Positions 1-64,000 of a stretch of DNA of 64,000 nucleotides are shown piece after piece (position 1 is the stretch's first letter; every line of letters starts with the position of its first letter). Under the pieces are notes generated by a model. The model made no database searches and was not told the origin of the DNA. It saw only the letters and a program-made list of their open reading frames with translations. The DNA is from Helicobacter macacae MIT 99-5501. GTDB taxonomy: Bacteria; Campylobacterota; Campylobacteria; Campylobacterales; Helicobacteraceae. The DNA is taken from contig NZ_KI669455.1 of the NCBI RefSeq assembly GCF_000507845.1, forward strand, positions 315,441 to 379,440, written 5' to 3'. The position numbers and the translations under genes were made by a program.

Positions 1-8
1 GATTTTTG

Positions 9-488
9 ATGAATTTAGCAGACATCAAACGGCTTATTGAAATATTCAACAACAGCCAAATAGCAAAACTAAGCCTAAGAGAAGATAATTTTGAGCTAAA
101 GCTTGACAAAAGCTACGCTCCCACTGCTCCAGCTACACCCGCCACACTTCCTCCACTTCCTAGCACACCACTTGCCCAAGATGCTTCCACAAGCACAGCA
201 AGTGCTACACCCACCCCAAGCGCACCCACACCGCCCGCTACAAAGAGCGGAGATTTTATCACTTCGCCTATGGTTGGGACATTTTATCATCGTCCTAGCC
301 CAGAGGCTGCTCCTTATGTCGCTGTGGGCGATACCGTCAAAAAGGGACAAACTATCGGCATAATCGAAGCAATGAAAATAATGAATGAAATCGAAGCAGA
401 ATTTGACTGCAAAATCTTAAGCATAGAGACTGATGATGGGCAGCCTGTGGAATACGGTAGCAATCTCATAAAAGTGGAAAAACTCTAA
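9..488 (+). CDS. accB: Biotin carboxyl carrier protein of acetyl-CoA carboxylase
   Basis: AccB carries the biotin that shuttles carboxyl groups in acetyl-CoA carboxylase, the first step of fatty acid synthesis in the cytoplasm. The protein is 159 residues. A charged N-terminal region is followed by an Ala/Pro/Thr-rich linker (about residues 38-80) and a C-terminal biotinyl domain with the motif EAMKIMNEIEAEF; the Lys of EAMKI (about residue 123) is the expected biotinylation site. I start at the ATG at 9 because the family begins MNL.., rather than the TTG one codon earlier; the ribosome-binding site lies outside the window. accC follows with no gap, so the two are co-transcribed and co-translated, the usual arrangement. 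Confidence is high. Confidence 0.95.
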   Translation: MNLADIKRLIEIFNNSQIAKLSLREDNFELKLDKSYAPTAPATPATLPPLPSTPLAQDASTSTASATPTPSAPTPPATKSGDFITSPMVGTFYHRPSPEAAPYVAVGDTVKKGQTIGIIEAMKIMNEIEAEFDCKILSIETDDGQPVEYGSNLIKVEKL

Positions 489-1937
489 ATGAAGCCAGCA
501 AAGCAAGCCAACACTTTGGCAAATAACCAAGACAGCGCAAAATCCCCAAAATCAAACGCCACAAAAGCACAAGGCGCAAAATCACAGCCAAAGCCAAAAA
601 AACTAGAGCGCATTCTCATAGCCAATCGTGGCGAAATCGCCCTGCGAGCCATTCGCACGATTCAAGAGATGGGCAAGCAGGCAATAGCTATCTATTCTAC
701 TGCGGATAAAGACACTCACTATCTTGATGTTGCCGATGTCAAAATCTGCATAGGTGGGGCAAAATCTAGTGAGAGCTACCTAAATATCCCTGCGATTATG
801 AGCACAGCTTCTTTAGTCGATGCGGACGCGATTTTCCCGGGGTATGGATTTTTGAGTGAAAATCAGCATTTTGTGGAGATTTGCGCTCATCACGGCGTAG
901 AGTTCATAGGACCAAGTAGCGATGTAATGGTGCTAATGAGCGATAAATCCAAAGCAAAAGATGTGATGAAAGACGCGGGTGTGCCTGTCATAGAGGGGAG
1001 TGATGGCGCACTCAAAGACTACAACCAAGCCTACGAAGTCGCCAAAAAAATCGGCTACCCTGTAATCCTAAAAGCCGCTGCAGGTGGTGGTGGACGCGGT
1101 ATGCGTATCGTAGAAGATGAAAGCCTACTAAAAAACCTCTACCTTGCCGCAGAGAGTGAGGCTTTAAGCGCGTTTGGAGATGGCACGATTTATATGGAAA
1201 AATTCATAAACAAACCCAAGCACATTGAAGTGCAGATTCTCGCTGATAAACACGGCAATGTGCTTCACATAGGTGAGCGCGACTGCTCTGCCCAGCGCAG
1301 ACAGCAAAAGCTAATCGAAGAGACTCCAGCTGTTGTTCTTAGCCAAGAAGTGAGGGCAAACCTCCTAAAAACCGCTGTCAAAGCCGCCAAACATATCGGC
1401 TATGTGGGAGCCGGGACATTTGAGTTTTTGCTAGATTCCAACAACAAAGATTTTTTCTTTATGGAGATGAATACCCGCTTGCAAGTAGAGCATACAGTTA
1501 GTGAAATGGTAAGCGGACTTGACTTGGTAGAATGGATGATACGCATAGCAGAGGGCGATAAGCTACCTAGCCAAGATGAGATAGAGTTCAAAGGACACAG
1601 CATAGAGTGCAGAATCACAGCAGAAGACCCTGTGAAATTCTACCCAAGTGCAGGCAAAATCACGCAGTGGATAACGCCCGGTGGCGCAAATGTGCGACTT
1701 GATAGCCACGCGTATGCAGGATATGTCGTGCCTATGTTTTATGACTCGATGATTGGCAAGCTAATCGTGTGGGGCGAGGATAGAAACAAAGCCATTGCCA
1801 AAATGAAGCGTGCGCTAAAAGAGTTTAAAATTGAGGGAATCAAAAGCACGATTCCATTTCACATAAAAATGATGAGCAATGCAGATTTCCTAAAATCCAA
1901 AATCCACACCAAATACCTAGAGCAGGATATGGAATAG
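489..1937 (+). CDS. accC: Biotin carboxylase subunit of acetyl-CoA carboxylase, with N-terminal extension
   Basis: AccC uses ATP and bicarbonate to carboxylate the biotin on AccB. The 482-residue protein has the biotin carboxylase N-domain starting at LERILIANRGEIALRAI (about residue 39), a glycine-rich ATP-grasp loop (AAAGGGGRGMRIV) and the MEMNTRLQVEHTV signature containing catalytic residues. Length is above the usual ~450 because of a Lys/Ala/Ser/Gln-rich extension of about 38 residues before the conserved start; the family normally begins right at LERIL. The ATG at 489 directly abuts the accB stop, which favours the long form through translational coupling, and no good internal ATG lies near residue 38. 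The extension is one of several low-complexity additions seen in this window. Confidence 0.95.
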   Translation: MKPAKQANTLANNQDSAKSPKSNATKAQGAKSQPKPKKLERILIANRGEIALRAIRTIQEMGKQAIAIYSTADKDTHYLDVADVKICIGGAKSSESYLNIPAIMSTASLVDADAIFPGYGFLSENQHFVEICAHHGVEFIGPSSDVMVLMSDKSKAKDVMKDAGVPVIEGSDGALKDYNQAYEVAKKIGYPVILKAAAGGGGRGMRIVEDESLLKNLYLAAESEALSAFGDGTIYMEKFINKPKHIEVQILADKHGNVLHIGERDCSAQRRQQKLIEETPAVVLSQEVRANLLKTAVKAAKHIGYVGAGTFEFLLDSNNKDFFFMEMNTRLQVEHTVSEMVSGLDLVEWMIRIAEGDKLPSQDEIEFKGHSIECRITAEDPVKFYPSAGKITQWITPGGANVRLDSHAYAGYVVPMFYDSMIGKLIVWGEDRNKAIAKMKRALKEFKIEGIKSTIPFHIKMMSNADFLKSKIHTKYLEQDME

Positions 1938-2103
1938 TCTTTGCAAAAAGCCAAAAAAGCAAAAATCTAAAAATCTGTGTTGATTTTTGGTGAGGATTTG
2001 CCTAATGTTTTAGGAGTTTTATAAGAGGATTTTAGATTTGTGATATAGATTTTGCTAGACTTTTTAAGCAAAATTTAGTCAAAATCCACAAAAGAGATAG
2101 CAA

Positions 2104-2862
2104 ATGCAGATAGATTCTAAACTAAAGCCACTACATATAAATGATGAAAAAAAAGCCACGCCCAAGTCAAAAGACACTGCCAAAAATAATGACAATATAG
2201 ACACGGCTAAAGAGATACCTCCTAGCCACCTACTATCAGCAGAATCGATAAAAACTAAGCCCACCCCACTGCAAAAGCTAGATTCCCTCCAAAATCCAAG
2301 CAACACTCCAAGCCACAACCTAAACGCTATAAACACCGCTCTAGGCGAACTAGAAGTGATGACAAAGTCCCTAAACACCCTCCAAAAGCACCAAAAAGTC
2401 TATGAAAAGCTCGCTCTAAAGCTAGACCAAGCCACAGAGGAGCAAGATGATGAAGCTATGCAGGCTATTGAGCAAGAAGCCCAAAAAGTCTATGAAAAAA
2501 TGCAAGAAGCCTACAATCTCGCAAACTTTGGTGGCAAAAATGTCTTTGAAAAAACCTATACAAACCTCGTCCCAGAAGTCGCTATCTCGGGCAAAAAGGT
2601 AAATCCAAACACGCTAGAAATCAAAAATAGCGATGCCGTGATAGAATACGCTAGCTTGCTAAAAGAGCAAAAAGCACAAGTAAAAACCGCACGCAAAATC
2701 CTCTACAAACGCGCACAAAGTGAAATGGACGAGCTAGCAAAAACCGATAAAAGCTATGAGAAGCTAAATAGAGATATGTTGCTAAGCGAGGAGTTCAAAG
2801 CCGCGCAGGGTGGCAGAGGTATCCGTGCCGAGCGAGTGCTACAACTGCTAAATTTACACTAG
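2104..2862 (+). CDS. Hypothetical helical protein
   Basis: A 252-residue soluble protein without signal peptide or membrane segment. Residues 1-75 are polar, low-complexity and probably disordered. From about residue 78 it is predicted mostly helical (heptad-like stretches such as LEVMTKSLNTLQKHQKVYEKL), with a central FGGKNVFEKTYTNLVPE segment that recalls the turn regions of flagellin-type helical proteins. On that impression alone it could be a flagellar export co-chaperone or flagellin-related protein, but I do not recognise the family and assign no function. It lies alone between accC and rsmH, in the same direction, with a 166-base gap upstream that contains no recognisable sigma-54 site. 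Confidence 0.75.
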   Translation: MQIDSKLKPLHINDEKKATPKSKDTAKNNDNIDTAKEIPPSHLLSAESIKTKPTPLQKLDSLQNPSNTPSHNLNAINTALGELEVMTKSLNTLQKHQKVYEKLALKLDQATEEQDDEAMQAIEQEAQKVYEKMQEAYNLANFGGKNVFEKTYTNLVPEVAISGKKVNPNTLEIKNSDAVIEYASLLKEQKAQVKTARKILYKRAQSEMDELAKTDKSYEKLNRDMLLSEEFKAAQGGRGIRAERVLQLLNLH

Positions 2863-2960
2863 ATTTCACTTTTTAGACTTGTTGATTTTATAACTGCACA
2901 TTTTTCTTGCCCCTCCCCAAAAAAAAAAGAAAAACAAATAATTACAAGATAAGGATTTTT

Positions 2961-3929
2961 ATGCAAAAACATATCCCTGTTTTGTTGCGCGAAGTGCTTG
3001 ATATATTTGCGCCTGTATGCGTAGCAAATGCAAATAACAATCCCGTGATAATTGATTGCACTTTGGGGCTAGGAGGGCATACCCTAGAATTTTTAAGAGA
3101 ATTTCCCTCTTTAGAAATCATCGCCATAGATAAAGACACGCAAGCCATAGACATAGCCACAGCTTATGCCAAAGAAGCGGGACTAAGCCAAAAGCTTCAC
3201 ACCATAAACGCGCCTTTTTCGCTTGGGATTGAGAGGGCGTTTGGGTTAGCAAAATCGCTAGATAGACGCATAGTAGGGGTTTTGGCAGATATAGGGGTTA
3301 GCTCTATGCAGCTAGATAGTAGCGAGCGTGGGTTTGGGTTTGGCTCTCACGCACTTGATATGCGTATGGATTTGGCTCAAAGCAAGGACGCAAAATATGT
3401 GATAAACACATATAGTGAGTTTGAGCTAGGGCGTGTATTGCGCGAGTATGGCGAGATAAAAGAGTATAAAAAGCTAGCCAAGTCTATCAAAGCGCGTATA
3501 AAATCTAGTGGGGATTTTGAAAGTGCGAGGGAGTTTAGCGAGTTTTTGCGCTCACATAGCAACCACAAAGGAGGCAAAATCCACCCAGCTACACTTGCAT
3601 TTCAAGCGGTGCGAATGGAGGTAAATAACGAGCTAGATGAGCTAAAAAACGCACTCTTTGTGCTAGAAAATCAAAGCAATGCTATGCGTGGCGCGAGGGT
3701 AGGGATTATCAGCTTTCACTCACTTGAGGATAGGATAGTCAAAGAGACTTTTAGGCAGTGGGCTAGGCCGTGTGTGTGTGAAGCAAGCGTGATGAAATGC
3801 GTATGTGGTGGGGATAATGCTAAAGGAGAGATTCTGACCAAAAAGCCACTCATAGCCAGCGAAAAAGAAATAAACTCAAATCCCCGCTCACGCAGTGCCA
3901 AACTGCGAGCATTTGCGTTTAGGCAATAA
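2961..3929 (+). CDS. rsmH: 16S rRNA (cytosine(1402)-N(4))-methyltransferase
   Basis: RsmH (MraW) methylates N4 of C1402 in 16S rRNA in the ribosomal P site, using S-adenosylmethionine. The 322-residue protein starts HIPVLLREVL, has the SAM-binding motif DCTLGLGGHTLEFL, the family segment DIGVSSMQLDSSERGFGF and the GRxGIISFHSLEDRIVKETF-like block near the C-terminus. I choose the ATG at 2961 (preceded by an AAGGA about 8 bases upstream) rather than an in-frame start at 2907, because the extra residues (PLPKKKRKTNN..) come from the A10 tract and are not part of the family. The gene stands alone here, away from a cell-division cluster. Confidence 0.95.
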   Translation: MQKHIPVLLREVLDIFAPVCVANANNNPVIIDCTLGLGGHTLEFLREFPSLEIIAIDKDTQAIDIATAYAKEAGLSQKLHTINAPFSLGIERAFGLAKSLDRRIVGVLADIGVSSMQLDSSERGFGFGSHALDMRMDLAQSKDAKYVINTYSEFELGRVLREYGEIKEYKKLAKSIKARIKSSGDFESAREFSEFLRSHSNHKGGKIHPATLAFQAVRMEVNNELDELKNALFVLENQSNAMRGARVGIISFHSLEDRIVKETFRQWARPCVCEASVMKCVCGGDNAKGEILTKKPLIASEKEINSNPRSRSAKLRAFAFRQ

Positions 3930-4101
3930 ACATTTAAGTATTGCTAGTAATGAGATTTCCTAATTTAGCTAGAAAACCTTATAAAATAGCCCAAAATAAT
4001 AATATTTAGATTTTGCCTTTATCGCAAATAAGCTATCTCACATTTAAAAACATAATAAATTTGCATCGCTAATGACTAGCACAAAATCTTTTTACATAAG
4101 G

Positions 4102-4127
4102 CTATGAGAATTTTAAGATTCTCATAG
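4102..4127. terminator. Hairpin between convergent genes
   Basis: A perfect 10-base-pair stem (CTATGAGAAT / ATTCTCATAG) with a 6-base loop sits between convergent rsmH and the TonB receptor gene, 35 bases from the receptor stop. There is no clean T-run on either side, so it is a weak candidate for a bidirectional terminator or mRNA 3' end. Confidence 0.4.
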
Positions 4128-4161
4128 CAGATAGCATTAGATGAAAAGCGTGGGATTTACA

Positions 4162-7002
4162 CTAAAAATCATACTGCAAGGAAATATAATATCTCCTGCC
4201 CTCGCGGATATAGTTATAGTGGTTTGCCCAAGTCAATGTCATCCCAGCATTGCCACCCATATAGCTTTGATAATCCACAAAATTACGATTAAGCAAGTTA
4301 TACACTGCAAAGGTTATGCGCAGATTCTCCGTAGGCTTGCCATACACGCCTAAATGCGTGAGATATATCGGCTTATAGTATTCGCCAAGTGTGGCTGCAG
4401 CGGTATTTGGCGTGTTTGGATTGCCGCGATAGAGATGCGTTTTTACCTCCTGTCTTATGTATGCACCGAAGTATTTACTATCATAGTTTAGGCTCGCATT
4501 CACACTATGAAGCGGGACATTAGTAAGTCGTTGGTCTGTGCTCCCTGTCGCGCCAGCTGCGGTGCGAGAAATGTAGGTGTGATTAAATGTGTAAGCCCCA
4601 TTTAGACTTATCTCGCCATACCCCACCTCAATAGGTCTAAGTCCTAGTGCCACTTCCGCACCATAGGATTTCGCCTCGCCCAAGTTTGCGTAATATGAGC
4701 AGGTGTAGTTCCCTGTCGCACCACAAATTTGCCCCGTAGTGCCTACCACCGTGCCTTGCGCAAATCCTCCAACGCTCGTGATTCTGTCTTTAAAATCTGT
4801 GTAAAATCCCGTAACGCTTAGATTAAAAAAGTCATTATCAGTGAGTAGAGAAAGCTCATAGGTTACGCTTGTTTGTGGAGTAAGGTTTGGATTCCCATAG
4901 GTTGGCTGTGCTCCAGAGGCAGAAAAGCTCACAATCCCATTTACAAGCTGATTAAGTGCGGGGGATTTATAGCCTGTGCTTACACCGCCCTTTAGCGTAA
5001 GCCAGCCATCAATAATATTATAAGCAATATAGGCGCGAGGAGAGAAATTGCTCCCAAAAATGGAGTTAAAATTCCCTCGCCCACCAAGTGTCAAAAACAC
5101 GCGATTAAAGAGCGCGAACTCGCCTTCAGCATACACCGCACCGATATGTTGCTCTTTTAGAGAGCTTGCACCTTGCGCGACTACTGCTAGGAGATTATCA
5201 TTAAATGTGTTATACCAATAGCGCGCACCTACACCCAGATTAAGCCCGACATTTCGCCCGAAGTTAAAAAACATTTTGCTTTTGTGCTCGGCAATCACAT
5301 CTTGCGCACGCAAGTCCCTATCATCGCCCGCACTTACGCCATTAAAAGGACCTGTGGCAAGCGTGCCATTGGGGACACTTGTATTTTGTGGCACAGTGCG
5401 CCCGTCATTTTCTGTGAGATTATACTGCACGGTATTATCCATTTTATAGGATTCAAAAATCCCTCCCTCATTACGATAGTAATTCCCCTGATGAGAGAGA
5501 ATCGCATTTGCCTGATAAATGTTGTAGTTTGTATCATAGCCATTGTTTCTCCTTAGATTTTCCGCAGGATTACCCGGACGCCAGCCTTGCGACCAGTTTG
5601 AGAGCAGCAGTCCATCAGAGTTATCAAAAAGCTGTGCGCCATAGTTTAAATCCAAATACACGCTATCTCGAGGAGAACTCCCCACAGATTCTAGAGAGTT
5701 CCACTGCAAGCGTCCGCCGATATTATACATTTGACCGGGCGCAATCCCCACAAGCGTGCTAGCTTGCGCACTATTTGCGCTCAAATGCGGCAAAACAAGA
5801 TTTTGCAAAGGCACGCCAAACCTCGCGTATTGAGAGCCTCTCAAAGTAAGCCCCCAATTTTTTGCGCTATTTAGCGGACCTGCAGTGTAGAAATTAAAGC
5901 CTTGTTGATGTCCAAATCGCTTTTCCTCTTGCAAAGTGGTGTTTAGTTGCAAGCTCGCACCCCATTTATCAAAACTTTTCTTAGTGATGATATTTACCAC
6001 ACCACCCATAGCATCGCTTCCATAGAGCGTGCTAGCAGGACCGCGTATGACTTCGATTCGCTCAATAGCACTCATCGGCGGGATAAAGTAATTTACCGCG
6101 CTTCCAAAGCCATTGGGGAAAAGCGCGTCTCCGCCTGTGCTGGAGCGCTTGCCATCAATGAGGGTAAGCACATCGGTGCTACCGCGAATAGAGATATTAT
6201 ACCCGCTTGTCTTTGAGACACCGCTATCTATGGACACCCCGGGCACATACTGTATCGCCTCGCCCAAATCCCGCACAGGACGGCTCATCACTTCTTTTGG
6301 GCTTACTGTGCTGATACTCGCTGGTGCTAGCGTGTAGTCTTGCTCAAACCCACCTGCGGTTACGACAACTTTTTGCAACTGCTTTGCTTCTAGGGTGTCG
6401 TATTGTTTGTCGTGCTTTATGAGTTTGTCATATCGCTTAGAGTTTTGGTGCTGTGAGCTTTGGTGTTGTGAGGATTTTTGTGAAGTGGTGCTTTGGCTAG
6501 AACCTACGCTAGAGCTAGAATCCGCATTAGAATTTGAATCTAAGCTAGAATCTTTATTAGATTCTGCACTAGATTCTTGGCTAGGGTTTGAGTTAGATTC
6601 TTTGCTAGATTCCAAACTAGAATCTTTAGTAGAATTTGCTCCTACTTCATTTAGTGATAATCGCATTTTTGTTTCCCCTGCTTTTATGGAGGATTGTATT
6701 TTTCCCTTTTCTAGCGCGGAGGAATCCACTTTTATTCCCCCTCCCTGTGCGGAGGAATCTATCTTTGTCCCCCCTCCCTGTGCGGAGGGGGCTAGGGGGT
6801 GGGTAGAATTTAAAGCAGAATCTTTAGCAGTTTGTTGCGCGGGAGTTACTCTCTCTCTCTCTCTCTCGTTATCAGCTAGAGCGAGGGAAGTAGCTAGGCT
6901 AAGGCTTAGTGTGAATGCAAATGCTTTGCTAGAGATTCTCTTTTCTCTAGACTTTCCTCTAGTCTTGCTAGGATTTTGGATTGGTAATGTTACTTCGTTC
7001 AT
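4162..7002 (-). CDS. TonB-dependent outer-membrane receptor with repeat-rich N-terminus
   Basis: A 946-residue outer-membrane receptor of the siderophore/colicin I type, importing an iron complex or similar ligand with energy from TonB. Residues 1-43 form a long signal peptide (cleavage probably after LALA). Residues 45-205 are low-complexity Ser/Asn/Gln-rich and unusual for the family; they include the ERERER run encoded by a (CT)9 repeat and SAQGGG units derived from a palindromic element. The TonB box (QKVVVTA) and plug begin near residue 210, with the plug motif IRGPASTLYGSDAMGG, then a 22-strand-type barrel ending in YYISLQYDF with the terminal Phe expected for BAM insertion. AGGAG precedes the ATG. 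A promoter with a Fur-box-like AT-rich element lies upstream, so iron control is plausible. The ligand cannot be told from sequence. Confidence 0.92.
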   Translation of the reverse strand: MNEVTLPIQNPSKTRGKSREKRISSKAFAFTLSLSLATSLALADNERERERVTPAQQTAKDSALNSTHPLAPSAQGGGTKIDSSAQGGGIKVDSSALEKGKIQSSIKAGETKMRLSLNEVGANSTKDSSLESSKESNSNPSQESSAESNKDSSLDSNSNADSSSSVGSSQSTTSQKSSQHQSSQHQNSKRYDKLIKHDKQYDTLEAKQLQKVVVTAGGFEQDYTLAPASISTVSPKEVMSRPVRDLGEAIQYVPGVSIDSGVSKTSGYNISIRGSTDVLTLIDGKRSSTGGDALFPNGFGSAVNYFIPPMSAIERIEVIRGPASTLYGSDAMGGVVNIITKKSFDKWGASLQLNTTLQEEKRFGHQQGFNFYTAGPLNSAKNWGLTLRGSQYARFGVPLQNLVLPHLSANSAQASTLVGIAPGQMYNIGGRLQWNSLESVGSSPRDSVYLDLNYGAQLFDNSDGLLLSNWSQGWRPGNPAENLRRNNGYDTNYNIYQANAILSHQGNYYRNEGGIFESYKMDNTVQYNLTENDGRTVPQNTSVPNGTLATGPFNGVSAGDDRDLRAQDVIAEHKSKMFFNFGRNVGLNLGVGARYWYNTFNDNLLAVVAQGASSLKEQHIGAVYAEGEFALFNRVFLTLGGRGNFNSIFGSNFSPRAYIAYNIIDGWLTLKGGVSTGYKSPALNQLVNGIVSFSASGAQPTYGNPNLTPQTSVTYELSLLTDNDFFNLSVTGFYTDFKDRITSVGGFAQGTVVGTTGQICGATGNYTCSYYANLGEAKSYGAEVALGLRPIEVGYGEISLNGAYTFNHTYISRTAAGATGSTDQRLTNVPLHSVNASLNYDSKYFGAYIRQEVKTHLYRGNPNTPNTAAATLGEYYKPIYLTHLGVYGKPTENLRITFAVYNLLNRNFVDYQSYMGGNAGMTLTWANHYNYIREGRRYYISLQYDF
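6716..6781. repeat. 33-base tandem duplication inside the receptor gene
   Basis: Two adjacent copies of a 33-base unit beginning GCGGAGGAATC (6716-6748 and 6749-6781) encode an 11-residue repeat SSAQGGG[T/I]K[I/V]D. The unit contains the left half of the G/C-rich palindromic element that follows directly at 6770-6805, so it looks like a duplicated part of that element. 33 is a multiple of three, so copy-number change would keep the frame. Confidence 0.8.
6770..6805. repeat. G/C-rich palindromic element, in-frame copy in TonB receptor
   Basis: A 36-base element starting CCCCCTCCCTGTGCGGAGGG and ending GGGGGTGGGTA. It matches, with a few changes, intergenic copies at 63269-63304 and 63615-63650. 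It is read in frame as part of the region before the plug (protein segment THPLAPSAQGGG). Confidence 0.8.
6849..6867. repeat. (CT)9 dinucleotide repeat in the receptor coding region
   Basis: Nine CT units plus a C, read as (GA)n on the coding strand, encode the ERERER run just after the signal peptide of the TonB receptor. Nine units keep the reading frame open; gain or loss of one unit would shift the frame and end translation early. This is the typical layout of a phase-variable contingency locus. Confidence 0.8.
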
Positions 7003-7642
7003 AAATGCTCCTTATCTTAAATAAATTTTTTAAGTTTTATTTGCTAGTGCTAGATAAAACTCGCGCATTATAATCATTTAAAATAAAACTGCGCTTAATT
7101 CTCACTACACTCCCAAAATGAATATCATAATGAGAGAGATTCGCTTTTATGGGAATGCGTAGGTGTGATTTTGCAAAAAGTTAGATTTTGGTAAGTATTT
7201 TTTAGAAAAGATTTTGTGCTATTTTTGCTAGTCAAAAGATAGAAATATCGCCCTTAGATTCCCCAAATTTGCGGAACATATCGATAATTTTTACTTTGGT
7301 AAATGAAATTTGTGAAGTGGGAGTGAAAAATTTTGGGAAAATTGTAAAAATTTGAAAAATTTAGTGAAAACAATATTTTTTCGCAAAAAGATTATGGATT
7401 TCTTTTGGCAAGATTTTATAAATTAAATCGATTTAAGACAACCGAAAAAATCCACAATTTGAGATTACTGAAGTTTTTAAGAAACCAAAGTATCTTAAGC
7501 ATAATGCAAAATCTAGTGGAATTATTTTGGCTTTTTTAAGTTCCAAAAAAAACCCCAACAAAAAGCCTTAAATATGCCAAGCAAAGCAAAATCTAAATAT
7601 GCCAAAAAAATACACTAGATTTTTATAAAAAACTACCAAAGA
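7003..7642. other. Intergenic region between TonB receptor and purB (640 bases)
   Basis: Very AT-rich. Besides the receptor promoter at its left end I see no gene. An 8-base-pair inverted repeat (GGCTTTTT at 7529-7536 and AAAAAGCC at 7560-7567) 76 bases past the purB stop may form its mRNA 3' end. A non-coding RNA cannot be excluded, but nothing recognisable is present. Confidence 0.6.
7067..7072 (-). promoter_or_regulatory. Promoter -10 box of the TonB receptor gene, overlapping a Fur-like element
   Basis: On the minus strand a perfect TATAAT lies within TGATTATAATG, 65 bases upstream of the receptor ATG. Around it (about 7066-7080) and at 7121-7137 are AATGATTAT- and CATTATGATATTC-like stretches resembling Fur half-sites. 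The -10 call is reasonable; Fur binding is inferred from the receptor type plus partial motif similarity. Confidence 0.5.
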
Positions 7643-8974
7643 CTACTCCCCAAATACACGCTTAAAGATAGAATCTACACTTTTTGTGTAGTAGCCAAAA
7701 TCAAAGCACTCTTTGATTGCCTCCTGCCCTATCGCACTGACAAGCTCGGAATCTGAAAGTAAATATTGCAAATATAGCGATTCCCCACGCTCATTGAGCG
7801 CGCTTCTTCCCTCTTGCAAATCTTGCCATACTTTCATCGCGTTTCTTTGCACGATTTTGTAAGCATTTTCACGCGAGATTCCCTTTTTGGGTAGCTCTAG
7901 TAGCACACGCTGTGAGAAAACAAGCCCACCTGTGAGATTTAGATTTTTTAGCATATTTTTGGGGTAGATGAGAAGTTTATCAAGTAGGCTACTAAGCCGA
8001 GCGAGCATAAAATCTGTGGTGATGAAGCTATCTGGCAGGATAAATCGCTCCACGCTAGAGTGGCTTATATCGCGCTCGTGCCACAGCGCGACATTCTCCA
8101 TAGCAGGCAGGGCAAACCCCCTAATCACGCGACAAAGCCCCGTGATATTCTCGCTTAGCACGGGATTGCGCTTGTGAGGCATAGCACTACTGCCCTTTTG
8201 CCCCTCCTCGAAAAACTCCTCCGCTTCATACACTTCCGTGCGCTGCAAATGCCGAATCTCCACAGCGACTTTCTCACAACTGCTTGCTAGCAGGGCTAAA
8301 TCCGTGATTACTCGTGCGTATCTATCGCGCTGGATTACTTGATTGCTCACAGGGGCGGGCTTTAGCCCTAGCTCTGCACACACGAGCTCTTCGAGTTCTA
8401 TCGGCGTGTGGGCGAGATTTCCCATAGCACCGCTTAGCTGCCCCACGCTGATAGTCTCAAGGCTAGATTCTAAGGAATGCAAATGTCGCCCCATCTCATC
8501 ATACCACACCGCGCACACAAGCCCAAATGTGATAGGCTCGCCGTGAATGCCGTGGCTTCGCCCCACCATAAGCGTGTCTTTGTGCTGATAGGCTTTTTTC
8601 TTTATCACTTCGCGTAAATCGCGCACACCCTGCATAATGAGCTTTAGAGAATCCCTCATCTGCAGTGCCACAGCTGTGTCGATACAATCACTGCTAGTAA
8701 TGCCATAGTGAAACCACCGCGACTCCTCGCCCAAAGACTCCGCTACACTCGTAGTAAAGGCGATTAAATCGTGCTTGGTAACCGCCTCAATCTCATCAAT
8801 ACGCGCTATGTCAAACTTCGCGTTCGCACAGATTTTCTCACAATCGCTATCAGGGATAAGCCCTAGCTTGTTCCACCCGCGCACGAGGGCTTTTTCTACC
8901 TCTAGCCACGCGCCATACTTCGCCTCTGTGCTCCATAGTGCTTTCATCTGCTCTCTTGCATATCGCTCTACCAT
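7643..8974 (-). CDS. purB: Adenylosuccinate lyase
   Basis: PurB catalyses two fumarate-releasing steps of purine synthesis: SAICAR to AICAR, and adenylosuccinate to AMP. The 443-residue protein begins MVERYAREQMKALWSTEAKYGAWLEVEKA, has TTSVAESLGEESRWFHYGITSSD, the catalytic-His region VGRSHGIHGEPITFG, and the superfamily signature SSAMPHKRNPVLSENI, all in the expected order and at the usual length for the shorter bacterial type. It lies upstream of the restriction-modification genes on the same strand, 126 bases away, with no sign of joint function. A second member of the same superfamily (argH) is present at the right of the window. Assignment is secure. Confidence 0.96.
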   Translation of the reverse strand: MVERYAREQMKALWSTEAKYGAWLEVEKALVRGWNKLGLIPDSDCEKICANAKFDIARIDEIEAVTKHDLIAFTTSVAESLGEESRWFHYGITSSDCIDTAVALQMRDSLKLIMQGVRDLREVIKKKAYQHKDTLMVGRSHGIHGEPITFGLVCAVWYDEMGRHLHSLESSLETISVGQLSGAMGNLAHTPIELEELVCAELGLKPAPVSNQVIQRDRYARVITDLALLASSCEKVAVEIRHLQRTEVYEAEEFFEEGQKGSSAMPHKRNPVLSENITGLCRVIRGFALPAMENVALWHERDISHSSVERFILPDSFITTDFMLARLSSLLDKLLIYPKNMLKNLNLTGGLVFSQRVLLELPKKGISRENAYKIVQRNAMKVWQDLQEGRSALNERGESLYLQYLLSDSELVSAIGQEAIKECFDFGYYTKSVDSIFKRVFGE

Positions 8975-9100
8975 TCATCGCTCCTTTTGTGGTTTGTTGT
9001 TTTTGTTTTTTTAAGCTGTGTTGTATTTTGTCGCATTGATGTGATTTTGGCAAGGATTTATATTGTTGTTTGGCATACTTTTCACACAAGAATTATTTGC

Positions 9101-9694
9101 CTACTTTTTCCACACAATATGCCCATTGATATTGTGCTTTTCATACACTTCAAGCACTTCTTTTAGAAAGGCAACTAGCCCTTTATCATCATTTTCCTTT
9201 GCCGTTTCAAGCATTTGTATAAACATTTTCTTGCCCGTTTCGGTTTGCTTTAAATTTTTCTTTAAAAAATTATGCCTAGCACACAGCGTTTGCTCATTTT
9301 GCAAAGTCGCTTTACCGCCCAAATCTTTTGGCTTTATGTGGTCTATATGTAGCTCCACGCCCTCTTTTTTACCAAGCCCACAAATCACGCATTTGTAATT
9401 ATCCCTCTCTAAAATCTGCTTTTTCAAAGCGGAGCTAAAATCCTCCAAATCCTCCCTTAAATGCACCATTTCAGGCTCATAGCGATACACACCTTTGGCG
9501 ATTTTTTGCAAATACCCTTTTTGGTGCAAACTCCTTATGCCTCTATCAGGGTCGCGAAACACCTTACCCGTTCGTTTTTGCCACTCATTTGTTACCCAAT
9601 CCACAACTTCAGGGTGCGAAATGTCGCGCTTAGGATTTGCCTTAAAAAATTCCATTATCAAATCAAGCTGTGAAATGTGCTTTTTATCACTCAT
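9101..9694 (-). CDS. HNH-family restriction endonuclease (type II)
   Basis: A 197-residue nuclease. Residues 1-75 form a winged-helix-like domain (DISHPEVVDWV..RDPDRGIRSLHQKGYLQKIAKGVYRY), and residues 100-142 an HNH/beta-beta-alpha-metal domain: zinc-binding CVIC (102-105), HIDH (116-119) and N133 with C138 and H141. This layout is found in several type II enzymes that pair with beta-class methyltransferases. The upstream methyltransferase gene overlaps it by one base (TAATG), so the pair is translationally coupled and forms one restriction-modification system. Target sequence cannot be predicted. A solitary homing-type HNH protein is less likely because of the coupling. Confidence 0.85.
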   Translation of the reverse strand: MSDKKHISQLDLIMEFFKANPKRDISHPEVVDWVTNEWQKRTGKVFRDPDRGIRSLHQKGYLQKIAKGVYRYEPEMVHLREDLEDFSSALKKQILERDNYKCVICGLGKKEGVELHIDHIKPKDLGGKATLQNEQTLCARHNFLKKNLKQTETGKKMFIQMLETAKENDDKGLVAFLKEVLEVYEKHNINGHIVWKK

Positions 9695-10578
9695 TAAAAC
9701 AATCCTTTTTCTTTTTGAATCGTTTGCAAAAAGCGATTTTTGGCAAGTTCGCAGTAGCTTTTGTCTATCTCGATTCCTACAAATGCGCGTTTGTTGAGGT
9801 AGCTTTCTATCATAGTTGTGCCAGAGCCACTAAATGGGTCGCAAATGACATCACCTACAAAAGAAAAAAGCTTTATACACCGCTTTGGTAGTTCGCGTGG
9901 GAAAGGCGCGGGGTGTCCTACGCGTTTTTTGGATTCGCCATTAAAACTCCAAAGTCCATTTGTCCAAGCCATAAACTCATCTTTGTTTATATCGCTTATG
10001 CCTTTTTGGGATTTTTTCCACTCGCCTTTATAAAGCACGAGGATTAGCTCCACAGGCGCGATGACATAAGGTGCAGACGCGCTAAGCCAACTCCCCCAAG
10101 CCGTGCGGCGCGAGATATTGCCCTCATTCCACACGATTGTGCTGTGGTATTTCCACCCGATTTTTTTGGCAAGATTTGTCAAATCCGCGCCCACGCTTTG
10201 CTGTCCGCCTTTGTTTTTATCAAGCGGGATATTAAGGCAAAATCTACCACCATCTTTTGCCCAAAGATAACAATTTTTAAGCCATTTTTCACAAAAAGCC
10301 AAATAAACCTCATACTCGCCCCTATCGTCATTTGAGTTATATTCTATACCGACATTATAGGGTGGGGAAGTGATAATTAAATCAAGGCTTTGCGGAACTA
10401 AAAGTGAGCGTCTAAGCACAGAACTCTCATACAGAGCGATATTTTTGTGGTTAAAAAATGGCGTTAGTTTCTGTGGCTTTGTTTTTTTTAAATTCGTTGA
10501 TTTTATTTTTTTTGCAACCACTACCGAATCTGTGCTAGATTCGATAACATTGCTATTTGTGTGTGAAACCAAAGTCAT
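9694..10578 (-). CDS. DNA methyltransferase, beta class (N4-cytosine or N6-adenine)
   Basis: This 294-residue enzyme modifies the site cut by the adjacent HNH nuclease, using S-adenosylmethionine. Motif IV TSPPYNVG is at residues 70-77 and the SAM-binding motif I (DPFSGSGTT) at 247-255, giving the beta-class order (IV, target recognition region, I). TSPPY is commoner in N4-cytosine enzymes than N6-adenine ones, but the base cannot be settled here. An N-terminal stretch of about 45 residues is Lys/Thr/Ser-rich and precedes the conserved part (NIALYESSVLRRSLL). It is the first gene of the pair; the nuclease follows with a one-base overlap, an order that lets modification precede restriction. 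Confidence 0.9.
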   Translation of the reverse strand: MTLVSHTNSNVIESSTDSVVVAKKIKSTNLKKTKPQKLTPFFNHKNIALYESSVLRRSLLVPQSLDLIITSPPYNVGIEYNSNDDRGEYEVYLAFCEKWLKNCYLWAKDGGRFCLNIPLDKNKGGQQSVGADLTNLAKKIGWKYHSTIVWNEGNISRRTAWGSWLSASAPYVIAPVELILVLYKGEWKKSQKGISDINKDEFMAWTNGLWSFNGESKKRVGHPAPFPRELPKRCIKLFSFVGDVICDPFSGSGTTMIESYLNKRAFVGIEIDKSYCELAKNRFLQTIQKEKGLF

Positions 10579-10684
10579 TTACGCCCTTTTAGATATTTTG
10601 CGTAATTATACTAGATTTCCCTATATTTGTTTTTGTCAAATGACTAAATCCCTTTTGTCGCCACTTTAGCAAAATCTATTTATT

Positions 10685-12007
10685 CTAAGCATTTAGCGCG
10701 ATTTTTTGTGTGGCATTTGTGTGCTTTGATTTTGTATTTAGTCTATGTTGCCCTTGCTTATAAACCTCCCTAAATTCACTGCCAAGCAGGCAATTCTCCA
10801 AACTGCGCTGTGAAAATAAAAACCGCCCATCGCAGACAAATCCTAGCTCCTCCCAATCCACATTATTTAGCATTTCACACAGCTTTTGCAAATCTGCCAA
10901 ATCCACCTTAAAGCGCGGGAAAACCGCTAGCACAGAGCCATCATAAGCCTTGCAATGGTGCAAGAAAAAGGGCTTTTTATTGCGCGTTTTAGCATTTACA
11001 TAGATTCGCGCTTCATCGCTTTTGTGGTAGTCGCGCCCCCATTCCCACCAATTATTTTCATCAAATTTTTTGATTTTGCGCTTCAAAAGCTGCGGTTTAA
11101 AGCCTTGCAAATACGCGCTATCTTTGCCAAATTCGCCATAAATCATCTTTTTTGTTTTGCCACTTTTTGCGCTGTGGGAGCACACAAACTCCACATTGCC
11201 AAACTCATCATTTGCATAGATTTTATCCGCACCACTCACCGCGCCCACCTTGACAAAAAATAGCGCGTTAAATGGAATTGTGTAGCGATTTTTAGTTAGC
11301 ATTAGCTGTCCATTGACACAGCTAAAATTACGCGCTAGATTTACTTTGCGCGAAAAGTCGCCCTTCTCAAACCGCCAAATCACACAATTTGGCTGTGCTT
11401 TATCAAAAATCCTTTTGTCCCCCAGCTCAACAAAGTCCGTGATACTGCCTTGTGCGAAAAGAAACTCATTTAGTTTCACACTCGCCGTGCTTTTTAAGAA
11501 ATCGCGTGGCGTGATGAAAATAAGCTCACCGTGCTCTTTTAGGTGCAACACGCATTTGTAAATAAAAAAGAGATAGAGATTGGTTCGCATATCAAATATC
11601 GCGCTAAATGGCTTTAGCAGGGCTTTTGTCGAATCAAGTATGTCTTGGTAGCGCACATAAGGCGGATTGCCGATAATGGTGTCAAATTTCTCACTCACGG
11701 GGTAGCTAAAAAAGTCTATGTTTAAGAGTTTATTTTGCGTTTTAAAATCTAGATTCGCGACTTGCTTAAGCGCGTTTGTGTCAATCTCTATGCCGACTTT
11801 GTTGCTTGGCAGATTTTGCCAAAACGCCCCATTGCCACAGCTTGGCTCTAAAAATCGCGGATTTTGCTCGCGCTTCACGCTTCGCACAAGACTAAGCATA
11901 TCGCTAACGATATGTTGCGGGGTAAAAACCTGCCCTAAATGCGTAATGTCAAGCTCTAAATCACGATTCACAAAAATACCTTTTGTATGATAGATATGCG
12001 TCTGCAC
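10685..12007 (-). CDS. DNA adenine-N6 methyltransferase, gamma class (TaqI-like)
   Basis: A 440-residue methyltransferase. Motif I is LEPSCGNGAFW (53-63), motif IV is IIGNPPYVRY (111-120), giving gamma-class order; NPPY indicates N6-adenine methylation. The HLGQVFTPQHIVSDML segment before motif I is typical of Eco57I/TaqI-like enzymes. The C-terminal half should hold the target-recognition domain. The ATG at 12007 lies inside the end of the upstream nuclease gene, giving a 47-base overlap; a GTG within the first 15 codons (VNRDLELD) is an alternative start that would shorten the overlap. It pairs with that nuclease as a second restriction-modification system, 106 bases from the first. Confidence 0.9.
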   Translation of the reverse strand: MQTHIYHTKGIFVNRDLELDITHLGQVFTPQHIVSDMLSLVRSVKREQNPRFLEPSCGNGAFWQNLPSNKVGIEIDTNALKQVANLDFKTQNKLLNIDFFSYPVSEKFDTIIGNPPYVRYQDILDSTKALLKPFSAIFDMRTNLYLFFIYKCVLHLKEHGELIFITPRDFLKSTASVKLNEFLFAQGSITDFVELGDKRIFDKAQPNCVIWRFEKGDFSRKVNLARNFSCVNGQLMLTKNRYTIPFNALFFVKVGAVSGADKIYANDEFGNVEFVCSHSAKSGKTKKMIYGEFGKDSAYLQGFKPQLLKRKIKKFDENNWWEWGRDYHKSDEARIYVNAKTRNKKPFFLHHCKAYDGSVLAVFPRFKVDLADLQKLCEMLNNVDWEELGFVCDGRFLFSQRSLENCLLGSEFREVYKQGQHRLNTKSKHTNATQKIALNA

Positions 12008-12581
12008 GGAGTTTTAGCGACTTTTCAAATGTGCCTAGCAAAAAGTCCTTTGCCTCATTAAAATCGCGCTGTATTATCTCACGATTCGCCTCCCATTTTG
12101 CCTGAAATGGCAAATTATTGCCATTTGGGATAATGTGCCTTAGGCTCTTTAGTGAGGTGGCAAAAATATCACGCGAATCCTCTTTATTTACAATGAGAAA
12201 GTAATAATCTTTGGAATTTTCTTGCAGATTTTCGCGTAATGTGCGAAAGTAAGTCTCCCAATCCACACCATTGCTAAAAGGCGGAATCTGCCCCGTAAGC
12301 GCGTAGTAGATTCCAAGTTTGCAGTTGAGATTATCCGTTGTTTGCGTGGTGCTTACCTTGATATTGACAGGATAAAACGCACCCTCCACCTCAAAACTAA
12401 AATCCACCCAATCGCGCATATTAGGGCGATTTATCGCAAAGTTTGCTTCTAGCAGATTAAAAATCTCATCTTCGTTAAATGCAGAATTTATGCGCCCATC
12501 TCGGCTACTTCTGCTTAAATGTAGATTTTGTCTTTGCAAAAACGCAACCATTTCACAAAGTAATTTTGGCAACTCTTGCAT
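11961..12581 (-). CDS. Probable type II restriction endonuclease, PD-(D/E)XK fold
   Basis: A 206-residue protein lying directly upstream of, and overlapping, the gamma-class methyltransferase. The stretch EDEIFNLLEANF..WVDFSFEVEGAFYPVNIKVST fits the PD-(D/E)XK core: an upstream acidic helix, D60 and N73-x-K75, in an arrangement reminiscent of EcoRV (PDFTLY..IAIDIKTT). The second acidic position is Asn here, which is tolerated in some members. No close named homologue is recognised, and the assignment rests on this motif plus the gene pairing. The start at 12581 sits 12 bases after the maf stop, so it may be transcribed with maf. Nothing seen suggests truncation. Confidence 0.7.
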   Translation of the reverse strand: MQELPKLLCEMVAFLQRQNLHLSRSSRDGRINSAFNEDEIFNLLEANFAINRPNMRDWVDFSFEVEGAFYPVNIKVSTTQTTDNLNCKLGIYYALTGQIPPFSNGVDWETYFRTLRENLQENSKDYYFLIVNKEDSRDIFATSLKSLRHIIPNGNNLPFQAKWEANREIIQRDFNEAKDFLLGTFEKSLKLRADAYLSYKRYFCES

Positions 12582-12593
12582 ATAGCCCTTGAG

Positions 12594-14546
12594 CTAGTTT
12601 TGATACTTTGAGGCGAGCATTTTATAGCGCAGTAGCATTTTATCAAACGCATTTTGGATACTATCTTTTGCTTCATCAAAAAACGCGCTAATGTCATTAT
12701 GCGGCAAATGCAGTGCCGCTATCATTAGATTTTGGCAGATATGGGCTAGACTTCCCTCAAAGAGAATCCCAACAAATGGCGAGTTTATCGACTTTTTGGC
12801 GTTTATGGCAAATATCATATCCACCCACTGAAATAGCTCTTGTTTGGTGGTAATAGTGGTGTTTAGAGCGTTTGAAAGTTTGGATTTAAACTCCTGTATT
12901 TCTTGTAGATAAAAATCCTCCCTAAAATCGCTAAAAATAAGTTTTTTATCCTCTTTGAAATAGCCCTTTATCTGCTTTACAAATGTTGATTTTTTATTTT
13001 TTTTCAAGCTAAATTCACTTATCTTGCTAGGACGCGCACCCTCTATATAAGCACCCTCACCTAGATTTAGCACCATTTTTGGCTTTAGGGTTTTTATCGC
13101 GTTTGTTATCATTTGGCTTGATAGCAAAAAGATTGAGTCGCTATACACTTCGTGGTCGAAGTTCCCTCGCACGCGCAAAGCATTACTAGGTAAGTTTGTA
13201 TCCTCATCGCCATAAGCGGAGTTGCTAGCGTGCTTAGTCCTCCCCTTTATGTAGCCACAATCAAGCCCACACATAAGCACTTCATTCCCTAGCTGACAAG
13301 CAAGTGCAAATCCCGCATTTCCCACAAATGGAGCGCAAAACTCCATAACAAAAGGGCTTTTAAACATATACCCGCTGGCACTTCCCCCACGCATAAATAG
13401 ATATTTTTCACTTGCTAGATTTAGCGCACTAGGATTTACCATATTTCCACACAGCAAAGGGGTTTTGCCAAGTATTGGGGAGAGATATTTTTCTAGATAA
13501 TCCACGCGTTCAATTTCGATTTGGAAATCTGGCTCTATTCCCGCTTCTTTTAGTGGTTTTATCGCTGTCCCACAGCTAAAAATTATCATATTTGCTTGAT
13601 TTTCGCGCAAAAACTCCAAGCTAGAATCTAGGCTAGCACCATTTCCTACCACGCAAATAGGCATATCCACGCGCTTAGGATTTACAAGAAATAGATTTTG
13701 CTTTTCTTTGCGACTTTTTGGTTTGGCGATATTTTTTAGCGTGTTTTCTATGCCTATCATCTCATCTTCAAAGCTCCCCCAACCTCGCGCATTGCTAGCG
13801 TATTCTTCATTTACGATTTGCATAGCTGATTCTATTTTTGGGCTTTTGTAGAGATTGATTTGTGCGCGCAAGAAATTATTTGTGATTTTTTGGCGAGCAA
13901 AAAAGTTGCGGATAAAAAAGCGATTTACCAAGTCTTTGACAAAAAGATAGCACGCTCCATCACTTACGCGACTAAAAAGTCTAGGATAATCCACGAAGTA
14001 GCAACTCACGCGGAACATATCAAGGTTTTCTTCAAAAATCAAAAGTGAGTGAAAAAACACTCCCCTCTCAATGATAAACTCCAAAAACATTCCACCAAGT
14101 AGCCCAAAAATGCAAGTTGAGGGCATAAAATCTTTGCTTAAAAAATACTCTTTGATTCCATCGTGCTTAAATAATAGCTCTATAAAATCATTGCACGCTT
14201 GCCCTGTGATAGGGAATTTGCTCGTATCCATTTTGTCCAAAAAAATGCCATTAGAGTGAATCGTCCATTTATCATTTTTGAGTGGAGAGAGGCTTAGGGC
14301 TTCATTTACGCTTACCATAGTGGAGAGAGAATCAGCCAATGGATATGAAAGCTCGCTAGTGGCGAGGTTTATGATATTTAAGCCCTGCTTATTTATGAGG
14401 AGGTTATATTCTGTGGGGGGCTCTTTTAGTGCGTCAAAAAGCTCGGGCGAGGTTTTTTGGAAATACTCCATATTTTTTGCAAAACGCACGGATATTTCTT
14501 TTTGTATCGCTTCGTAGTCATTGGATTTTAGCACTTCAAGCAACAT
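12594..14546 (-). CDS. Maf-type flagellin glycosylation protein (DUF115)
   Basis: Maf (motility-associated factor) proteins of Campylobacter, Helicobacter and Aeromonas transfer nonulosonic acids such as pseudaminic acid to flagellin in the cytoplasm, a step needed for filament assembly. The 650-residue protein has the central DUF115/MptE-like domain: PICVVGNGASLDSSLEFL, IFSCGTAIKPLKEAGIEPDF, GNAGFALACQLG and MCGLDCGYIKG with the KHASNSAYG segment. Length matches the family. It is followed by two restriction-modification systems on the same strand with a 12-base gap; this is probably an insertion point rather than a functional link. Maf proteins often occur as several paralogues per genome; only one is in this window. 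Confidence 0.88.
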   Translation of the reverse strand: MLLEVLKSNDYEAIQKEISVRFAKNMEYFQKTSPELFDALKEPPTEYNLLINKQGLNIINLATSELSYPLADSLSTMVSVNEALSLSPLKNDKWTIHSNGIFLDKMDTSKFPITGQACNDFIELLFKHDGIKEYFLSKDFMPSTCIFGLLGGMFLEFIIERGVFFHSLLIFEENLDMFRVSCYFVDYPRLFSRVSDGACYLFVKDLVNRFFIRNFFARQKITNNFLRAQINLYKSPKIESAMQIVNEEYASNARGWGSFEDEMIGIENTLKNIAKPKSRKEKQNLFLVNPKRVDMPICVVGNGASLDSSLEFLRENQANMIIFSCGTAIKPLKEAGIEPDFQIEIERVDYLEKYLSPILGKTPLLCGNMVNPSALNLASEKYLFMRGGSASGYMFKSPFVMEFCAPFVGNAGFALACQLGNEVLMCGLDCGYIKGRTKHASNSAYGDEDTNLPSNALRVRGNFDHEVYSDSIFLLSSQMITNAIKTLKPKMVLNLGEGAYIEGARPSKISEFSLKKNKKSTFVKQIKGYFKEDKKLIFSDFREDFYLQEIQEFKSKLSNALNTTITTKQELFQWVDMIFAINAKKSINSPFVGILFEGSLAHICQNLMIAALHLPHNDISAFFDEAKDSIQNAFDKMLLRYKMLASKYQN

Positions 14547-14728
14547 TATGACAACCCCTTTTTGGATTTTGTAAGTAGATTTTTGCTAGTTAGCCAAGCC
14601 TAATCGCCATAGCCAAAAGCCTTTAACCAAATGCCTAATATTGTAGCGTAGAATCAATAATACGCAATCGCTAAATAAGCACATAAGCAATTTGTGATTT
14701 TAGGCACACGCTAGCGATGCAAACTAGA

Positions 14729-15211
14729 TTAAGGCTCAAGTGTGATTGAGGGAAATAGGCGGATAGAAAATCCAGATTCTCCCAAAAGCTCGATATATTC
14801 ATCATTTCCTTGCACCATAAATTTACCGATAAAGTTTTTGATAAAAATCGCCTCAATCCGCTCTGCCTGCATAGAATCACACGCTTTTTTTGTAACCCCT
14901 CCTCCCTCTACTACTATCATTTTGCCACCACCTGCTATTTGAAAGCTAGCAAAAAAATTATTGCACCCCGCTATGCCTGATACGCTACTTCCGTTGAAAA
15001 CTAGATATGCGTTTTCTATGTCGTTTGGAATAATGATTTCATACTCTCCTACTCGCATAGAGTCTATTTCCCATTTTTTTTGCGATATGAGTGAGTAGGC
15101 ATTTATCCCTAGTATGCTTTGATAAGCCTCTGCATTTATCACGCATAGCACTAATGCACCTAAAGCGCATAGAGCGATTTTGCAAGGGATTTTTAATATC
15201 GCTAGGCACAT
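14729..15211 (-). CDS. Secreted META-domain (HslJ-like) protein
   Basis: A 160-residue protein with an N-terminal signal segment (hydrophobic residues about 8-28, CKIALCALGALVLCVINAEA) and one META domain: KKWEIDSMRVG.., a beta stretch, then SGIAGCNNFFASFQI and VTKKACDSMQAERIEAIF. The AGCN and (K)AC..E signatures are those of the META/HslJ family, found in periplasmic or outer-membrane-associated proteins and linked in E. coli to novobiocin resistance and heat shock. The role here is unknown. It ends the run 19.0-14.7 kb on the minus strand, 17 bases after the preceding membrane-protein gene, so probably shares its transcript. Confidence 0.8.
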   Translation of the reverse strand: MCLAILKIPCKIALCALGALVLCVINAEAYQSILGINAYSLISQKKWEIDSMRVGEYEIIIPNDIENAYLVFNGSSVSGIAGCNNFFASFQIAGGGKMIVVEGGGVTKKACDSMQAERIEAIFIKNFIGKFMVQGNDEYIELLGESGFSIRLFPSITLEP

Positions 15212-15228
15212 ATCATCTCCTTATAAGT

Positions 15229-15948
15229 CTAAAATCCAAATATAAAAGCCACACTACCTAGCCAAGAGTGCCACACTAGCTCGCCCACACAAAGCAAATA
15301 TGCCAAAATCGTAGCCACACAAAGGGTGAGTGAAAAAAGTAGATTCCACCAAACGATTTTGGGTATGGAGTGATATATGTTGCGGACAAAACCACGCTTG
15401 CTATGATTTTTTAGCGCGAAAAACACCATATCAAAAAGCGCGAAAAACAAAAATACATAGCACACGCGCTTAGCATAGATAAAAATCGCCATATAATATG
15501 CCTTTTTGACAAAAACAAGTCGCAACAATTCCAAAAAATCGCTATTTGCGATGCTTAAAAGATTGGCAGGCATATCACTCCAAACACCCAAAAGCAAGAA
15601 GCTAGGATAAGCACACGCCAAATACAGCACAAAAAGCAGAGCATAGTTTTGCAAAATCTTATAGCGCACACTCAAAACCGCACATACAAATAGAGCGCAA
15701 ATCCCCAAAAGATTTGCACCAAATTCCACCACTAACCGCACCAAAGGCACAAAAACAATCATTATATAATTTAGCACAGAGCTAGATTCTGCGACACTTG
15801 AGCTAGAAATATGCTCTATGGAGCTAGGTAGCGCGATAAGCAAAATAACTACATAGCAGGCAAATAAAAGCAAGTCTTTTGCCTTGTAGTTGTTCTCTCG
15901 TGCTTGATGAATGGACTTAAAAAAAGCGGAGTAAAATCTTTTTTTCAA
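15229..15948 (-). CDS. Hypothetical polytopic membrane protein
   Basis: A 239-residue inner-membrane protein with about six hydrophobic segments (around residues 25-45, 60-82, 82-100, 102-122, 150-178 and 195-238) separated by short basic loops; a basic N-terminus (MKKRFYSAFFKSIHQAREN) suggests N-in topology. No catalytic or transport motif is visible and I do not recognise the family. It lies between the META gene (17 bases) and the PilO-like gene (74 bases) in the same direction. Confidence 0.75.
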   Translation of the reverse strand: MKKRFYSAFFKSIHQARENNYKAKDLLLFACYVVILLIALPSSIEHISSSSVAESSSVLNYIMIVFVPLVRLVVEFGANLLGICALFVCAVLSVRYKILQNYALLFVLYLACAYPSFLLLGVWSDMPANLLSIANSDFLELLRLVFVKKAYYMAIFIYAKRVCYVFLFFALFDMVFFALKNHSKRGFVRNIYHSIPKIVWWNLLFSLTLCVATILAYLLCVGELVWHSWLGSVAFIFGF

Positions 15949-16022
15949 AATCTTTGTCCTTATGCTTTGTCTTTGTGTGTCAAGTATGCGCCAAATATGT
16001 GAGATAAACGCACTATTTGGCT

Positions 16023-16658
16023 TTAGTAGCGACTTTGGGCTTTTATCTCTTGGAGGATTGCTTTTGTCTCATCATTTGGTATAAATGTATTTTGTCTCAC
16101 TTCTATGTGCAAAAGAATGTCATAGACTTGAGATTGCATACTGACTTTTTTTATCTGTATGGGGAGGTTTATCACCGCACTTGAGCTAAGAGAGTCAAGC
16201 TTGTCAATGAGCTTCCAAATGTTATCCACGCTTTTTGTTTGTGTTTTAAAAGCAAAGGTTATGCTTCTTGTGCCCTCATTTGGAATCTCACTTTGGCTTA
16301 CTCTGCGCATTTCTTTTATAGTCAAAAATTTCGCAACAAGTGCTTTTGTCTCTGCTTGTGGGTCGGCATTTTGGAGTTTGGATAGAGCGTTTGTGTTGAG
16401 GTTTGCAAAGTCATCAAGTCGCTGTTTTGCTGCGCTATATCCTCTAGCGATTTCCTCATAGATAAGCCTTTCTTTGCGCTCGATAATGTATTGGGATTTA
16501 AAAGATTTCATTGTAGGGAGAATATAGCTACTAAAAAACCACAAAATCCCTATCACATACAATGTCGTAAAGATAAGATTCCTAATAACAAGGTCGGGGC
16601 TAAAGCTTTGTGATATTTCTTGCTTTGATTGCTTGGGAGGGAATTTTTTGGGTGGCAT
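16023..16658 (-). CDS. PilO-like bitopic membrane protein
   Basis: A 211-residue protein with a basic cytoplasmic N-terminus, one transmembrane helix (about residues 28-48, NLIFTTLYVIGILWFFSSYI), a coiled-coil region (SQYIIERKERLIYEEIARGYSAA) and a C-terminal alpha/beta part with no further membrane segment. Topology, length and position after a PilN-like and a PilM-like gene match PilO/GspM, the platform proteins that link the inner-membrane motor of type IV pili or type II secretion to the outer membrane. Direct sequence similarity is weak, so the call rests mainly on the gene set. No secretin, ATPase or pilin gene is in this window. Confidence 0.55.
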   Translation of the reverse strand: MPPKKFPPKQSKQEISQSFSPDLVIRNLIFTTLYVIGILWFFSSYILPTMKSFKSQYIIERKERLIYEEIARGYSAAKQRLDDFANLNTNALSKLQNADPQAETKALVAKFLTIKEMRRVSQSEIPNEGTRSITFAFKTQTKSVDNIWKLIDKLDSLSSSAVINLPIQIKKVSMQSQVYDILLHIEVRQNTFIPNDETKAILQEIKAQSRY

Positions 16659-16678
16659 TTTTATCCTTTATGTCGCGT

Positions 16679-17215
16679 TTATGGGGCGGCTACTTGGGTG
16701 CTTTGGCTTGGCAATGGGACACTTGTGCTAATAGATATAAACTCATACCAGCCATTTGAGAGCGCATAAAAGCTCACATTTGAGCGTCCAAAATTCGCTT
16801 TTAGTGGGTCTTGCAAAGCAAAATAAAAAAACTCTTTAGAAGGGGTTACGCCTTTTAAAGTCAGGGAGTTTTCATCTAGCTCCACAGAATGCAGTGTGAT
16901 TTTATCAGGGATTAGATGAAGCAAGTCTGCTAGCTTATCGCGGCGGATATTGTTTTTATCTGCTCGATTATGCACCAAAGTAGCTTCAAATACAAGTCGC
17001 TCGAAGTATTCATCAGTGAGCCCTATGCGAGCCCGCAAGATTTTTTGATTTTCTCTGTATTCCTCTGTGCGGATATTGGAATTGATGATTTCTTGCTTTA
17101 GAAACATATAAAACGCTACGAGGATAAAAGCAGTAACCAAAAAATAAAACCACCAAATCTTGGTTACTTTGGCGATGATATATTTTATCTTGGGACGGAC
17201 AAAACTAATCCTCAT
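16679..17215 (-). CDS. PilN-like bitopic membrane protein
   Basis: A 178-residue protein: short cytoplasmic N-terminus, one transmembrane helix (about residues 20-41, IWWFYFLVTAFILVAFYMFL), a helical stretch, then a ferredoxin-like region LADLLHLIPDKITLHSVELDENSLTLKGVTPS. The L..LIP..ITL..VEL....L.L.G.T pattern is the hallmark of the PilN/Fimbrial assembly family. It precedes the PilO-like gene by 20 bases and follows the PilM-like gene by 33, the usual M-N-O order. It probably forms a heterodimer with the PilO-like protein in the periplasm. Confidence 0.65.
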   Translation of the reverse strand: MRISFVRPKIKYIIAKVTKIWWFYFLVTAFILVAFYMFLKQEIINSNIRTEEYRENQKILRARIGLTDEYFERLVFEATLVHNRADKNNIRRDKLADLLHLIPDKITLHSVELDENSLTLKGVTPSKEFFYFALQDPLKANFGRSNVSFYALSNGWYEFISISTSVPLPSQSTQVAAP

Positions 17216-17248
17216 TGCTCTTTTCTCCTTAATTCTGCCTTGCTTGGT

Positions 17249-18232
17249 TTATTCTTCTCGCCCAAGTTCTCTTATGGCAAAATTCACAAGCAAAGTCGGC
17301 AAGTCAAAATCGCGCTTCACAGATTCTATCATCACTTCTTTTGTGATGAAGTCATAAGCCTCATCACTTAGCTTGCACGCATCCAAAAATATGATTCTAT
17401 CGATAAATTCGCCGTTATAAAATGGATTTTGATAATACTCTTTTATGCCATCAAGCAATACTTTGCTTATGACAATAGCGCGGGGCATATCATCATAGTT
17501 GATTTTTTTCTCCTCAAGATTTGGGATAAACATATCAGTTTGGAGATTTTCCATAGAAGTTTCGCTCTCCATTTTTTCAAAATTATCAAAGTCATCATCA
17601 AGCGAGAAATCTTCAAAATTGCGCAAATGCAAGGTCGGGCGTTGCTGTTCTTCGCGATTTAGCGCACTTATCTCACTCTGTGCCAAAAAAAATCCAGAAA
17701 ACAAAATCTGCTGCCTATTGATAACCATTAAAGCGATATTGCTCCTTTGCAAAAGCACATATAGATTATTACCAAGTGTGGGATAGCTTAGCGAATTTGC
17801 TGCGATAAGCAAAAATGGCGAAAACACAAAATCCACACCATTTACAATGTCATATTTTCGCAAATAATCCCTTAGCAACGCTTTTTTGGCAAACACGCGA
17901 CAAGTGCCAACGGTAATGATTTCGCATTCTTGTGGGCGGACATTCGCTAGGAAAAAATCCTTGCCATTTTTTTGGATTACCACACCTTGTGCGAGGGATT
18001 TAAGTAGCACGCTTATGTAAGTGAAAGGATATTTTCGGCGATATTTGCGCACGATTTTTACCGCGTCCATTGGGATTTTGTTTTCTCCCGTTTTAAACTC
18101 TCGCACAAAAGATTCTATGGTGCGCCCCTTTTTTACGCGCACGACTTTGATAGCACAAGAGAGCGCATCAACATTTATAGATATAAAAACTTTGCTAAAA
18201 AATGGCGAGACAAGTGAGTGTATCAATCCCAT
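17249..18232 (-). CDS. PilM/GspL-like actin-fold protein
   Basis: A 327-residue soluble protein whose start (VFISINVDALSCAIKVVRVKKGR) resembles the phosphate-1 strand-turn region of actin-like PilM and GspL proteins (..IGIDIGS..IK.V..). It lacks a membrane segment and so would sit on the cytoplasmic face, binding the N-terminal tail of the PilN-like partner. The middle has an acidic stretch (FEDFSLDDDFDNFEKMESE) not typical of PilM. It is the first gene of the three-gene set. The nucleotide-binding loops are not clearly conserved, so the assignment depends on gene order and fold impression. Confidence 0.5.
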   Translation of the reverse strand: MGLIHSLVSPFFSKVFISINVDALSCAIKVVRVKKGRTIESFVREFKTGENKIPMDAVKIVRKYRRKYPFTYISVLLKSLAQGVVIQKNGKDFFLANVRPQECEIITVGTCRVFAKKALLRDYLRKYDIVNGVDFVFSPFLLIAANSLSYPTLGNNLYVLLQRSNIALMVINRQQILFSGFFLAQSEISALNREEQQRPTLHLRNFEDFSLDDDFDNFEKMESETSMENLQTDMFIPNLEEKKINYDDMPRAIVISKVLLDGIKEYYQNPFYNGEFIDRIIFLDACKLSDEAYDFITKEVMIESVKRDFDLPTLLVNFAIRELGREE

Positions 18233-18325
18233 TTGGTGTCCTTTTTGGAGGTTTTTTAGTGTTTTGCTATTTTGCTAAAGCCTCTTATCACAAAATTTAT
18301 TTTGGCACGGTTTTAAAGATTTGAC

Positions 18326-19006
18326 TTAAGAAAGATTTAGGCTAAATTGACTCTTGTCTTGCAAAATTTTATCAATTTTGGCGACTTTGTCTTGCAGGAT
18401 TTGCCTTGCCTCTTCAATGCTTAGGCTAGAATCAAGCCTAAATCCCTCAAATCCATAATAGCATATCTCTCCAAAAGGAAGAGGCAAGCAAAATCTGTCC
18501 CAAGTTTTAAACTCATAGTATCGGCTAGGCACGATACGACATAAATTGATTTTTTTTCCGCTTTTTTGTGCCATCATTATCAGCCCATCAGCGATATGAT
18601 GATACGGTCCGCGTGGTCCATCCATTGCTATGCCTATATCTGCACCGCTTTTTAGGGCTTTTATGGATTGCATTAGGGCTAGCACGCCACCGCGCTTACC
18701 ACCAGAATCCGTGCTTCCACGAATGGTTTTCATACCAAAGAGCTCACACATAGAAGCTATAAGCCCACCATCAAAATGGCTTGAGCTGATGATATGGACA
18801 TTATGCGTGTTTGGCTTAGAGCGCAATTTGCGATAAAGAAAAGGCATCATCAGCATTTCTCCGTGCCAAAAACAGATGACTACATTATCATTTGCTAGAT
18901 TTTCGTGCAAAAAAAATCGATTTTTGTTTAGCGCATAGAGAATCCAAGTGAGAAAAAACCCAAAGCGAGGGACAAAATAAGCGATAAGCCGTTTTTTTAT
19001 ATCCAT
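18326..19006 (-). CDS. DUF374 lysophospholipid/lipid A-type acyltransferase
   Basis: A 226-residue protein of the DUF374 branch of the LPLAT superfamily. The motifs are VVICFWHGEMLMMPFLYR, IISSSHFDGGLIASMCELFG (in place of the HxxxxD of other LPLATs), RGSTDSGGKRGGVLAL and GIAMDGPRGPYHHIADGLIMMAQKSG, in the family order. Such proteins are membrane-associated and act on lipid A or phospholipid acyl chains; the precise substrate is not known. An N-terminal hydrophobic segment (about residues 8-25) could anchor it. It is upstream of the PilM-like gene on the same strand, with a 93-base gap. Confidence 0.85.
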   Translation of the reverse strand: MDIKKRLIAYFVPRFGFFLTWILYALNKNRFFLHENLANDNVVICFWHGEMLMMPFLYRKLRSKPNTHNVHIISSSHFDGGLIASMCELFGMKTIRGSTDSGGKRGGVLALMQSIKALKSGADIGIAMDGPRGPYHHIADGLIMMAQKSGKKINLCRIVPSRYYEFKTWDRFCLPLPFGEICYYGFEGFRLDSSLSIEEARQILQDKVAKIDKILQDKSQFSLNLS

Positions 19007-19257
19007 AATGCGAGATTTTCCTTATGCGAGATTTAAGATTGTGTATGTGGTATTTTATCGCTTTTTGGGTATTTTGCAAAATTTTTGAAGTGTGTTTTTA
19101 GGGATTTTATCACACCTTGTTACTTCTTGTGTTTGGCACATTTTGATATAAAAATACTATTTAATAATTTTTATTTATTTGTGTGAGCAAAATTTACCAA
19201 AACTTCATTATCATTGCGTTTTTAAATTCTGACCCAAAAGGTTAAAAAGGAGCAAAA

Positions 19258-19869
19258 ATGACTTTTGAAGAATCTCTAAACGCACGACACGCGTGCAAAA
19301 AATTTAGCGACAAAGCAATTTCAAGCAAGGATTTAGATTTCATCTTAGAGGCAGGGCGACTTGCCCCTAGTGGCTATGGCTTTGAGCCGTGGAAATTCAT
19401 CGTGGTGGGCAATGAGTATAGCGCGCAGCTAGCAAAATGCTGCTACAATCAAGAAAATGTCGCCACCGCAAGCTACAACATTGTCATCTTAGGGCGAATG
19501 GACTTAAAAAGCAAAGATGAGTTTGCTAGGGCGCAGGTAAGGCGATTTGCCACTGATGATGCGCATTTTGAGCAGATTTTGGGTGTTTATACAAGCTGGG
19601 CGGATAAGCTAAGCGATGAGGAGATTTTCCACTTTAGCCAAACCCAATGCTACCTCCCGCTAATGCAAATGATGAACGCCGCGATTTTTAGAGGCATTGA
19701 TTCTTGTGCGATTGGCGGATTTGAGCGTGATAAAGTCGAGGAGTTTTTAGGTATCAAAAAGCCCTTTGGCGTAGCAGTAGTCCTCTCTCTTGGATACAAA
19801 GCGAGCGAACCACACCACAGCAAAAAGCGTCAAGACAAATCCCAAGTGATTGAGTTTTGGAAAAAATAG
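19258..19869 (+). CDS. NAD(P)H-dependent nitroreductase, RdxA/FrxA type
   Basis: A 203-residue FMN-dependent flavoprotein of the nitroreductase fold. Family features are the FMN-binding ARHACKKFSDK near the N-terminus, EAGRLAPSGYGFEPWKFIVV, and GIDSCAIGGFERDKVEEFL. RHACKKF resembles RdxA (ERHSCKMF), while LAPSGYGFEPWK resembles FrxA; both are H. pylori enzymes whose loss gives metronidazole resistance. I cannot place it firmly with either. It is the only plus-strand gene between 4 and 42 kb and has its own 250-base upstream region with a strong AAGGAG ribosome site. CATTATCATT at about 19206-19216 resembles a Fur half-site, a weak hint of iron or redox control. Confidence 0.88.
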   Translation: MTFEESLNARHACKKFSDKAISSKDLDFILEAGRLAPSGYGFEPWKFIVVGNEYSAQLAKCCYNQENVATASYNIVILGRMDLKSKDEFARAQVRRFATDDAHFEQILGVYTSWADKLSDEEIFHFSQTQCYLPLMQMMNAAIFRGIDSCAIGGFERDKVEEFLGIKKPFGVAVVLSLGYKASEPHHSKKRQDKSQVIEFWKK

Positions 19870-19889
19870 CTTTCGTAAAATAGTTTTAA

Positions 19890-19916
19890 TGGAAAGATAA
19901 AAATCTTATCTTTCCA
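19890..19916 (+). terminator. Hairpin after the nitroreductase gene
   Basis: An 11-base-pair perfect stem (TGGAAAGATAA / TTATCTTTCCA) with loop AAATC begins 20 bases after the stop, followed by TACTTTCGCGCTTTTT. Probably the transcript end of the nitroreductase gene. Confidence 0.55.
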
Positions 19917-19950
19917 TACTTTCGCGCTTTTTACCAAATAGCTTAAAACC

Positions 19951-19975
19951 CACAAAATCAAAAACTGATTTTGTG
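19951..19975. terminator. Second hairpin between convergent nitroreductase and lepA
   Basis: A 10-base-pair stem (CACAAAATCA / TGATTTTGTG) with loop AAAAC, midway between the two convergent genes. It could end the lepA transcript from the other side. Confidence 0.4.
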
Positions 19976-20081
19976 TGGTTGATTTTGCAAACTTTTTATA
20001 AACTTTTTAGACTTATTTGGACTTGTAAAGTAAAGAAGCCTTTAACCACCTTTAACCACCAACCACCTTATAAACCCCCGC

Positions 20082-21875
20082 CTAATCAATCTTAAGCACC
20101 GCTAAGAATGCCTCTTGGGGCAAATCCACCTTACCGATAGCTTTCATTCGCTTTTTCCCCTCTTTTTGCTTTTCTAGGAGCTTTCGCTTGCGCGTTATGT
20201 CCCCTCCATAGCACTTTGCCGTTACATTTTTGCCCATAGATTTTACTGTTTCTCGTGCGATGATTTTGCTACCTATGCTCGCTTGGATTGCCACTTCAAA
20301 AAGCTGTCTTGGGATTAGCCCTTTCATCGCTTCTACAAGTGCGCGTCCCTTTTCTTGCGCTTTGCTCCTATCTACGATGATTGAGAGCGCATCGACTATC
20401 TCATTTGCCACACGAATGTCTAAGCGCACCAAATCCCCCTCTCTAGATTCTATGGGCTCATAATCAAAGCTCGCATAGCCTTTCGTGCAAGATTTTAGCT
20501 TGTCATAAAAGTCCATTACGATTTCATTGCTTGGCAGGGCGTATTGGAGTAGCACGCGGTTTTGGGTTATGTAGTCCATTTTTTCTTGCACGCCACGGCG
20601 GTTTGAAAGTAGCGTGATGATATTGCCGACAAACTCGCTAGGCGTGATGATATTTGCCCGCACATAGGGCTCTTTGATAAGCGCGATTTTTTGCACTTCG
20701 GGTAGTTCGCTTGGATTTTGGACATTAAGCACATTTCCGTCTGTGCAATGCACCTCATACACCACCGTTGGCGCAGTAGCTATGAGGCTTAAGCCAAATT
20801 CCCGCTCCAATCGCTCCTTTACCACCTCCATATGTAGCAGTCCCAAAAACCCCACGCGAAATCCAAATCCCAACGCCACAGAGGTTTCAGGCTCATAGCT
20901 TAGTGCGGAGTCATTAAGCGCGAGTTTGTTTAGCGCGTCTCGCAATTCCTCAAATTTATCCGTTTCTATGGGGTAAAGCCCCGCAAAGACAAAGGGCTTA
21001 GCAGGCATAAAGCCCTCTATTGGCTCTTTTGTGGGCGTTTTTGCATCCGTGATAGTATCACCCACGCGCAAATCTTCTAGCGACTTTAGCCCCAAGCACA
21101 CGATACCGATTTCCCCACAAGAGATTTGCTTTGTTGGGATTTTTTGCACAGGGTGGGGGTAGTATAGGCTTAGCACTTCGTATTTTTTGCCCGTGCTCAT
21201 TATCAGCACCTCGCTTCCTTGCGCGATATTGCCATCTTTTAGCCGCACAAGGGCTAGCGCACCAAGATAGTTATCAAACCACGAATCATAGATTAACGCC
21301 TTTGTGGGTGCGCCCTCATCTCCATTTGGCGGGGGGATTTTCTCTATTATGGTTTCTATGAGATTTTGCACGCCTAAGCCACTTTTGGCACTCACTTGCA
21401 AGGCATTAGCACAATCTAGCCCTATGCTCTCCTCAATCTCTATGCTTACCTTTAGCGCGTCTGCGGCGGGCAAGTCGATTTTATTTATCACGGGCAAAAT
21501 CTCTAGGTTGTTATCAAGCGCGACATAGACATTTGCGATAGTTTGCGCCTCTACGCCCTGCGTGGCATCAACCACGAGCAAAGCCCCCTCACACGAGCTA
21601 AGCGAGCGCGAAACCTCATAGCTAAAATCCACATGCCCGGGCGTGTCAATGAGATTGAGCGTGTAAGTTTTGCCTTTGTGTGCGTAATTTAAGCGAACAC
21701 TTTGGGCTTTTATGGTGATACCGCGCTCTTGCTCTATATCCATTGTATCCATCATTTGAGAGTGCATTTCCCTCTCACTTACTGCGCCACAAACTTGGAG
21801 GATTCTATCTGCTAGCGTGCTTTTGCCGTGGTCGATATGTGCGATGATAGAAAAATTGCGGATAAGATTTTGCAT
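20082..21875 (-). CDS. lepA: Elongation factor 4 (ribosomal back-translocase)
   Basis: LepA/EF4 is a translational GTPase that acts on stalled or mis-translocated ribosomes. The 597-residue protein has the G motifs AHIDHGKST (G1), RGITIKAQ (G2), DTPGHVDF (G3) and NKIDLP (G4), the LepA-specific C-terminal domain with [22 protein letters not shown], and ends at the usual place. I start at the ATG at 21875 ([15 protein letters not shown]); an in-frame upstream extension to 21938 would lie inside metI and adds 21 residues foreign to the family. The gene begins 8 bases after the metI stop, so is probably co-transcribed with metNI. Confidence 0.96.
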
Positions 21876-21883
21876 AATACGCC

Positions 21884-23050
21884 TTAGCGATACTTTCGCA
21901 AACGAGCTACTAGAGAATCCCCTATGCCCTGCACACATTGCACAAGGATAATGATGACAATCACAGTGCTAAACAAAATATCAGGCTGATAGCCTTGAAA
22001 TCCTAGTCGTATCGCTGTATCGCCAAGTCCGCCAGCTCCAACAGCACCGCCCATAGCCGAGTAGCCAATAAGCCCGATGATAGTGATGACTACGGCATTG
22101 CAAATGCTAGGCAGTGCTTCAGCTATCATCATTTTTATCACGCCAAGTTTTGACGCACCAAGACTTAGGCTAGCCTCTATAAGTCCTTTATCTACTTCAT
22201 CTAGTCCCCCCTCAAATAGCCTAGCGATGAAAGGAATCGCCGCTATGGATAGTGGGATAATCGCTGCACTTGCGCCAATGCTAGTCCCTACAATAAGGCG
22301 AGATAGTGGCAAAAGCAAGATAATCAAAATGATAAAAGGAAAAGAGCGGATAATATTTACAACCGAGCCGATGATAGCATTTAGACTTTGGCAGGAAAAA
22401 ATCCGCCCCCTTTTTGTTAGGCAAAGTAGCACCCCCAAAGGTAGCCCAAAAATCACAGCAATGAGGGTGGAAATGCTAACCATATAAAGCGTGTCATAAG
22501 TGGGCTGTGAAATCTGCGTGTAGTTGTAGATGAGTTTTTGCGTGATTAGGTTTTGTAGATTTTGGCTAGAATCATCTAGAGCAGATTCTAGATAATCTGC
22601 CTCACTAGAATCTATAAAAAACCCACCAAAATATGTAGCGATAAATGGACTAACTAAGCCTAGATAATCCCCAAAAGTAGAATCGATTTTTTGTGCACTA
22701 GAATCAAGCGATATAGCAACTTCGCGCAAAAAATGCTTTGGCGATTCTTGCGTCCTTTGTGGAGAATCTTTGGTGGGATTTTGCAAAGAATCTTTAGCTA
22801 AGTTTTGCTCTTTGGCAGATTCTAGCGTGGCTAATCGCTTCTCATAGCAGATATTGCTAAGTGTGCTTATATCGCGCAAAAATGGCGCAACACTTAGGCT
22901 AAAAAGCACCAAAATCCCAAACGCAATAAACAAAAAGCGCACAAAAGCAAGCGATTTTTTAAACACCAAACTAGCAGAAGCATTTGCTAGAAAATCTATC
23001 AATGCAAGGTTTGCAAAATCTAAAATTTGTTTTTTAGGCTTTTTTTTCAT
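21884..23050 (-). CDS. metI: ABC transporter permease, methionine type (MetI), with N-terminal extension
   Basis: Inner-membrane permease of a methionine-type importer, 388 residues. The C-terminal ~200 residues (from [23 protein letters not shown]) are the complete MetI core with five transmembrane segments and the coupling-helix region [19 protein letters not shown]. The core normally makes up nearly the whole protein. Here about 185 extra residues precede it: one transmembrane helix (residues 38-57), then a polar segment rich in Ser/Gln/Lys (75-170) that is presumably periplasmic. Start ATG 23050 is the only good one. Upstream is the ATPase gene metN (70 bases). No binding-protein gene (metQ) is in the window. 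Confidence 0.88.
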
Positions 23051-23120
23051 TCGTATCTTTTTCCTTTTGTTTTTGCTGTGCTTTTTTTGGTTGATTGAGC
23101 GGGGTGGATTTGAGCGAGTT

Positions 23121-24188
23121 TTAGCTTGTTTGTAGGATTTCTAGATTTTGTATAATTAACCCCTTTTGCCTTAGGTAGTCTATGGCTAGCTCGTTTTGCT
23201 TATCTTGACTAAATTCTACAAGCAAATGTCCGACTTTAGTCGTGCTAAGTGGCTCGATATTGCCTGCTAAAATGTTGATTTCTACGCCAAATTTTTGGAC
23301 TATTTCTGAAATCAAAGGCTCATTTATATGCTCGCCCACAAAGGAGATTTTATAGACATTGCTTGGATTTTTGATAAGCGAGTTTGCTCCATTGCTAAGG
23401 CTTCCGCTAAAAAACTGCGCATCAAAAAGATGAGTAGGCATATATGAGAGTAGTTCGCGCGTAACTTCATTTCTAGGTGCGCTAAAAATCTCCTCCACGC
23501 TTCCACGCTCAATAATCTCCCCCGCACTCATCACGCAGGCTTTATTACAGATTTGTCGCACGACTTCGATTTGGTGTGTGATAAGCACGATAGTAAGCCC
23601 CAAATCCGCTTGAATGCGCTTTAGCAATTCTAAGATAGATTTTGTTGTCTTGGTATCAAGTGCACTCGTGGCTTCATCACAAAGCAAAATATCAGGGTGG
23701 TTGCTAAGGGCGCGAGCTATCGCCACTCGCTGCTTTTGCCCACCGCTAAGCTGACTTGGATAAAAATCCGCCTTATCGCTAAGCCCGACAATCTCTAGTA
23801 GCTCTTTTACCCTAGAATCTATTTTTTTCTTATCCCACTTAGCGATTTCAAGTGCAAATGCGACATTGCCATACACGGAGCGAGAGGACAAAAGATTGAA
23901 ATGCTGAAAAATCATACCGATTTTTTGGCGTTTTTTTTGTAGCTTGGCTTGAGAGAGTGTGAGGATATTTTCACCATTTATGAAAACCTCGCCACTACTT
24001 GGGTTCTCTAAGCGATTTATTAGGCGGATAAGGGTTGATTTGCCAGCACCCGAATATCCTATGATTCCCATAATATCACCCTTTGCCACTTCCAAATCAA
24101 GTGGCTTAATCGCGCAAAATCCGTTTGGATAGGTTTTTGAAATTTTGCGTAGAGAAATCATAGAATCCGCAGAATCAATAGAAGTCAT
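23121..24188 (-). CDS. metN: ABC transporter ATP-binding protein, methionine type (MetN)
   Basis: Cytoplasmic ATPase that powers the MetI permease. Of 355 residues, the first ~245 form the ABC domain: Walker A GYSGAGKST, Q-loop IFQHFNLLSSRSVYGNV, signature LSGGQKQRVAIARAL, Walker B ILLCDEATSALD and switch His in LITHQIEVV. The C-terminal ~80 residues are a NIL regulatory domain (VYKISFVGEHINEPLISEIVQKFGVEINILAG), which in E. coli MetN binds methionine and shuts off transport; this supports the methionine assignment. It is the first gene of the probable operon metN-metI-lepA. Confidence 0.93.
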   Translation of the reverse strand: MTSIDSADSMISLRKISKTYPNGFCAIKPLDLEVAKGDIMGIIGYSGAGKSTLIRLINRLENPSSGEVFINGENILTLSQAKLQKKRQKIGMIFQHFNLLSSRSVYGNVAFALEIAKWDKKKIDSRVKELLEIVGLSDKADFYPSQLSGGQKQRVAIARALSNHPDILLCDEATSALDTKTTKSILELLKRIQADLGLTIVLITHQIEVVRQICNKACVMSAGEIIERGSVEEIFSAPRNEVTRELLSYMPTHLFDAQFFSGSLSNGANSLIKNPSNVYKISFVGEHINEPLISEIVQKFGVEINILAGNIEPLSTTKVGHLLVEFSQDKQNELAIDYLRQKGLIIQNLEILQTS

Positions 24189-24264
24189 TTAGCAATCCTT
24201 AAAGCCAATCTAAAATATAAGGAGTTTAAGAGGTATAAAAGAAGTTTGTATATTGCTATTTTTA

Positions 24265-24351
24265 TGGTGCCGAAGGTCGGACTTGAACCGACACAGGGTT
24301 GCCCCTACTAGATTTTGAGTCTAGCGCGTCTACCAGTTTCACCACTTCGGC
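24265..24351 (-). tRNA. tRNA-Leu (anticodon CAA)
   Basis: An 87-base class II tRNA including encoded CCA. The acceptor stem GCCGAAG/CTTCGGC, D-arm with TGGTAGACGC, anticodon loop CTCAAAA (anticodon CAA, reads UUG), a short variable arm and a T-arm with GGTTCAAGTCC are all present. The second tRNA-Leu lies 65 bases upstream on the same strand. Confidence 0.95.
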
Positions 24352-24416
24352 ATTTAGCACAATAACACAGTCAAAAAAGAACATAAAATCCACATTTTTT
24401 ACGACACAAGTCAAAA

Positions 24417-24501
24417 TGGTGCGCTGAGCGAGACTTGAACTCGCACGAGTTGCCCCACCACCCCCTCAAGATGGCGTGTCTACCAATTCCACCACCAGCG
24501 C
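24417..24501 (-). tRNA. tRNA-Leu (anticodon GAG)
   Basis: An 85-base class II tRNA including encoded CCA. Acceptor stem GCGCTGG (last pair imperfect), D-arm ATTGGTAGACAC, anticodon stem CCATC/GGTGG with loop TTGAGGG (anticodon GAG, reads CUC/CUU), and T-arm GAGTTCAAGTCTC. It lies between the atpE terminator and the other tRNA-Leu. Confidence 0.95.
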
Positions 24502-24545
24502 GTATCAAAAATCAAAATCCCAAAAATAAAACTAAAGCAAAAAAC

Positions 24546-24619
24546 TATAAAAATAAAAAACCCACCTTTTTAGGAAATCTAAATTTAGATAATCTAAATA
24601 AGAATCCAAAAAAGGTGGG
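24546..24619 (-). terminator. Rho-independent terminator of atpE
   Basis: On the minus strand, ten bases after the atpE stop, CCCACCTTTTTTGGA pairs with TCCTAAAAAGGTGGG (stems 24605-24619 and 24561-24575), followed by TTTTTTATTTTTAT. The loop holds its own palindrome ATCTAAATTTAGAT. A strong intrinsic terminator that isolates atpE from the tRNA genes. Confidence 0.85.
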
Positions 24620-24628
24620 CAAAAAGCA

Positions 24629-24994
24629 CTAGCTTAGCAATGCTTTAAAGGCATTTACGATTGCGCCTGATTCTGGTAAGAATGGGTTACCATAAATAGC
24701 GATAATCGCAAAAACAAGCGTGTAGATAACTTGCGCTTCAATAAGTGCTAGAGCGATAAACATCGTTCCTAGTAGCTTACCACCGATGCCGGGATTTCGC
24801 GCAGTGCCTGATATAGTAGCAGCAGCAGCATTTCCCATACCGATAGCACCACCAAGTGCAGCGATACCAAGTCCTACAACACCGCCTGCGACTGATAGTG
24901 CCATAAGTAGTGATAAATCACTACCGCTAAACACACTCTCGCCAGCGAACGCAAAACCTACAAGTCCAAAAAACAAAATTCCAAGTGCTTTCAT
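24629..24994 (-). CDS. atpE: ATP synthase F0 subunit c
   Basis: Subunit c forms the proton-carrying ring of F-type ATP synthase. The 121-residue protein starts with a hydrophobic leader (MKALGILFFGLVGFAFAGES), then has two transmembrane helices: the first with the glycine-rich GGAIGMGNAAAATISG followed by the polar loop ARNPG, the second with the ion-binding Glu in FIALALIEAQVIYTLV. The leader makes it longer than the ~80 residues of many bacteria; Helicobacter and Campylobacter c subunits share this form. pnp is just upstream, a neighbourhood I recall from H. pylori. The other ATP synthase genes are not nearby. Confidence 0.96.
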   Translation of the reverse strand: MKALGILFFGLVGFAFAGESVFSGSDLSLLMALSVAGGVVGLGIAALGGAIGMGNAAAATISGTARNPGIGGKLLGTMFIALALIEAQVIYTLVFAIIAIYGNPFLPESGAIVNAFKALLS

Positions 24995-25079
24995 TCTTTT
25001 CTCCTTTCTAGCCTTTCGGATTTATCCCCTACTCGTGCTTTAGAATGTGCGGAGTAATTATGCCAAAACAAAGTTAAAA

Positions 25080-27305
25080 TTACGCTAAAGCTAGCCCGAT
25101 TTTACCTCGAAAAGTTTCTACAACCACGCATTTGAGAATCTGCCCTTGAGTGTATCGCTCTTTTAGTGGCGCATTTTCGCGTGGAAGTTTGCTGATGTGT
25201 ATCAAGCCATCTCCACCTCTTGGTAGCTCGATAAACAGCCCAAAATCCGCCACACTTTTTATCACACCATCAAACACTTCGCCATTTTGATAAGTCTCTT
25301 GAGGGGCGATGAGGGCGAGGATAAAGGCGCGTGCATTGTGGATAGCACTAGAATCTAGGGCGTTTATTTGGATTTCGCCTTTGTCTCTAAAAATATCAAT
25401 ACTCACGCCAAACCGCTCGGTTATATCTTTTATGGTTTTGCCACCTTGCCCGATGATGTCTGCGATTTTGGCACTTGGCACGGCAAAGACTTCACTTTTT
25501 GGCAAAATCTCATCTTGGATTTTGATATTTTTGCAAGCCTCCTCCATAATGCCTAAAATATGCTCCCTAGCTTCTTTTGCCTGATACAACGCTTCTTTTA
25601 AAATCCCAAAATCTAGCCCACCTAGCTTTATATCCATTTGCATAGCACTTATGCCTTTGGCACTCCCTGCTACTTTGAAATCCATATCTCCATCGTGGTC
25701 TTCTAGTCCCATTATGTCTGTCAAAATCGCGTATTTTTGGCATTTGGAATCTTTGCTAGAGCTTTTTTTGGATTCTTTTGTCACCTCATTGCTAGAGTTC
25801 TCACACACAAGTCCCATAGCCACACCTGCTACTAGCTCGTTTTCTATCCCGCACGCACGAAGTGCAAGAGAGCCACCACATACACTTGCCATAGATGAGC
25901 TTCCATTTGATTCTAGGATTTCAGAGACTAGACGGATAGTTTGGCGATTTGTGTGGCTTGTGGGGAGGCTAGATTCTAGGGCTTTTTTGGCAAGATTTCC
26001 GTGTCCTAGCTCTCGCCTGCCTACGCCACCTATCATACTTGCTTCGCCCACGCTGAAGCTAGGGAAATTATAATGAAAGCTAAATTTTTCTTTCACAGGA
26101 GCGTTTGTAGCGGGGCTTGTGGTTTGATTTGTTGCATTTACTCCGCTAAAGTCATCAAGGATTTGCGCATCATTTTCGCTTCCTAGCGTGCAAGTAACAA
26201 GTGCTTGAGTCTCCCCACGAGTAAATAGCGCACTAGCGTGCACACAAGGCAAAATATTTGTCTCAATGCTGATATTTCGCACTTGCTTTAGTCCCCTGCC
26301 ATCAGCTCTTAGGCTAGATTCTAGTATCATTTTTCGCACTTCATTTTTTTTGTAGAGATTTAGCATTTCTTTTATGGAGGATTGGAGTTCTTTTATTTCT
26401 TGCTCGCTAGAATCTTGTGATATTTTGGACTCTAAGATTTGTTTAGCGATAGATTCTATATCGCTACTTCGCTCGGATTTGCTCATCGCCTTTATCGCTT
26501 CTAGCACGGGCTTTGCGTAGTCTTTGGCGATGAGGTTATATAGAGGTTCATTTGATATGATAGGCTTTAGTGGGAGGTTTAGGGTAGGTGATTTGTGTGG
26601 TTTTATGAGTTTTTCATATTGGGTGCAGTCTTTTGTGATTGCGCCTTGTGCTAGTGTGATAGCTTGGCATAGAGAATCCTCATCAATGTAAGGGTTTTTG
26701 GTAGAATCACTAGCTTGTTTTTTGCCTTTCATTTCTATCATCAGTATATCTTGCCCACTGCCTGATACAAACAAATCAAGCGTGGATTCTTGCATTTGGG
26801 TGTTTGTGGGGTTTATCACAAATTTATTTTCTATCCTGCCTACGCGCACGCCACTTACAGCAGGGACAAACTCTAATCCAGATACGAGCAAAGCATTTGC
26901 CGCAGCGTGCAAAGCACATACCTGCAAATCACTCTCCCCCTCATAGCTTAGCGCGAAAATCGTAATTTGTGTGGGATAATAATAGCCTTTGGGAAAAAGC
27001 GGTCGAAGTGTGCGGTCAATAAGCCTAGAGGTTAAAATCTCAAACTCACTTGGCTTGCCCTCACGCTTCATAAACCCACCCGGGATTTTACCTATGGCGT
27101 AAGACTTGTGTATATACTGCACTGTGAGGGGCAAAAAATCCTCTTGCCTAGCCTCATAATCCACCGCTACGGTAGCTAGCATAACTGTTTTTTTGGACTC
27201 ATACCACACGCTTCCGCAGGCTTGCTTGGCGACATAGTTGAGTTTGTATCGTTCATCTAAATTTGATAGTGCGATTTCTACTACTTGTGGACTTTTGGCG
27301 TGCAT
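25080..27305 (-). CDS. pnp: Polyribonucleotide nucleotidyltransferase (PNPase)
   Basis: PNPase degrades RNA 3'-5' using phosphate. The 741-residue protein has two RNase PH domains (first about 10-230, second about 325-580), the helical linker between, a KH domain (SAKIADIIGQGGKTIKDITERFG) and an S1 domain (GEVFDGVIKSVADFGLFIELPRGGDGLIHISKL). Catalytic-region motifs such as DIMGLEDHDGDMDFKVAGS are intact. The second PH domain carries small Ser/Asn/Lys-rich inserts, e.g. TKESKKSSSKDSK. It is followed by atpE 85 bases later on the same strand. Confidence 0.96.
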   Translation of the reverse strand: MHAKSPQVVEIALSNLDERYKLNYVAKQACGSVWYESKKTVMLATVAVDYEARQEDFLPLTVQYIHKSYAIGKIPGGFMKREGKPSEFEILTSRLIDRTLRPLFPKGYYYPTQITIFALSYEGESDLQVCALHAAANALLVSGLEFVPAVSGVRVGRIENKFVINPTNTQMQESTLDLFVSGSGQDILMIEMKGKKQASDSTKNPYIDEDSLCQAITLAQGAITKDCTQYEKLIKPHKSPTLNLPLKPIISNEPLYNLIAKDYAKPVLEAIKAMSKSERSSDIESIAKQILESKISQDSSEQEIKELQSSIKEMLNLYKKNEVRKMILESSLRADGRGLKQVRNISIETNILPCVHASALFTRGETQALVTCTLGSENDAQILDDFSGVNATNQTTSPATNAPVKEKFSFHYNFPSFSVGEASMIGGVGRRELGHGNLAKKALESSLPTSHTNRQTIRLVSEILESNGSSSMASVCGGSLALRACGIENELVAGVAMGLVCENSSNEVTKESKKSSSKDSKCQKYAILTDIMGLEDHDGDMDFKVAGSAKGISAMQMDIKLGGLDFGILKEALYQAKEAREHILGIMEEACKNIKIQDEILPKSEVFAVPSAKIADIIGQGGKTIKDITERFGVSIDIFRDKGEIQINALDSSAIHNARAFILALIAPQETYQNGEVFDGVIKSVADFGLFIELPRGGDGLIHISKLPRENAPLKERYTQGQILKCVVVETFRGKIGLALA

Positions 27306-27503
27306 TTTGCTCCTTTTTGGCTTCGCTAGAATTAAGATTTTATCATTTAAGCCGTGCTATTGTAGCACGCATAAACTTAAGTATATTTTATGATTGCACA
27401 AAAATCATTCACAAAATTTGCTTAAGTTTTGAAAATTTCATATTATTTGCTTACAAAAGCGGTATCTTTAGAAATATTAAAGAAATATTAAGTTTTTGTC
27501 AAA

Positions 27504-28427
27504 TTATGTCTTGTGATTTTGTGCGCGTTTGGCGATTTTTGAGGATTTTGATGATTTTTGGGAGTTATCAAGCAGATATACATAGCCCAAAATCCCACAG
27601 CCCGCAAGTATCATAAGGCTAGATAAAATCTGCCCCATACTAAGCCCACCAAACACACCATCAATGACAAAATAAAGCCCCATTTGCGAGTCTGGCTCCC
27701 TCCAATACTCCGCTACAAATCTCGCCACACCATAGCCTATGCCATACACCGCGATAAGTGCGCCATTTTTGTGCAAAAATCTAGCACAAATCGCCACCAC
27801 GATAAAAAGCACAAATCCCTCTAAAAAGCTCTCCAAAAGCTGGCTTGGGTAGCGCAGCTCGCCATTTACTAGGATTCCCACTACTTGCCCGAAGCTATCA
27901 TTATCTGGCACGATTCTGCCATATAGCTCTTGGTTTAAGAAATTGCCAACTCTGCCAAAAATATATGCAAGCGGGACACTTATCGCTAGTAAGTCCATTA
28001 GCTGCAAAAAACTTTGTTTTTTAAATCTACAAAAAAGCCACGACATAAAAAGAAATCCCACCGCACCACCGTGGAAGCTCATACCGCTAATGCCTACAAA
28101 ATTGCCATAGCTATCAAAGGGGCTAAAAATCTCTAAAGGGTTTGCCAAATAATAAAATCTATTTGGGTCATAAATAAGCACATAGCCAAGCCTAGCACCC
28201 AAAATCACACCCGCTTCTGCCCACAAAAAGTAGCTATCAATCATAGTTTGTGCTATGGAAAATCTCTGCGGAAAATGGCGAATAAAAAATTTGGCAATAA
28301 AAAACGCCAAAATAAGCGCACACGCATAAGCGATACCATACCAATGCACCTTTAGCCCAAAAAGCGAAAAAGCCACAGGGTCAAACTGCGAATAGATGCT
28401 ATTCCAAAAACTTAAATGCGATTCCAA
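27504..28427 (-). CDS. lgt: Prolipoprotein diacylglyceryl transferase
   Basis: Lgt attaches diacylglycerol to the lipobox Cys of prolipoproteins at the inner membrane, the first step of lipoprotein maturation. The 307-residue polytopic protein has the HGGAVGFLF motif with the essential His, the Lgt signature GRVGNFLNQELYGRIV, and a C-terminal GVARFVAEYWREPDSQMG segment, with about seven membrane helices. Length is slightly above usual because of a Ser/Lys-rich tail. The lgt-to-glyQ block of this region matches the order I recall for HP0955-HP0960 of H. pylori, except for two inserted genes between lgt and the pseudouridine synthase. Confidence 0.95.
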   Translation of the reverse strand: MESHLSFWNSIYSQFDPVAFSLFGLKVHWYGIAYACALILAFFIAKFFIRHFPQRFSIAQTMIDSYFLWAEAGVILGARLGYVLIYDPNRFYYLANPLEIFSPFDSYGNFVGISGMSFHGGAVGFLFMSWLFCRFKKQSFLQLMDLLAISVPLAYIFGRVGNFLNQELYGRIVPDNDSFGQVVGILVNGELRYPSQLLESFLEGFVLFIVVAICARFLHKNGALIAVYGIGYGVARFVAEYWREPDSQMGLYFVIDGVFGGLSMGQILSSLMILAGCGILGYVYLLDNSQKSSKSSKIAKRAQNHKT

Positions 28428-28508
28428 AAATACTCCTTAAATGTGAATTGCAAATGTGATTTGCTAGATTATTGATTTTGTGTTTTTATATTTTTGGCTA
28501 GATTTTAT

Positions 28509-28940
28509 CTAGCTCATCACAGAATCTAGGACTTTGCCCTTTGTGGTAAGTCTAGGGTCGCTATCAATGCTAATAGCAAAGATTTTGTCAAACTCAATAT
28601 TTTCTAGCATACTTAGCAAGCGATAGTGGTCAGTAGCGATTTCAAACTCGTATTTGTTGTTTTGCTTTAGCTTTAGGATAAAGCCTAGCGCGTGGGTGTT
28701 AAACGGATATGCATCCACAAGCATAAGTCTAAAAGAGTTGTATTTTTGGATATTTTGGGGTTGAGTGTCTTTTTTTATGCTATCTTTGCTTTTTGGCATC
28801 GGCGGGGTGTGTGGATTGTCGATAAATTTTTCAAGCGCACCATTGACTTGGGATTTGAAAAGCAAAAATTCCTCATTTGTCTTTACTCTCCCCACCCAGC
28901 AGATATAAAGCCTCTCATCTTTTAGCACGACACTTACCAC
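28509..28940 (-). CDS. Hypothetical protein, possible STAS-like (anti-sigma antagonist) fold
   Basis: A 143-residue soluble protein with no family I recognise firmly. The pattern is suggestive of a STAS domain: an N-terminal strand pair (SVVLKDERLYICWVGRV), then FRLMLVDAYPFNTHALGFILKLKQ, resembling the V/L-D-x-S/F-D-S-x-G-L-x-x-L core, then FEIATDHYRLLSMLENIEFDKIFAIS, resembling the final strand-helix (l..l..v...L.l.gld..f). The Ser that is phosphorylated in SpoIIAA-type proteins is not clearly present (NTHALG at that place). A proline/Lys-rich insert separates the halves. It overlaps by 7 bases the end of the upstream gene, whose product may be an RsbW-like partner. Confidence 0.7.
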   Translation of the reverse strand: MVSVVLKDERLYICWVGRVKTNEEFLLFKSQVNGALEKFIDNPHTPPMPKSKDSIKKDTQPQNIQKYNSFRLMLVDAYPFNTHALGFILKLKQNNKYEFEIATDHYRLLSMLENIEFDKIFAISIDSDPRLTTKGKVLDSVMS

Positions 28941-29635
28941 GCGTTTGTTCCTTTGGTTATTTTTGGATTTAGGGGCTTTAGCCTTACGCGCAGTGTCCGC
29001 TCTCTCGCGTTTGGCAAAAAGATTTTGGGCGTATCATAGCAGATTTTATCCACAAGATAGGCAATGACTTTGTTGCCTAAGAGATTTTGGCAATCTAAGT
29101 CGTTTGATTTTGCTGATAGATTTTTGGCAGGCAGCTTCTTTGCAGATAAATTTTTTGTAGGCAGATTTTTGGCAGATTTTAGCTCATCATAGTGCAAGGC
29201 ATACACTCGTGGGACTTGTAGCATTTGTATCGGGGCTAAGATTGTGGCTAAGGCATTGTTATTTTGGCTACTTTTTAGGCTTGCTAGATTTTTGCCTACA
29301 AGATAGTGTAGCGATATTTGTATAAACTCATCGCAGACAAATGCTCGCATATAGATTTTGGTAGAATCTAGATTTTGCCTAGATTTAGCGATAAGATTCT
29401 TGCCATATTTTTTGCTAGAATTTATGTCTATTTTTGCGCTAGGTTTTGTTTTTATGCCATATTTTAGCACATTGCTTCCTAGCTCCCAAAGTAGCTGATA
29501 TGTATCATCTCTTTTTAGGCTTCCCTCTCGCCCAAATATTTGCCCCAAAAGCTGCTCTAAGCAACGCTCTAGCCCCTCAAAGCTAGCTTCTAAAGTCAAA
29601 TTCACTAGGCAACTTTGAGGTAAAAACATATTCAA
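28934..29635 (-). CDS. Hypothetical protein, possible degenerate HATPase/anti-sigma-like domain
   Basis: A 233-residue protein. The segment DDTYQLLWELGSNVLKYG resembles the N-box helix of RsbW/SpoIIAB-type kinases (..E...NAI.HG), preceded by the usual strand-helix start (VNLTLEASFEGLERCLEQLL). The G boxes that complete the ATP lid are not evident, so any ATP binding is doubtful. Residues 155-180 carry a short repeat (LPTKNLSAKKLPAKNLSAK). Its start overlaps the pseudouridine synthase gene by 53 bases and its end overlaps the STAS-like gene by 7, so the three are tightly linked. Function is inferred only; it could equally be an unrelated family. Confidence 0.65.
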   Translation of the reverse strand: MNMFLPQSCLVNLTLEASFEGLERCLEQLLGQIFGREGSLKRDDTYQLLWELGSNVLKYGIKTKPSAKIDINSSKKYGKNLIAKSRQNLDSTKIYMRAFVCDEFIQISLHYLVGKNLASLKSSQNNNALATILAPIQMLQVPRVYALHYDELKSAKNLPTKNLSAKKLPAKNLSAKSNDLDCQNLLGNKVIAYLVDKICYDTPKIFLPNARERTLRVRLKPLNPKITKGTNAW

Positions 29636-30464
29636 AAATCCTTATCTCACTTGCGTGAAGCATAAGTCTTGAAGCATTTAGCCCGCCATAGAGCGTGTCG
29701 CCTATGAGTGGGTGTCCTATGGCTTGTAGGTGTGCGCGGATTTGATGAGTGCGCCCTGTTAGGATTCTCACATCTAGGAGAGTTTTTTTGCCTTGAATAA
29801 ATCTGGGTGCTATGTGCGTGGTGGCAGATTTTGCGTTTTTTGCTTTTTGCGCCGCGCTTTGTGAGATAGCTATTGTTTTTGCAGATTTGCCTTTGTGGAT
29901 AAGCAGTGGCAGGGAGATTTCTTGCTCATCATTTATGATTCCACTCACTAGGGCATTATAAAGTTTATAGACACGATTTTTGACAAACTCATCTAATGCC
30001 TTTTTGGCAAAATCACTATTTTCCTTGACTAGCAGCAAGCAACCACTTGTTTCTTTATCTAGCCTATGGAGTAGCTTCCATTCTTTGCCTTGCTTATCTT
30101 GGCACTCTCTCTCTACCTCATAGCTATCCATAAACGCAGGTTTATCCACACACATTATATCCTCATCTTTGTGGATAATCCGCACTTCTTGGACTTGCCT
30201 TATGCTAAATCTTACGCCTTTTGGCAGGGGGACTCTAGCTAGCGTTAGTTTTTTGCCATCAGCACTTACAAGCCCTCTATCGATTAGGGATTTTGCTTTG
30301 CTATGCGAAATGCTAAGGCTTTCGCTTAGGAGTTTGTAGGCTTTTTGGGTGGATTGATTTGTATTAGCTATTTTGTTTGTTGTGGCATTTTGGGTTTTTT
30401 TGGGGGCTTTGGGTGTTTTTTTGGGCTGTGCTTTTTTTATTTTTGTGTGTTTTGATTTTTGCAT
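29583..30464 (-). CDS. RluA-family pseudouridine synthase
   Basis: Converts uridine to pseudouridine in rRNA or tRNA. The 293-residue protein has a Lys/Thr/Ala-rich N-terminal tail of about 38 residues (MQKSKHTKIKKAQPKKTPKAP..), an S4 RNA-binding domain (SKAKSLIDRGLVSADGKKL), then the catalytic domain with LLHRLDKETSGCLLLVKE containing the catalytic Asp, VYKLYNALVSG and the RTHQIRAHLQAIGHPLIGDTLYGG motif. The order fits HP0956 of H. pylori. Specific target (RluD, RluC or TruC-like) cannot be fixed. Confidence 0.92.
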   Translation of the reverse strand: MQKSKHTKIKKAQPKKTPKAPKKTQNATTNKIANTNQSTQKAYKLLSESLSISHSKAKSLIDRGLVSADGKKLTLARVPLPKGVRFSIRQVQEVRIIHKDEDIMCVDKPAFMDSYEVERECQDKQGKEWKLLHRLDKETSGCLLLVKENSDFAKKALDEFVKNRVYKLYNALVSGIINDEQEISLPLLIHKGKSAKTIAISQSAAQKAKNAKSATTHIAPRFIQGKKTLLDVRILTGRTHQIRAHLQAIGHPLIGDTLYGGLNASRLMLHASEIRIFEYVFTSKLPSEFDFRS

Positions 30465-30491
30465 TTTTTTGTCTTTAAGATTTTTTAATGT

Positions 30492-31907
30492 CTATGCCAA
30501 ATGTTTATCAATAGATTCTAGCAGTTGAGGCAAATTTGAGTGCGTGCTATCAATGTAGCTTTTGGCTAGATTTTTGTAGTTTTTTAGGGTAGATTCTAAC
30601 TCATCTTGCTTGATGATATAGGCATTTTGCACCATAGCAAAAAGTGCTTTTTGATTGAAAATATGCTCACCACTTATTAGCACATTTTGGAAATGCGCTG
30701 GTTCTAGGGGATTGTGCCCACCCTCTTTGGCAAAGCTACCACCCAAAATGCTTATATCTGCTATGGCATAGAAGTTGTTAAGCTCGCCTAGCGTGTCAAT
30801 AAGCAAGATTCTTTCACAAAAAGCCTTTTCACAGCCTTGAGATAGGCAGGAAAAAGCTAGATTTTTGGATTCTATGAGTTTTGCCACTTCGCCAAATCGC
30901 TCTGGGTGTCGCGGGATAATGGCTAAAAATATATCACCTTTTTTGCCAAAACGCTCTTTGCCAAAGGCAGATAAAAAGGCATCAATGATAAGCTCTTCTT
31001 CGCCATTATGCGTGGAGGCTGCGAGAAATAGAGTGCCTTTTGGCTTGTCATAATTTTTGGTAATAGTAGGTGGATTATATGCCTTTAGATTTCCTATGGC
31101 TTGGATATTTTTCGCCCCTAGCGATTCTAAGCGGGATTTGTCCTCATCGCTTTGAGCAAATACACTATCAACAAGGGCAAAGATATGGCGATAAAAAAAG
31201 CTAAATCGTTTATAACGAGGGTAGGAGCGAGATGAGATTCTAGCATTTAGTAGCATTGTGTGGGAGTTTAGGCATTTGGCTAGAGAAAAAAGTCCTAGCC
31301 ATAGTTCAGCTTCAAATACGCAAAGTAGCTTTAGGCAAGAGATTTTGCTAGAATCAATAAAAAATCGCTTGGCATAAAAGGGCAAAAAGATTTCAAAAGG
31401 CAAAAACTCCACACGGACATTTGGGTAGCCAGCATAAGTTTCTTTTGCTAGGGTGTAGCCTGTGTGCGTTATGGTGGTAAGCAGGATTTGCAAGTTTTTG
31501 TGTGGCGAGATTGTCGGGCTTGGGGGATGTGGGGAGTTTTGGGAATGTGGCAAGTGCATTGAGTTTGATAGGCTTGGCAAAGGCTGGGCACAATCCTTAG
31601 AATCTTTTTGTTTGCTTTGTGCGAAATCTTTACTTTGCGCTTGATTTGTGTCTAAAAGATGCGACATAATAAATTGCAGGGATTTTACTTCGCCATAAGA
31701 GCAGGCGTGTAGCCACATTTGTGGAGAGAAATCCTTGCAAAATCCACTATATGTTTTTTTGCCAAAAGCACGCAAGAGCGGGAATACAAATGGAAAAAAT
31801 CTACGCGGAATCGATACTCTATGCTTGTGTTTAAAACTTGTAATGACAAGTAGAGGTAGGCTTATGATATATAAACTAAAGCAAGCAACAAAGTAGATAA
31901 AACGCAA
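30492..31907 (-). CDS. waaA: 3-deoxy-D-manno-octulosonic acid (Kdo) transferase
   Basis: WaaA adds Kdo to lipid A precursor at the cytoplasmic face of the inner membrane. The 471-residue protein has an N-terminal membrane anchor (residues 3-24), the acceptor-side motif MWLHACSYGEVKSLQ and a C-terminal GT-B nucleotide-binding domain with LFLAASTHNGEEELI, IPRHPERF and GGSFAKEGGHNPLEPAHFQ. About 50 residues (86-137) of Ser/Gln/Pro/His-rich sequence interrupt the N-terminal domain between SLQFIMSHLL and KNLQILLTTITHTG, where the family continues directly. This makes the protein longer than the usual ~390-425. The frame is open through the insert, so it is probably a tolerated surface loop. Confidence 0.93.
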   Translation of the reverse strand: MRFIYFVACFSLYIISLPLLVITSFKHKHRVSIPRRFFPFVFPLLRAFGKKTYSGFCKDFSPQMWLHACSYGEVKSLQFIMSHLLDTNQAQSKDFAQSKQKDSKDCAQPLPSLSNSMHLPHSQNSPHPPSPTISPHKNLQILLTTITHTGYTLAKETYAGYPNVRVEFLPFEIFLPFYAKRFFIDSSKISCLKLLCVFEAELWLGLFSLAKCLNSHTMLLNARISSRSYPRYKRFSFFYRHIFALVDSVFAQSDEDKSRLESLGAKNIQAIGNLKAYNPPTITKNYDKPKGTLFLAASTHNGEEELIIDAFLSAFGKERFGKKGDIFLAIIPRHPERFGEVAKLIESKNLAFSCLSQGCEKAFCERILLIDTLGELNNFYAIADISILGGSFAKEGGHNPLEPAHFQNVLISGEHIFNQKALFAMVQNAYIIKQDELESTLKNYKNLAKSYIDSTHSNLPQLLESIDKHLA

Positions 31908-32003
31908 TTTACACCCCTTAGCGATTGGATTTTAGCTTGTCTAAAAGTAGTAAAAGTCTGGATTTACTTCTTTTGCTACTTATTTTCCTGTCATTTTTTT
32001 TAC

Positions 32004-32435
32004 TTATTTTCTTGCTCTATTATTTAGAATATTATCGATTTTTTGTCGTAGTTCTGGGTCGTGCGCGTTTATTTCCCACATAGCTCTAAGCTCGCTTGAG
32101 CTTAGCTTCTCAAGCGGGTCAAGTGGAGTTTTATTTTCTTTATTTGATTTTTGTGCAGGTTTTGGCTTTTGTGTGGATTTACTTGCTTGCGTGGGCTTTG
32201 CGTCTTTTGATTCTGTGCTATTCCAATATTTAAATGAGTAAATCGCTATGGCAATAAGTGCTATGGCGATGATAAATTTTAGTAAGCCAACCAATGCGTG
32301 CCATAGACTTGCTAAAAAACTGCTACCACCCTCACGCTGCACACGCCTAGACTCCAAAAAACACACAAACACAAGCCCCGCTAGATTAAACACGATAACA
32401 ATGATGACATAGCCTATAAGTCGCAAAAAACTCAT
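32004..32435 (-). CDS. Hypothetical small membrane protein
   Basis: A 143-residue protein with two transmembrane segments (about residues 4-26 and 48-68), then a Lys/Pro/Gln/Ser-rich linker (74-104) and a helical C-terminus (PLEKLSSSELRAMWEINAHDPELRQKIDNIL). The C-terminal part would face the cytoplasm or periplasm depending on topology. No family is recognised. It lies between waaA and the zinc-ribbon gene on the same strand, with gaps of about 95 bases on both sides. Confidence 0.7.
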   Translation of the reverse strand: MSFLRLIGYVIIVIVFNLAGLVFVCFLESRRVQREGGSSFLASLWHALVGLLKFIIAIALIAIAIYSFKYWNSTESKDAKPTQASKSTQKPKPAQKSNKENKTPLDPLEKLSSSELRAMWEINAHDPELRQKIDNILNNRARK

Positions 32436-32528
32436 CGCTATCCCTTTAATTTAGAAATCTAGCACGCCTTAAAGTATTTTATGATTTTTGACTTGATTTT
32501 GCTTATCTTGTGCCTAATCTCTGCCCTT

Positions 32529-33302
32529 TTAGGCTTCTTTTTCTTTTTTCGTCCCTTTTGATTTTTTCTCTTTTGGCTCTGTGGGCTCTAGAGCACTATC
32601 TTGTGTGATATAGAGGATTCTCCCACAATGCGGACAGCTGATAATCTCACTACTTTGCAAAATATCAGAGTAAAGTTTGTCATTTAAGCGGATAAAGCAA
32701 CCACCGCAAGCCTGCTTTTTGACAGGGACTACGCTTGTGTTTTTTGCCCATCGGCGGATTTTCTCATAAAATGTGATGACTTTATTGTCAATAGCAGCGA
32801 TAAAGACTTCTTTTTTCTTAAAAATCTCTTGTTGTTGGGCTTTGATTTGAGAGATTTCTTTCTCACAGATTTCTTTAGTTGTTTGGATACTTGTCTTAAG
32901 CGTCTCAATCTCGCTATTTATCTCGCTTATCTGCGCATCTCTAGATTCTAGCTCTTTATTTAGTCTAGTGATTTCGTTATTGGAGTGTCGAATCTGCTCC
33001 TTTGCCAAATCCTCCTCTATACTCAAAGTCCGCGCTTCTCTATCAGAGCGAGGCTCGATTAGTCGTTGCTGAATGTCCTCGATTTTTTGGGAATTAGCTT
33101 GGATAATGCCCTCATTTCGCGCAATAGTAAGCCTAGCTTCTTCTTGCATTTCATCTAGTGCGCGAAGTCTAGCTTCTTGCTTTGCTTTTTGGGCTAGGAG
33201 TTTGTCAAGCACAGATTGTTTATCTTGCATTACAGGGTCTAGTGCGTCTGCTTCTTTATCGATTTGAGCGATAGCGATAAGCTGTGTTAGATTTTTGTTC
33301 AT
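32529..33302 (-). CDS. Coiled-coil zinc-ribbon protein, HP0958 type
   Basis: A 257-residue protein: a long coiled-coil hairpin (about residues 20-180, heptad-rich KQEARLRALDEMQEEARL..) and a C-terminal C4 zinc ribbon (KKQACGGCFIRLN.. SCPHCGRILYI). The architecture and the position before a NIF3-like gene and glyQ match H. pylori HP0958, which has been reported to stabilise sigma-54 (RpoN) and to bind flaA mRNA, and is needed for flagellation. I choose the ATG at 33302 (MNKNLTQLIAIAQIDKEAD), preceded by AAAGGA, over an in-frame start at 33344. Its presence agrees with the sigma-54 promoter at flgE in this window. Confidence 0.9.
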   Translation of the reverse strand: MNKNLTQLIAIAQIDKEADALDPVMQDKQSVLDKLLAQKAKQEARLRALDEMQEEARLTIARNEGIIQANSQKIEDIQQRLIEPRSDREARTLSIEEDLAKEQIRHSNNEITRLNKELESRDAQISEINSEIETLKTSIQTTKEICEKEISQIKAQQQEIFKKKEVFIAAIDNKVITFYEKIRRWAKNTSVVPVKKQACGGCFIRLNDKLYSDILQSSEIISCPHCGRILYITQDSALEPTEPKEKKSKGTKKEKEA

Positions 33303-33312
33303 CGTGTTCCTT

Positions 33313-34251
33313 TCAAATGTAAGAAAATGGGGAAAAATTCTCAAGCATTATACAATTAAGGTGCTTAATTTGCAAATTATTGTGCAAATTATTGTGCAAG
33401 AGAGGAGCAAAATGTCGCTCACTAGCGTAATGTGTAGCGTCAATAAGCGCGATATTGGCACATTTTGCGCTCATTGCATCGTGGTATTTTATATCGCTAG
33501 TAATTAGGCAGATTCCGCCCTTAGTGTTTTGCTCTGCTACGCCTCCTCTAGTGGTGGTAGAATTTGCTTGCGAAGACTTCTCATCTTTTGCTTCTTTTTC
33601 TTGTGGTATTTGGCTTATTTGTCCTTGTGCGATTTTGTGCCAAAAGCTAGCCCCGCTTCCGCAGACAAAATACACTTGAGAGACTAAAAAATCCTCATTT
33701 GGTGCGCTGTAAGTGAGGGATTTTAGAGATAGGCTAGATTTTACCCTTTGGGCTAGGGAGGCTATGGGAGTGGGTGGCAAAGCACAAAACCTACTAAGAT
33801 TATCGCTACACAAAGAGGGTGAGTCAAATCCCAAAATCTCTTTTGCAAAATATTCATTTAAATGTGTTTTATCAAAGTTTGTGTGCATCGCGATTAGGGC
33901 GCAGTTTTTTTGGATAAGGATTTGCAGGATTTTGGCAGGATAGTCTGTGGGGTCAAATGACTTAAGCGGGGAAAATATAAGCGGGTGATGAGTGATAAGC
34001 AAGCTATTTGGAGGTAGATTTTGTGCGATTTGCAAATCTGCTTCAAGTGCGAGAAAGATTTGTGTGATTTTTTGGCTAGAATGTCCTAGATTTATCCCGC
34101 TATTATCCCAAGACTCTTGCAAGCTAAATGGGCTAATACTATCCAAAATCTCATAGACTTCCCCAAGTGATATTTCGCCAAGCGGGGCTTTGTCAAGCGA
34201 GATTTTACTAGGTTTGATTTTGGCTTGCGCTAGTGGTTTTGTTTTTGTCAT
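33313..34251 (-). CDS. NIF3-like dinuclear metal-binding protein
   Basis: A 312-residue member of the Nif3/YbgI family (sometimes annotated as GTP cyclohydrolase type 2 homologue). Metal-binding motifs are LLITHHPLIFSPLKSFD near residue 90 and ALIAMHTNFDKTHLNEYFA, with the C-terminal ICLITSDIKYHDAMSAK and ALIDATHYASER segments supplying further ligands. Family proteins form toroidal hexamers; the cellular role is still unclear. A Gly/Ser-rich insert (QANSTTTRGGVAEQNTKGG) lies before the C-terminal metal region. It sits between glyQ (9 bases) and the zinc-ribbon gene (10 bases), so is operonic with both. Confidence 0.9.
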   Translation of the reverse strand: MTKTKPLAQAKIKPSKISLDKAPLGEISLGEVYEILDSISPFSLQESWDNSGINLGHSSQKITQIFLALEADLQIAQNLPPNSLLITHHPLIFSPLKSFDPTDYPAKILQILIQKNCALIAMHTNFDKTHLNEYFAKEILGFDSPSLCSDNLSRFCALPPTPIASLAQRVKSSLSLKSLTYSAPNEDFLVSQVYFVCGSGASFWHKIAQGQISQIPQEKEAKDEKSSQANSTTTRGGVAEQNTKGGICLITSDIKYHDAMSAKCANIALIDATHYASERHFAPLLHNNLHNNLQIKHLNCIMLENFSPFSYI

Positions 34252-34260
34252 TTTATGTCT

Positions 34261-35157
34261 TTAGAGATTTTTTGTGCTAGATTTTGCTTGCGCTAGTCTT
34301 TCTTCGCGCTCGCCCTCTTGCTCTTTATATAGCATTGCGCACGCTTTTGCTAGCTCACGGATTTTTAGGATATAGTTTTGTCTTTGCGCCACAGAAATCG
34401 CCTTGCGTGCATCAAGGATATTGAAATAATGGCTTGAAAGCATCACAAAGTCATAAGCAGGCAAGGGTAGCTTAGCCTCCAAGCACCTCTTAGCCTCACC
34501 TTGTGCGCTATCAAACGAGCTAAAAAGCATAGCACTATCTGCCACCTCAAAATGATAGCGTGAGAACTCATACTCGCCTTGCAAATGCACATCAGCATAG
34601 CTTGCACCCTCACAATTCCACGCAATATCAAAGATAGATTCTACCTCTTGGATATACATAGCTAATCGCTCCACACCATAAGTGATTTCTACCGCGACAG
34701 GCTCACAGGGCAACCCACCCACTTGCTGAAAATAAGTAAATTGCGTAACCTCCATACCATCTAGCCACACTTCCCAGCCTAGCCCCCACGCACCAAGTGT
34801 GGGAGATTCCCAATTATCCTCAATAAATCGAATGTCGTGCTTTGTCCTATCAATGCCTAGCGTGCTTAGCGAGTCCAAATACAGCTCTTGGATATTGCTA
34901 GGGCTTGGTTTTATAAGCACTTGAAATTGATAGTAGCTGCCCAATCGGTTTGGATTCTCCCCATAGCGTCCATCTGTGGGACGGCGAGATGGAGCGACAT
35001 AAGCCACACTCCACGGCCTAGAATCTAGGCTGCGCAAAAGTGTCGCAGGGTGAAAAGTCCCAGCTCCAGCAGGAATATCATAGGGTTGCAAAATCACGCA
35101 ACCTTGCCTTTTCCAAAAGTCTTGCAATGCTAGTAAAATATCTGAAAAACTTTGCAC
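34261..35157 (-). CDS. glyQ: Glycyl-tRNA synthetase alpha subunit
   Basis: GlyQ is the catalytic class II subunit of the heterotetrameric (alpha2beta2) bacterial glycyl-tRNA synthetase. The 298-residue protein has [23 protein letters not shown] at the start, [56 protein letters not shown] (split across motif 2) and [12 protein letters not shown] (motif 3). It is the first gene of the run glyQ-NIF3-zinc ribbon. The beta subunit gene (glyS) is not adjacent here. Confidence 0.96.
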
Positions 35158-35504
35158 GAATTATCCTTAAGTGAAGTTTGTGGATTTTAGATTTTTTGCG
35201 CTTACTATGCTAGTGGTGCAAACAAAATATGATACGCAAATATGACACGCCCAAATACGACAAATCCAAACGCAACGAGCAAAAGATAGTCAAAAAATAG
35301 TATTGTATAGCAAAAATGCTTAATTTTTGCTATCTATCATCACAAGCACGATTCAAAGAAGTGTAATAGCAAACGAGGTGCTTCTCTAAAAACTTCATTT
35401 GAAACATTTTTTTATTTCGCGCTCAAAGCCTTTGTAGTGCTTCAAAACAAAATCACTTAAGCTAGATTTTGCTACACCTAAATATATAGCCACACTTATC
35501 AAGC
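35158..35504. other. Intergenic region between glyQ and bioB (347 bases)
   Basis: AT-rich with no gene seen. It holds the hairpin at 35307-35333 and should contain the glyQ operon promoter on the minus strand, though no consensus box is clear enough to call. Confidence 0.6.
35307..35333 (-). terminator. Hairpin downstream of bioB
   Basis: An 11-base-pair perfect stem (ATAGCAAAAAT / ATTTTTGCTAT) with a 5-base loop. On the minus strand it is followed, a few bases on, by CTATTTTTTG, so it may end the bioB transcript about 170 bases past the stop. Confidence 0.45.
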
Positions 35505-36455
35505 CTATGCTTTCATCTCTAGAAACTCCTCTCTTTGCAAATTAAGCCTTTCAAAAAGCATATCATCATTGCTTGGTGTGGCATTTGCTGCAGTTAGGAG
35601 TTTGTCCCCATAAAACACCGAGTTTGCACCCGCAAAAAAGCACAACGCTTGTAGTTCCTCACTCATCGCCTTTCGCCCCGCAGATAGTCGCACATAAGAA
35701 GTTGGCATAAGGATTCTAGCCAAAGCGATAGTGCGGACAAAGTCAAATTTATCCACTTCGGGCGTGTCTGCTAGAGGTGTGCCAGGGATTTTTACTAGCT
35801 GATTTATCGGCACGGATTCAGGTGGGGTTTCTAGCTGGGAAAGCAAAAGTAGCATTTTGATTCTATCATCATTGCTTTCTCCCATACCAAGTATGCCACC
35901 CACACATAGCTTTAGCCCTGCTTCGCGGACATTTTTTAGCGTGCCTAGCCTATCCTCAAATGAGCGCGTAGAGATGATTTGACTGTAAAATTCCTGCGAA
36001 GTATCGACATTGTGATTATAAAAATCTAGCCCAGCTTCTTTTAGCTTGCTTGCCTGCTTGCTTGAGAGTAGCCCCAAAGTAGCGCAGGTTTCTAGTCCTA
36101 GCTCTTTGATTTCACGCACGATTTGGCAGACTTCCTCTAGCTCCTCTTCACTTGGGCTTCTCCCACTTGCCCCCATACAAAATCTTGAGCTTCCTGCTTG
36201 TTTGGCTTGCTTTGCAAGCGAGATGATTTCCTCTCTATCCATAAATTTTTCTTTTGCTACGCCTGTTTTGTAGTGGCTTGACTGTGCACAATAAGCGCAG
36301 TTCTCACTACACGCACCTGTCTTTATGCTTAGCAGAGTGCTTGTTTGAATGACGCTTGGACTGAAGTGCTCTAGGTGGATTTTGTGCGCTTCATAAAGTA
36401 GCTCCATAAAAGGCTTGTAAAAAATCTCTTTTGCTTGAGAAAAAGTATAAGACAT
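35505..36455 (-). CDS. bioB: Biotin synthase
   Basis: BioB is a radical-SAM enzyme that inserts sulfur into dethiobiotin to make biotin, the cofactor of AccB. The 316-residue protein has the radical-SAM cluster motif CSENCAYCAQS, YNHNVDTSQEFY, and the second (2Fe-2S) cluster region including SYVRLSAGRKAMSEELQALCFFAGANSVFYGDKLLTA. Length and motif order are standard. The gene is alone, with hairpin-like sequence downstream and a 154-base gap upstream to the autotransporter. An AAAGGA ribosome site precedes the ATG. Confidence 0.95.
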   Translation of the reverse strand: MSYTFSQAKEIFYKPFMELLYEAHKIHLEHFSPSVIQTSTLLSIKTGACSENCAYCAQSSHYKTGVAKEKFMDREEIISLAKQAKQAGSSRFCMGASGRSPSEEELEEVCQIVREIKELGLETCATLGLLSSKQASKLKEAGLDFYNHNVDTSQEFYSQIISTRSFEDRLGTLKNVREAGLKLCVGGILGMGESNDDRIKMLLLLSQLETPPESVPINQLVKIPGTPLADTPEVDKFDFVRTIALARILMPTSYVRLSAGRKAMSEELQALCFFAGANSVFYGDKLLTAANATPSNDDMLFERLNLQREEFLEMKA

Positions 36456-36609
36456 AGCAATCCTTTCAAATAAAATCTAAAATCTTTTTTGTGCAAAACT
36501 TAAGGCAGAATTATAGCGAGATTTCACTCTTTAGTAGGCTTATATGTTTTGAGATATTTTTGACTTTGCATTTTTATCGCTAGTGGTTTGCAACATCATC
36601 GCAGGGATT

Positions 36610-39600
36610 CTAAAAAGCATAGCGAAATCCCACGCTTCCCTTTGTGCCATAGTATCTGCGAGTATCGCCATTTATATGGATTGCGTATTCTATGTTTAGA
36701 CGCTCTTTTATGGTGTGTGAGCCGATGAAGTAGCCTTGCACTTCAAAGGCGTTGTTATTTACCACAAAATCTAGCATCGTGCTAGCGTTTGCAAAGCTTA
36801 CTTGTGCTTTTGCTTGAGAATGTAGCTTTTGCACTCCTACAAGCCCAAGTGTATAAAATCCATTTTTGCCAAAAATCACATACTCTAGCCCCGCACCGAT
36901 ATGAGCAAACATATCGTCAAATCCACCACCGCGAAACTCCGCTCCACGCCAATCACTAGCCTTGCTAATCCCTAGTCCAATCGTGCCTAGTGGCTTTAGG
37001 ATATTTCCATCTATAAGTGTGATATTGTATTTATAATAATTACTCCAAAATCCCCCAAATACCGAGCTTTTGATATTATCACCAAATGCACTTGATTCTA
37101 GTGAGCTATATGCAAAAGATAGGCTTGATTGGAATTCACTTTTGCCAAAATGCGTATGCAAATATGCGCCACCACCAGCGATGATTCCGCTTTGCTTGGA
37201 CTTTTTTTGAAGCAAATGTGAGCCACCAAAGCTAGCCATTACGCCCAAAAGTGTGCTACCAACTATCCTATCATATCCCACGCTAGAGCCATAAAATGCT
37301 AGATTTAGTCCCAAAGTGCCCGCATATCCACCAAGTGCGCTAGCCCACGCGCTATTTTGGTAAGGATTTAGGCTAAGTGTGGGAGGTGATTTTGGTGCTA
37401 CTCCTAGCAGCAAAGATATGTCATCATAGTCGCTTTGTGGGGTATTTGGGCTTGTGTAAGCGGTGGCTTTTGTGGAGTTTGCGCTTGAGTATGACAAAGC
37501 AGAGGCAAGCCTTAATTTTTGCAGATTTTGTGGCTTTTGTGTGGCTAGATTTTGCGTTTTTGAGCGCACTTGTAAAATCCGCATCTTAATGCTTAAATCA
37601 TTGTTTTGCAAAATCGCGCTTAGGTTTTCCCCACTTGATTGTGTGGCAATCTCACGCATAGCCTCCTCATAGCTTGCTAGGGTGGATTCTAGCGCGGAGT
37701 ATTCCTCTGTGCTAGCAGCTTTGTCGATATTTTCATCATTTGGATTATGCTCTGTGAGGGCTAGAAGTGTCTTAGTGTGTGTGCTAGAAATATGCTTGCT
37801 TAGCTCGGCAAAGCTACGGGGATTTGATTCCAAAAATTTCACAAGTAGCTTATTTTCATAAAATTTACTTACGACAAAAAGTGGCGTTGCGCCTTGAGCG
37901 AAGCGAAAATCTATGCGTTTATCAGCCCTATTATCACTCACACTTCCCGCACTTATAAGTGTGAAATATTTATCTAGCGTTATGTTATTTGCACCCTTTT
38001 TTACACTATCATCAAACGCCACACTTATGCTTGAATTTTCCCCAAGAGTTAGATTTTGATTTTTGAAAGTTAGGGTTTCAAATCTATCGTTACTATTTAG
38101 ACTTGCACCGACTTTGCTAAGCAAAAGCGTGCCACTTATCGTGGTGTTTGATTGGATATTTTTAGGCGCGGTGTTTGGGCTTTGGGTATAGGCTAGATTT
38201 GCAAAATCTATGCGAGATTTTTCATCACTTTTGAAGTTTGTAGCATTCCCAAAATCCCACGAATTGATAGCTAGATTTGCACCATTGCTTAAAGTAATAT
38301 TTGCTAGATTTTCCGCGCTTGCTCTATGGTTTGCAAAATCTAGCGTAAGATTTGTGTTTTCTACATTTAGATTTTTTACTTCTAGTTTTGAATCATTATC
38401 AAGGCTAAGTGTCGCATTGTGCCAAAAAGTCAAATCTGTCGTTTTTATTGTGCTAGATTTTAGCTTGATATTCCTGCCGATTAGATTTCCTACTAGATTT
38501 GTAGTGCTACTATCAAAGATAAATTCTCCAACATTTGCCACCCCACCGTTTTGTTGTAGCGTAAGATTTGATACGCTTTTTGCTGTGATTGTATCAGCAC
38601 TAAGTCTTGCACTATCGCTTATAGAAATCAAATTATGCGTAGAATCAAGCGTGATATTTTCTGCTACAAGGTTTGCACTACCACTTAAATCCACACTTGC
38701 AGTGATATTATCTAGCAAACTCTCTACCTTACTTGTGCCACTTGCTGTGATTTTGCCACTAAATGTCGGATTTGGCGTAGTTTGAGTAGATTTATCCTCT
38801 GGCACAAAGCCAAATAGCGTGATTATTGTTTGCTTATCGCTCGTGCTACTTGCATTTATGTCAAATTCTTTGCTTCCACCTATATAAATATCTATTGTTG
38901 AATCTACCCCTTTAAGTTGTGTTTTGTTGGCATTTGCTGTGTTTTTAATCTCTGCCTTACTATCAAGTAAAAAAGTGCCATTTGCTACGCTATTAAATTC
39001 AATCATCGGCGTATCAAGTATGCTATTATCCCACAATGACAAACCTGCCTCTATCAAGCCATTAGTATCGCCAACTTTTAAGCTATCATTTATTTTTAGC
39101 TGTGCTATGCTATTTTCAGCACCCTGCAAATATATTTTATTTTTAATCGTTGAATCATCTATCTTTTTTAGCGTAAGGCTTTTTAGGCTTAGATTCCCAC
39201 CCTCTAGCCAAACATTTGCGCTTAATGTGCTATTCGTGCCCGTAATGCTAGATTTAACACCCACAATATCGTAATTTACACTTTTATCAATATGCGCCAA
39301 ATCTAATTTGCTTAAATCAAAACTACTTACATCATAAAAACGAAATGATTTTTCTACCTTAAGTTTTTCGCCACTGCTAGAGTTTTGAAAGATTTGGGAT
39401 ATATCACTCACATTTTTTAAAATAAGATTTTGTATCGTTGCACTTGCACCACTTGCTAATGAAACCGAATCTTTATCGCTCAAAGTCAAATATTCTGCCC
39501 TAAGTTTTGCATTATTTTTCAAATCCAAACTCGCATTAAAATCCAAAATGCTTGAATTTATCGTGCCACCATTTGCACTAATCTTGCCGCGATAGCTTAT

Positions 39601-41967
39601 CGTGTGATTTGCGATTTTTTCTTGCTCTGTGCCGATACTCCCACTCTCTACCCTTTGCTGATAGGTAAAGCCATTACCTATGACATTTTTGCTATCCAAA
39701 TTATCAACAAAATGCAAGACACCACCACCAAATACCACGCTAGAGCTAGAATCTAGCGAAATGCTAGATTCTAGGCTCACATTTCGTCCGAGCGTGAGAT
39801 TTGAATTTGCTAGATTGATTCCGCTGCCAAATATAAAACTGCGATTATCCCAATCAGGCTGCTCTAAGTGTGAGGGCTTGCTTAAATCCATATAGCTAGG
39901 CATTCCCTTTTGAGTGCCATTCTCGGCATTTTCCACTTGGCTACGGATTTTGTCATTGCTAATGGTAGCGTGAGTAGTGGCGTGCCCTTGAAGTGCTACA
40001 TTGCCGTTAGTTATAGTCATTTTACCCTGTGTGTTGATATTACCATCAAAGATTAGATATGCTTCCTCCCTTAGCACGAGGGGTGTTTGGGGGAGGGTAG
40101 ATTTCGCGTTTTTAGGATTTGACCCACCCCCTCTATCCCCCTCCGCAAGGAAGGGGGAATTTGTCGCACTTCTATCCCCACTATACACAATGTCGATATT
40201 TGTTTGGTTTGCTTGACTTGTAGAATCAGCTTTGCCCACACTTGCGTGGATTATGGTATTTTCTTTTGTGGCAGTTTTGTTGCCATTTGTATCATACCCA
40301 AAGCCCTCAATCTCAACCGTTGCCTTTGCGCTAGAATTTGTGATAATCGCACCACTATCATTTGCCACAATCGTGTTTAGCACAAGGCTATTGCCCACCA
40401 AATCAAGTTTCCCACCACCTATGCCAAAATAAAAGCCCATATTTGTGTTTTTATCCTGCGATAGTGTGTATGATTTTGCACCCGTTTGTGTTACATTGAC
40501 ATTGTTGCTATTTTTTGTCGCGCCAAGTGCTTCTGCTTGGATAAGTGAGAGTTCTCCCCTCCCGCTAGTGATGTAGATATTTTCATAAGCCTTTTTGCTT
40601 GTATCTAGGCTTACCTTGCCCTCGCCGATTTTAAGTGTGCCTAGATTTTCGCCCTCTTTTGTTGGTGTATAGTTGGTTTTGATGATAAGTTCGCCTTTGC
40701 CTATTTTGTGTAGCGAGTCGCCACTAGCATTGCGCAAAGCCCACTCTACGCGGACATTTTTGCCTATGTCAAGCCCCGAGCCTTTGAAGTAGTGATTTTC
40801 GCCGTTTTTGTTTTCAAATTTGTAAGTTATCTCATTTGCAGAATCTCTAAATACAAATCCCCCAGCATAGCCACTTTGTGTTCTATCAATGTCTTTTTCT
40901 ACTTGGATTGTCCCACCACTGCCAAAGATTATGTCTTTGTTGCCTTGTAGTGTCTTGCTTGATAGTGAGTTATCCTCCAAATCATTGCCCCTAAGCGTCC
41001 AAACTCTGCCTTGCAAATCAATTTCTTGCTCAAAATGTCTTTGATAATCTCTAAAATCTTTGTTTGAAGCAACTGATATTGCGCCATTATCCCTTGAGAC
41101 AACGCCAAGTAAAATCCATTTGCTGTTTTTATCATCATACACATAGATTCCACTACCGCTATCGCCCGAAGTGATTTGATTATAAAACCCACTCATCGGC
41201 TTATAATAAAACCCTATCCCAGCATTATAATAATCCGCCCCACCAAAAGTCCCAAATCCACCACCGCGCATTTCCCCACTACTATTTGTGTTGAAACTTT
41301 GTATATTGCTCGTTCCTCGTAGCGTTACAATCCCACTACCTGCTTGATAGAGATAAATATCGCCACTGCTATCTCCAAAATCATCTAATTGCTTTTTGAA
41401 ATTTTCTAAATTTTTTGCTTCATTAGAATTGCTTGTTTTCGTATTGTCAATATCTAGCATTTGTGCTTGCCCCTCAACGACATATTTACTAAGTCGCAAA
41501 AACTTTGTATCCCAGCCATAAAGTTTGGAAGTGCCACCTATTTCGCCATCACTACTTTCCACAGATTGCTTTGCAATGCTATATTTTGTAACCCCCCAAT
41601 CTAGCAATCCATCTGCACTTTCAGGACTGCTTACGTGATTTGCTGTCGCGACAAATCCTCTCCCCACAGAAGTCAAAGAGCCATAATTGCTAGAAGCAGA
41701 AAAGTTTGGAATGTGTGGAATACTAAGTTTTGAGCTATCTTTGCCTAGAAATTCTAAGCCTTTTTTACTGCTTCCACCACTATTGGCACTTCCACCATTT
41801 GCATTTGCGCTACTTGCACCCTCTTTGAAAGCCCCCTTATTTTGCCCAAAATCCAAAAAATCCCTATAATAAAAATCGCTAATATTTATGCTTTGAGCGT
41901 GTGCAAAAAGCGCAAAAATAGCAAAAAGATTTAAAAAGCACAAAATCTTAAGTGTATTTTTGTGCAT
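36610..41967 (-). CDS. Autotransporter with S6-family serine protease passenger
   Basis: A 1785-residue type Va autotransporter. Residues 1-24 are a signal peptide (LFAIFALFAHA). The passenger starts with an S6 (IgA-protease/SPATE-like) domain: DFYYRDFLDFGQNKGAF, the likely catalytic His in VATANHV (H111), Asp in GWDTKFLRLSKYVVE (D153), and GDSGSGIYVY with Ser270. From about 330 to 1480 it is a repetitive beta-helix stalk rich in Asn/Ser/Gly (SSSVVFGGGVLHF-type turns). The last ~280 residues form the beta-barrel (SAWASALGGYAGTLGLNLAFYG..), ending VGFRYAF. A palindromic G/C-rich element lies in frame around residues 603-617. The protease should be secreted and may cut host proteins; the substrate is unknown. 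Unlike classical SPATEs it has a long stalk and Helicobacter-type barrel. Confidence 0.9.
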   Translation of the reverse strand: MHKNTLKILCFLNLFAIFALFAHAQSINISDFYYRDFLDFGQNKGAFKEGASSANANGGSANSGGSSKKGLEFLGKDSSKLSIPHIPNFSASSNYGSLTSVGRGFVATANHVSSPESADGLLDWGVTKYSIAKQSVESSDGEIGGTSKLYGWDTKFLRLSKYVVEGQAQMLDIDNTKTSNSNEAKNLENFKKQLDDFGDSSGDIYLYQAGSGIVTLRGTSNIQSFNTNSSGEMRGGGFGTFGGADYYNAGIGFYYKPMSGFYNQITSGDSGSGIYVYDDKNSKWILLGVVSRDNGAISVASNKDFRDYQRHFEQEIDLQGRVWTLRGNDLEDNSLSSKTLQGNKDIIFGSGGTIQVEKDIDRTQSGYAGGFVFRDSANEITYKFENKNGENHYFKGSGLDIGKNVRVEWALRNASGDSLHKIGKGELIIKTNYTPTKEGENLGTLKIGEGKVSLDTSKKAYENIYITSGRGELSLIQAEALGATKNSNNVNVTQTGAKSYTLSQDKNTNMGFYFGIGGGKLDLVGNSLVLNTIVANDSGAIITNSSAKATVEIEGFGYDTNGNKTATKENTIIHASVGKADSTSQANQTNIDIVYSGDRSATNSPFLAEGDRGGGSNPKNAKSTLPQTPLVLREEAYLIFDGNINTQGKMTITNGNVALQGHATTHATISNDKIRSQVENAENGTQKGMPSYMDLSKPSHLEQPDWDNRSFIFGSGINLANSNLTLGRNVSLESSISLDSSSSVVFGGGVLHFVDNLDSKNVIGNGFTYQQRVESGSIGTEQEKIANHTISYRGKISANGGTINSSILDFNASLDLKNNAKLRAEYLTLSDKDSVSLASGASATIQNLILKNVSDISQIFQNSSSGEKLKVEKSFRFYDVSSFDLSKLDLAHIDKSVNYDIVGVKSSITGTNSTLSANVWLEGGNLSLKSLTLKKIDDSTIKNKIYLQGAENSIAQLKINDSLKVGDTNGLIEAGLSLWDNSILDTPMIEFNSVANGTFLLDSKAEIKNTANANKTQLKGVDSTIDIYIGGSKEFDINASSTSDKQTIITLFGFVPEDKSTQTTPNPTFSGKITASGTSKVESLLDNITASVDLSGSANLVAENITLDSTHNLISISDSARLSADTITAKSVSNLTLQQNGGVANVGEFIFDSSTTNLVGNLIGRNIKLKSSTIKTTDLTFWHNATLSLDNDSKLEVKNLNVENTNLTLDFANHRASAENLANITLSNGANLAINSWDFGNATNFKSDEKSRIDFANLAYTQSPNTAPKNIQSNTTISGTLLLSKVGASLNSNDRFETLTFKNQNLTLGENSSISVAFDDSVKKGANNITLDKYFTLISAGSVSDNRADKRIDFRFAQGATPLFVVSKFYENKLLVKFLESNPRSFAELSKHISSTHTKTLLALTEHNPNDENIDKAASTEEYSALESTLASYEEAMREIATQSSGENLSAILQNNDLSIKMRILQVRSKTQNLATQKPQNLQKLRLASALSYSSANSTKATAYTSPNTPQSDYDDISLLLGVAPKSPPTLSLNPYQNSAWASALGGYAGTLGLNLAFYGSSVGYDRIVGSTLLGVMASFGGSHLLQKKSKQSGIIAGGGAYLHTHFGKSEFQSSLSFAYSSLESSAFGDNIKSSVFGGFWSNYYKYNITLIDGNILKPLGTIGLGISKASDWRGAEFRGGGFDDMFAHIGAGLEYVIFGKNGFYTLGLVGVQKLHSQAKAQVSFANASTMLDFVVNNNAFEVQGYFIGSHTIKERLNIEYAIHINGDTRRYYGTKGSVGFRYAF
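40122..40157. repeat. G/C-rich palindromic element, in-frame copy in the autotransporter
   Basis: A 36-base element reading ACCCACCCCCTCTATCCCCC.. on the plus strand and ending AAGGAAGGGGG, the inverse orientation of the copy at 6770-6805. It matches intergenic 63884-63919 with few changes. It encodes FLAEGDRGGGS in the passenger stalk. About 30 bases on, TTTGGGGGAGGGTAG (40087-40101) resembles the element's tail again in inverted orientation. Confidence 0.75.
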
Positions 41968-42075
41968 ATTTTTTCTCTCTCTTTGGGCTAATATTTTTTA
42001 ATAAAATATGTCAAATACGCTAAGCTATCCGCTATGCGTCCTCTGCCACACAAAAGCTATTTCTGCCTATCCACA

Positions 42076-42687
42076 CTAATCCCCCAAATTTATCACTTGG
42101 CTTTTTACATTGTGTGGGATTTTCTTTTTGTCCCATTGGCGATTTTTATACACAGAATTTACCTCTTGGGATTCTGCGCCACTCTCTTGTGGGATAGAGC
42201 CACTATCTATCATATTTGCGGTGATATGCTTTGGCTTCTTTTTTTTGCTTGCAAACCAGCTTCTTTTTTCTTTTTTGGCTTTTTGCTTTTTTGTTTGGGA
42301 GACTTGTTTTTCATACTCACTTTGTGCGTCTTGCGTGGCTTGTGCATTTGGTAGATTTTGCGGGGTTGGTAGGGATTGTGGATTTGATATGAATTGCTCA
42401 ACTTGTGGAGTTGGGAGATTTTGTTGGGTTGGAATTTGGGGTGCTTGGATTATGGATTTTGGCTGACTAAATCGCACTTTTTTGATGATATTGCCATTTT
42501 TTAGCACCATATAGCCGATGATGATACTGCGTTTATAATCCACCATTTCTACAAGCACTTCGCCCTCTCCTAGCACGATTTGCTCACTTTGTGCAAACAA
42601 TCCAAACGGCGCACAGACAAAAGCAATGAGTGCAAAAAAGCCCGATATTTGCCGTGAGATTTGTAAATAAAACTTTGTTTTTGACAT
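42076..42687 (-). CDS. Hypothetical secreted protein, proline/glutamine-rich
   Basis: A 203-residue protein with a signal peptide (residues 10-32, ISGFFALIAFVCAPFGLFAQS). A short globular part follows (EQIVLGEGEVLVEMVDYKRSIIIGYMVLKNGNIIKKVRF), probably beta-rich, then a Pro/Gln/Asn-rich stretch (80-128) and a strongly basic segment (KKQKAKKEKRSWFASKKKKPKH). It ends in a polar tail. Family unknown. It is divergent from ridA, sharing the AT-rich inverted repeat at 42733-42764, and is upstream of the autotransporter by 108 bases on the same strand. Confidence 0.65.
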   Translation of the reverse strand: MSKTKFYLQISRQISGFFALIAFVCAPFGLFAQSEQIVLGEGEVLVEMVDYKRSIIIGYMVLKNGNIIKKVRFSQPKSIIQAPQIPTQQNLPTPQVEQFISNPQSLPTPQNLPNAQATQDAQSEYEKQVSQTKKQKAKKEKRSWFASKKKKPKHITANMIDSGSIPQESGAESQEVNSVYKNRQWDKKKIPHNVKSQVINLGD

Positions 42688-42732
42688 TTTTATCCTTTTT
42701 GATTTTTTGTGTTTTTAAGAATTTTTACCATA

Positions 42733-42764
42733 CATAATTATTCGCGTATTATATAATAATTATG
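42733..42764. promoter_or_regulatory. Inverted repeat overlapping divergent promoters (putative operator)
   Basis: A perfect 10-base inverted repeat CATAATTATT / AATAATTATG with a 12-base spacer, lying between the divergent secreted-protein gene and ridA. It overlaps a TATAAT box (42752-42757) that can be read on both strands. TAATTATT-type symmetry is like Helicobacter Fur or NikR-type targets, but the factor is not identifiable. Confidence 0.4.
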
Positions 42765-42813
42765 TCATTTTTAGCATTAGCCAAAATCGACAATCTTTAC
42801 AAAAAGGCAAACA

Positions 42814-43197
42814 ATGAAACACATAAGCACACAAAACGCTCCACAAGCTATCGGCCCCTACTCACAAGCAATCGCGCTAGATTCTTTGCAAAATGGGCTT
42901 ATTTTTACCTCTGGGGCAATCGCCCTAAAGCCAAATGGAGAATTTGTAAATGGCGACATAACCGCACAGACAAAGCAAGTGATGCAAAATCTAGAAGCGA
43001 TTTTGCGTGAGGGTGGCTCTAGTCTAGATAAAGTGCTAAAAACCACTTGCTATCTAGCAAATATGGAGGATTTTGGCGCATTTAATGCCGAGTATGAAAA
43101 AGCATTTGGCTTACACAAACCTGCTCGCACTACTATCGGTGTCAAATCCCTACCCAAAAACGCGCTTGTCGAAGTGGAGTGTATAGCGACAAAATAA
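42814..43197 (+). CDS. ridA: RidA-family reactive intermediate deaminase
   Basis: RidA (YjgF/YER057c/UK114) hydrolyses reactive enamine/imine intermediates released by pyridoxal-phosphate enzymes, preventing damage to other enzymes. The 127-residue protein has the family start STQNAPQAIGPYSQAI, IFTSGAIALKPNGEFV, VMQNLEAILREGGSSLDKVLKTTCYLANMEDF and PARTTIGVKSLPKNALVEVECIA, containing the conserved Arg and Glu of the trimeric active site. Length is standard. The ribosome-binding site is AAAGGC, moderate. It is followed by 680 bases of repeat-rich non-coding DNA. Confidence 0.95.
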   Translation: MKHISTQNAPQAIGPYSQAIALDSLQNGLIFTSGAIALKPNGEFVNGDITAQTKQVMQNLEAILREGGSSLDKVLKTTCYLANMEDFGAFNAEYEKAFGLHKPARTTIGVKSLPKNALVEVECIATK

Positions 43198-43310
43198 CCA
43201 TATACTAAGTCATTGCTAAGCAGTGGCTTTAGCCACAACGAAGTGTGCGTTGTATAAGCACTTGCTCGCATTTGCAAATTCACAAAATCAAAAATGGATT
43301 GCCACTAAAA

Positions 43311-43350
43311 TGGATTGCCACGCAAGTCTTGCGACTTGCTCGCAATGACG
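43311..43350. repeat. TCATTGCGAG/GGCAATC palindromic element (copy A, reverse)
   Basis: Starts TGGATTGCCACG and ends CTCGCAATGACG, with a palindromic core AAGTCTTGCGACTT. The ends are the reverse complement of those of copies B and C. Confidence 0.8.
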
Positions 43351-43409
43351 GGTAATAGCGAAGTTTCTTTAGCAATGATGATTGATTTGTCATTTTGCGC
43401 CATTTTTTT

Positions 43410-43448
43410 CGTCATTGCGAGAATCTTTTAGCGATTCGTGGCAATCTA
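43410..43448. repeat. TCATTGCGAG/GGCAATC palindromic element (copy B, forward)
   Basis: Starts CGTCATTGCGAG and ends CGTGGCAATCTA, with a different core (AATCTTTTAGCGATT, itself imperfectly palindromic). Confidence 0.8.
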
Positions 43449-43538
43449 CTACTTTTTCTTTTCTTTTTGGATTACTAAAGAAACTGCGCTTCGCTTGTTT
43501 TGTGAGAATCGCTTAATGTTAGTAGTAACTCGCCACGC

Positions 43539-43570
43539 CGTCATTGCGAGCGAATGAGCGTGGCAATCCA
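43539..43570. repeat. TCATTGCGAG/GGCAATC palindromic element (copy C, forward)
   Basis: Starts CGTCATTGCGAG and ends CGTGGCAATCCA with a short core (CGAATGAG), the most compact copy in the window. Confidence 0.8.
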
Positions 43571-43802
43571 CTTTGTATTCATTACCAAAAAAACAACCCC
43601 AAGTAACCCACAAAATCTATTGCTACTCGCTAATGGTTTTTGGCTTGCTTGCGACTATGTTAATTCCACAAACACTCGCTAAAATCCCCTCGCTTTCTAT
43701 CGCAATACCAAGCTACTTTTTATTACTCTAAATATTTTCACAACACTTCTACTACATATTTCCCTTTCAACATATCTGCCAACATTTTCTATTTAAAATC
43801 CG

Positions 43803-43817
43803 TTTTTTTTTTTTTTT
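43803..43817. repeat. T15 homopolymer upstream of an outer-membrane protein operon
   Basis: Fifteen T in a row, 62 bases before the ATG of the 116-residue gene that leads into an outer-membrane protein gene. In H. pylori, poly-T tracts in promoters of outer-membrane protein genes (e.g. sabA) alter transcription by length changes; the position here is compatible with that. Confidence 0.75.
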
Positions 43818-43879
43818 GTAGCATTATCCCTTTATCAAAAAGCACAAAAGTGAAATAAAAAAAATTAAAGGAGATAAAA

Positions 43880-44230
43880 ATGAATGATTTACACGGGACG
43901 ATAGTCCCATTTCTAAAGGAAAGCAAAGATTATAAGCCTACTTTGCTTTATGAATCTACTTACTTTCTCATCGCATCAGGTGAAGATAAAGATTACCCAA
44001 ATCGTAGAAGCATAGGCGTTCGTTGGCGCAAAAGCAGAAATGAAAGCGATAGCAAACCAAACCCGCTAGGATTCCCGCTTACGCGTGGCACGATAAAATG
44101 CTGGTTTATAATGCCAGAGGATTTGGCACTTTGCTTATTAAATCATATCAAAGATTCTAGTGAGTGTGTCAATAAAGATGAGACAAACAAAGCAATACAA
44201 GAACTTACAAAAACAATAAAGGGAGAGTAA
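43880..44230 (+). CDS. Hypothetical protein preceding an outer-membrane protein
   Basis: A 116-residue soluble protein without signal peptide; no family is recognised. It has a mixed-charge composition and a stretch PLTRGTIKCWFIMPEDLALCLLNHI in its second half. A strong ribosome site (AAAGGAGAT) precedes the ATG and the stop is one base before the start of the outer-membrane protein gene, whose ribosome site (GGGAGAG) lies inside this gene, so the two are translationally coupled. Coding potential is supported by this arrangement and normal codon use. Confidence 0.75.
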   Translation: MNDLHGTIVPFLKESKDYKPTLLYESTYFLIASGEDKDYPNRRSIGVRWRKSRNESDSKPNPLGFPLTRGTIKCWFIMPEDLALCLLNHIKDSSECVNKDETNKAIQELTKTIKGE

Positions 44231-44231
44231 A

Positions 44232-45023
44232 ATGAAAAATATGCAAAGAATCCTTATAAGTGTGCTCTTTGCTAGCTTTGCTCAAAATGCCCTAGCCGAG
44301 AAAAGTGGCTGGTTTTTGGGCTTTGATATAGGATATGGTGGCGTGGCTTATCATCAAAGAGAGGGAGAGGATTGTCCACAAGGAGGTTGCGTTGGGACTC
44401 TCTATGAAGAAGGACTAAAAAGGAATAGAGGAGGTGTAAATTATGGCTTTGTGGTGGGGTATAAGCAGTTTTTTACGCCATATATTGGCTTGCGGTATTA
44501 TATCAATGCAAGCAACACACACTTTTCACTTGGGGAGTTTAAATATAAATACAGCTTTGCTGCCATTGAAAACAATGAAAATAAAAGCGTAGAGCTAGTC
44601 GGTGGCAACATAAACTACGGAGTAAATGTAGATTTTCTAGGAAATTTCATCGCCAATGAAAAAATAGATTTTGGTGGATTTTTAGGTGTTGGGCTTGGTG
44701 GAAATTATTGGTGGGGAAAAAGTGTGGGGACATCTTCTCTACCAATAAATAGCTTTGAAAAATATGCTCAAACAGTATTGGGTTGTTATTCTTGTATGCA
44801 TCTTAGTGGTTTTGATGTTTGGCTAAATGTGGGTTTGCGCACAAATATCGCCCAAAAGCACGGAGTAGAGCTAGTGTGTAGAGTGCCATTTTTGCAGACA
44901 AATATATATTCTGGCGATTCTCATAAAGCTGGCGGTACAACGGGGGCTGCTCCTAGACATTGGAGTGAAGGTAATATACAACAAATATATAGCATAGCCG
45001 CCCGCTATATTTACAATTTTTAG
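44232..45023 (+). CDS. Outer-membrane beta-barrel protein
   Basis: A 263-residue protein with signal peptide (residues 1-22, ILISVLFASFAQNALA), followed by KSGWFLGFDIGYGG and alternating beta-strand sequence with glycine/aromatic turns (FTPYIGLRYYINAS, NVDFLGNFIANEKIDFGGFLGVGLGGNYWWG). It ends IYSIAARYIYNF, with terminal Phe, typical of BAM-inserted barrels and similar in style to Helicobacter Hop/Hof-like proteins. Two Cys pairs (EDCPQGGC and CYSC) may form disulphides. Probably an 8- to 10-strand barrel. The T15 tract upstream of the operon suggests variable expression. Confidence 0.85.
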   Translation: MKNMQRILISVLFASFAQNALAEKSGWFLGFDIGYGGVAYHQREGEDCPQGGCVGTLYEEGLKRNRGGVNYGFVVGYKQFFTPYIGLRYYINASNTHFSLGEFKYKYSFAAIENNENKSVELVGGNINYGVNVDFLGNFIANEKIDFGGFLGVGLGGNYWWGKSVGTSSLPINSFEKYAQTVLGCYSCMHLSGFDVWLNVGLRTNIAQKHGVELVCRVPFLQTNIYSGDSHKAGGTTGAAPRHWSEGNIQQIYSIAARYIYNF

Positions 45024-45033
45024 TAAGTCAATG

Positions 45034-45780
45034 TCATAAAAATAAATGCTTGTTTTTTGCTACCCACGCGTTAAATGCGCTCATTTGCACTTCACTGCCG
45101 CACAAGACTAGCTCTACGCATTCGCTTAAAAACTCCTCTTTTTGTATGGCGAGATTGTGCGCTTTTAGTATGTGCTTTAGTGTGCTTAGCTCGCTATATT
45201 TCACACTTAGATTTAGCATTTCCCTGCGCTCATATTGCACGATTTTTTGGCTAGATTTTAGCGTGTGCAGTGCTTCAAGTGTGGCTTTGGTATAAGCCCT
45301 TACAAGCCCGCCAACACCGAGCTTCACTCCACCAAAATATCGCACAATGATAATCCCAAAATCCACCATTTCCCATCCGCGCAAAACATTTAAGCAGGGT
45401 TGCCCAGAGCTTCCCTTTGGCTCTCCATCATCACTGCTTCGCTCTATGACTTGCTCTAGCGAGTTTATCACTCTATACGCATAGACAAAATGCACCGCTT
45501 TTGGGTGGGCTTTTTTTAGCTCATTTATGTAAGTTTGCAAAGGATTCTGCAAGGGACTTGATTCTTTAGATTCTCTTGTTTCTTTAGATTCTTGCTTAGA
45601 TTGCGCGTTTTTCTCATTTGCATTTTTGTTTAGATTTTCTTCATCATTTGAAGCTATTACTTTTATGCCAAACCCCAAAAACCTTGAGCCTTTGACTTCA
45701 TAAAGACTTAAAGGAGTTTTTGTAAAATCATCGCAAAATCCACCTAAGCTAGAATCCGAGTTAAAATCTATTGTCTGCAT
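45034..45780 (-). CDS. YigZ/IMPACT family protein
   Basis: A 248-residue IMPACT-family protein. The family signature region GSSGQPCLNVLRGWEMVDFGIIIVRYFGGVKLGVGGLVRAYTKA is present in pieces in the right order, with RSSDDGEPKG just before. Function in bacteria is not settled; the eukaryotic IMPACT protein regulates translation stress. Residues 46-80 are a charged low-complexity insert (NANEKNAQSKQESKETRESK) inside the N-terminal domain, between FGIKVIAS and QTYINELKKAHP. The start overlaps the stop of the decarboxylase gene by one base, so they are coupled. Convergent to the outer-membrane protein gene, 10 bases away. Confidence 0.88.
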   Translation of the reverse strand: MQTIDFNSDSSLGGFCDDFTKTPLSLYEVKGSRFLGFGIKVIASNDEENLNKNANEKNAQSKQESKETRESKESSPLQNPLQTYINELKKAHPKAVHFVYAYRVINSLEQVIERSSDDGEPKGSSGQPCLNVLRGWEMVDFGIIIVRYFGGVKLGVGGLVRAYTKATLEALHTLKSSQKIVQYERREMLNLSVKYSELSTLKHILKAHNLAIQKEEFLSECVELVLCGSEVQMSAFNAWVAKNKHLFL

Positions 45781-47630
45781 TATGTAGATTTTGTCCTGCT
45801 AGAATCGCAAATATGATATTTATGTAGCATTTCATCATCGATTTCAAAGCCTTTTTGTCGCAGGGATTCTATCACGGACTTGGTGCAATCTGTCTCTTTT
45901 GGCCACTCTCGTGGGTGAGAGGGCGAGTGGAATTTATCACACGCATTTACATACACCACTTCATCGCAAATGCAAATATCACGCCTTGCATCGATATTAT
46001 TTACTATCCTCCAAAGTAGCATATAGCCATTATCCAAGTCGTTTTTTGCCTCATCGACAAAAATAGCGATTTTTAGATATTGCTTTAGTGGTGCAAGCAC
46101 ACTCACGCATTCTTGTAGATTTTTATCATTACTAAAGCTAGATTCTACACCGATTATGGCTATTGGATTTTGCGTGTTTGTGCCGTATTGTCGCACTAGA
46201 AGTGCGCTAGGCATTATGCTTTGGATTTTATTTTTTAGCTCCTCATTACCTAGAAGTGTAAAATCCCTACTAGAGCCTTTTGTGCTTATATCTATCCCTA
46301 GCTTTCCTCCATAGGCATAGTGAGGGCTTGCGTGGTCTAGCGCATCACACACTCCCTCGCTAAATACCAAAGAATCCAAACTAAAATGATTTAGCACATA
46401 CTCAAAAAGTGCTTGGTAGTCCTCAAGTGGTGGTGCTTCTTGCCCTACAAAAATCGCGTGCTTGACAAAGCTCATCTGTCCCACACCCCAAAACGCGTGC
46501 ATTATCTGTCGTGCGTGTCCGTAGTATTGTGGAGCGATTTTTGCCAAAATGAGATTATGAAACACGCCATTTTCAGGCATATTATAATCAACTAGCCCGC
46601 TAGTACCACTCATCTGCAAAAGTGGCAAAAACACGCGCTCGGTAAGATAGCCCATATACTTATCCTCTAATGGTGGCTTGCCAACCACTGTGGCGGGATA
46701 TATCGGCTTAGATTTCATCGTTATGGCACTTACCTTTAGCACAGGATAATGCTCAATAGGAGTATAAAACCCCGTGTGGTCGCCAAATGGTCCCTCCTCT
46801 TTTGTCCTTGAGGTATCTACCCACCCCTCTATGACTATATCTGCAGTGGAAGGCACACTAAGTGGGTTACTAAGGCAGCGCACGACTTTGGGGCGAGTGC
46901 GCTTTATGAGCCCATATAGCATAAGCTCATAGATTCCATTTGGCAGTGGTGCTTGCCCACACCAAGTATATAGCGCGTCCCCACCAAGCGCGATAGACAC
47001 GGGCATTTTTTCCCCCGCTTTTTTGTATTCATTGAAAAAATGCGTAGAATCTTTATGCACTTGCCAATGCAACCCAAGCTCGTTTTTGGAGTGCACTTGC
47101 AAGCGATACATTCCCACATTTTTTTTCTTTCCATTCAAATCCTGCGTATAAACCTGTCCCATAGTGATAAAAGGTGCAGCATCTCCCTCCCAAGTAGTGA
47201 GAATCGGCAAAGAATACAAATCCACCTCTTTGCCGAGAAATCGCACGGTTTGTGCGGGTGCGTTTTTTGTCATTTTTGGCAGAGTATAATAGAGCCTACC
47301 AAATCGCGCTAACGCACTAAAAATGCCCCTTATGCCTTTTGGTGGGGATAGATTTAGCAGTTCTTTTATCATTTTTGCGATAGATTCTGGAGGGTTTGAA
47401 GCGATTAGCTCCACGCGCTTAAATGAGCCAAAAATATTCATAAACACAGGCATAGAAAAGCTATTTCCCCTCTTAGAATCAATAGGATTTGTGAAAAGCA
47501 ATGCCTTGCCACCACCACTTTTTTTGACTTCCAAATACGCCAAATGCGGAATCTCCAAATAAATATCAAGTGGTGTATCAATGATTTCTAGCTCGCCGTG
47601 CTTAGCAAACAAATCAACCATTTGCTGCAT
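45780..47630 (-). CDS. UbiD-family menaquinone biosynthesis decarboxylase
   Basis: A 616-residue prenylated-FMN decarboxylase of the UbiD family. Features are SLPILTTWEGDAAPFITMGQVYTQD, GMYRLQVHSKNELGLHWQVHKDSTHFFNEY, the conserved EGPFGDHTGFYTP loop with catalytic Glu, and MSGTSGLVDYNMPENGVFHNLILAKI. Helicobacter lack ubiquinone and make menaquinone through futalosine; a UbiD-type enzyme carries out the late decarboxylation, so this is its likely role. Length is above E. coli UbiD (~497) but fits this subgroup. The yigZ-type gene follows with a one-base overlap. The partner flavin prenyltransferase gene (ubiX) is not in the window. Confidence 0.9.
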   Translation of the reverse strand: MQQMVDLFAKHGELEIIDTPLDIYLEIPHLAYLEVKKSGGGKALLFTNPIDSKRGNSFSMPVFMNIFGSFKRVELIASNPPESIAKMIKELLNLSPPKGIRGIFSALARFGRLYYTLPKMTKNAPAQTVRFLGKEVDLYSLPILTTWEGDAAPFITMGQVYTQDLNGKKKNVGMYRLQVHSKNELGLHWQVHKDSTHFFNEYKKAGEKMPVSIALGGDALYTWCGQAPLPNGIYELMLYGLIKRTRPKVVRCLSNPLSVPSTADIVIEGWVDTSRTKEEGPFGDHTGFYTPIEHYPVLKVSAITMKSKPIYPATVVGKPPLEDKYMGYLTERVFLPLLQMSGTSGLVDYNMPENGVFHNLILAKIAPQYYGHARQIMHAFWGVGQMSFVKHAIFVGQEAPPLEDYQALFEYVLNHFSLDSLVFSEGVCDALDHASPHYAYGGKLGIDISTKGSSRDFTLLGNEELKNKIQSIMPSALLVRQYGTNTQNPIAIIGVESSFSNDKNLQECVSVLAPLKQYLKIAIFVDEAKNDLDNGYMLLWRIVNNIDARRDICICDEVVYVNACDKFHSPSHPREWPKETDCTKSVIESLRQKGFEIDDEMLHKYHICDSSRTKST

Positions 47631-47689
47631 ATTTACTCCTTAATAAAGTGCATATAAAATCTTAAAAATTTCTTAGATTTTCTTAAATT

Positions 47690-49024
47690 TCAGTCTGTAT
47701 CTAAATGTGCTTTTACGCATTCAAATATCGCATCTGGGGCAATGCTAGCAATCTCAAATTCTCCACTTTGGCTAATCACAAAAGGATTGCCCAAAAGCAC
47801 GCGCTTTAGCCTTGTTTGTCGCATATTTTTGCCACTAGAGATTTCGCTATTTCCTAGCAAAGCTATGCTACAAGGCTGCCATATCGCCCACGCTAGATGG
47901 GCTATCCCTGTGTCCCCACCGATGACTATGTCCATATTTTTTAGCACAAATTTTATGTTATTAAAATCAAGTTTTGGTAGCTTTACAGAGCAGATTTGCC
48001 TTGATTTTAGTAGGCTTATCATCTCATTTGCCCTCCCCTCTGCCTCATTCCAAATCACATAAATAGTGATATTTCCATAATGCTTTTGAAGCATTCTAGC
48101 AAGCGTGCAGTATTTATCGATGGGGTAGGTTTTTTCCTCTATCGAAGCCTCTAGGACAAAGAGAAATTTTTTTGATTCTAGCACTTCTTTTGGACAAGAA
48201 TCTAAGCTAGATTCCTTGCCAAAATCTTGGACATATTCTTGCCCAAATTCTTGGTAAGTTTTTATCCCTTTAGAGCAATATTTTTTGAAGTATTTTTGTG
48301 CTAAGTGCTTTTTGTGTGTCAAAAACTTATCATCAAAATCTATCAACTTACTTGCATTTATCCCAAACCCCTCTCCACGCAAATCAATCATACGCTTAAA
48401 CGCCCCCAAATTCATAATCACCCTCTCTAGCCCCTCTATGCTTTCCTCACTATCGCTTTTTGTGGCTTTTAGCGCACTATCTATACGCTCCAAATCCTCC
48501 AAATAATCCTTATCAAGCCTAAGCCCAATGCTTTTTAGAATCTTGTGCAAATCCATTCCAAAAGCCCCAAACACCACCAAAAAATTCCTAACCAAAATAT
48601 TTGTATGATATGCAATATCCACCCTATGTGTATAAAACACGCTAGCTATGCCCTCTCTACACCCGCGTGCGCTAAATCCCATAAATTTTTTACTACGCAA
48701 AAATTTACCTACAAGTGCGGATTTAAGCAAGCCCTGCATATCTATGACAGCATCATATTTCCCACAAGAACGCATATATCGCCATATTTTATAGATTCCA
48801 ATTGGGGATTTTAGCCACTTTTTAAAGGGCAACGAATGCAGGCAATCTACACAAGGAGAATCCTCCAAAACCCCGCTAAATCGCTCATCTACAAACCAAT
48901 CAATCTGCAAATCCTCTTTGGGAGAGAGTGCGTTTGCGCTAAACAAACGCAAACCACCTAGCACACTTGCAGAAACTATCACATCGCCTAGCGCACTTAG
49001 TCGCACAATCGCAATTCTTTTCAT
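47690..49024 (-). CDS. waaC: Lipopolysaccharide heptosyltransferase I, with extra central segment
   Basis: WaaC adds the first L-glycero-D-manno-heptose to Kdo of lipopolysaccharide inner core, in the cytoplasm. The 444-residue protein begins IAIVRLSALGDVIVSASVL, has DAVIDMQGLLKSALVGKFL, and a donor-binding C-terminal region with IVIGGDTGIAHLAWAIWQPCSIALLGNS. The usual length is about 320-350. The excess lies around residues 160-283, where the family linker is short: this stretch is Lys/Asp/Glu/Ser-rich (LKATKSDSEESIEGLE.. KYFKKYCSKGIKTYQEF). Together with waaA at 30.5 kb it gives two of the inner-core enzymes, but they are not in one cluster. Confidence 0.9.
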   Translation of the reverse strand: MKRIAIVRLSALGDVIVSASVLGGLRLFSANALSPKEDLQIDWFVDERFSGVLEDSPCVDCLHSLPFKKWLKSPIGIYKIWRYMRSCGKYDAVIDMQGLLKSALVGKFLRSKKFMGFSARGCREGIASVFYTHRVDIAYHTNILVRNFLVVFGAFGMDLHKILKSIGLRLDKDYLEDLERIDSALKATKSDSEESIEGLERVIMNLGAFKRMIDLRGEGFGINASKLIDFDDKFLTHKKHLAQKYFKKYCSKGIKTYQEFGQEYVQDFGKESSLDSCPKEVLESKKFLFVLEASIEEKTYPIDKYCTLARMLQKHYGNITIYVIWNEAEGRANEMISLLKSRQICSVKLPKLDFNNIKFVLKNMDIVIGGDTGIAHLAWAIWQPCSIALLGNSEISSGKNMRQTRLKRVLLGNPFVISQSGEFEIASIAPDAIFECVKAHLDTD

Positions 49025-49232
49025 CGCCTTTACTCTCGCTTTTGCTTGTATTATTTATTTTGCACTGATTTTAAGATTTGCGCTATTTTTCAAAATTATA
49101 GCTTAGTCTTTTATATGATTTGTTTTTTTGATGATTTATTTTTGGGCTTATCATTATTTAAGCTGTTTTAAGAGAAAATAACGCAAAAAATCCCACCACA
49201 AATCCACAAAATCTAAAAATTCGGAGTTAGCA

Positions 49233-52200
49233 ATGAGTAATGCACATCTTTCACAATACCCACCACAAAATCAATTGCACAACAAAAGCACTATCAGTGC
49301 GAATCTTTCTAGCGGGGCAAACACAGATGATGATTCTATCGCGCTAGATTTTGATTATCTAGCTTTTGAGCGTGAAGCAAAGGTTTTTTTAGGAGACCGT
49401 ATTTTTAGCGATTATGCGCGCAGATTTGCCTATGGAATCGATGCTTCGTGCTATCGCTATATCCCAAAGCTCGTAGTATGGGTAAAAAATGAGGAAGAAA
49501 TAGCACGGCTTTATGACTTAAGCCAAAAATACAATATCCCGCTTACATTTCGTGCTAGCGGGACTAGCTTAAGTGGGCAGGCGTGCTCTGATAGCGTGCT
49601 AGTGGTGGCAAATGAGTTTTGGAAAAATATCAAAATCAAGTTTAAGGACAATGCAAATTCTAGCAAAGCCCCCACTTCTATTGTGTGTGATTGTGGTGTC
49701 ATAGGCTCGGATGCAAACGCCGCCCTAAAGCCATATAATCGCAAAATAGGACCAGACCCAGCTACGATAAATAACGCCCTAATCGGTGGGATTTTTTCTA
49801 ACAATTCTAGCGGAATGTGCTGCGGGGTGAAGCAAAACAGCTACCAAACCATAAAATCCATTCGTGTGATTTTGGGCGATTTGAGAAAAACTAGCAAATC
49901 TAGCAAAAACTATGGAGATGATAGGGGCGAAAAAATCAAGCATAATGGCAATGCCATTGTCCTAGATACAAGCGATGAAGCAAGGCAAGACGAAAGTCTA
50001 GCTTCTTTTGTCAATGCTTATCCACATATTGTAAAATCCCTGCTTGACTTGAGAGAAGAGATTTTAGCTGATAAAGAGCTTTGCGAGATGATAAAGCGCA
50101 AATTTGCTATCAAAAACACCACAGGATACGCCCTAAACGCGCTTGTGGATTTTAGCGACATAAAAGACATACTAAATCATATATTTATCGGTGCAGAGGG
50201 CACTCTAGGCTTCATCTCACGCGTAGAGTATGAGTGCGTGCAAGACTACGCACACAAGGCTTGTGCTTTGCTTTTTTATGAAAATCTTTCCCTTGCAAGT
50301 GAAGCAGTAAAGATTTTAGCGCGTAATGATAGTATAGTAAGCGCAGCTGAAATAATGGACTACGCCTGCCTAATGAGCGCGTCAAGCCTAGATGGTATGC
50401 CTAGCGAGATAAGCAAGGTAAAAAGTGGGAATTGCGCTATTTTGGTGCAGCTTGAAGAGGATTGCCTAGAAGCACTAGAGAAAAATATCGCTACGATAAC
50501 CTCCGCGCTTAGTCCCATAGAAAGCCTTTTTGGTGTGAAGTTTAGCTTTGATAGTGCAGAGCAAGAATCGTGGTGGAAAATCCGCAAAGCCCTCCTCCCT
50601 CTCTCTGCTTCATCTCGCCCAAGTGGTTCAACTGTCATCACAGAAGATATATGCTTTGAGATAGATAGCTTTGCTAAAGGCATACAAAACACTCAAGAGC
50701 TTTTTGCAAAGCACGGCTATGAGGGAATCATCTTTGGGCACGCCCTAAGTGGCAATGTGCATTTTATCATTACCCCGCTTCTCAAAGATAATGCAGAAAT
50801 CACGCGCTTTGGCAGGTTTATGGAGGATTTGGCAAAAATGGTGGCTTCTCTAGGTGGTAGCACAAAAGCAGAGCACGGCACAGGGCGAATGGTTGCGCCA
50901 TTTGTCGAGCTAGAATGGGGAGAGAAAGCCTACAAAATCAACCAAAAAATCAAGCAGATTTTTGATTCTCGCAATCTCATAAACCCCGATGTCATCATCA
51001 CAAATGACAAAAATATCCACCTAAAAAACCTAAAGCCCGCCGCGCAAGGTGTGCTAGAGGATTACCTTGATGCGTGTATGGAGTGTGGATTTTGTGAAAA
51101 AATCTGCCCCAGCAAACATCTAACACTAACCCCACGCCAGCGAATCGCACTGCGCAGAGAAATCAAGCGACTAAAATCGCTAAAAAACAAAACAAACTCT
51201 CAAAGACGACAATACGAGGAGCTAAAAAAATCTTATAAATATCTAGGTGTGCAAACTTGCGCGACTTGCTCTATGTGCGCGACACTTTGCCCGCTAGAAA
51301 TCGACACTGCCAAAATCGCCCTAAAGCTTAGCCCAAAATGGAGCAAGAAATACGGCGGAGTAAGTGCCCTGCTAGCAAGCTCTCTAAGCCACAATATCTC
51401 GCTTATGACAACTCTAGCACGGCATTTAACAAGCCTTAGCAACTCACTCCAAGAGCTACTAACCCCGCAAAAAATGCAAAATCTAACCCGCAAGTTTTAT
51501 GCCACTATTGGCACACCTATCTTGCCTATGACTATGCCAAAGCCAAATGAGAAAAAAATCAGGGGACAACAATGGGCTAGCAAGTTTTTAGAGGATAAAT
51601 GCGAGAATGTGGAATATGCTAGTCTAGCTAGCAGTGGTATCTCAAGTGGTGGATTAAATGGCAGATTAAATGGAGAGGTGGTGTATTTTACCTCGTGCCT
51701 AAATCGCATATTTGCGCCAAAATCAAACGCTAGTAGCGAGCTAGAATCAAATATCACAAAAATCTTTGATAGACCGATGCAAGAGGTATTTGAAAGCCTT
51801 TGCAAAAAGGCAAACTTCTACTTGCACTATCCACAAAACATACAGCATCTCTGCTGTGGAAAGGCATACAAAAATCACAAAGAGCAAAGCCAAAATCTCG
51901 CCAAAAATGCCTACCTTGCTCTAAGAGAGGCAAGCCAAAACGGCAGAGTGCCAATCGTATGCGACCACTCGGCTTGCTCGCTAGAATTGCTAAAAAAAAT
52001 CAAAGAATTTGAAGCGCAAGAATCTGCAAATGGCGATTATCTAACCCCACTTAGATTCTATGATTTGCCCGCATTTGTAAGTGAGTGCTTGCTGCCTCAT
52101 TTGGAGATTGTCCCGCTATCCCAAGCCGCCAAGCAAAATCCACCAAAAGTCGCACTATACGCACCTTGTGGGACAAGAAATCTAAGCGTAAAATCACAAA

Positions 52201-52514
52201 AATGGGAAGAGAGTATATTTAGCATAGCCAAAGCTTGCGGTGCGGACATAATCCACGATTCTCAAGTCAAGTGCTGTGGGTTTGCAGGAAATAAAGGATT
52301 TATAACGCCAGAGCTAAATGAGAGTGCGCTAAAATACTTTGGCACAAATTTCTTAAAAAGCTCAAATCAAAGCCCACTCTCCCATAGTGATTATATCTTT
52401 GATGAAGCAAAAATGGGCTTTTCTAGCTCTAGCACTTGCGAAATCGGGCTAGCCCAAAAAAGTGGCTTTGAATGGAGGCATATCATTTACCTAGCCGATA
52501 TATGCGCAAAGTGA
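49233..52514 (+). CDS. FAD/Fe-S D-lactate dehydrogenase (quinone-linked)
   Basis: A 1093-residue fused flavin and iron-sulfur oxidoreductase, most like the D-lactate dehydrogenase (HP1222 type) of H. pylori, which feeds electrons to menaquinone. The order is: FAD-binding PCMH domain (LVVWVKNEEEIARLYDLSQ, TFRASGTSLSGQA, GGIFSNNSSGMCCG), FAD-oxidase C-terminal domain with HALSGNVHFI and EHGTGRMVAPF, two 4Fe-4S motifs (CMECGFCEKICP and CATCSMCATLCP), then the CCG domain with CCGKAYKNHK and CCGFAGNKGF. It is longer than the H. pylori protein (about 950), with a Ser/Asn-rich N-terminus (1-40) and inserts around residues 225-255 and 795-840. Peripheral membrane location is inferred. Confidence 0.88.
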   Translation: MSNAHLSQYPPQNQLHNKSTISANLSSGANTDDDSIALDFDYLAFEREAKVFLGDRIFSDYARRFAYGIDASCYRYIPKLVVWVKNEEEIARLYDLSQKYNIPLTFRASGTSLSGQACSDSVLVVANEFWKNIKIKFKDNANSSKAPTSIVCDCGVIGSDANAALKPYNRKIGPDPATINNALIGGIFSNNSSGMCCGVKQNSYQTIKSIRVILGDLRKTSKSSKNYGDDRGEKIKHNGNAIVLDTSDEARQDESLASFVNAYPHIVKSLLDLREEILADKELCEMIKRKFAIKNTTGYALNALVDFSDIKDILNHIFIGAEGTLGFISRVEYECVQDYAHKACALLFYENLSLASEAVKILARNDSIVSAAEIMDYACLMSASSLDGMPSEISKVKSGNCAILVQLEEDCLEALEKNIATITSALSPIESLFGVKFSFDSAEQESWWKIRKALLPLSASSRPSGSTVITEDICFEIDSFAKGIQNTQELFAKHGYEGIIFGHALSGNVHFIITPLLKDNAEITRFGRFMEDLAKMVASLGGSTKAEHGTGRMVAPFVELEWGEKAYKINQKIKQIFDSRNLINPDVIITNDKNIHLKNLKPAAQGVLEDYLDACMECGFCEKICPSKHLTLTPRQRIALRREIKRLKSLKNKTNSQRRQYEELKKSYKYLGVQTCATCSMCATLCPLEIDTAKIALKLSPKWSKKYGGVSALLASSLSHNISLMTTLARHLTSLSNSLQELLTPQKMQNLTRKFYATIGTPILPMTMPKPNEKKIRGQQWASKFLEDKCENVEYASLASSGISSGGLNGRLNGEVVYFTSCLNRIFAPKSNASSELESNITKIFDRPMQEVFESLCKKANFYLHYPQNIQHLCCGKAYKNHKEQSQNLAKNAYLALREASQNGRVPIVCDHSACSLELLKKIKEFEAQESANGDYLTPLRFYDLPAFVSECLLPHLEIVPLSQAAKQNPPKVALYAPCGTRNLSVKSQKWEESIFSIAKACGADIIHDSQVKCCGFAGNKGFITPELNESALKYFGTNFLKSSNQSPLSHSDYIFDEAKMGFSSSSTCEIGLAQKSGFEWRHIIYLADICAK

Positions 52515-52581
52515 TTTTAAAACCAAAGCACTTATGCTACACATTTCTACAAAAACAAATATTGTGTGCTAGAATGCGACT

Positions 52582-52815
52582 ATGGCAAAGATAGATGAGC
52601 TAAAATAACGATTGATAATACTAAGGTTTTGGCTAGGGATAGTTGTAGCCACTTTTTTAGCTATTTCTGGCTGGTGTATCACCAACTACACTAGGACTGA
52701 CTTGTGGCTTATTGTATGCGCTTTGTTGTTGTTATTTTTTCTGCTTGTTATTGTGTTTTTTATAAACAAAGCAATAGATAAAAAATGCAAAGATATAGGC
52801 AAAATCAAAAAATAA
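52582..52815 (+). pseudogene. Small membrane protein gene interrupted by an in-frame stop
   Basis: From the ATG at 52582 the reading frame is MAKIDELK, stop (TAA at 52606-52608), then RLIILRFWLGIVVATFLAIS and on to the stop at 52813-52815, all in one frame. Read through, it gives a ~77-residue protein with a KIDELK-type start, two transmembrane helices (LGIVVATFLAISGW and LWLIVCALLLLFFLLVIVFFI) and a basic tail, a pattern I recall in a common family of small bacterial membrane proteins. The TAA differs by one base from GAA or AAA, so it looks like a recent nonsense mutation. An extended -10 (TGCTAGAAT, 52567-52575) would start the transcript at about the ATG. The alternative is a shorter, TTG-started protein from 52612. 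Confidence 0.6.
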
Positions 52816-52824
52816 GGAGATTTT

Positions 52825-52917
52825 ATGGAGTTTTTGGTATTTGGAGTTATCTTTTGCGGTATAGCTTTTATAGGGATTTTAGCTCTCAACACAGCTATAA
52901 AAGAGCTAAAAAGCTAG
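52825..52917 (+). CDS. Small single-span membrane peptide
   Basis: A 30-residue peptide: MEFLVFGVIFCGIAFIGILA.. then LNTAIKELKS, one hydrophobic helix with a short basic tail. It has an excellent ribosome site (AATAAGGAGATTTT) and begins 9 bases after the interrupted membrane-protein gene, suggesting a two-gene unit. Toxin-like type I peptides have this form, but nothing else supports that, and the role is unknown. Confidence 0.5.
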   Translation: MEFLVFGVIFCGIAFIGILALNTAIKELKS

Positions 52918-52956
52918 CATTATATTTTTGGTATTGCTTTTTAGAGGGCAATATTT

Positions 52957-53985
52957 ATGATAAAAAACACTCTTTTTTCTACACTTTTTTTTGGGCAATT
53001 TGTGATATGTTTTGTCTTTTTATCCCCCATACTTTGCGCTGATTTTGGTGCTGGTTTTGGCACACTTGCGCAAGCAAATACAAAATCTAGCGCAAAAACT
53101 AATCCGCCCAAAAGAATTACTACCACCAAAAGCGCAAAACCTACACCGCCAAAAACACCTCAAGCAAAATCTCAAACAACACCTAGCGCGACAAAAACCA
53201 CACAAAAAAACAAAAAATCCAAAAATGAGCAAGCCAAATCCCAAGAATCAAAACAAGTAAAAGAAACAAAGCAAACAAAAGAATCCAAGCAAGCGCAAGA
53301 ATCTAAGCAAAAAAAAGAGGAAAAAACACCAAAAGAAGAAAAAAAATCCCCAAAACTTCCCTACTCAAAAAAGCAACTAAAAGAGCTTGATATGTTTTTG
53401 GAATCTTTGCCAAAATACACACCTAAGCAAATCCAAGAGATTGATAAAGAGCGTGAGATTTTATCAACCATAAACCACACCCAAACAACAAAAGAGGACA
53501 AGCTAAAATCCCTAAAGCCACACTGCCAAAAAGGCTCTGCACTTGCCTGCTCAAGCCAAGAAAATCCAAACGATTTCCAAAAAGCTCAAAAAATGCTCCA
53601 AAAAGAGTGCGAAGCAAAGCCACCAAATGCAAAAAGTGGGCTATATTGTGCGAGATTGGCAGATAAATATCTGCTTGGCAAATCAAAACTACAAGCATTT
53701 GAGAAATCCTGCGAGCTAGGAGAGCCACTAGGCTGTCTAGGTGCAGTGAGTGCCAAAAAAACTAAAAAAACCAAAAAATACATAATAGTAGCCCACGCCA
53801 TAAGCGAAAATCTCTGTGAAAGAGGATATGGAATCTACTGCGGTGTGGTGGCTAGCGTGCTAAGTTTTAAGCAGTCTAGTGGAAGTCTATACTATGCAAA
53901 AAAGGGCTGTGAGGAGCTGCACGATAGGCTTACTTGTGCGATTTTGGAGCGGCTAGAAAATAGACCAAAATCACTAGGCAAATAA
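52957..53985 (+). CDS. Secreted cysteine-rich protein, degenerate Sel1/Hcp-like
   Basis: A 342-residue exported protein. Signal peptide about residues 1-28 (LFSTLFFGQFVICFVFLSPILCA). Residues 35-130 are Lys/Gln/Thr/Ser-rich low-complexity sequence (TKQTKESKQAQESKQKKEEK). The C-terminal half has regularly spaced Cys pairs (CQKGSALAC, CEAKPPNAKSGLYC, CELGEPLGC, CERGYGIYC, CEELHDRLTC) with seven to twelve residues between cysteines, the disulphide pattern of Helicobacter cysteine-rich (Hcp, Sel1-like) repeats, although the alpha-helical repeat consensus is eroded. Periplasmic or secreted; partner unknown. Confidence 0.75.
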   Translation: MIKNTLFSTLFFGQFVICFVFLSPILCADFGAGFGTLAQANTKSSAKTNPPKRITTTKSAKPTPPKTPQAKSQTTPSATKTTQKNKKSKNEQAKSQESKQVKETKQTKESKQAQESKQKKEEKTPKEEKKSPKLPYSKKQLKELDMFLESLPKYTPKQIQEIDKEREILSTINHTQTTKEDKLKSLKPHCQKGSALACSSQENPNDFQKAQKMLQKECEAKPPNAKSGLYCARLADKYLLGKSKLQAFEKSCELGEPLGCLGAVSAKKTKKTKKYIIVAHAISENLCERGYGIYCGVVASVLSFKQSSGSLYYAKKGCEELHDRLTCAILERLENRPKSLGK

Positions 53986-54449
53986 ATATTTTAAGCGTGT
54001 GTAAAAAATCTTTGCCCTAGTTGTCTCATATAGTGGATTGTGCGTGCTGGTTGTGTAGTTTTTGGTTGTGTATGTTTTGGTTGCAAGGCTTGGCTTTGTG
54101 ATAAGTTTTGCTTTTAGGCTTATAAGAGATTTTAGGCAGTTTTGTGTGGCGTTAGAAAACTTTGCATTATGTATGATAAAAGATTTTGCGCAAGTGGCTT
54201 AAATCGTGGTGGCTTTTATCACAGCACCACTATCACAGCACCACAAAAAATTATTGCCTCCAAAATCTTACCACCCCCAAATAAGATATTTTGCAAAATC
54301 AGCACAAATTGCGCAAAACTTTAGCGTGATTTTGCGCAAAATCTCCGCAAGATTTTTACAAAATAAGATTTTACACAACAAAACCCCCTCCAAAAATCCA
54401 AAAAAAGACTATAAAATAAATCTATAAAATCCCTCCAAAATACCGCATA
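53986..54449. other. Intergenic region before flgE 3' end (464 bases)
   Basis: No gene recognised. It holds a 14-base tandem direct repeat (ATCACAGCACCACT, about 54218-54244, second copy one base short) and a hairpin at 54310-54338. Its left part is T/G-rich, its right part A/C-rich. Confidence 0.6.
54310..54338 (-). terminator. Hairpin downstream of flgE
   Basis: A 9-base-pair perfect stem (TGCGCAAAA / TTTTGCGCA) with an 11-base loop, about 110 bases past the flgE stop. No strong T-run follows on the minus strand, so termination is uncertain. Confidence 0.35.
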
Positions 54450-56615
54450 TTATTGTTTGAGGTTTAGCAGTGTGTTTAGTATCTGGTCAGAAGTCGTTAC
54501 GGCTTTTGAGTTTGCTTGGAATCCACGCTGCACGACAATCAACTGTGTAAGCGAGCGGGACAAATCCACATTGCTCATCTCTAGTTTTGAGCCTGCTACG
54601 CCACCTCTACGCCCTGTGTTTGCCGCACCTATCATCGCTTGCCCAGAGTTTCCTGTGGTGGAAAATACATTGCCACCTTCAGCTTGCAAGCCCGCGTTGT
54701 TGGCAAATGTGGCTAGAGCGACTTTTGCTAGGGCTAGTGTGCGTCCATTGCTAAATGAGCCTAGAAGCGCACCCACTTGGTCAAAGCGCACATCTACCAA
54801 GTCTCCCGCACCATATCCATCTTGTTCAATTGCATAAGTTTCTGAGACTTTATCCACGCTTGTTAGCCCGCCAAATCCACCTGTCGCACCAAAGGATAGG
54901 CTTAGTCTTTGTGGGGCGATAGAGCCGTTTTTGGGGTCAAATTGGATAATTGGTGGATTCATACCTGCCAAACTTCCGTCTTTGTTAAATCTAAGTCGCC
55001 CACCCTCAAAGATATTTGGACGAATAGGCGAAGAGCCATATATCACACCGGGTTCTGGCACGATTGCCCTAAAGCTCCATTCTGCTTGCGCTGTTTTGAC
55101 AAACTCAAATCTAATCGTATGCTTTGAGCCCAAAGAATCATATAGCTCAATAGTCGTGGCGTGTGTGGCGTGGCTGATTCTAGTAGTGGATACCGCTGCA
55201 CCACCTTCAATAAGTGCTGCGGTATTTAGCCCGCGCATAGTGTTTTTAAATAGCACATTTGTAGAGATTTGGTCGCTACCATAAGAGGATACGAAAATCG
55301 ACATATTGCGGTTTGTATCGTCCTCATCATCGTCCTCTTCAAGATTTTTGTTTTGCATTTCAAACATACCATATTCATTTACGATGACAGATACCGAAGC
55401 AGTGCTATCTGCATACTCCATATCTGGGTATTTTATCATATTGGCATCGTATTGGAGTAGTCGCCTTAGCTCTTCAGTCGTCCTAAACTGCCCTGTGGTA
55501 GAATCTGGTGTTTCGGATTTGGTATAGCGATAGCGAAAAGATGTAATATCTGAATCGCCCTCTACGAGATTGGCAAACGCACCCGTGCCACTTGCAGTGA
55601 TAAAGATATTTTTGGTTTTTTCATCGCCATCCATTTCATTGCGATTGATGATTTTTAGCATTTTGCCCTCTGGGTAGGCTTCGATTCCTGTTTTTTCTGT
55701 GAGGGCATTTATCGCATTTATCGCAGAAGTAAGCGTAGAGATTCCACTCATAGCAGAATCATTCCTAAAAGATACTTTTTTACCATTGATTGAGACGGTG
55801 CTGACTTCGTTGGTATCTATTAGGCTATTTACTAGAGTAGATGTTTTGTAGCTTACCCAAATCCCTTGATTTTCTGTGAGTCCAAAGGCATCGCCATCTT
55901 GGTTAAATAGCGCACCCATATCTTCTTGGGATTGTGTGCGATTACCCGCAGAATCATATAGTGGATACACACCATCAGCTGGAGTGCTAGTGGTGGAGTC
56001 TAGCGCGTAAATGTTGGCATTTTGGTCGACATGCCTACCTGCGTTTAGGTTGGCACGAAGTTTGATATTTGCTGAAGCACGAGCTGGCATTACCATATTT
56101 GGGTCGATTTGGATATTTCGTATCGGTCCTGTGCTATCGATTTGGAAAAATTCTTGCTCACTCATTTTTGAAGCATTTTTGAGGTCGTCTTTTAGCCACC
56201 CTTGCACGACATAGCCACCTGTGGTAACGAGATTGCCATCTGCGTCAAAAAGGAAGCTACCATCACGCGTGTAGTTTAGCGTGATACCTCTATCTGGGGA
56301 AATGACAAAAAATCCCTCGCCCTCAATAGCAATGTCTGTTTTGACATCGGTATTTTGTGTGCTACCTTGTGAAAACACCTTTGTTGTGGCGTTTATGCTC
56401 ACACCAAGCCCCACAGAGAAGTCGTTTTGTCCACCGCGCCCCGTTTTGTAAGGAGAGGTGGCAATCAGCTTGGTTTGGGATAGCATATCCACAAACGAAG
56501 CCCTAGAGTATTTGAAGCCAACTGTATTGACATTTGCTATGTTATTAGATTCTACATCAAGTGCGATTTGATGAGCTTGCATACCGCTTACGCCTGACCA
56601 CAATGACCGTAACAT
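54450..56615 (-). CDS. flgE: Flagellar hook protein
   Basis: FlgE polymerises into the hook that joins flagellar rod to filament. The 721-residue protein starts MLRSLWSGVSGMQAHQIALDVESNNIANVNTVGFKYSRASF, the conserved D0 helix, has TDIAIEGEGFFVISPDRGI (hook-basal body signature) and ends with the D0 C-terminal helix SRSLTQLIVVQRGFQANSKAVTTSDQILNTLLNL. Size and sequence closely recall H. pylori FlgE (718 residues), much longer than the enterobacterial 400. Several acidic stretches (NLEEDDDEDD) fall in the variable central domain. A sigma-54 promoter is present at 56653-56668, so it belongs to the middle class of flagellar genes. Confidence 0.97.
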   Translation of the reverse strand: MLRSLWSGVSGMQAHQIALDVESNNIANVNTVGFKYSRASFVDMLSQTKLIATSPYKTGRGGQNDFSVGLGVSINATTKVFSQGSTQNTDVKTDIAIEGEGFFVISPDRGITLNYTRDGSFLFDADGNLVTTGGYVVQGWLKDDLKNASKMSEQEFFQIDSTGPIRNIQIDPNMVMPARASANIKLRANLNAGRHVDQNANIYALDSTTSTPADGVYPLYDSAGNRTQSQEDMGALFNQDGDAFGLTENQGIWVSYKTSTLVNSLIDTNEVSTVSINGKKVSFRNDSAMSGISTLTSAINAINALTEKTGIEAYPEGKMLKIINRNEMDGDEKTKNIFITASGTGAFANLVEGDSDITSFRYRYTKSETPDSTTGQFRTTEELRRLLQYDANMIKYPDMEYADSTASVSVIVNEYGMFEMQNKNLEEDDDEDDTNRNMSIFVSSYGSDQISTNVLFKNTMRGLNTAALIEGGAAVSTTRISHATHATTIELYDSLGSKHTIRFEFVKTAQAEWSFRAIVPEPGVIYGSSPIRPNIFEGGRLRFNKDGSLAGMNPPIIQFDPKNGSIAPQRLSLSFGATGGFGGLTSVDKVSETYAIEQDGYGAGDLVDVRFDQVGALLGSFSNGRTLALAKVALATFANNAGLQAEGGNVFSTTGNSGQAMIGAANTGRRGGVAGSKLEMSNVDLSRSLTQLIVVQRGFQANSKAVTTSDQILNTLLNLKQ

Positions 56616-57029
56616 TTTCGTCCTTTATGAGAAATTTGCTAGCAAGCAAAAAAGCAACAACTATGCCAAAAAGTAATGTCAAAAATAAGCAAATAAAAAA
56701 TTATCCTAGAAAATCTAAAAGCAACACATTTAAGCAGTATAAATACGACAAAATAGAATTAAAAAAGCCATAAAAGCCAAAATATTTCAAAATTGCGCAA
56801 AAGTTTTGTGCAATTTATTAAAGTTTAACCACAAAATGCCTATACTTCAATTTTAGTAGGCTTTAAGATTTTGCTAGCAATTTGTTATCACTTTGTTATT
56901 AGTGGTGCATTTGCCAAACATTTTTGCCATTTTTTGCCAAAGCAAAGGGGCAAAATCTTGCAAAATCTTAAAGAAAATCTTACAACATAGTAGCTTGCTT
57001 TGGGCTACTTTATCTAAGGAGATAAGGCG
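56616..57029. other. Intergenic region between divergent flgE and Sel1 gene (414 bases)
   Basis: It carries the flgE sigma-54 promoter on the left and, on the plus strand, an AT-rich stretch ahead of the Sel1 gene whose ribosome site is AAGGAGATAAGG. No other gene recognised. Confidence 0.6.
56653..56668 (-). promoter_or_regulatory. Sigma-54 promoter of flgE
   Basis: On the minus strand TGGCATAGTTGTTGCT matches the sigma-54 consensus (TGGCAC-N5-TTGC[A/T]), with exactly ten bases between the -24 GG and the -12 GC. It is placed 38 bases upstream of the flgE ATG. Middle flagellar genes of Helicobacter use RpoN promoters. Confidence 0.9.
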
Positions 57030-58310
57030 ATGAAAAAAGTAGTAAATTTGTGGGGGTTGTGCAAGTTGTGGATTTTGCACTTAAGAGAGGCATTTTTTGT
57101 AAGCGTTATAGGTGCTGTGTGTGTAAGCACATTTGCCTCACAGGGCTTAGCACAAGAATCTAGCGATGATTGCAACAAAGAGACTTGCTCGGCAAAAGCG
57201 CATAATTATGAGATTCAAGGCGACATTGAGCGAGCTATTGCGCTGTATAAAAAAGCCATTGAGTTAGGGGATTTGGAGGCTTACTCTTATCTAGCACTGC
57301 TATATCAATCCCAAAACAACACCACCTTAGCAAAGAATTATTTTCAGCTTGGCTGTGATAATTCCCAATATGACGCTTGCTTCAATCTAGGCACATTTTT
57401 TGAGCTAAGCAGGGATTTTATCCACGCTCAAAAATACTACAATATAGCGTGCGAAAAAGGAAACGCAAAAGCAAAAGCAAACGCTTGCCACAATCTAGGC
57501 GTGCTACATAGTAGCGAGGTAGCGGGCTTAGAGAGGGATTATGATAAGGCGTTGAGGTTTTATCAAATCGCGTGTGATTTAGACAACCCCAAAAGCTGTG
57601 GTTCTTTGGGGACTTTTTATGAAAAAGGCAATGGTGGAGTGGAGCAAGACTATGCTAGGGCGTTTGAGCTGTATAAATTTGCTTGCGATTCTGGGGAGGC
57701 AAGGGCTTGCTTCAATCTAGGCACACTCTATGACAGAGGCTATGGTATGAAGCAGAATTTCAAAAAGGCTTTTGAAGTGTATCAAGTAGCTTGCAATGCC
57801 AAGCACGCCGAAGCGTGCAACAATATGGGGCTTATGTATGATGAGGGGCTTGGTGTGCGAAAAAGCCCCCAAAAAGCATTGGAGTTTTACAAAGTCGCTT
57901 GTGATTTGCAAAGCCTAGTAGCGTGTAATAATCTAGGCTATCTCTATGAAAACGAACCAAAGCTAAAAGACAGACAAAAAGCATACACCTACTACCAAAT
58001 GGCGTGCGATATGAAAAGTGCCAAAGCCTGCTACAATCTAGGCTATCTCTATGATACTGATGAGGAGAGCAGAGATACAGATAAGGCATTTAAGCTATAT
58101 GATGCTGCTTGCGGGCTAAAAGATGCTATGGCGTGCAACAATCTAGGAAATCTCTATGACAAAGGCGAGGGAGTAGCACAAAATCTTGAAGTAGCAAAGA
58201 AATACTATGAGAGGGCTTGCGAGCTTGGCGCGGAGCTAGGCTGCGTAAATAAAGATATGTTTGAGAAAAATCATCAGCGAATCGACAGAAGAGGAAACAA
58301 CAAAAAATGA
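57030..58310 (+). CDS. Secreted Sel1-repeat, cysteine-rich protein (Hcp family)
   Basis: A 426-residue protein with a signal peptide (about residues 1-41, hydrophobic FVSVIGAVCVSTFASQGLA) and about nine Sel1-like repeats of 33-38 residues. Repeats have the ACxNLGxLYxxGxG..DxxKAxxxYxxAC pattern (e.g. ACNNLGYLYENE, ACYNLGYLYDTD, ACNNLGNLYDKGEGVAQ), with Cys pairs joining the two helices of each repeat, as in H. pylori HcpA-E. Such proteins are secreted or periplasmic and some are immunogenic; molecular function is unsettled. The next gene overlaps by four bases (ATGA), so it is co-translated with the PDZ protein. Confidence 0.92.
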   Translation: MKKVVNLWGLCKLWILHLREAFFVSVIGAVCVSTFASQGLAQESSDDCNKETCSAKAHNYEIQGDIERAIALYKKAIELGDLEAYSYLALLYQSQNNTTLAKNYFQLGCDNSQYDACFNLGTFFELSRDFIHAQKYYNIACEKGNAKAKANACHNLGVLHSSEVAGLERDYDKALRFYQIACDLDNPKSCGSLGTFYEKGNGGVEQDYARAFELYKFACDSGEARACFNLGTLYDRGYGMKQNFKKAFEVYQVACNAKHAEACNNMGLMYDEGLGVRKSPQKALEFYKVACDLQSLVACNNLGYLYENEPKLKDRQKAYTYYQMACDMKSAKACYNLGYLYDTDEESRDTDKAFKLYDAACGLKDAMACNNLGNLYDKGEGVAQNLEVAKKYYERACELGAELGCVNKDMFEKNHQRIDRRGNNKK

Positions 58311-59443
58311 AGCGTTTTGGATTTTCTCTTTGCGCGACTTTAGCTTGTCTTAGACTTGCTTTGCTTTTTGGCATAGTGCCTAGCATAGTAGATGCGATGA
58401 GCTATCAGGCTTGTCAGCAGTTTTATAGGCAAGCCACAAGTGTTGTTGATTCTAAAAGGGTGTTTTCACTCCAATACAACGGCAAGCCATACTTGCTTGC
58501 CTACTCGAAAACCCCCCTTAGCTCATCTAAAATCATCAAAAGAGATATATTTTTGGGACTATATCTTTTCTCTGGCTCTACCCCGCTAAGCTACCGCATA
58601 AAGCCCATAGACAGCTATGCAAACTCACTCTCTCTAGCGGGCGTGAGTGCCACTGAAGCGGTAAATGGAGTGGTGGTAAGCGGTGGCAGAGGGATTTTTG
58701 ATTTGGCAAAGTTTTCAAAGCCATTGCCAAAAGATTCTGTCATAAGCAATATTTGCTTTCAAGTGTATGGATTTTATGCCTATGATAATTATTTCGTGCC
58801 TAAGCCCTTGATTGATAGATTTCTCTCAAGCAAAGGCGGAATCTATGGCGACATAGGAGTAAGAATCATCGAATCTAGCCAAGATTCCCAAAACCTAGCC
58901 CAAAAAAATCCCGCAAATCCCAAATCCACGCAAAGCCCCACCAAGTCATCGCCAAAATCCATAATAGTCGAGCAAATCGATATATTTTTCCCAAACAATC
59001 CATTTTTGCCACGCGATAAGATTGTATCCATAAATGGCGAGAGCATAAAATCTAGCGTAGATTTTGAATGGAAAGTGGCAAATCTCACGCCAAATTCCAC
59101 TGCCAAAGTCGCCATAGTGCGAAATGGCAAAGCCCAAACCCTAGAAGTCAAAGTCCTGCATAGACAAGGTGGTGGCTTGCTTAGCGATACATTTTTGGAG
59201 AGGTTTGGTGTTTGGCTTGATGGCAATCTTGTGATTCGCTCTATGAAAACGCCACTCCCCTTTAATCTATCTTTGCTAAGTGAGGGCGACCAGCTTTTGT
59301 GGATAGATAAGACACCTATAAAAAGAGGCGATGGATTTTGGCATTTGCGAGAATTGCTGATGAGGGCGTGGCTAAATGGAAATATCGAGCTTCTTATACT
59401 GCACGAGGGGGTGGAAGCATTTGTGCGCTCTCAAATGCGCTAG
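58307..59443 (+). CDS. Secreted PDZ-domain protein
   Basis: A 378-residue protein with an N-terminal signal segment (FSLCATLACLRLALLFGIVPSIVDA) followed by a conserved region of unknown type (residues 30-195). A PDZ-like domain starts after a Ser/Pro/Lys-rich linker: IDIFFPNNPFLPRDKIVSINGESIKSSVDFEWKV.., with NSTAKVAIVRNGKAQTLEVKVL as its last strands. A second PDZ-like stretch (LSEGDQLLWIDKTPIKRGDGFWHLRELL) follows. No protease residues are visible, so it is probably a binding or scaffold protein in the periplasm. It overlaps the Sel1 gene by four bases; the two probably act together. Confidence 0.8.
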   Translation: MKRFGFSLCATLACLRLALLFGIVPSIVDAMSYQACQQFYRQATSVVDSKRVFSLQYNGKPYLLAYSKTPLSSSKIIKRDIFLGLYLFSGSTPLSYRIKPIDSYANSLSLAGVSATEAVNGVVVSGGRGIFDLAKFSKPLPKDSVISNICFQVYGFYAYDNYFVPKPLIDRFLSSKGGIYGDIGVRIIESSQDSQNLAQKNPANPKSTQSPTKSSPKSIIVEQIDIFFPNNPFLPRDKIVSINGESIKSSVDFEWKVANLTPNSTAKVAIVRNGKAQTLEVKVLHRQGGGLLSDTFLERFGVWLDGNLVIRSMKTPLPFNLSLLSEGDQLLWIDKTPIKRGDGFWHLRELLMRAWLNGNIELLILHEGVEAFVRSQMR

Positions 59444-59686
59444 CAAAACCAAACAACACTAGCAACAATCTAGCGCAATGAGGCATAAAACCAAAAAAGC
59501 CAAATGAGACAAAACCTGCAAAACCTAAAAAATCTAGCTTTGATTTTTGGATTTTGCCTACTTTAAGTTTGCAAGATTTGTGATTAGAGATTTTGCTAGC
59601 AAAGACAAATTTTGCCATAGTTTTTAAGCTAGTAGCACCCAAATAGCACCCAAATAATGCCAAACCAACACCAAAAGGAGAACAAA

Positions 59687-60142
59687 ATGGAAATCTTACT
59701 TCAAAGCCTATCCCAAAACTACCTGCTTATCAAATCACTACACATTATTAGCGTTATTTGCTGGATGGCGGGGCTTTTTTATTTGCCTAGACTTTTTGTC
59801 TATCACGCAGAAAACTCCTCAAATGCGGATTTTGTAGCCGTAGTCAAGCTACAAGAATATCGCCTTTTTGCCTACATTATGCGACCTGCTATGCTTGCTA
59901 GCGTTATCACGGGCGTGCTTATGATTGGAAGTGATTTTGGGATTTTCAAAAGTGGTGTTTGGATACATATCAAGCTACTTTTTGCCCTGCTTTTGCTACT
60001 CTATCATATCGCTTGTGGGATTTTGGTAGGTAGATTGCAAAGGGGTAGCTCAAATCTTAGTGGCAAGTTTTTTCGCTTTTTCAATGAGATTCCAACGATT
60101 TTGATGATAGTCATCGTAGTTTGCGCTGTGATGAAATTCTAA
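59687..60142 (+). CDS. hemJ: Protoporphyrinogen oxidase HemJ (UPF0093)
   Basis: HemJ converts protoporphyrinogen IX to protoporphyrin IX in the inner membrane in bacteria lacking HemG or HemY. The 151-residue protein has four transmembrane segments. The first carries the conserved His in SLHIISVICWMAGLFYLPRLFVYHAE, and the third block IKLLFALLLLLYHIACG follows a conserved region including RPAMLASVITG. I start at the ATG at 59687, preceded by AAAGGAG; an in-frame ATG ten codons earlier lacks one. It is 30 bases upstream of argH on the same strand. Confidence 0.93.
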   Translation: MEILLQSLSQNYLLIKSLHIISVICWMAGLFYLPRLFVYHAENSSNADFVAVVKLQEYRLFAYIMRPAMLASVITGVLMIGSDFGIFKSGVWIHIKLLFALLLLLYHIACGILVGRLQRGSSNLSGKFFRFFNEIPTILMIVIVVCAVMKF

Positions 60143-60172
60143 GCATTCAAGGCTTATACTTAAGGAAAAAAT

Positions 60173-61606
60173 ATGGCAAAACAAAAACTATGGGGCGGGC
60201 GATTTAGTGCGGGCTCTAGCGCATTGCTAGAGGAGTTTAATGCTTCGATAAACTTTGATAAACGGCTTTGGAGCTATGATATTTTGGGCTCAAAAGCACA
60301 CGCAAAAATGCTTTGCAAAATAGGTGTTTTAAGCGCAAATGAGCTTAGCCAAATCACGCAAGGACTAGAATCTATCGCCTCTCAAATCGCTCAAGGTAAG
60401 TTTAGCTTTGAGATTGCTGATGAGGATATTCACATGAGCATCGAGCGCGCGCTTATAAACCTCATAGGCGAGGTTGGCAAAAAGCTCCACACCGCTCGCT
60501 CTAGAAACGACCAAGTCGCGCTAGATTTTAGAATGTTTGTCCTAGATGCAAACCGCGCGATAAAAGATGAGATTTTAGCCCTTATTGATGGGCTTTTAGG
60601 CATAGCTTCACGCCACACGGATACACTTATGGCAGGTATGACGCATTTGCAGCACGCCCAAGTGGTAAATCTAGGATTTCACATAGTCGCGTGGGTATCA
60701 AGCCTAAAGCGCGATGTAGAGCGACTAGATAGCGCATTTAAGCAGGCGGATTTTATGCCACTAGGCAGTGGGGCATTGGCAGGCACACCTTATAAAAACG
60801 ATAGGGAATTTTTGGCAAAAGAGCTAGGATTTGGCGCACCTACGCTAAATGCTATGGATTCTGTGAGTGATAGGGATTTCGCACTTGATTTGCTATATGC
60901 TATCGCTATGCTTAGTATGCACATCTCACGCATAGCCGAAGAAATGGTGCTATGGAGTAGTGCGGAGTTTGGGTGGCTAAGGCTTAGCGATGAGTATGCC
61001 ACAGGTAGCTCGATAATGCCACAGAAAAAAAACCCCGATGTCCCAGAGCTACTGCGCGGCAAAAGTGGCAGAGCCTATGGCAACCTAATCTCACTACTTG
61101 TAACGATGAAATCCCTCCCCCTAGCTTACAACAAAGACACCCAAGAGGACAAAGAAGCGGTGTTTGATAGCATAGATACCGCGCTTATTAGCCTAAAGAT
61201 TTTGCGTGAGGCGTTGCTAAGTGCGCACTTTGACACAGACAAAATGTCGCAAGCCTGCAGGGTAGGGCATTTGAGTGCTACGGATTTGGCAGATTTTTTG
61301 GTGCGCGAATGCAAAGTGGCGTTTAGAGAAGCACACCATATCACAGGCAAAGTCGTAGCCTACGCAGAATCAAAAGGCGTGGATATAAGCGAGCTAGAGG
61401 AAGCAGAGCTAGACACACTACTATGTGAAGTAAAATCTAGCGCGACAAAAAAAGCAAAAAAAGTGCTATCCCTCACGCGCTCAATGCACTCAAGAGACAC
61501 GCTAGGAGGTAGCTCAAGCACGCAGACACAAAGCCAGATTGACTCTCTAAAGTCGTGGCTAAACTTAGCAAGAGAAGAAAAATATCAATATAAAGGACAA
61601 ATATGA
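60173..61606 (+). CDS. argH: Argininosuccinate lyase
   Basis: ArgH cleaves argininosuccinate to arginine and fumarate, the last step of arginine synthesis. The 477-residue protein begins [22 protein letters not shown], has the catalytic regions [16 protein letters not shown] and [15 protein letters not shown], and the superfamily signature [20 protein letters not shown]. Near the C-terminus the segment [18 protein letters not shown] includes a short stretch whose DNA is nearly repeated in menG. Length is a little above the usual 460. menG overlaps by four bases (ATGA). Since H. pylori needs arginine, an argH gene points to a species with arginine synthesis. Confidence 0.96.
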
Positions 61607-62742
61607 ATAAAAAAACCACAAAAATGCCAAATACAAAGCTGATAAAAAAGACCACAGATTCCAATTTTTTGTCGCTTATGAGTTTGGACTCTACGCTAAG
61701 TGCTAGTGAAGTGAAATCTAGCGCGACAAAATCTAGCCAATCTAGCAGGGCAAAATCTAACAAGCCAAAATCTAGTGAAAAAAAAACAAACATAACAAAA
61801 TCTAGCACAAAATCCACTCAAGCAAAAAAACCAAGCAACACAAAAACAACCACTAAAGCAAACAATAAAACCACCCAAAATACTAGACAAATCGCTTCTA
61901 AACAAAAGCAAATCGTCTCAATGTTTGATAACATAGCCAAAGACTATGACAAGGCAAATCATTTGCTAAGTTTGGGGATTGATATTTCGTGGCGCATAGA
62001 TGCGTGCAAGAGAGCGTATAAAGCACTGCAATCCACTCCAAGCAAAACTCCAATCAAAGTAGAAAACAATGCCAAAAGCAAGCAAGCAAGCAAGATAGCA
62101 AGTAAGGTGGCAAGCAAAGCAGAGCAAAATCCACCTAGTCAAAATCTAAAAATCGTAGATATTGCTTGTGGCACGGGCGATATGCTACTTCAGTGGCACA
62201 CCCAAGCAAGCAAGCAAAATCTCATCATAGACACACTCATCGGCATAGACCCATCAAAAGAAATGCTAAAAATTGCCAAGCAAAAAATCCAAAAAAAACT
62301 ACAATCTAGCAAATCCCCCAAAGTCCTCATAAAAGTCGGCGAAGCAAAGAATCTATCTATGCTAGAAAAAGAAAGTGTGGATATACTATCTATCTCTTAT
62401 GGACTGCGCAATGTGCTTGAGTATGAGAGGGCTTTGAGTGAGTTTTGGCGCGTGCTAAAGCCTAGTGGCGTGCTAGTGGTGCTAGATTTTTTCAAAAAGC
62501 CAAACCCAAGTTTGCTTGATAGATTTGTAGGCATTTATACGCGCACGATTTTGCCATTTGTGGGGTGGGCGATTTCGCGCAATTATGAAGCGTATAAATA
62601 TTTGCCTGATTCTATGGATAGCTTTGTAAGCCCACAAAAACTAGCCCAAGACTTGCAATCGCTAGGATTTAAGCAAGTGCAAATCAAAGGATATAGTGCC
62701 AATATCTCTCATCTAGTGCTAGGAGTGAAAGGTAAATTGTGA
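61603..62742 (+). CDS. menG: Demethylmenaquinone/ubiquinone methyltransferase with low-complexity extension
   Basis: UbiE/MenG methylates demethylmenaquinone to menaquinone using S-adenosylmethionine. The conserved enzyme (about residues 104-379) begins [28 protein letters not shown], then has motif [29 protein letters not shown] and the [32 protein letters not shown] block. Two insertions are unusual: a ~103-residue Lys/Ser/Thr-rich N-terminal tail (with an A9 run at 61778-61786), and about 38 residues (144-181, [17 protein letters not shown]) ahead of motif I. The long start at 61603 has the four-base overlap with argH and an AAAGGA ribosome site, so is favoured. Pairs with the UbiD-type gene in menaquinone synthesis. 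Confidence 0.9.
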
Positions 62743-62980
62743 TTATTTTTTTTGACAATCCATAAAAATAGTAGTATGACAAGGGAACTACAAAAATAGA
62801 TAATTATAGTAATTTATCCATTTAGCGTTATTTTTTTTGACACTTCGGCTTGTGCCAAATATATTGCAGAATGCAAAACCTTATATTTGCGCCCTACATT
62901 TGCATTCGCTTGCAAACCGCTTTTGCGCTTGCTTGCGAACCCGCATTTACTTTTTGCTTTCACATTTGCGCCCCCGCATT

Positions 62981-63013
62981 TGTCATATTGAGCGTAAGCG
63001 AAATATCTCAAAG
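62981..63013. repeat. TGTCATA-type palindromic element (copy 1)
   Basis: TGTCATATTGAGCGTAAGCG followed by AAATATCTC; AGCG and CGAAATAT give it a hairpin form. A related ending occurs at 63085-63119 and 63136-63167. Confidence 0.7.
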
Positions 63014-63084
63014 AATTATACAAGATTACAAAAAGCATAGAAAAAGGCATAGATTTGTAAAAATCTATTTGGAATCTTTTTTTA

Positions 63085-63119
63085 GATACTTCGGTTTGTG
63101 CCAAACCTTAAGTATGACA
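63085..63119. repeat. TGTCATA-type palindromic element (copy 2, reverse)
   Basis: Begins GATACTTCGGTTTG and ends TTAAGTATGACA, the reverse orientation of copy 1; the core GGTTTGTGCCAAACC is palindromic. Confidence 0.7.
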
Positions 63120-63135
63120 AGTAAAGTTTGCTTTA

Positions 63136-63167
63136 GATGCTTCAGGCTACGCTTTTAAGTATGACAA
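63136..63167. repeat. TGTCATA-type palindromic element (copy 3, reverse)
   Basis: GATGCTTCAGGCTACGCTTT followed by TAAGTATGACAA; same ends as copy 2 with a different core. Confidence 0.65.
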
Positions 63168-63268
63168 ATGTTTTAGTCAGTATGACAAGCTGATTTGGTT
63201 TGCTATTTCAAAACCCCCTCCCTTGAATCCATTTTTTTCAAAGTGAGGGTGTTTGGCTCTCTTAAAGC

Positions 63269-63304
63269 CCCCTCCCTCTGCGGAGGGGGTTTGGGGGTGG
63301 GTAA
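63269..63304. repeat. G/C-rich palindromic element (intergenic copy 1)
   Basis: 36 bases starting CCCCCTCCCTCTGCGGAGGG and ending TTTGGGGGTGGGTA; identical to the copy at 63615-63650. Confidence 0.85.
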
Positions 63305-63375
63305 GTCTTTCGTCATTGCGCGTTGATTGTTCGTCATTGCGAGAATTTACTAAAGAGACTGCACTTACTTTACAT

Positions 63376-63536
63376 TTTTTACATTTCCCACAACCATAGC
63401 GCAAAATCTCATTCCTAGCACCAACGAGAGAGAATGTGGCGTTAGGCTTAAGGTTTTGCCTGCTTAAAGCAAAGTCTATTCATTTGACAAAGTTAGAGAT
63501 GTGAGTAGACTGCTATGGCTGTAGGAAATGTAAAAA
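63376..63536. repeat. 25-base imperfect inverted repeat flanking 111 bases
   Basis: TTTTTACATTTCC[C]ACA[A]CCATAGC at 63376-63400 is matched at 23 of 25 positions by the reverse complement of 63512-63536. The enclosed 111 bases have no reading frame of note. It could be a remnant of a small mobile element. Confidence 0.6.
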
Positions 63537-63614
63537 TGCTTTTTTGTGTCGTGTTTTGCTTTTGCTAACACTTGCTTTTATGTTGGCTTTTTTCTTATGA
63601 CAAGAAATAAAAAG

Positions 63615-63650
63615 CCCCCTCCCTCTGCGGAGGGGGTTTGGGGGTGGGTA
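63615..63650. repeat. G/C-rich palindromic element (intergenic copy 2)
   Basis: Identical over 36 bases to 63269-63304, same orientation. Confidence 0.85.
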
Positions 63651-63658
63651 TCATATTT

Positions 63659-63698
63659 GTCATTGCGAGGCATTGGACTTAACACAACAAAGCAATCC
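63659..63698. repeat. TCATTGCGAG element (copy E)
   Basis: CATTGCGAGGCATTGGACTT.. ending AAAGCAATCCA, a variant with a different core; begins within TTTGTCATTGCGAG and ends just before copy F. Confidence 0.65.
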
Positions 63699-63706
63699 AC
63701 CACACC

Positions 63707-63751
63707 GTCATTGCGAGAGAATGAACGAAGTGAATTCTCGTGGCAATCTAT
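63707..63751. repeat. TCATTGCGAG/GGCAATC element (copy F)
   Basis: CGTCATTGCGAG at one end, CGTGGCAATCTA at the other, with core GAATGAACGAAGTGAATTC, an imperfect palindrome. Confidence 0.8.
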
Positions 63752-63798
63752 AAAAATCAAAAAAAACATTAACGCAGAAAAAGGCAATAATACCTGAT

Positions 63799-63849
63799 AG
63801 ATTGCCACGCATTTGGAATACTAACGATTCCAAATGCTCGCAATGACGA
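63799..63849. repeat. TCATTGCGAG/GGCAATC element (copy G, reverse)
   Basis: AGATTGCCACG at the left end, CTCGCAATGACG at the right, with core ATTTGGAATACTAACGATTC.., a long palindrome. It is the reverse orientation of copy F, 47 bases away. Confidence 0.8.
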
Positions 63850-63883
63850 TTGGAGAAAGCCCGCTTGCTCAATCTATGTAATA

Positions 63884-63919
63884 TACCCACCCCCTAACCC
63901 CCTCCGCAAGGGAGGGGGG
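63884..63919. repeat. G/C-rich palindromic element (intergenic copy 3, reverse)
   Basis: TACCCACCCCCTAACCCCCT followed by CCGCAAGGGAGGGGG; the reverse orientation of copies 1 and 2 and closest to the copy inside the autotransporter. Confidence 0.8.
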
Positions 63920-64000
63920 AAATAATTTGCTTGCCCTCACTTGCAATGGAGGAGAATCTTGAGGTTGTCGCTAGCAAGGGAGAGGGAATGGATACTTCGC

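What the first reader, a model, noticed from the sequence alone, without database searches (positions are those of the whole stretch)
6716..6805. Dispersed G/C-rich palindrome inserted in frame in a TonB receptor and partly duplicated
The 36-base element seen in intergenic DNA at 63.3, 63.6 and 63.9 kb also lies inside the receptor's pre-plug region, open in frame and encoding SAQGGG units, and its left half has been duplicated as a 33-base tandem. This is the behaviour known from Rickettsia palindromic elements, which enter open reading frames without breaking them. The insert sits in a disordered segment between signal peptide and plug, where it would be tolerated.
Basis: partly seen in the sequence, partly recalled or inferred. 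Interest (0 to 1): 0.75.

Follow-up and report, generated by a model that had tools for sequence, protein, structure and literature searches.

The report
In-frame palindromes linked to DUF559 nuclease
A short G/C-rich palindrome sits in frame inside an iron-receptor gene of a Helicobacter, and related palindromes in many bacteria flank a small homing-type nuclease (DUF559) that is often fused, in frame, into restriction-modification genes.

Summary
Window 6770-6805 is the palindrome of the intergenic copies at 63.3, 63.6 and 63.9 kb (none in 100 shuffles). It lies in frame in the pre-plug part of a TonB receptor, behind a 30/33/33-nt array. Three of seven close homologues show an N-terminus; none has it. 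A decayed pair lies in frame in an autotransporter (40065-40158).

The RPE analogy fits the behaviour, not the family. The 33-nt array is no local duplication: copies in other Helicobacteraceae have it.

In relatives the palindromes flank DUF559, whose fold is nearest 3hrl, then homing endonuclease I-Bth0305I and Vsr. DUF559 occurs in 2 of 121 Helicobacteraceae genomes, both times in frame in an R-M gene beside this palindrome. In fresh samples hairpins lie beside DUF559 in 15 of 18 and 14 of 17 loci (far windows 7/178, 0/160). In a Verrucomicrobiota-type sample 11 of 27 DUF559 copies are fused in frame to HsdR or HsdM, several at shared sites.

Best reading: a nuclease-less copy of a palindrome-DUF559-palindrome element. 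Anatomy is shown; nuclease-driven movement is inferred. Against: six of eight palindrome-bearing Helicobacteraceae genomes lack detectable DUF559, and Myxococcota-type loci score only 7 of 30.

The parts
6770..6805 (+). terminal palindrome (hairpin 6770-6791) with G-rich tail, in frame in the TonB receptor gene
   Evidence: exact core, 0 in 100 shuffles; repeat pairs I3 and D4
6672..6788 (+). array upstream of the palindrome: degenerate unit, then 30, 33 and 33 nt between GCGGAG-type motifs; the last unit overlaps the hairpin
   Evidence: TRF 6716-6788; spacings; outer edge by eye
4162..7002 (-). TonB-dependent receptor gene that holds the insert
   Evidence: ORF of 946 aa; Plug and beta-barrel Pfam matches
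40065..40099 (+). decayed palindrome, left half of an inward-facing pair, in frame in an autotransporter gene
   Evidence: by eye; not picked up by the detector
40122..40158 (-). decayed palindrome, right half of the pair, 22 bp from the left half
   Evidence: hairpin 40136-40158 found by script; sequence
36610..41967 (-). autotransporter gene that holds the decayed pair
   Evidence: ORF of 1785 aa; Peptidase_S6 and beta-solenoid Pfam matches
63268..63303 (+). intergenic palindrome copy
   Evidence: exact core; small ORFs only
63615..63651 (+). intergenic palindrome copy, left half of an inward-facing pair
   Evidence: exact core; pair I2, 231 nt between the arms
63883..63919 (-). intergenic palindrome copy, right half of that pair
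   Evidence: pair I2, 86% complementary

Best explanation
The insert is a nuclease-less copy of a palindromic mobile element whose complete form is: array, palindrome, DUF559 nuclease ORF, inverted palindrome. Shown: the palindrome is dispersed and lies in frame in genes; hairpins in the same inward layout stand beside DUF559 in several phyla; DUF559 with its palindromes lies in frame in R-M genes that have uninterrupted homologues, several times at the same place in different genomes; DUF559 has the fold of the homing endonuclease I-Bth0305I and of Vsr. Inferred: DUF559 cuts or nicks DNA at an element-free site and repair, or pairing at the palindromes, copies the element into the break with or without the nuclease gene. 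Frame would be kept because the G/C-rich ends hold few stop codons and because selection removes copies that break a needed gene. In the receptor the copy is tolerated because it lies in the segment between signal peptide and plug, and its array grows by whole codons.
Against: Six of the eight palindrome-bearing Helicobacteraceae genomes have no DUF559 at E<=1e-8. No DUF559 was seen in the window and its genome is not held. Myxococcota-type loci score only 7 of 30 fetched, of 67 places. In 4 of 8 same-site pairs the hosts are more alike than the DUF559 parts, so inheritance is enough there. L174 is a rearranged HsdM without a detected hairpin, L179 stops inside DUF559, and L173 is fused to a type II secretion protein rather than an R-M protein. 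No target-site duplication was evident by eye. The strong/weak split and the detector were set after I had looked at flanks; searches are the independent checks. No activity or movement was observed.
Confidence: 0.62

Rival explanations
1. The palindrome is an RPE- or MITE-like element moved by some other enzyme, and DUF559 genes are passengers that use or gather such palindromes.
For: Six of eight palindrome-bearing Helicobacteraceae genomes lack DUF559; a second repeat family (GTCATTCTGAGCG.AGCGAAGAATC) is translated in the same R-M ORFs without a DUF559 link.
Against: Hairpins cluster tightly beside DUF559 across phyla. IS200-type transposases (PF01797) are found in only 2 of the 8 genomes, not in G037 with its 12 copies; other transposase families were not searched.
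Confidence: 0.22
2. DUF559 is a working restriction or repair nuclease domain of the R-M systems, kept by the cell, and the palindromes are only its recombination scars or regulatory ends.
For: Many in-frame hosts are R-M proteins; PMC12907096 (passage) links a free Vsr-like DUF559 protein of Caulobacter to the SOS response in cells lacking a methyltransferase.
Against: DUF559 lies at different places in homologous HsdR proteins, including inside the SWI2/SNF2 motor; other copies are free-standing in catabolic loci of Deinococcus or fused to a histidine kinase or T2SS protein.
Confidence: 0.1
3. The receptor segment is ordinary low-complexity coding sequence that resembles the palindrome by chance.
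For: The pre-plug region is repetitive and Ser-rich beyond the insert.
Against: Exact 22-nt core, 0 in 100 shuffles; array layout shared with other species; the detector fires in 0 of 873 windows of 30 receptor loci.
Confidence: 0.02

Closest known systems
Rickettsia palindromic elements (RPE)
   Same: palindromic, dispersed, many copies in frame inside ORFs (PMC10969869, passages)
   Different: shorter core, no CGTC end, outside Rickettsia, linked to a nuclease gene, in-gene copies mostly in R-M genes
REPs with RAYT transposases (GTAG REPs) and CGTC REPs
   Same: small palindromes, some inside genes, inverted pairs, flanking an enzyme gene in the RAYT case (PMC3733652, passages)
   Different: no GTAG or CGTC tag at the hairpin foot; IS200-type transposase found in only 2 of 8 genomes; the linked enzyme is a Vsr-like nuclease
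EDxHD homing endonucleases (I-Bth0305I)
   Same: catalytic fold; recurrent sites in conserved host genes; PMC9403480 (passage) assigns a DUF559 gene to EDxHD
   Different: the inserts are open in frame with the host and I recognised no intron or intein there (not searched for); ends are palindromes; one small domain
MITEs
   Same: short non-autonomous copies beside a fuller form
   Different: no target-site duplication seen by eye; the linked gene is not a transposase

Membership tests
Rickettsia palindromic elements | insertion in frame inside ORFs | tested here: met
   receptor and autotransporter ORFs open; 16 of 29 scripted copies in R-M ORFs
Rickettsia palindromic elements | length about 150 bp (PMC10969869, passage) | tested here: not met
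   solo unit is about 36 nt; with the array about 134 nt
Rickettsia palindromic elements | CGTC at one end (PMC3733652, passage) | tested here: not met
   no CGTC at the ends of the window copies, by eye
REP with RAYT | GTAG tetranucleotide at one end of the hairpin | tested here: not met
   by eye; GTAG follows the tail in 1 of 4 window copies (6803-6806) and is not at the hairpin foot
REP with RAYT | Y1/IS200-type transposase in the genome | tested here: not met
   PF01797 in 2 of 8 palindrome-bearing genomes; own genome not held
EDxHD homing endonucleases | catalytic-domain fold of I-Bth0305I | tested here: met
EDxHD homing endonucleases | conserved catalytic residues | tested here: inconclusive
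   invariant E29, D58, E69, D71, H75, D81 among 17 aligned DUF559; mapping to EDxHD is from recall
EDxHD homing endonucleases | site-specific cleavage of element-free alleles | not testable with these tools
   same-site insertions are suggestive only
MITE | target-site duplication beside terminal inverted repeats | tested here: inconclusive
   none obvious by eye at the junctions; no empty site at DNA level was available

The most novel reading that the evidence does not exclude
DUF559 nucleases define a widespread class of selfish element, palindrome-nuclease-palindrome, that homes in frame into host genes without any splicing device, with restriction-modification genes as a main home. Many solo G/C palindromes in bacteria, including those in this receptor and autotransporter, are its nuclease-less offspring, much as REPs are of RAYTs.
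Probability: 0.5. Interest if true: 0.92.

Novelty: new variant of a known kind. Interest (0 to 1): 0.78.

Why it matters
It would give a common kind of G/C palindrome a likely mobilising enzyme, give a role to a Pfam family still filed as unknown function, and show in-frame invasion of genes outside Rickettsia. CGTC-type palindromes are described as lacking a known transposase (PMC3733652, passages); a nuclease partner for a related kind makes that question testable. It also marks natural domain-insertion sites in HsdR and HsdM.

Tried and rejected
Own genome: not held, so genome-wide counts for this species are missing. Viral contigs: no exact copy of the core. Rfam: no match in 62.9-64.0 kb. 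Terminator reading: no terminator scan was run; I set it aside because copies are read through in frame in R-M ORFs in both orientations. IS200-type transposase as mover: 2 of 8 genomes. Weak PF04480 hits (L134-L144) were kept as controls, a split made after I had seen flanks although the E-values leave a wide gap (6e-28 to 3.5e-15). Searches used minus-strand loci unoriented and were replaced. The detector missed L091 and L092, which carry palindromes by eye, and L159; the counts stand as scored. Library searches for a DUF559-palindrome or in-frame R-M insertion link gave nothing on point in their listings; one search listed all 20 papers that hold YcjD or DUF559, of which I opened passages of three (PMC12907096, PMC12308824, PMC9403480). 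Subscription journals are mostly not held, so absence from print is not shown. Fold families not listed are not excluded; two rows between I-Bth0305I and Vsr, or close to them, are mitoribosomal proteins.

Full report
What is there. The plus strand at 6770-6805 is a hairpin (CCCCCTCCCTGTGCGGAGGGGG) with a G-rich tail. The core is exact at 63268 and 63615, and an inverted copy lies at 63883-63919. None of 100 shuffles gave a match. Upstream of the receptor copy is an array with spacings 30, 33, 33. The receptor ORF stays open through it. A second in-gene place, an inward-facing decayed pair at 40065-40158, lies in an autotransporter ORF of 1785 aa.

Orthologues. Of the seven closest receptor homologues (P0002-P0008), three show an N-terminus of their own (P0003, P0005, P0007) and lack the segment; the N-terminus of P0005 is unrelated. 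The other four start downstream and say nothing. Thirty receptor loci (L009-L038) show no such hairpin in 873 windows; they come from the 121 genomes searched, of which 56 had a match. DNA of the close relatives is not held, so exact breakpoints could not be read.

The family in Helicobacteraceae. A 32-base pattern with up to 3 mismatches finds 29 places in 8 of 121 genomes; the reversed control pattern finds 0. Shared contig lengths suggest that G037 is H. aurati and G063 is H. mastomyrinus, which is my inference. A slightly different script pattern also gives 29 copies, not all the same ones: 16 lie in ORFs with R-M Pfam domains, 4 in other ORFs of 150 aa or more (one of them at the very start of a terminase ORF), 9 in no such ORF. 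Three of those 9 copies or pairs have R-M genes as neighbours (L068, L072, L073). Two related Type ISP proteins from G037 and G063 carry inserts at different places, read by eye.

The nuclease in Campylobacterota. In G117 the pair palindrome>DUF559<palindrome sits in a 1296-aa methyltransferase; nine aligned homologues, of 120 listed, lack this block of about 300 aa, with short linkers in P0121 and P0134. DUF559 is in 2 of 121 Helicobacteraceae genomes, both among the 8, and in 5 of 398 genomes of an order sample that includes G117. By eye the six loci L088-L093 have palindromes on at least one side; the strict detector scores 4 of 6. The G037 copy ends at a contig end.

Other phyla. Within 170 bp of DUF559 the detector scores 10/10 strong Verrucomicrobiota-type loci (upstream 10, downstream 9), 7/30 Myxococcota-type loci (30 of 67 places fetched) and 0/11 weak PF04480 hits; far windows score 4/90, 0/260 and 0/98. 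The phylum names rest on the record titles of L003 and L004, through which the handles came, and on recall of where those orders belong. With the detector unchanged, named plasmid or phage loci gave 15/18 (far 7/178), among them Deinococcus, Azospirillum, Synechocystis, E. coli and Neisseria, and 17 further Verrucomicrobiota-type loci gave 14/17, 11 of them on both sides (far 0/160). Most Myxococcota-type copies have other neighbours.

In-frame hosts. Of 27 strong Verrucomicrobiota-type loci, 11 are fused in frame to HsdR (7) or HsdM (4) sequence. Nine run from host into host; L179 stops inside DUF559, and L174 is an HsdM without its methylase core and without a detected hairpin. A twelfth, L173, is fused to a type II secretion protein. 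The shorter ORFs among the 27 were not scanned with Pfam. Shared sites: L125/L126, L128/L179 and L129/L163/L167 in HsdR, L164/L165/L168 in HsdM. L125, L126, L128 and L129 were aligned; the rest were placed by eye. DUF559 is more alike than the hosts in 4 of 8 same-site pairs and less alike in 4, so repeated insertion is favoured at two sites and inheritance is enough at two. Elsewhere the in-frame hosts are R-M proteins in L088, L089, L090 and L096 and a histidine kinase in L093.

Literature. I saw passages only of PMC10969869 (RPEs and MITEs), PMC3733652 (GTAG and CGTC REPs), PMC3943268 and PMC9403480 (EDxHD, DUF559), PMC12907096 and PMC12308824 (Caulobacter and Legionella DUF559 genes). All other papers were seen in search listings only.

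Verdict. The finding is real and leads beyond the RPE analogy to a palindrome family tied to a homing-type nuclease. The tie and the anatomy are shown; the movement is inferred.

Noticed in passing
window 6849-6867: (CT)9.5 tract just after the signal-peptide region of the receptor (reads RERERER); P0003 and P0007 keep an ERERE stretch there and P0002 and P0008 start downstream, which would fit phase variation.
   Followed up: partly
window 63310-63860: GTCATTGCGAG-type repeats interleaved with the palindromes, similar to CGTC-tagged REPs as I recall them.
   Followed up: no
G037, G074, G117: A second dispersed repeat (GTCATTCTGAGCG.AGCGAAGAATC) is found 13, 2 and 2 times; some copies share contigs with the palindromes and are translated in the same R-M ORFs as CHSERSEESQ.
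   Followed up: partly
P0124 and P0134 against L081: Methyltransferase homologues without the DUF559 block carry other repeat-like in-frame inserts near their C-terminus.
   Followed up: no
L146, L148, L150, L151 (Deinococcus plasmids): Free-standing DUF559 genes with hairpins sit at different points of hpa and paa aromatic-degradation loci in different species.
   Followed up: no
L098-L122 (Myxococcota-type): Many DUF559 copies are preceded by other conserved repeats, for example GGCGGCGTGTCACAGATCGTGCGCC; one genome, G578, has 27 matches.
   Followed up: no
window 9101-12007: HNH endonuclease and two DNA methyltransferase ORFs lie close to the receptor; the detector found no palindrome there.
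   Followed up: partly
L080 2864-10156: A 2430-aa ORF with PBECR and ddrB-ParB domains in G088 holds one palindrome copy.
   Followed up: no
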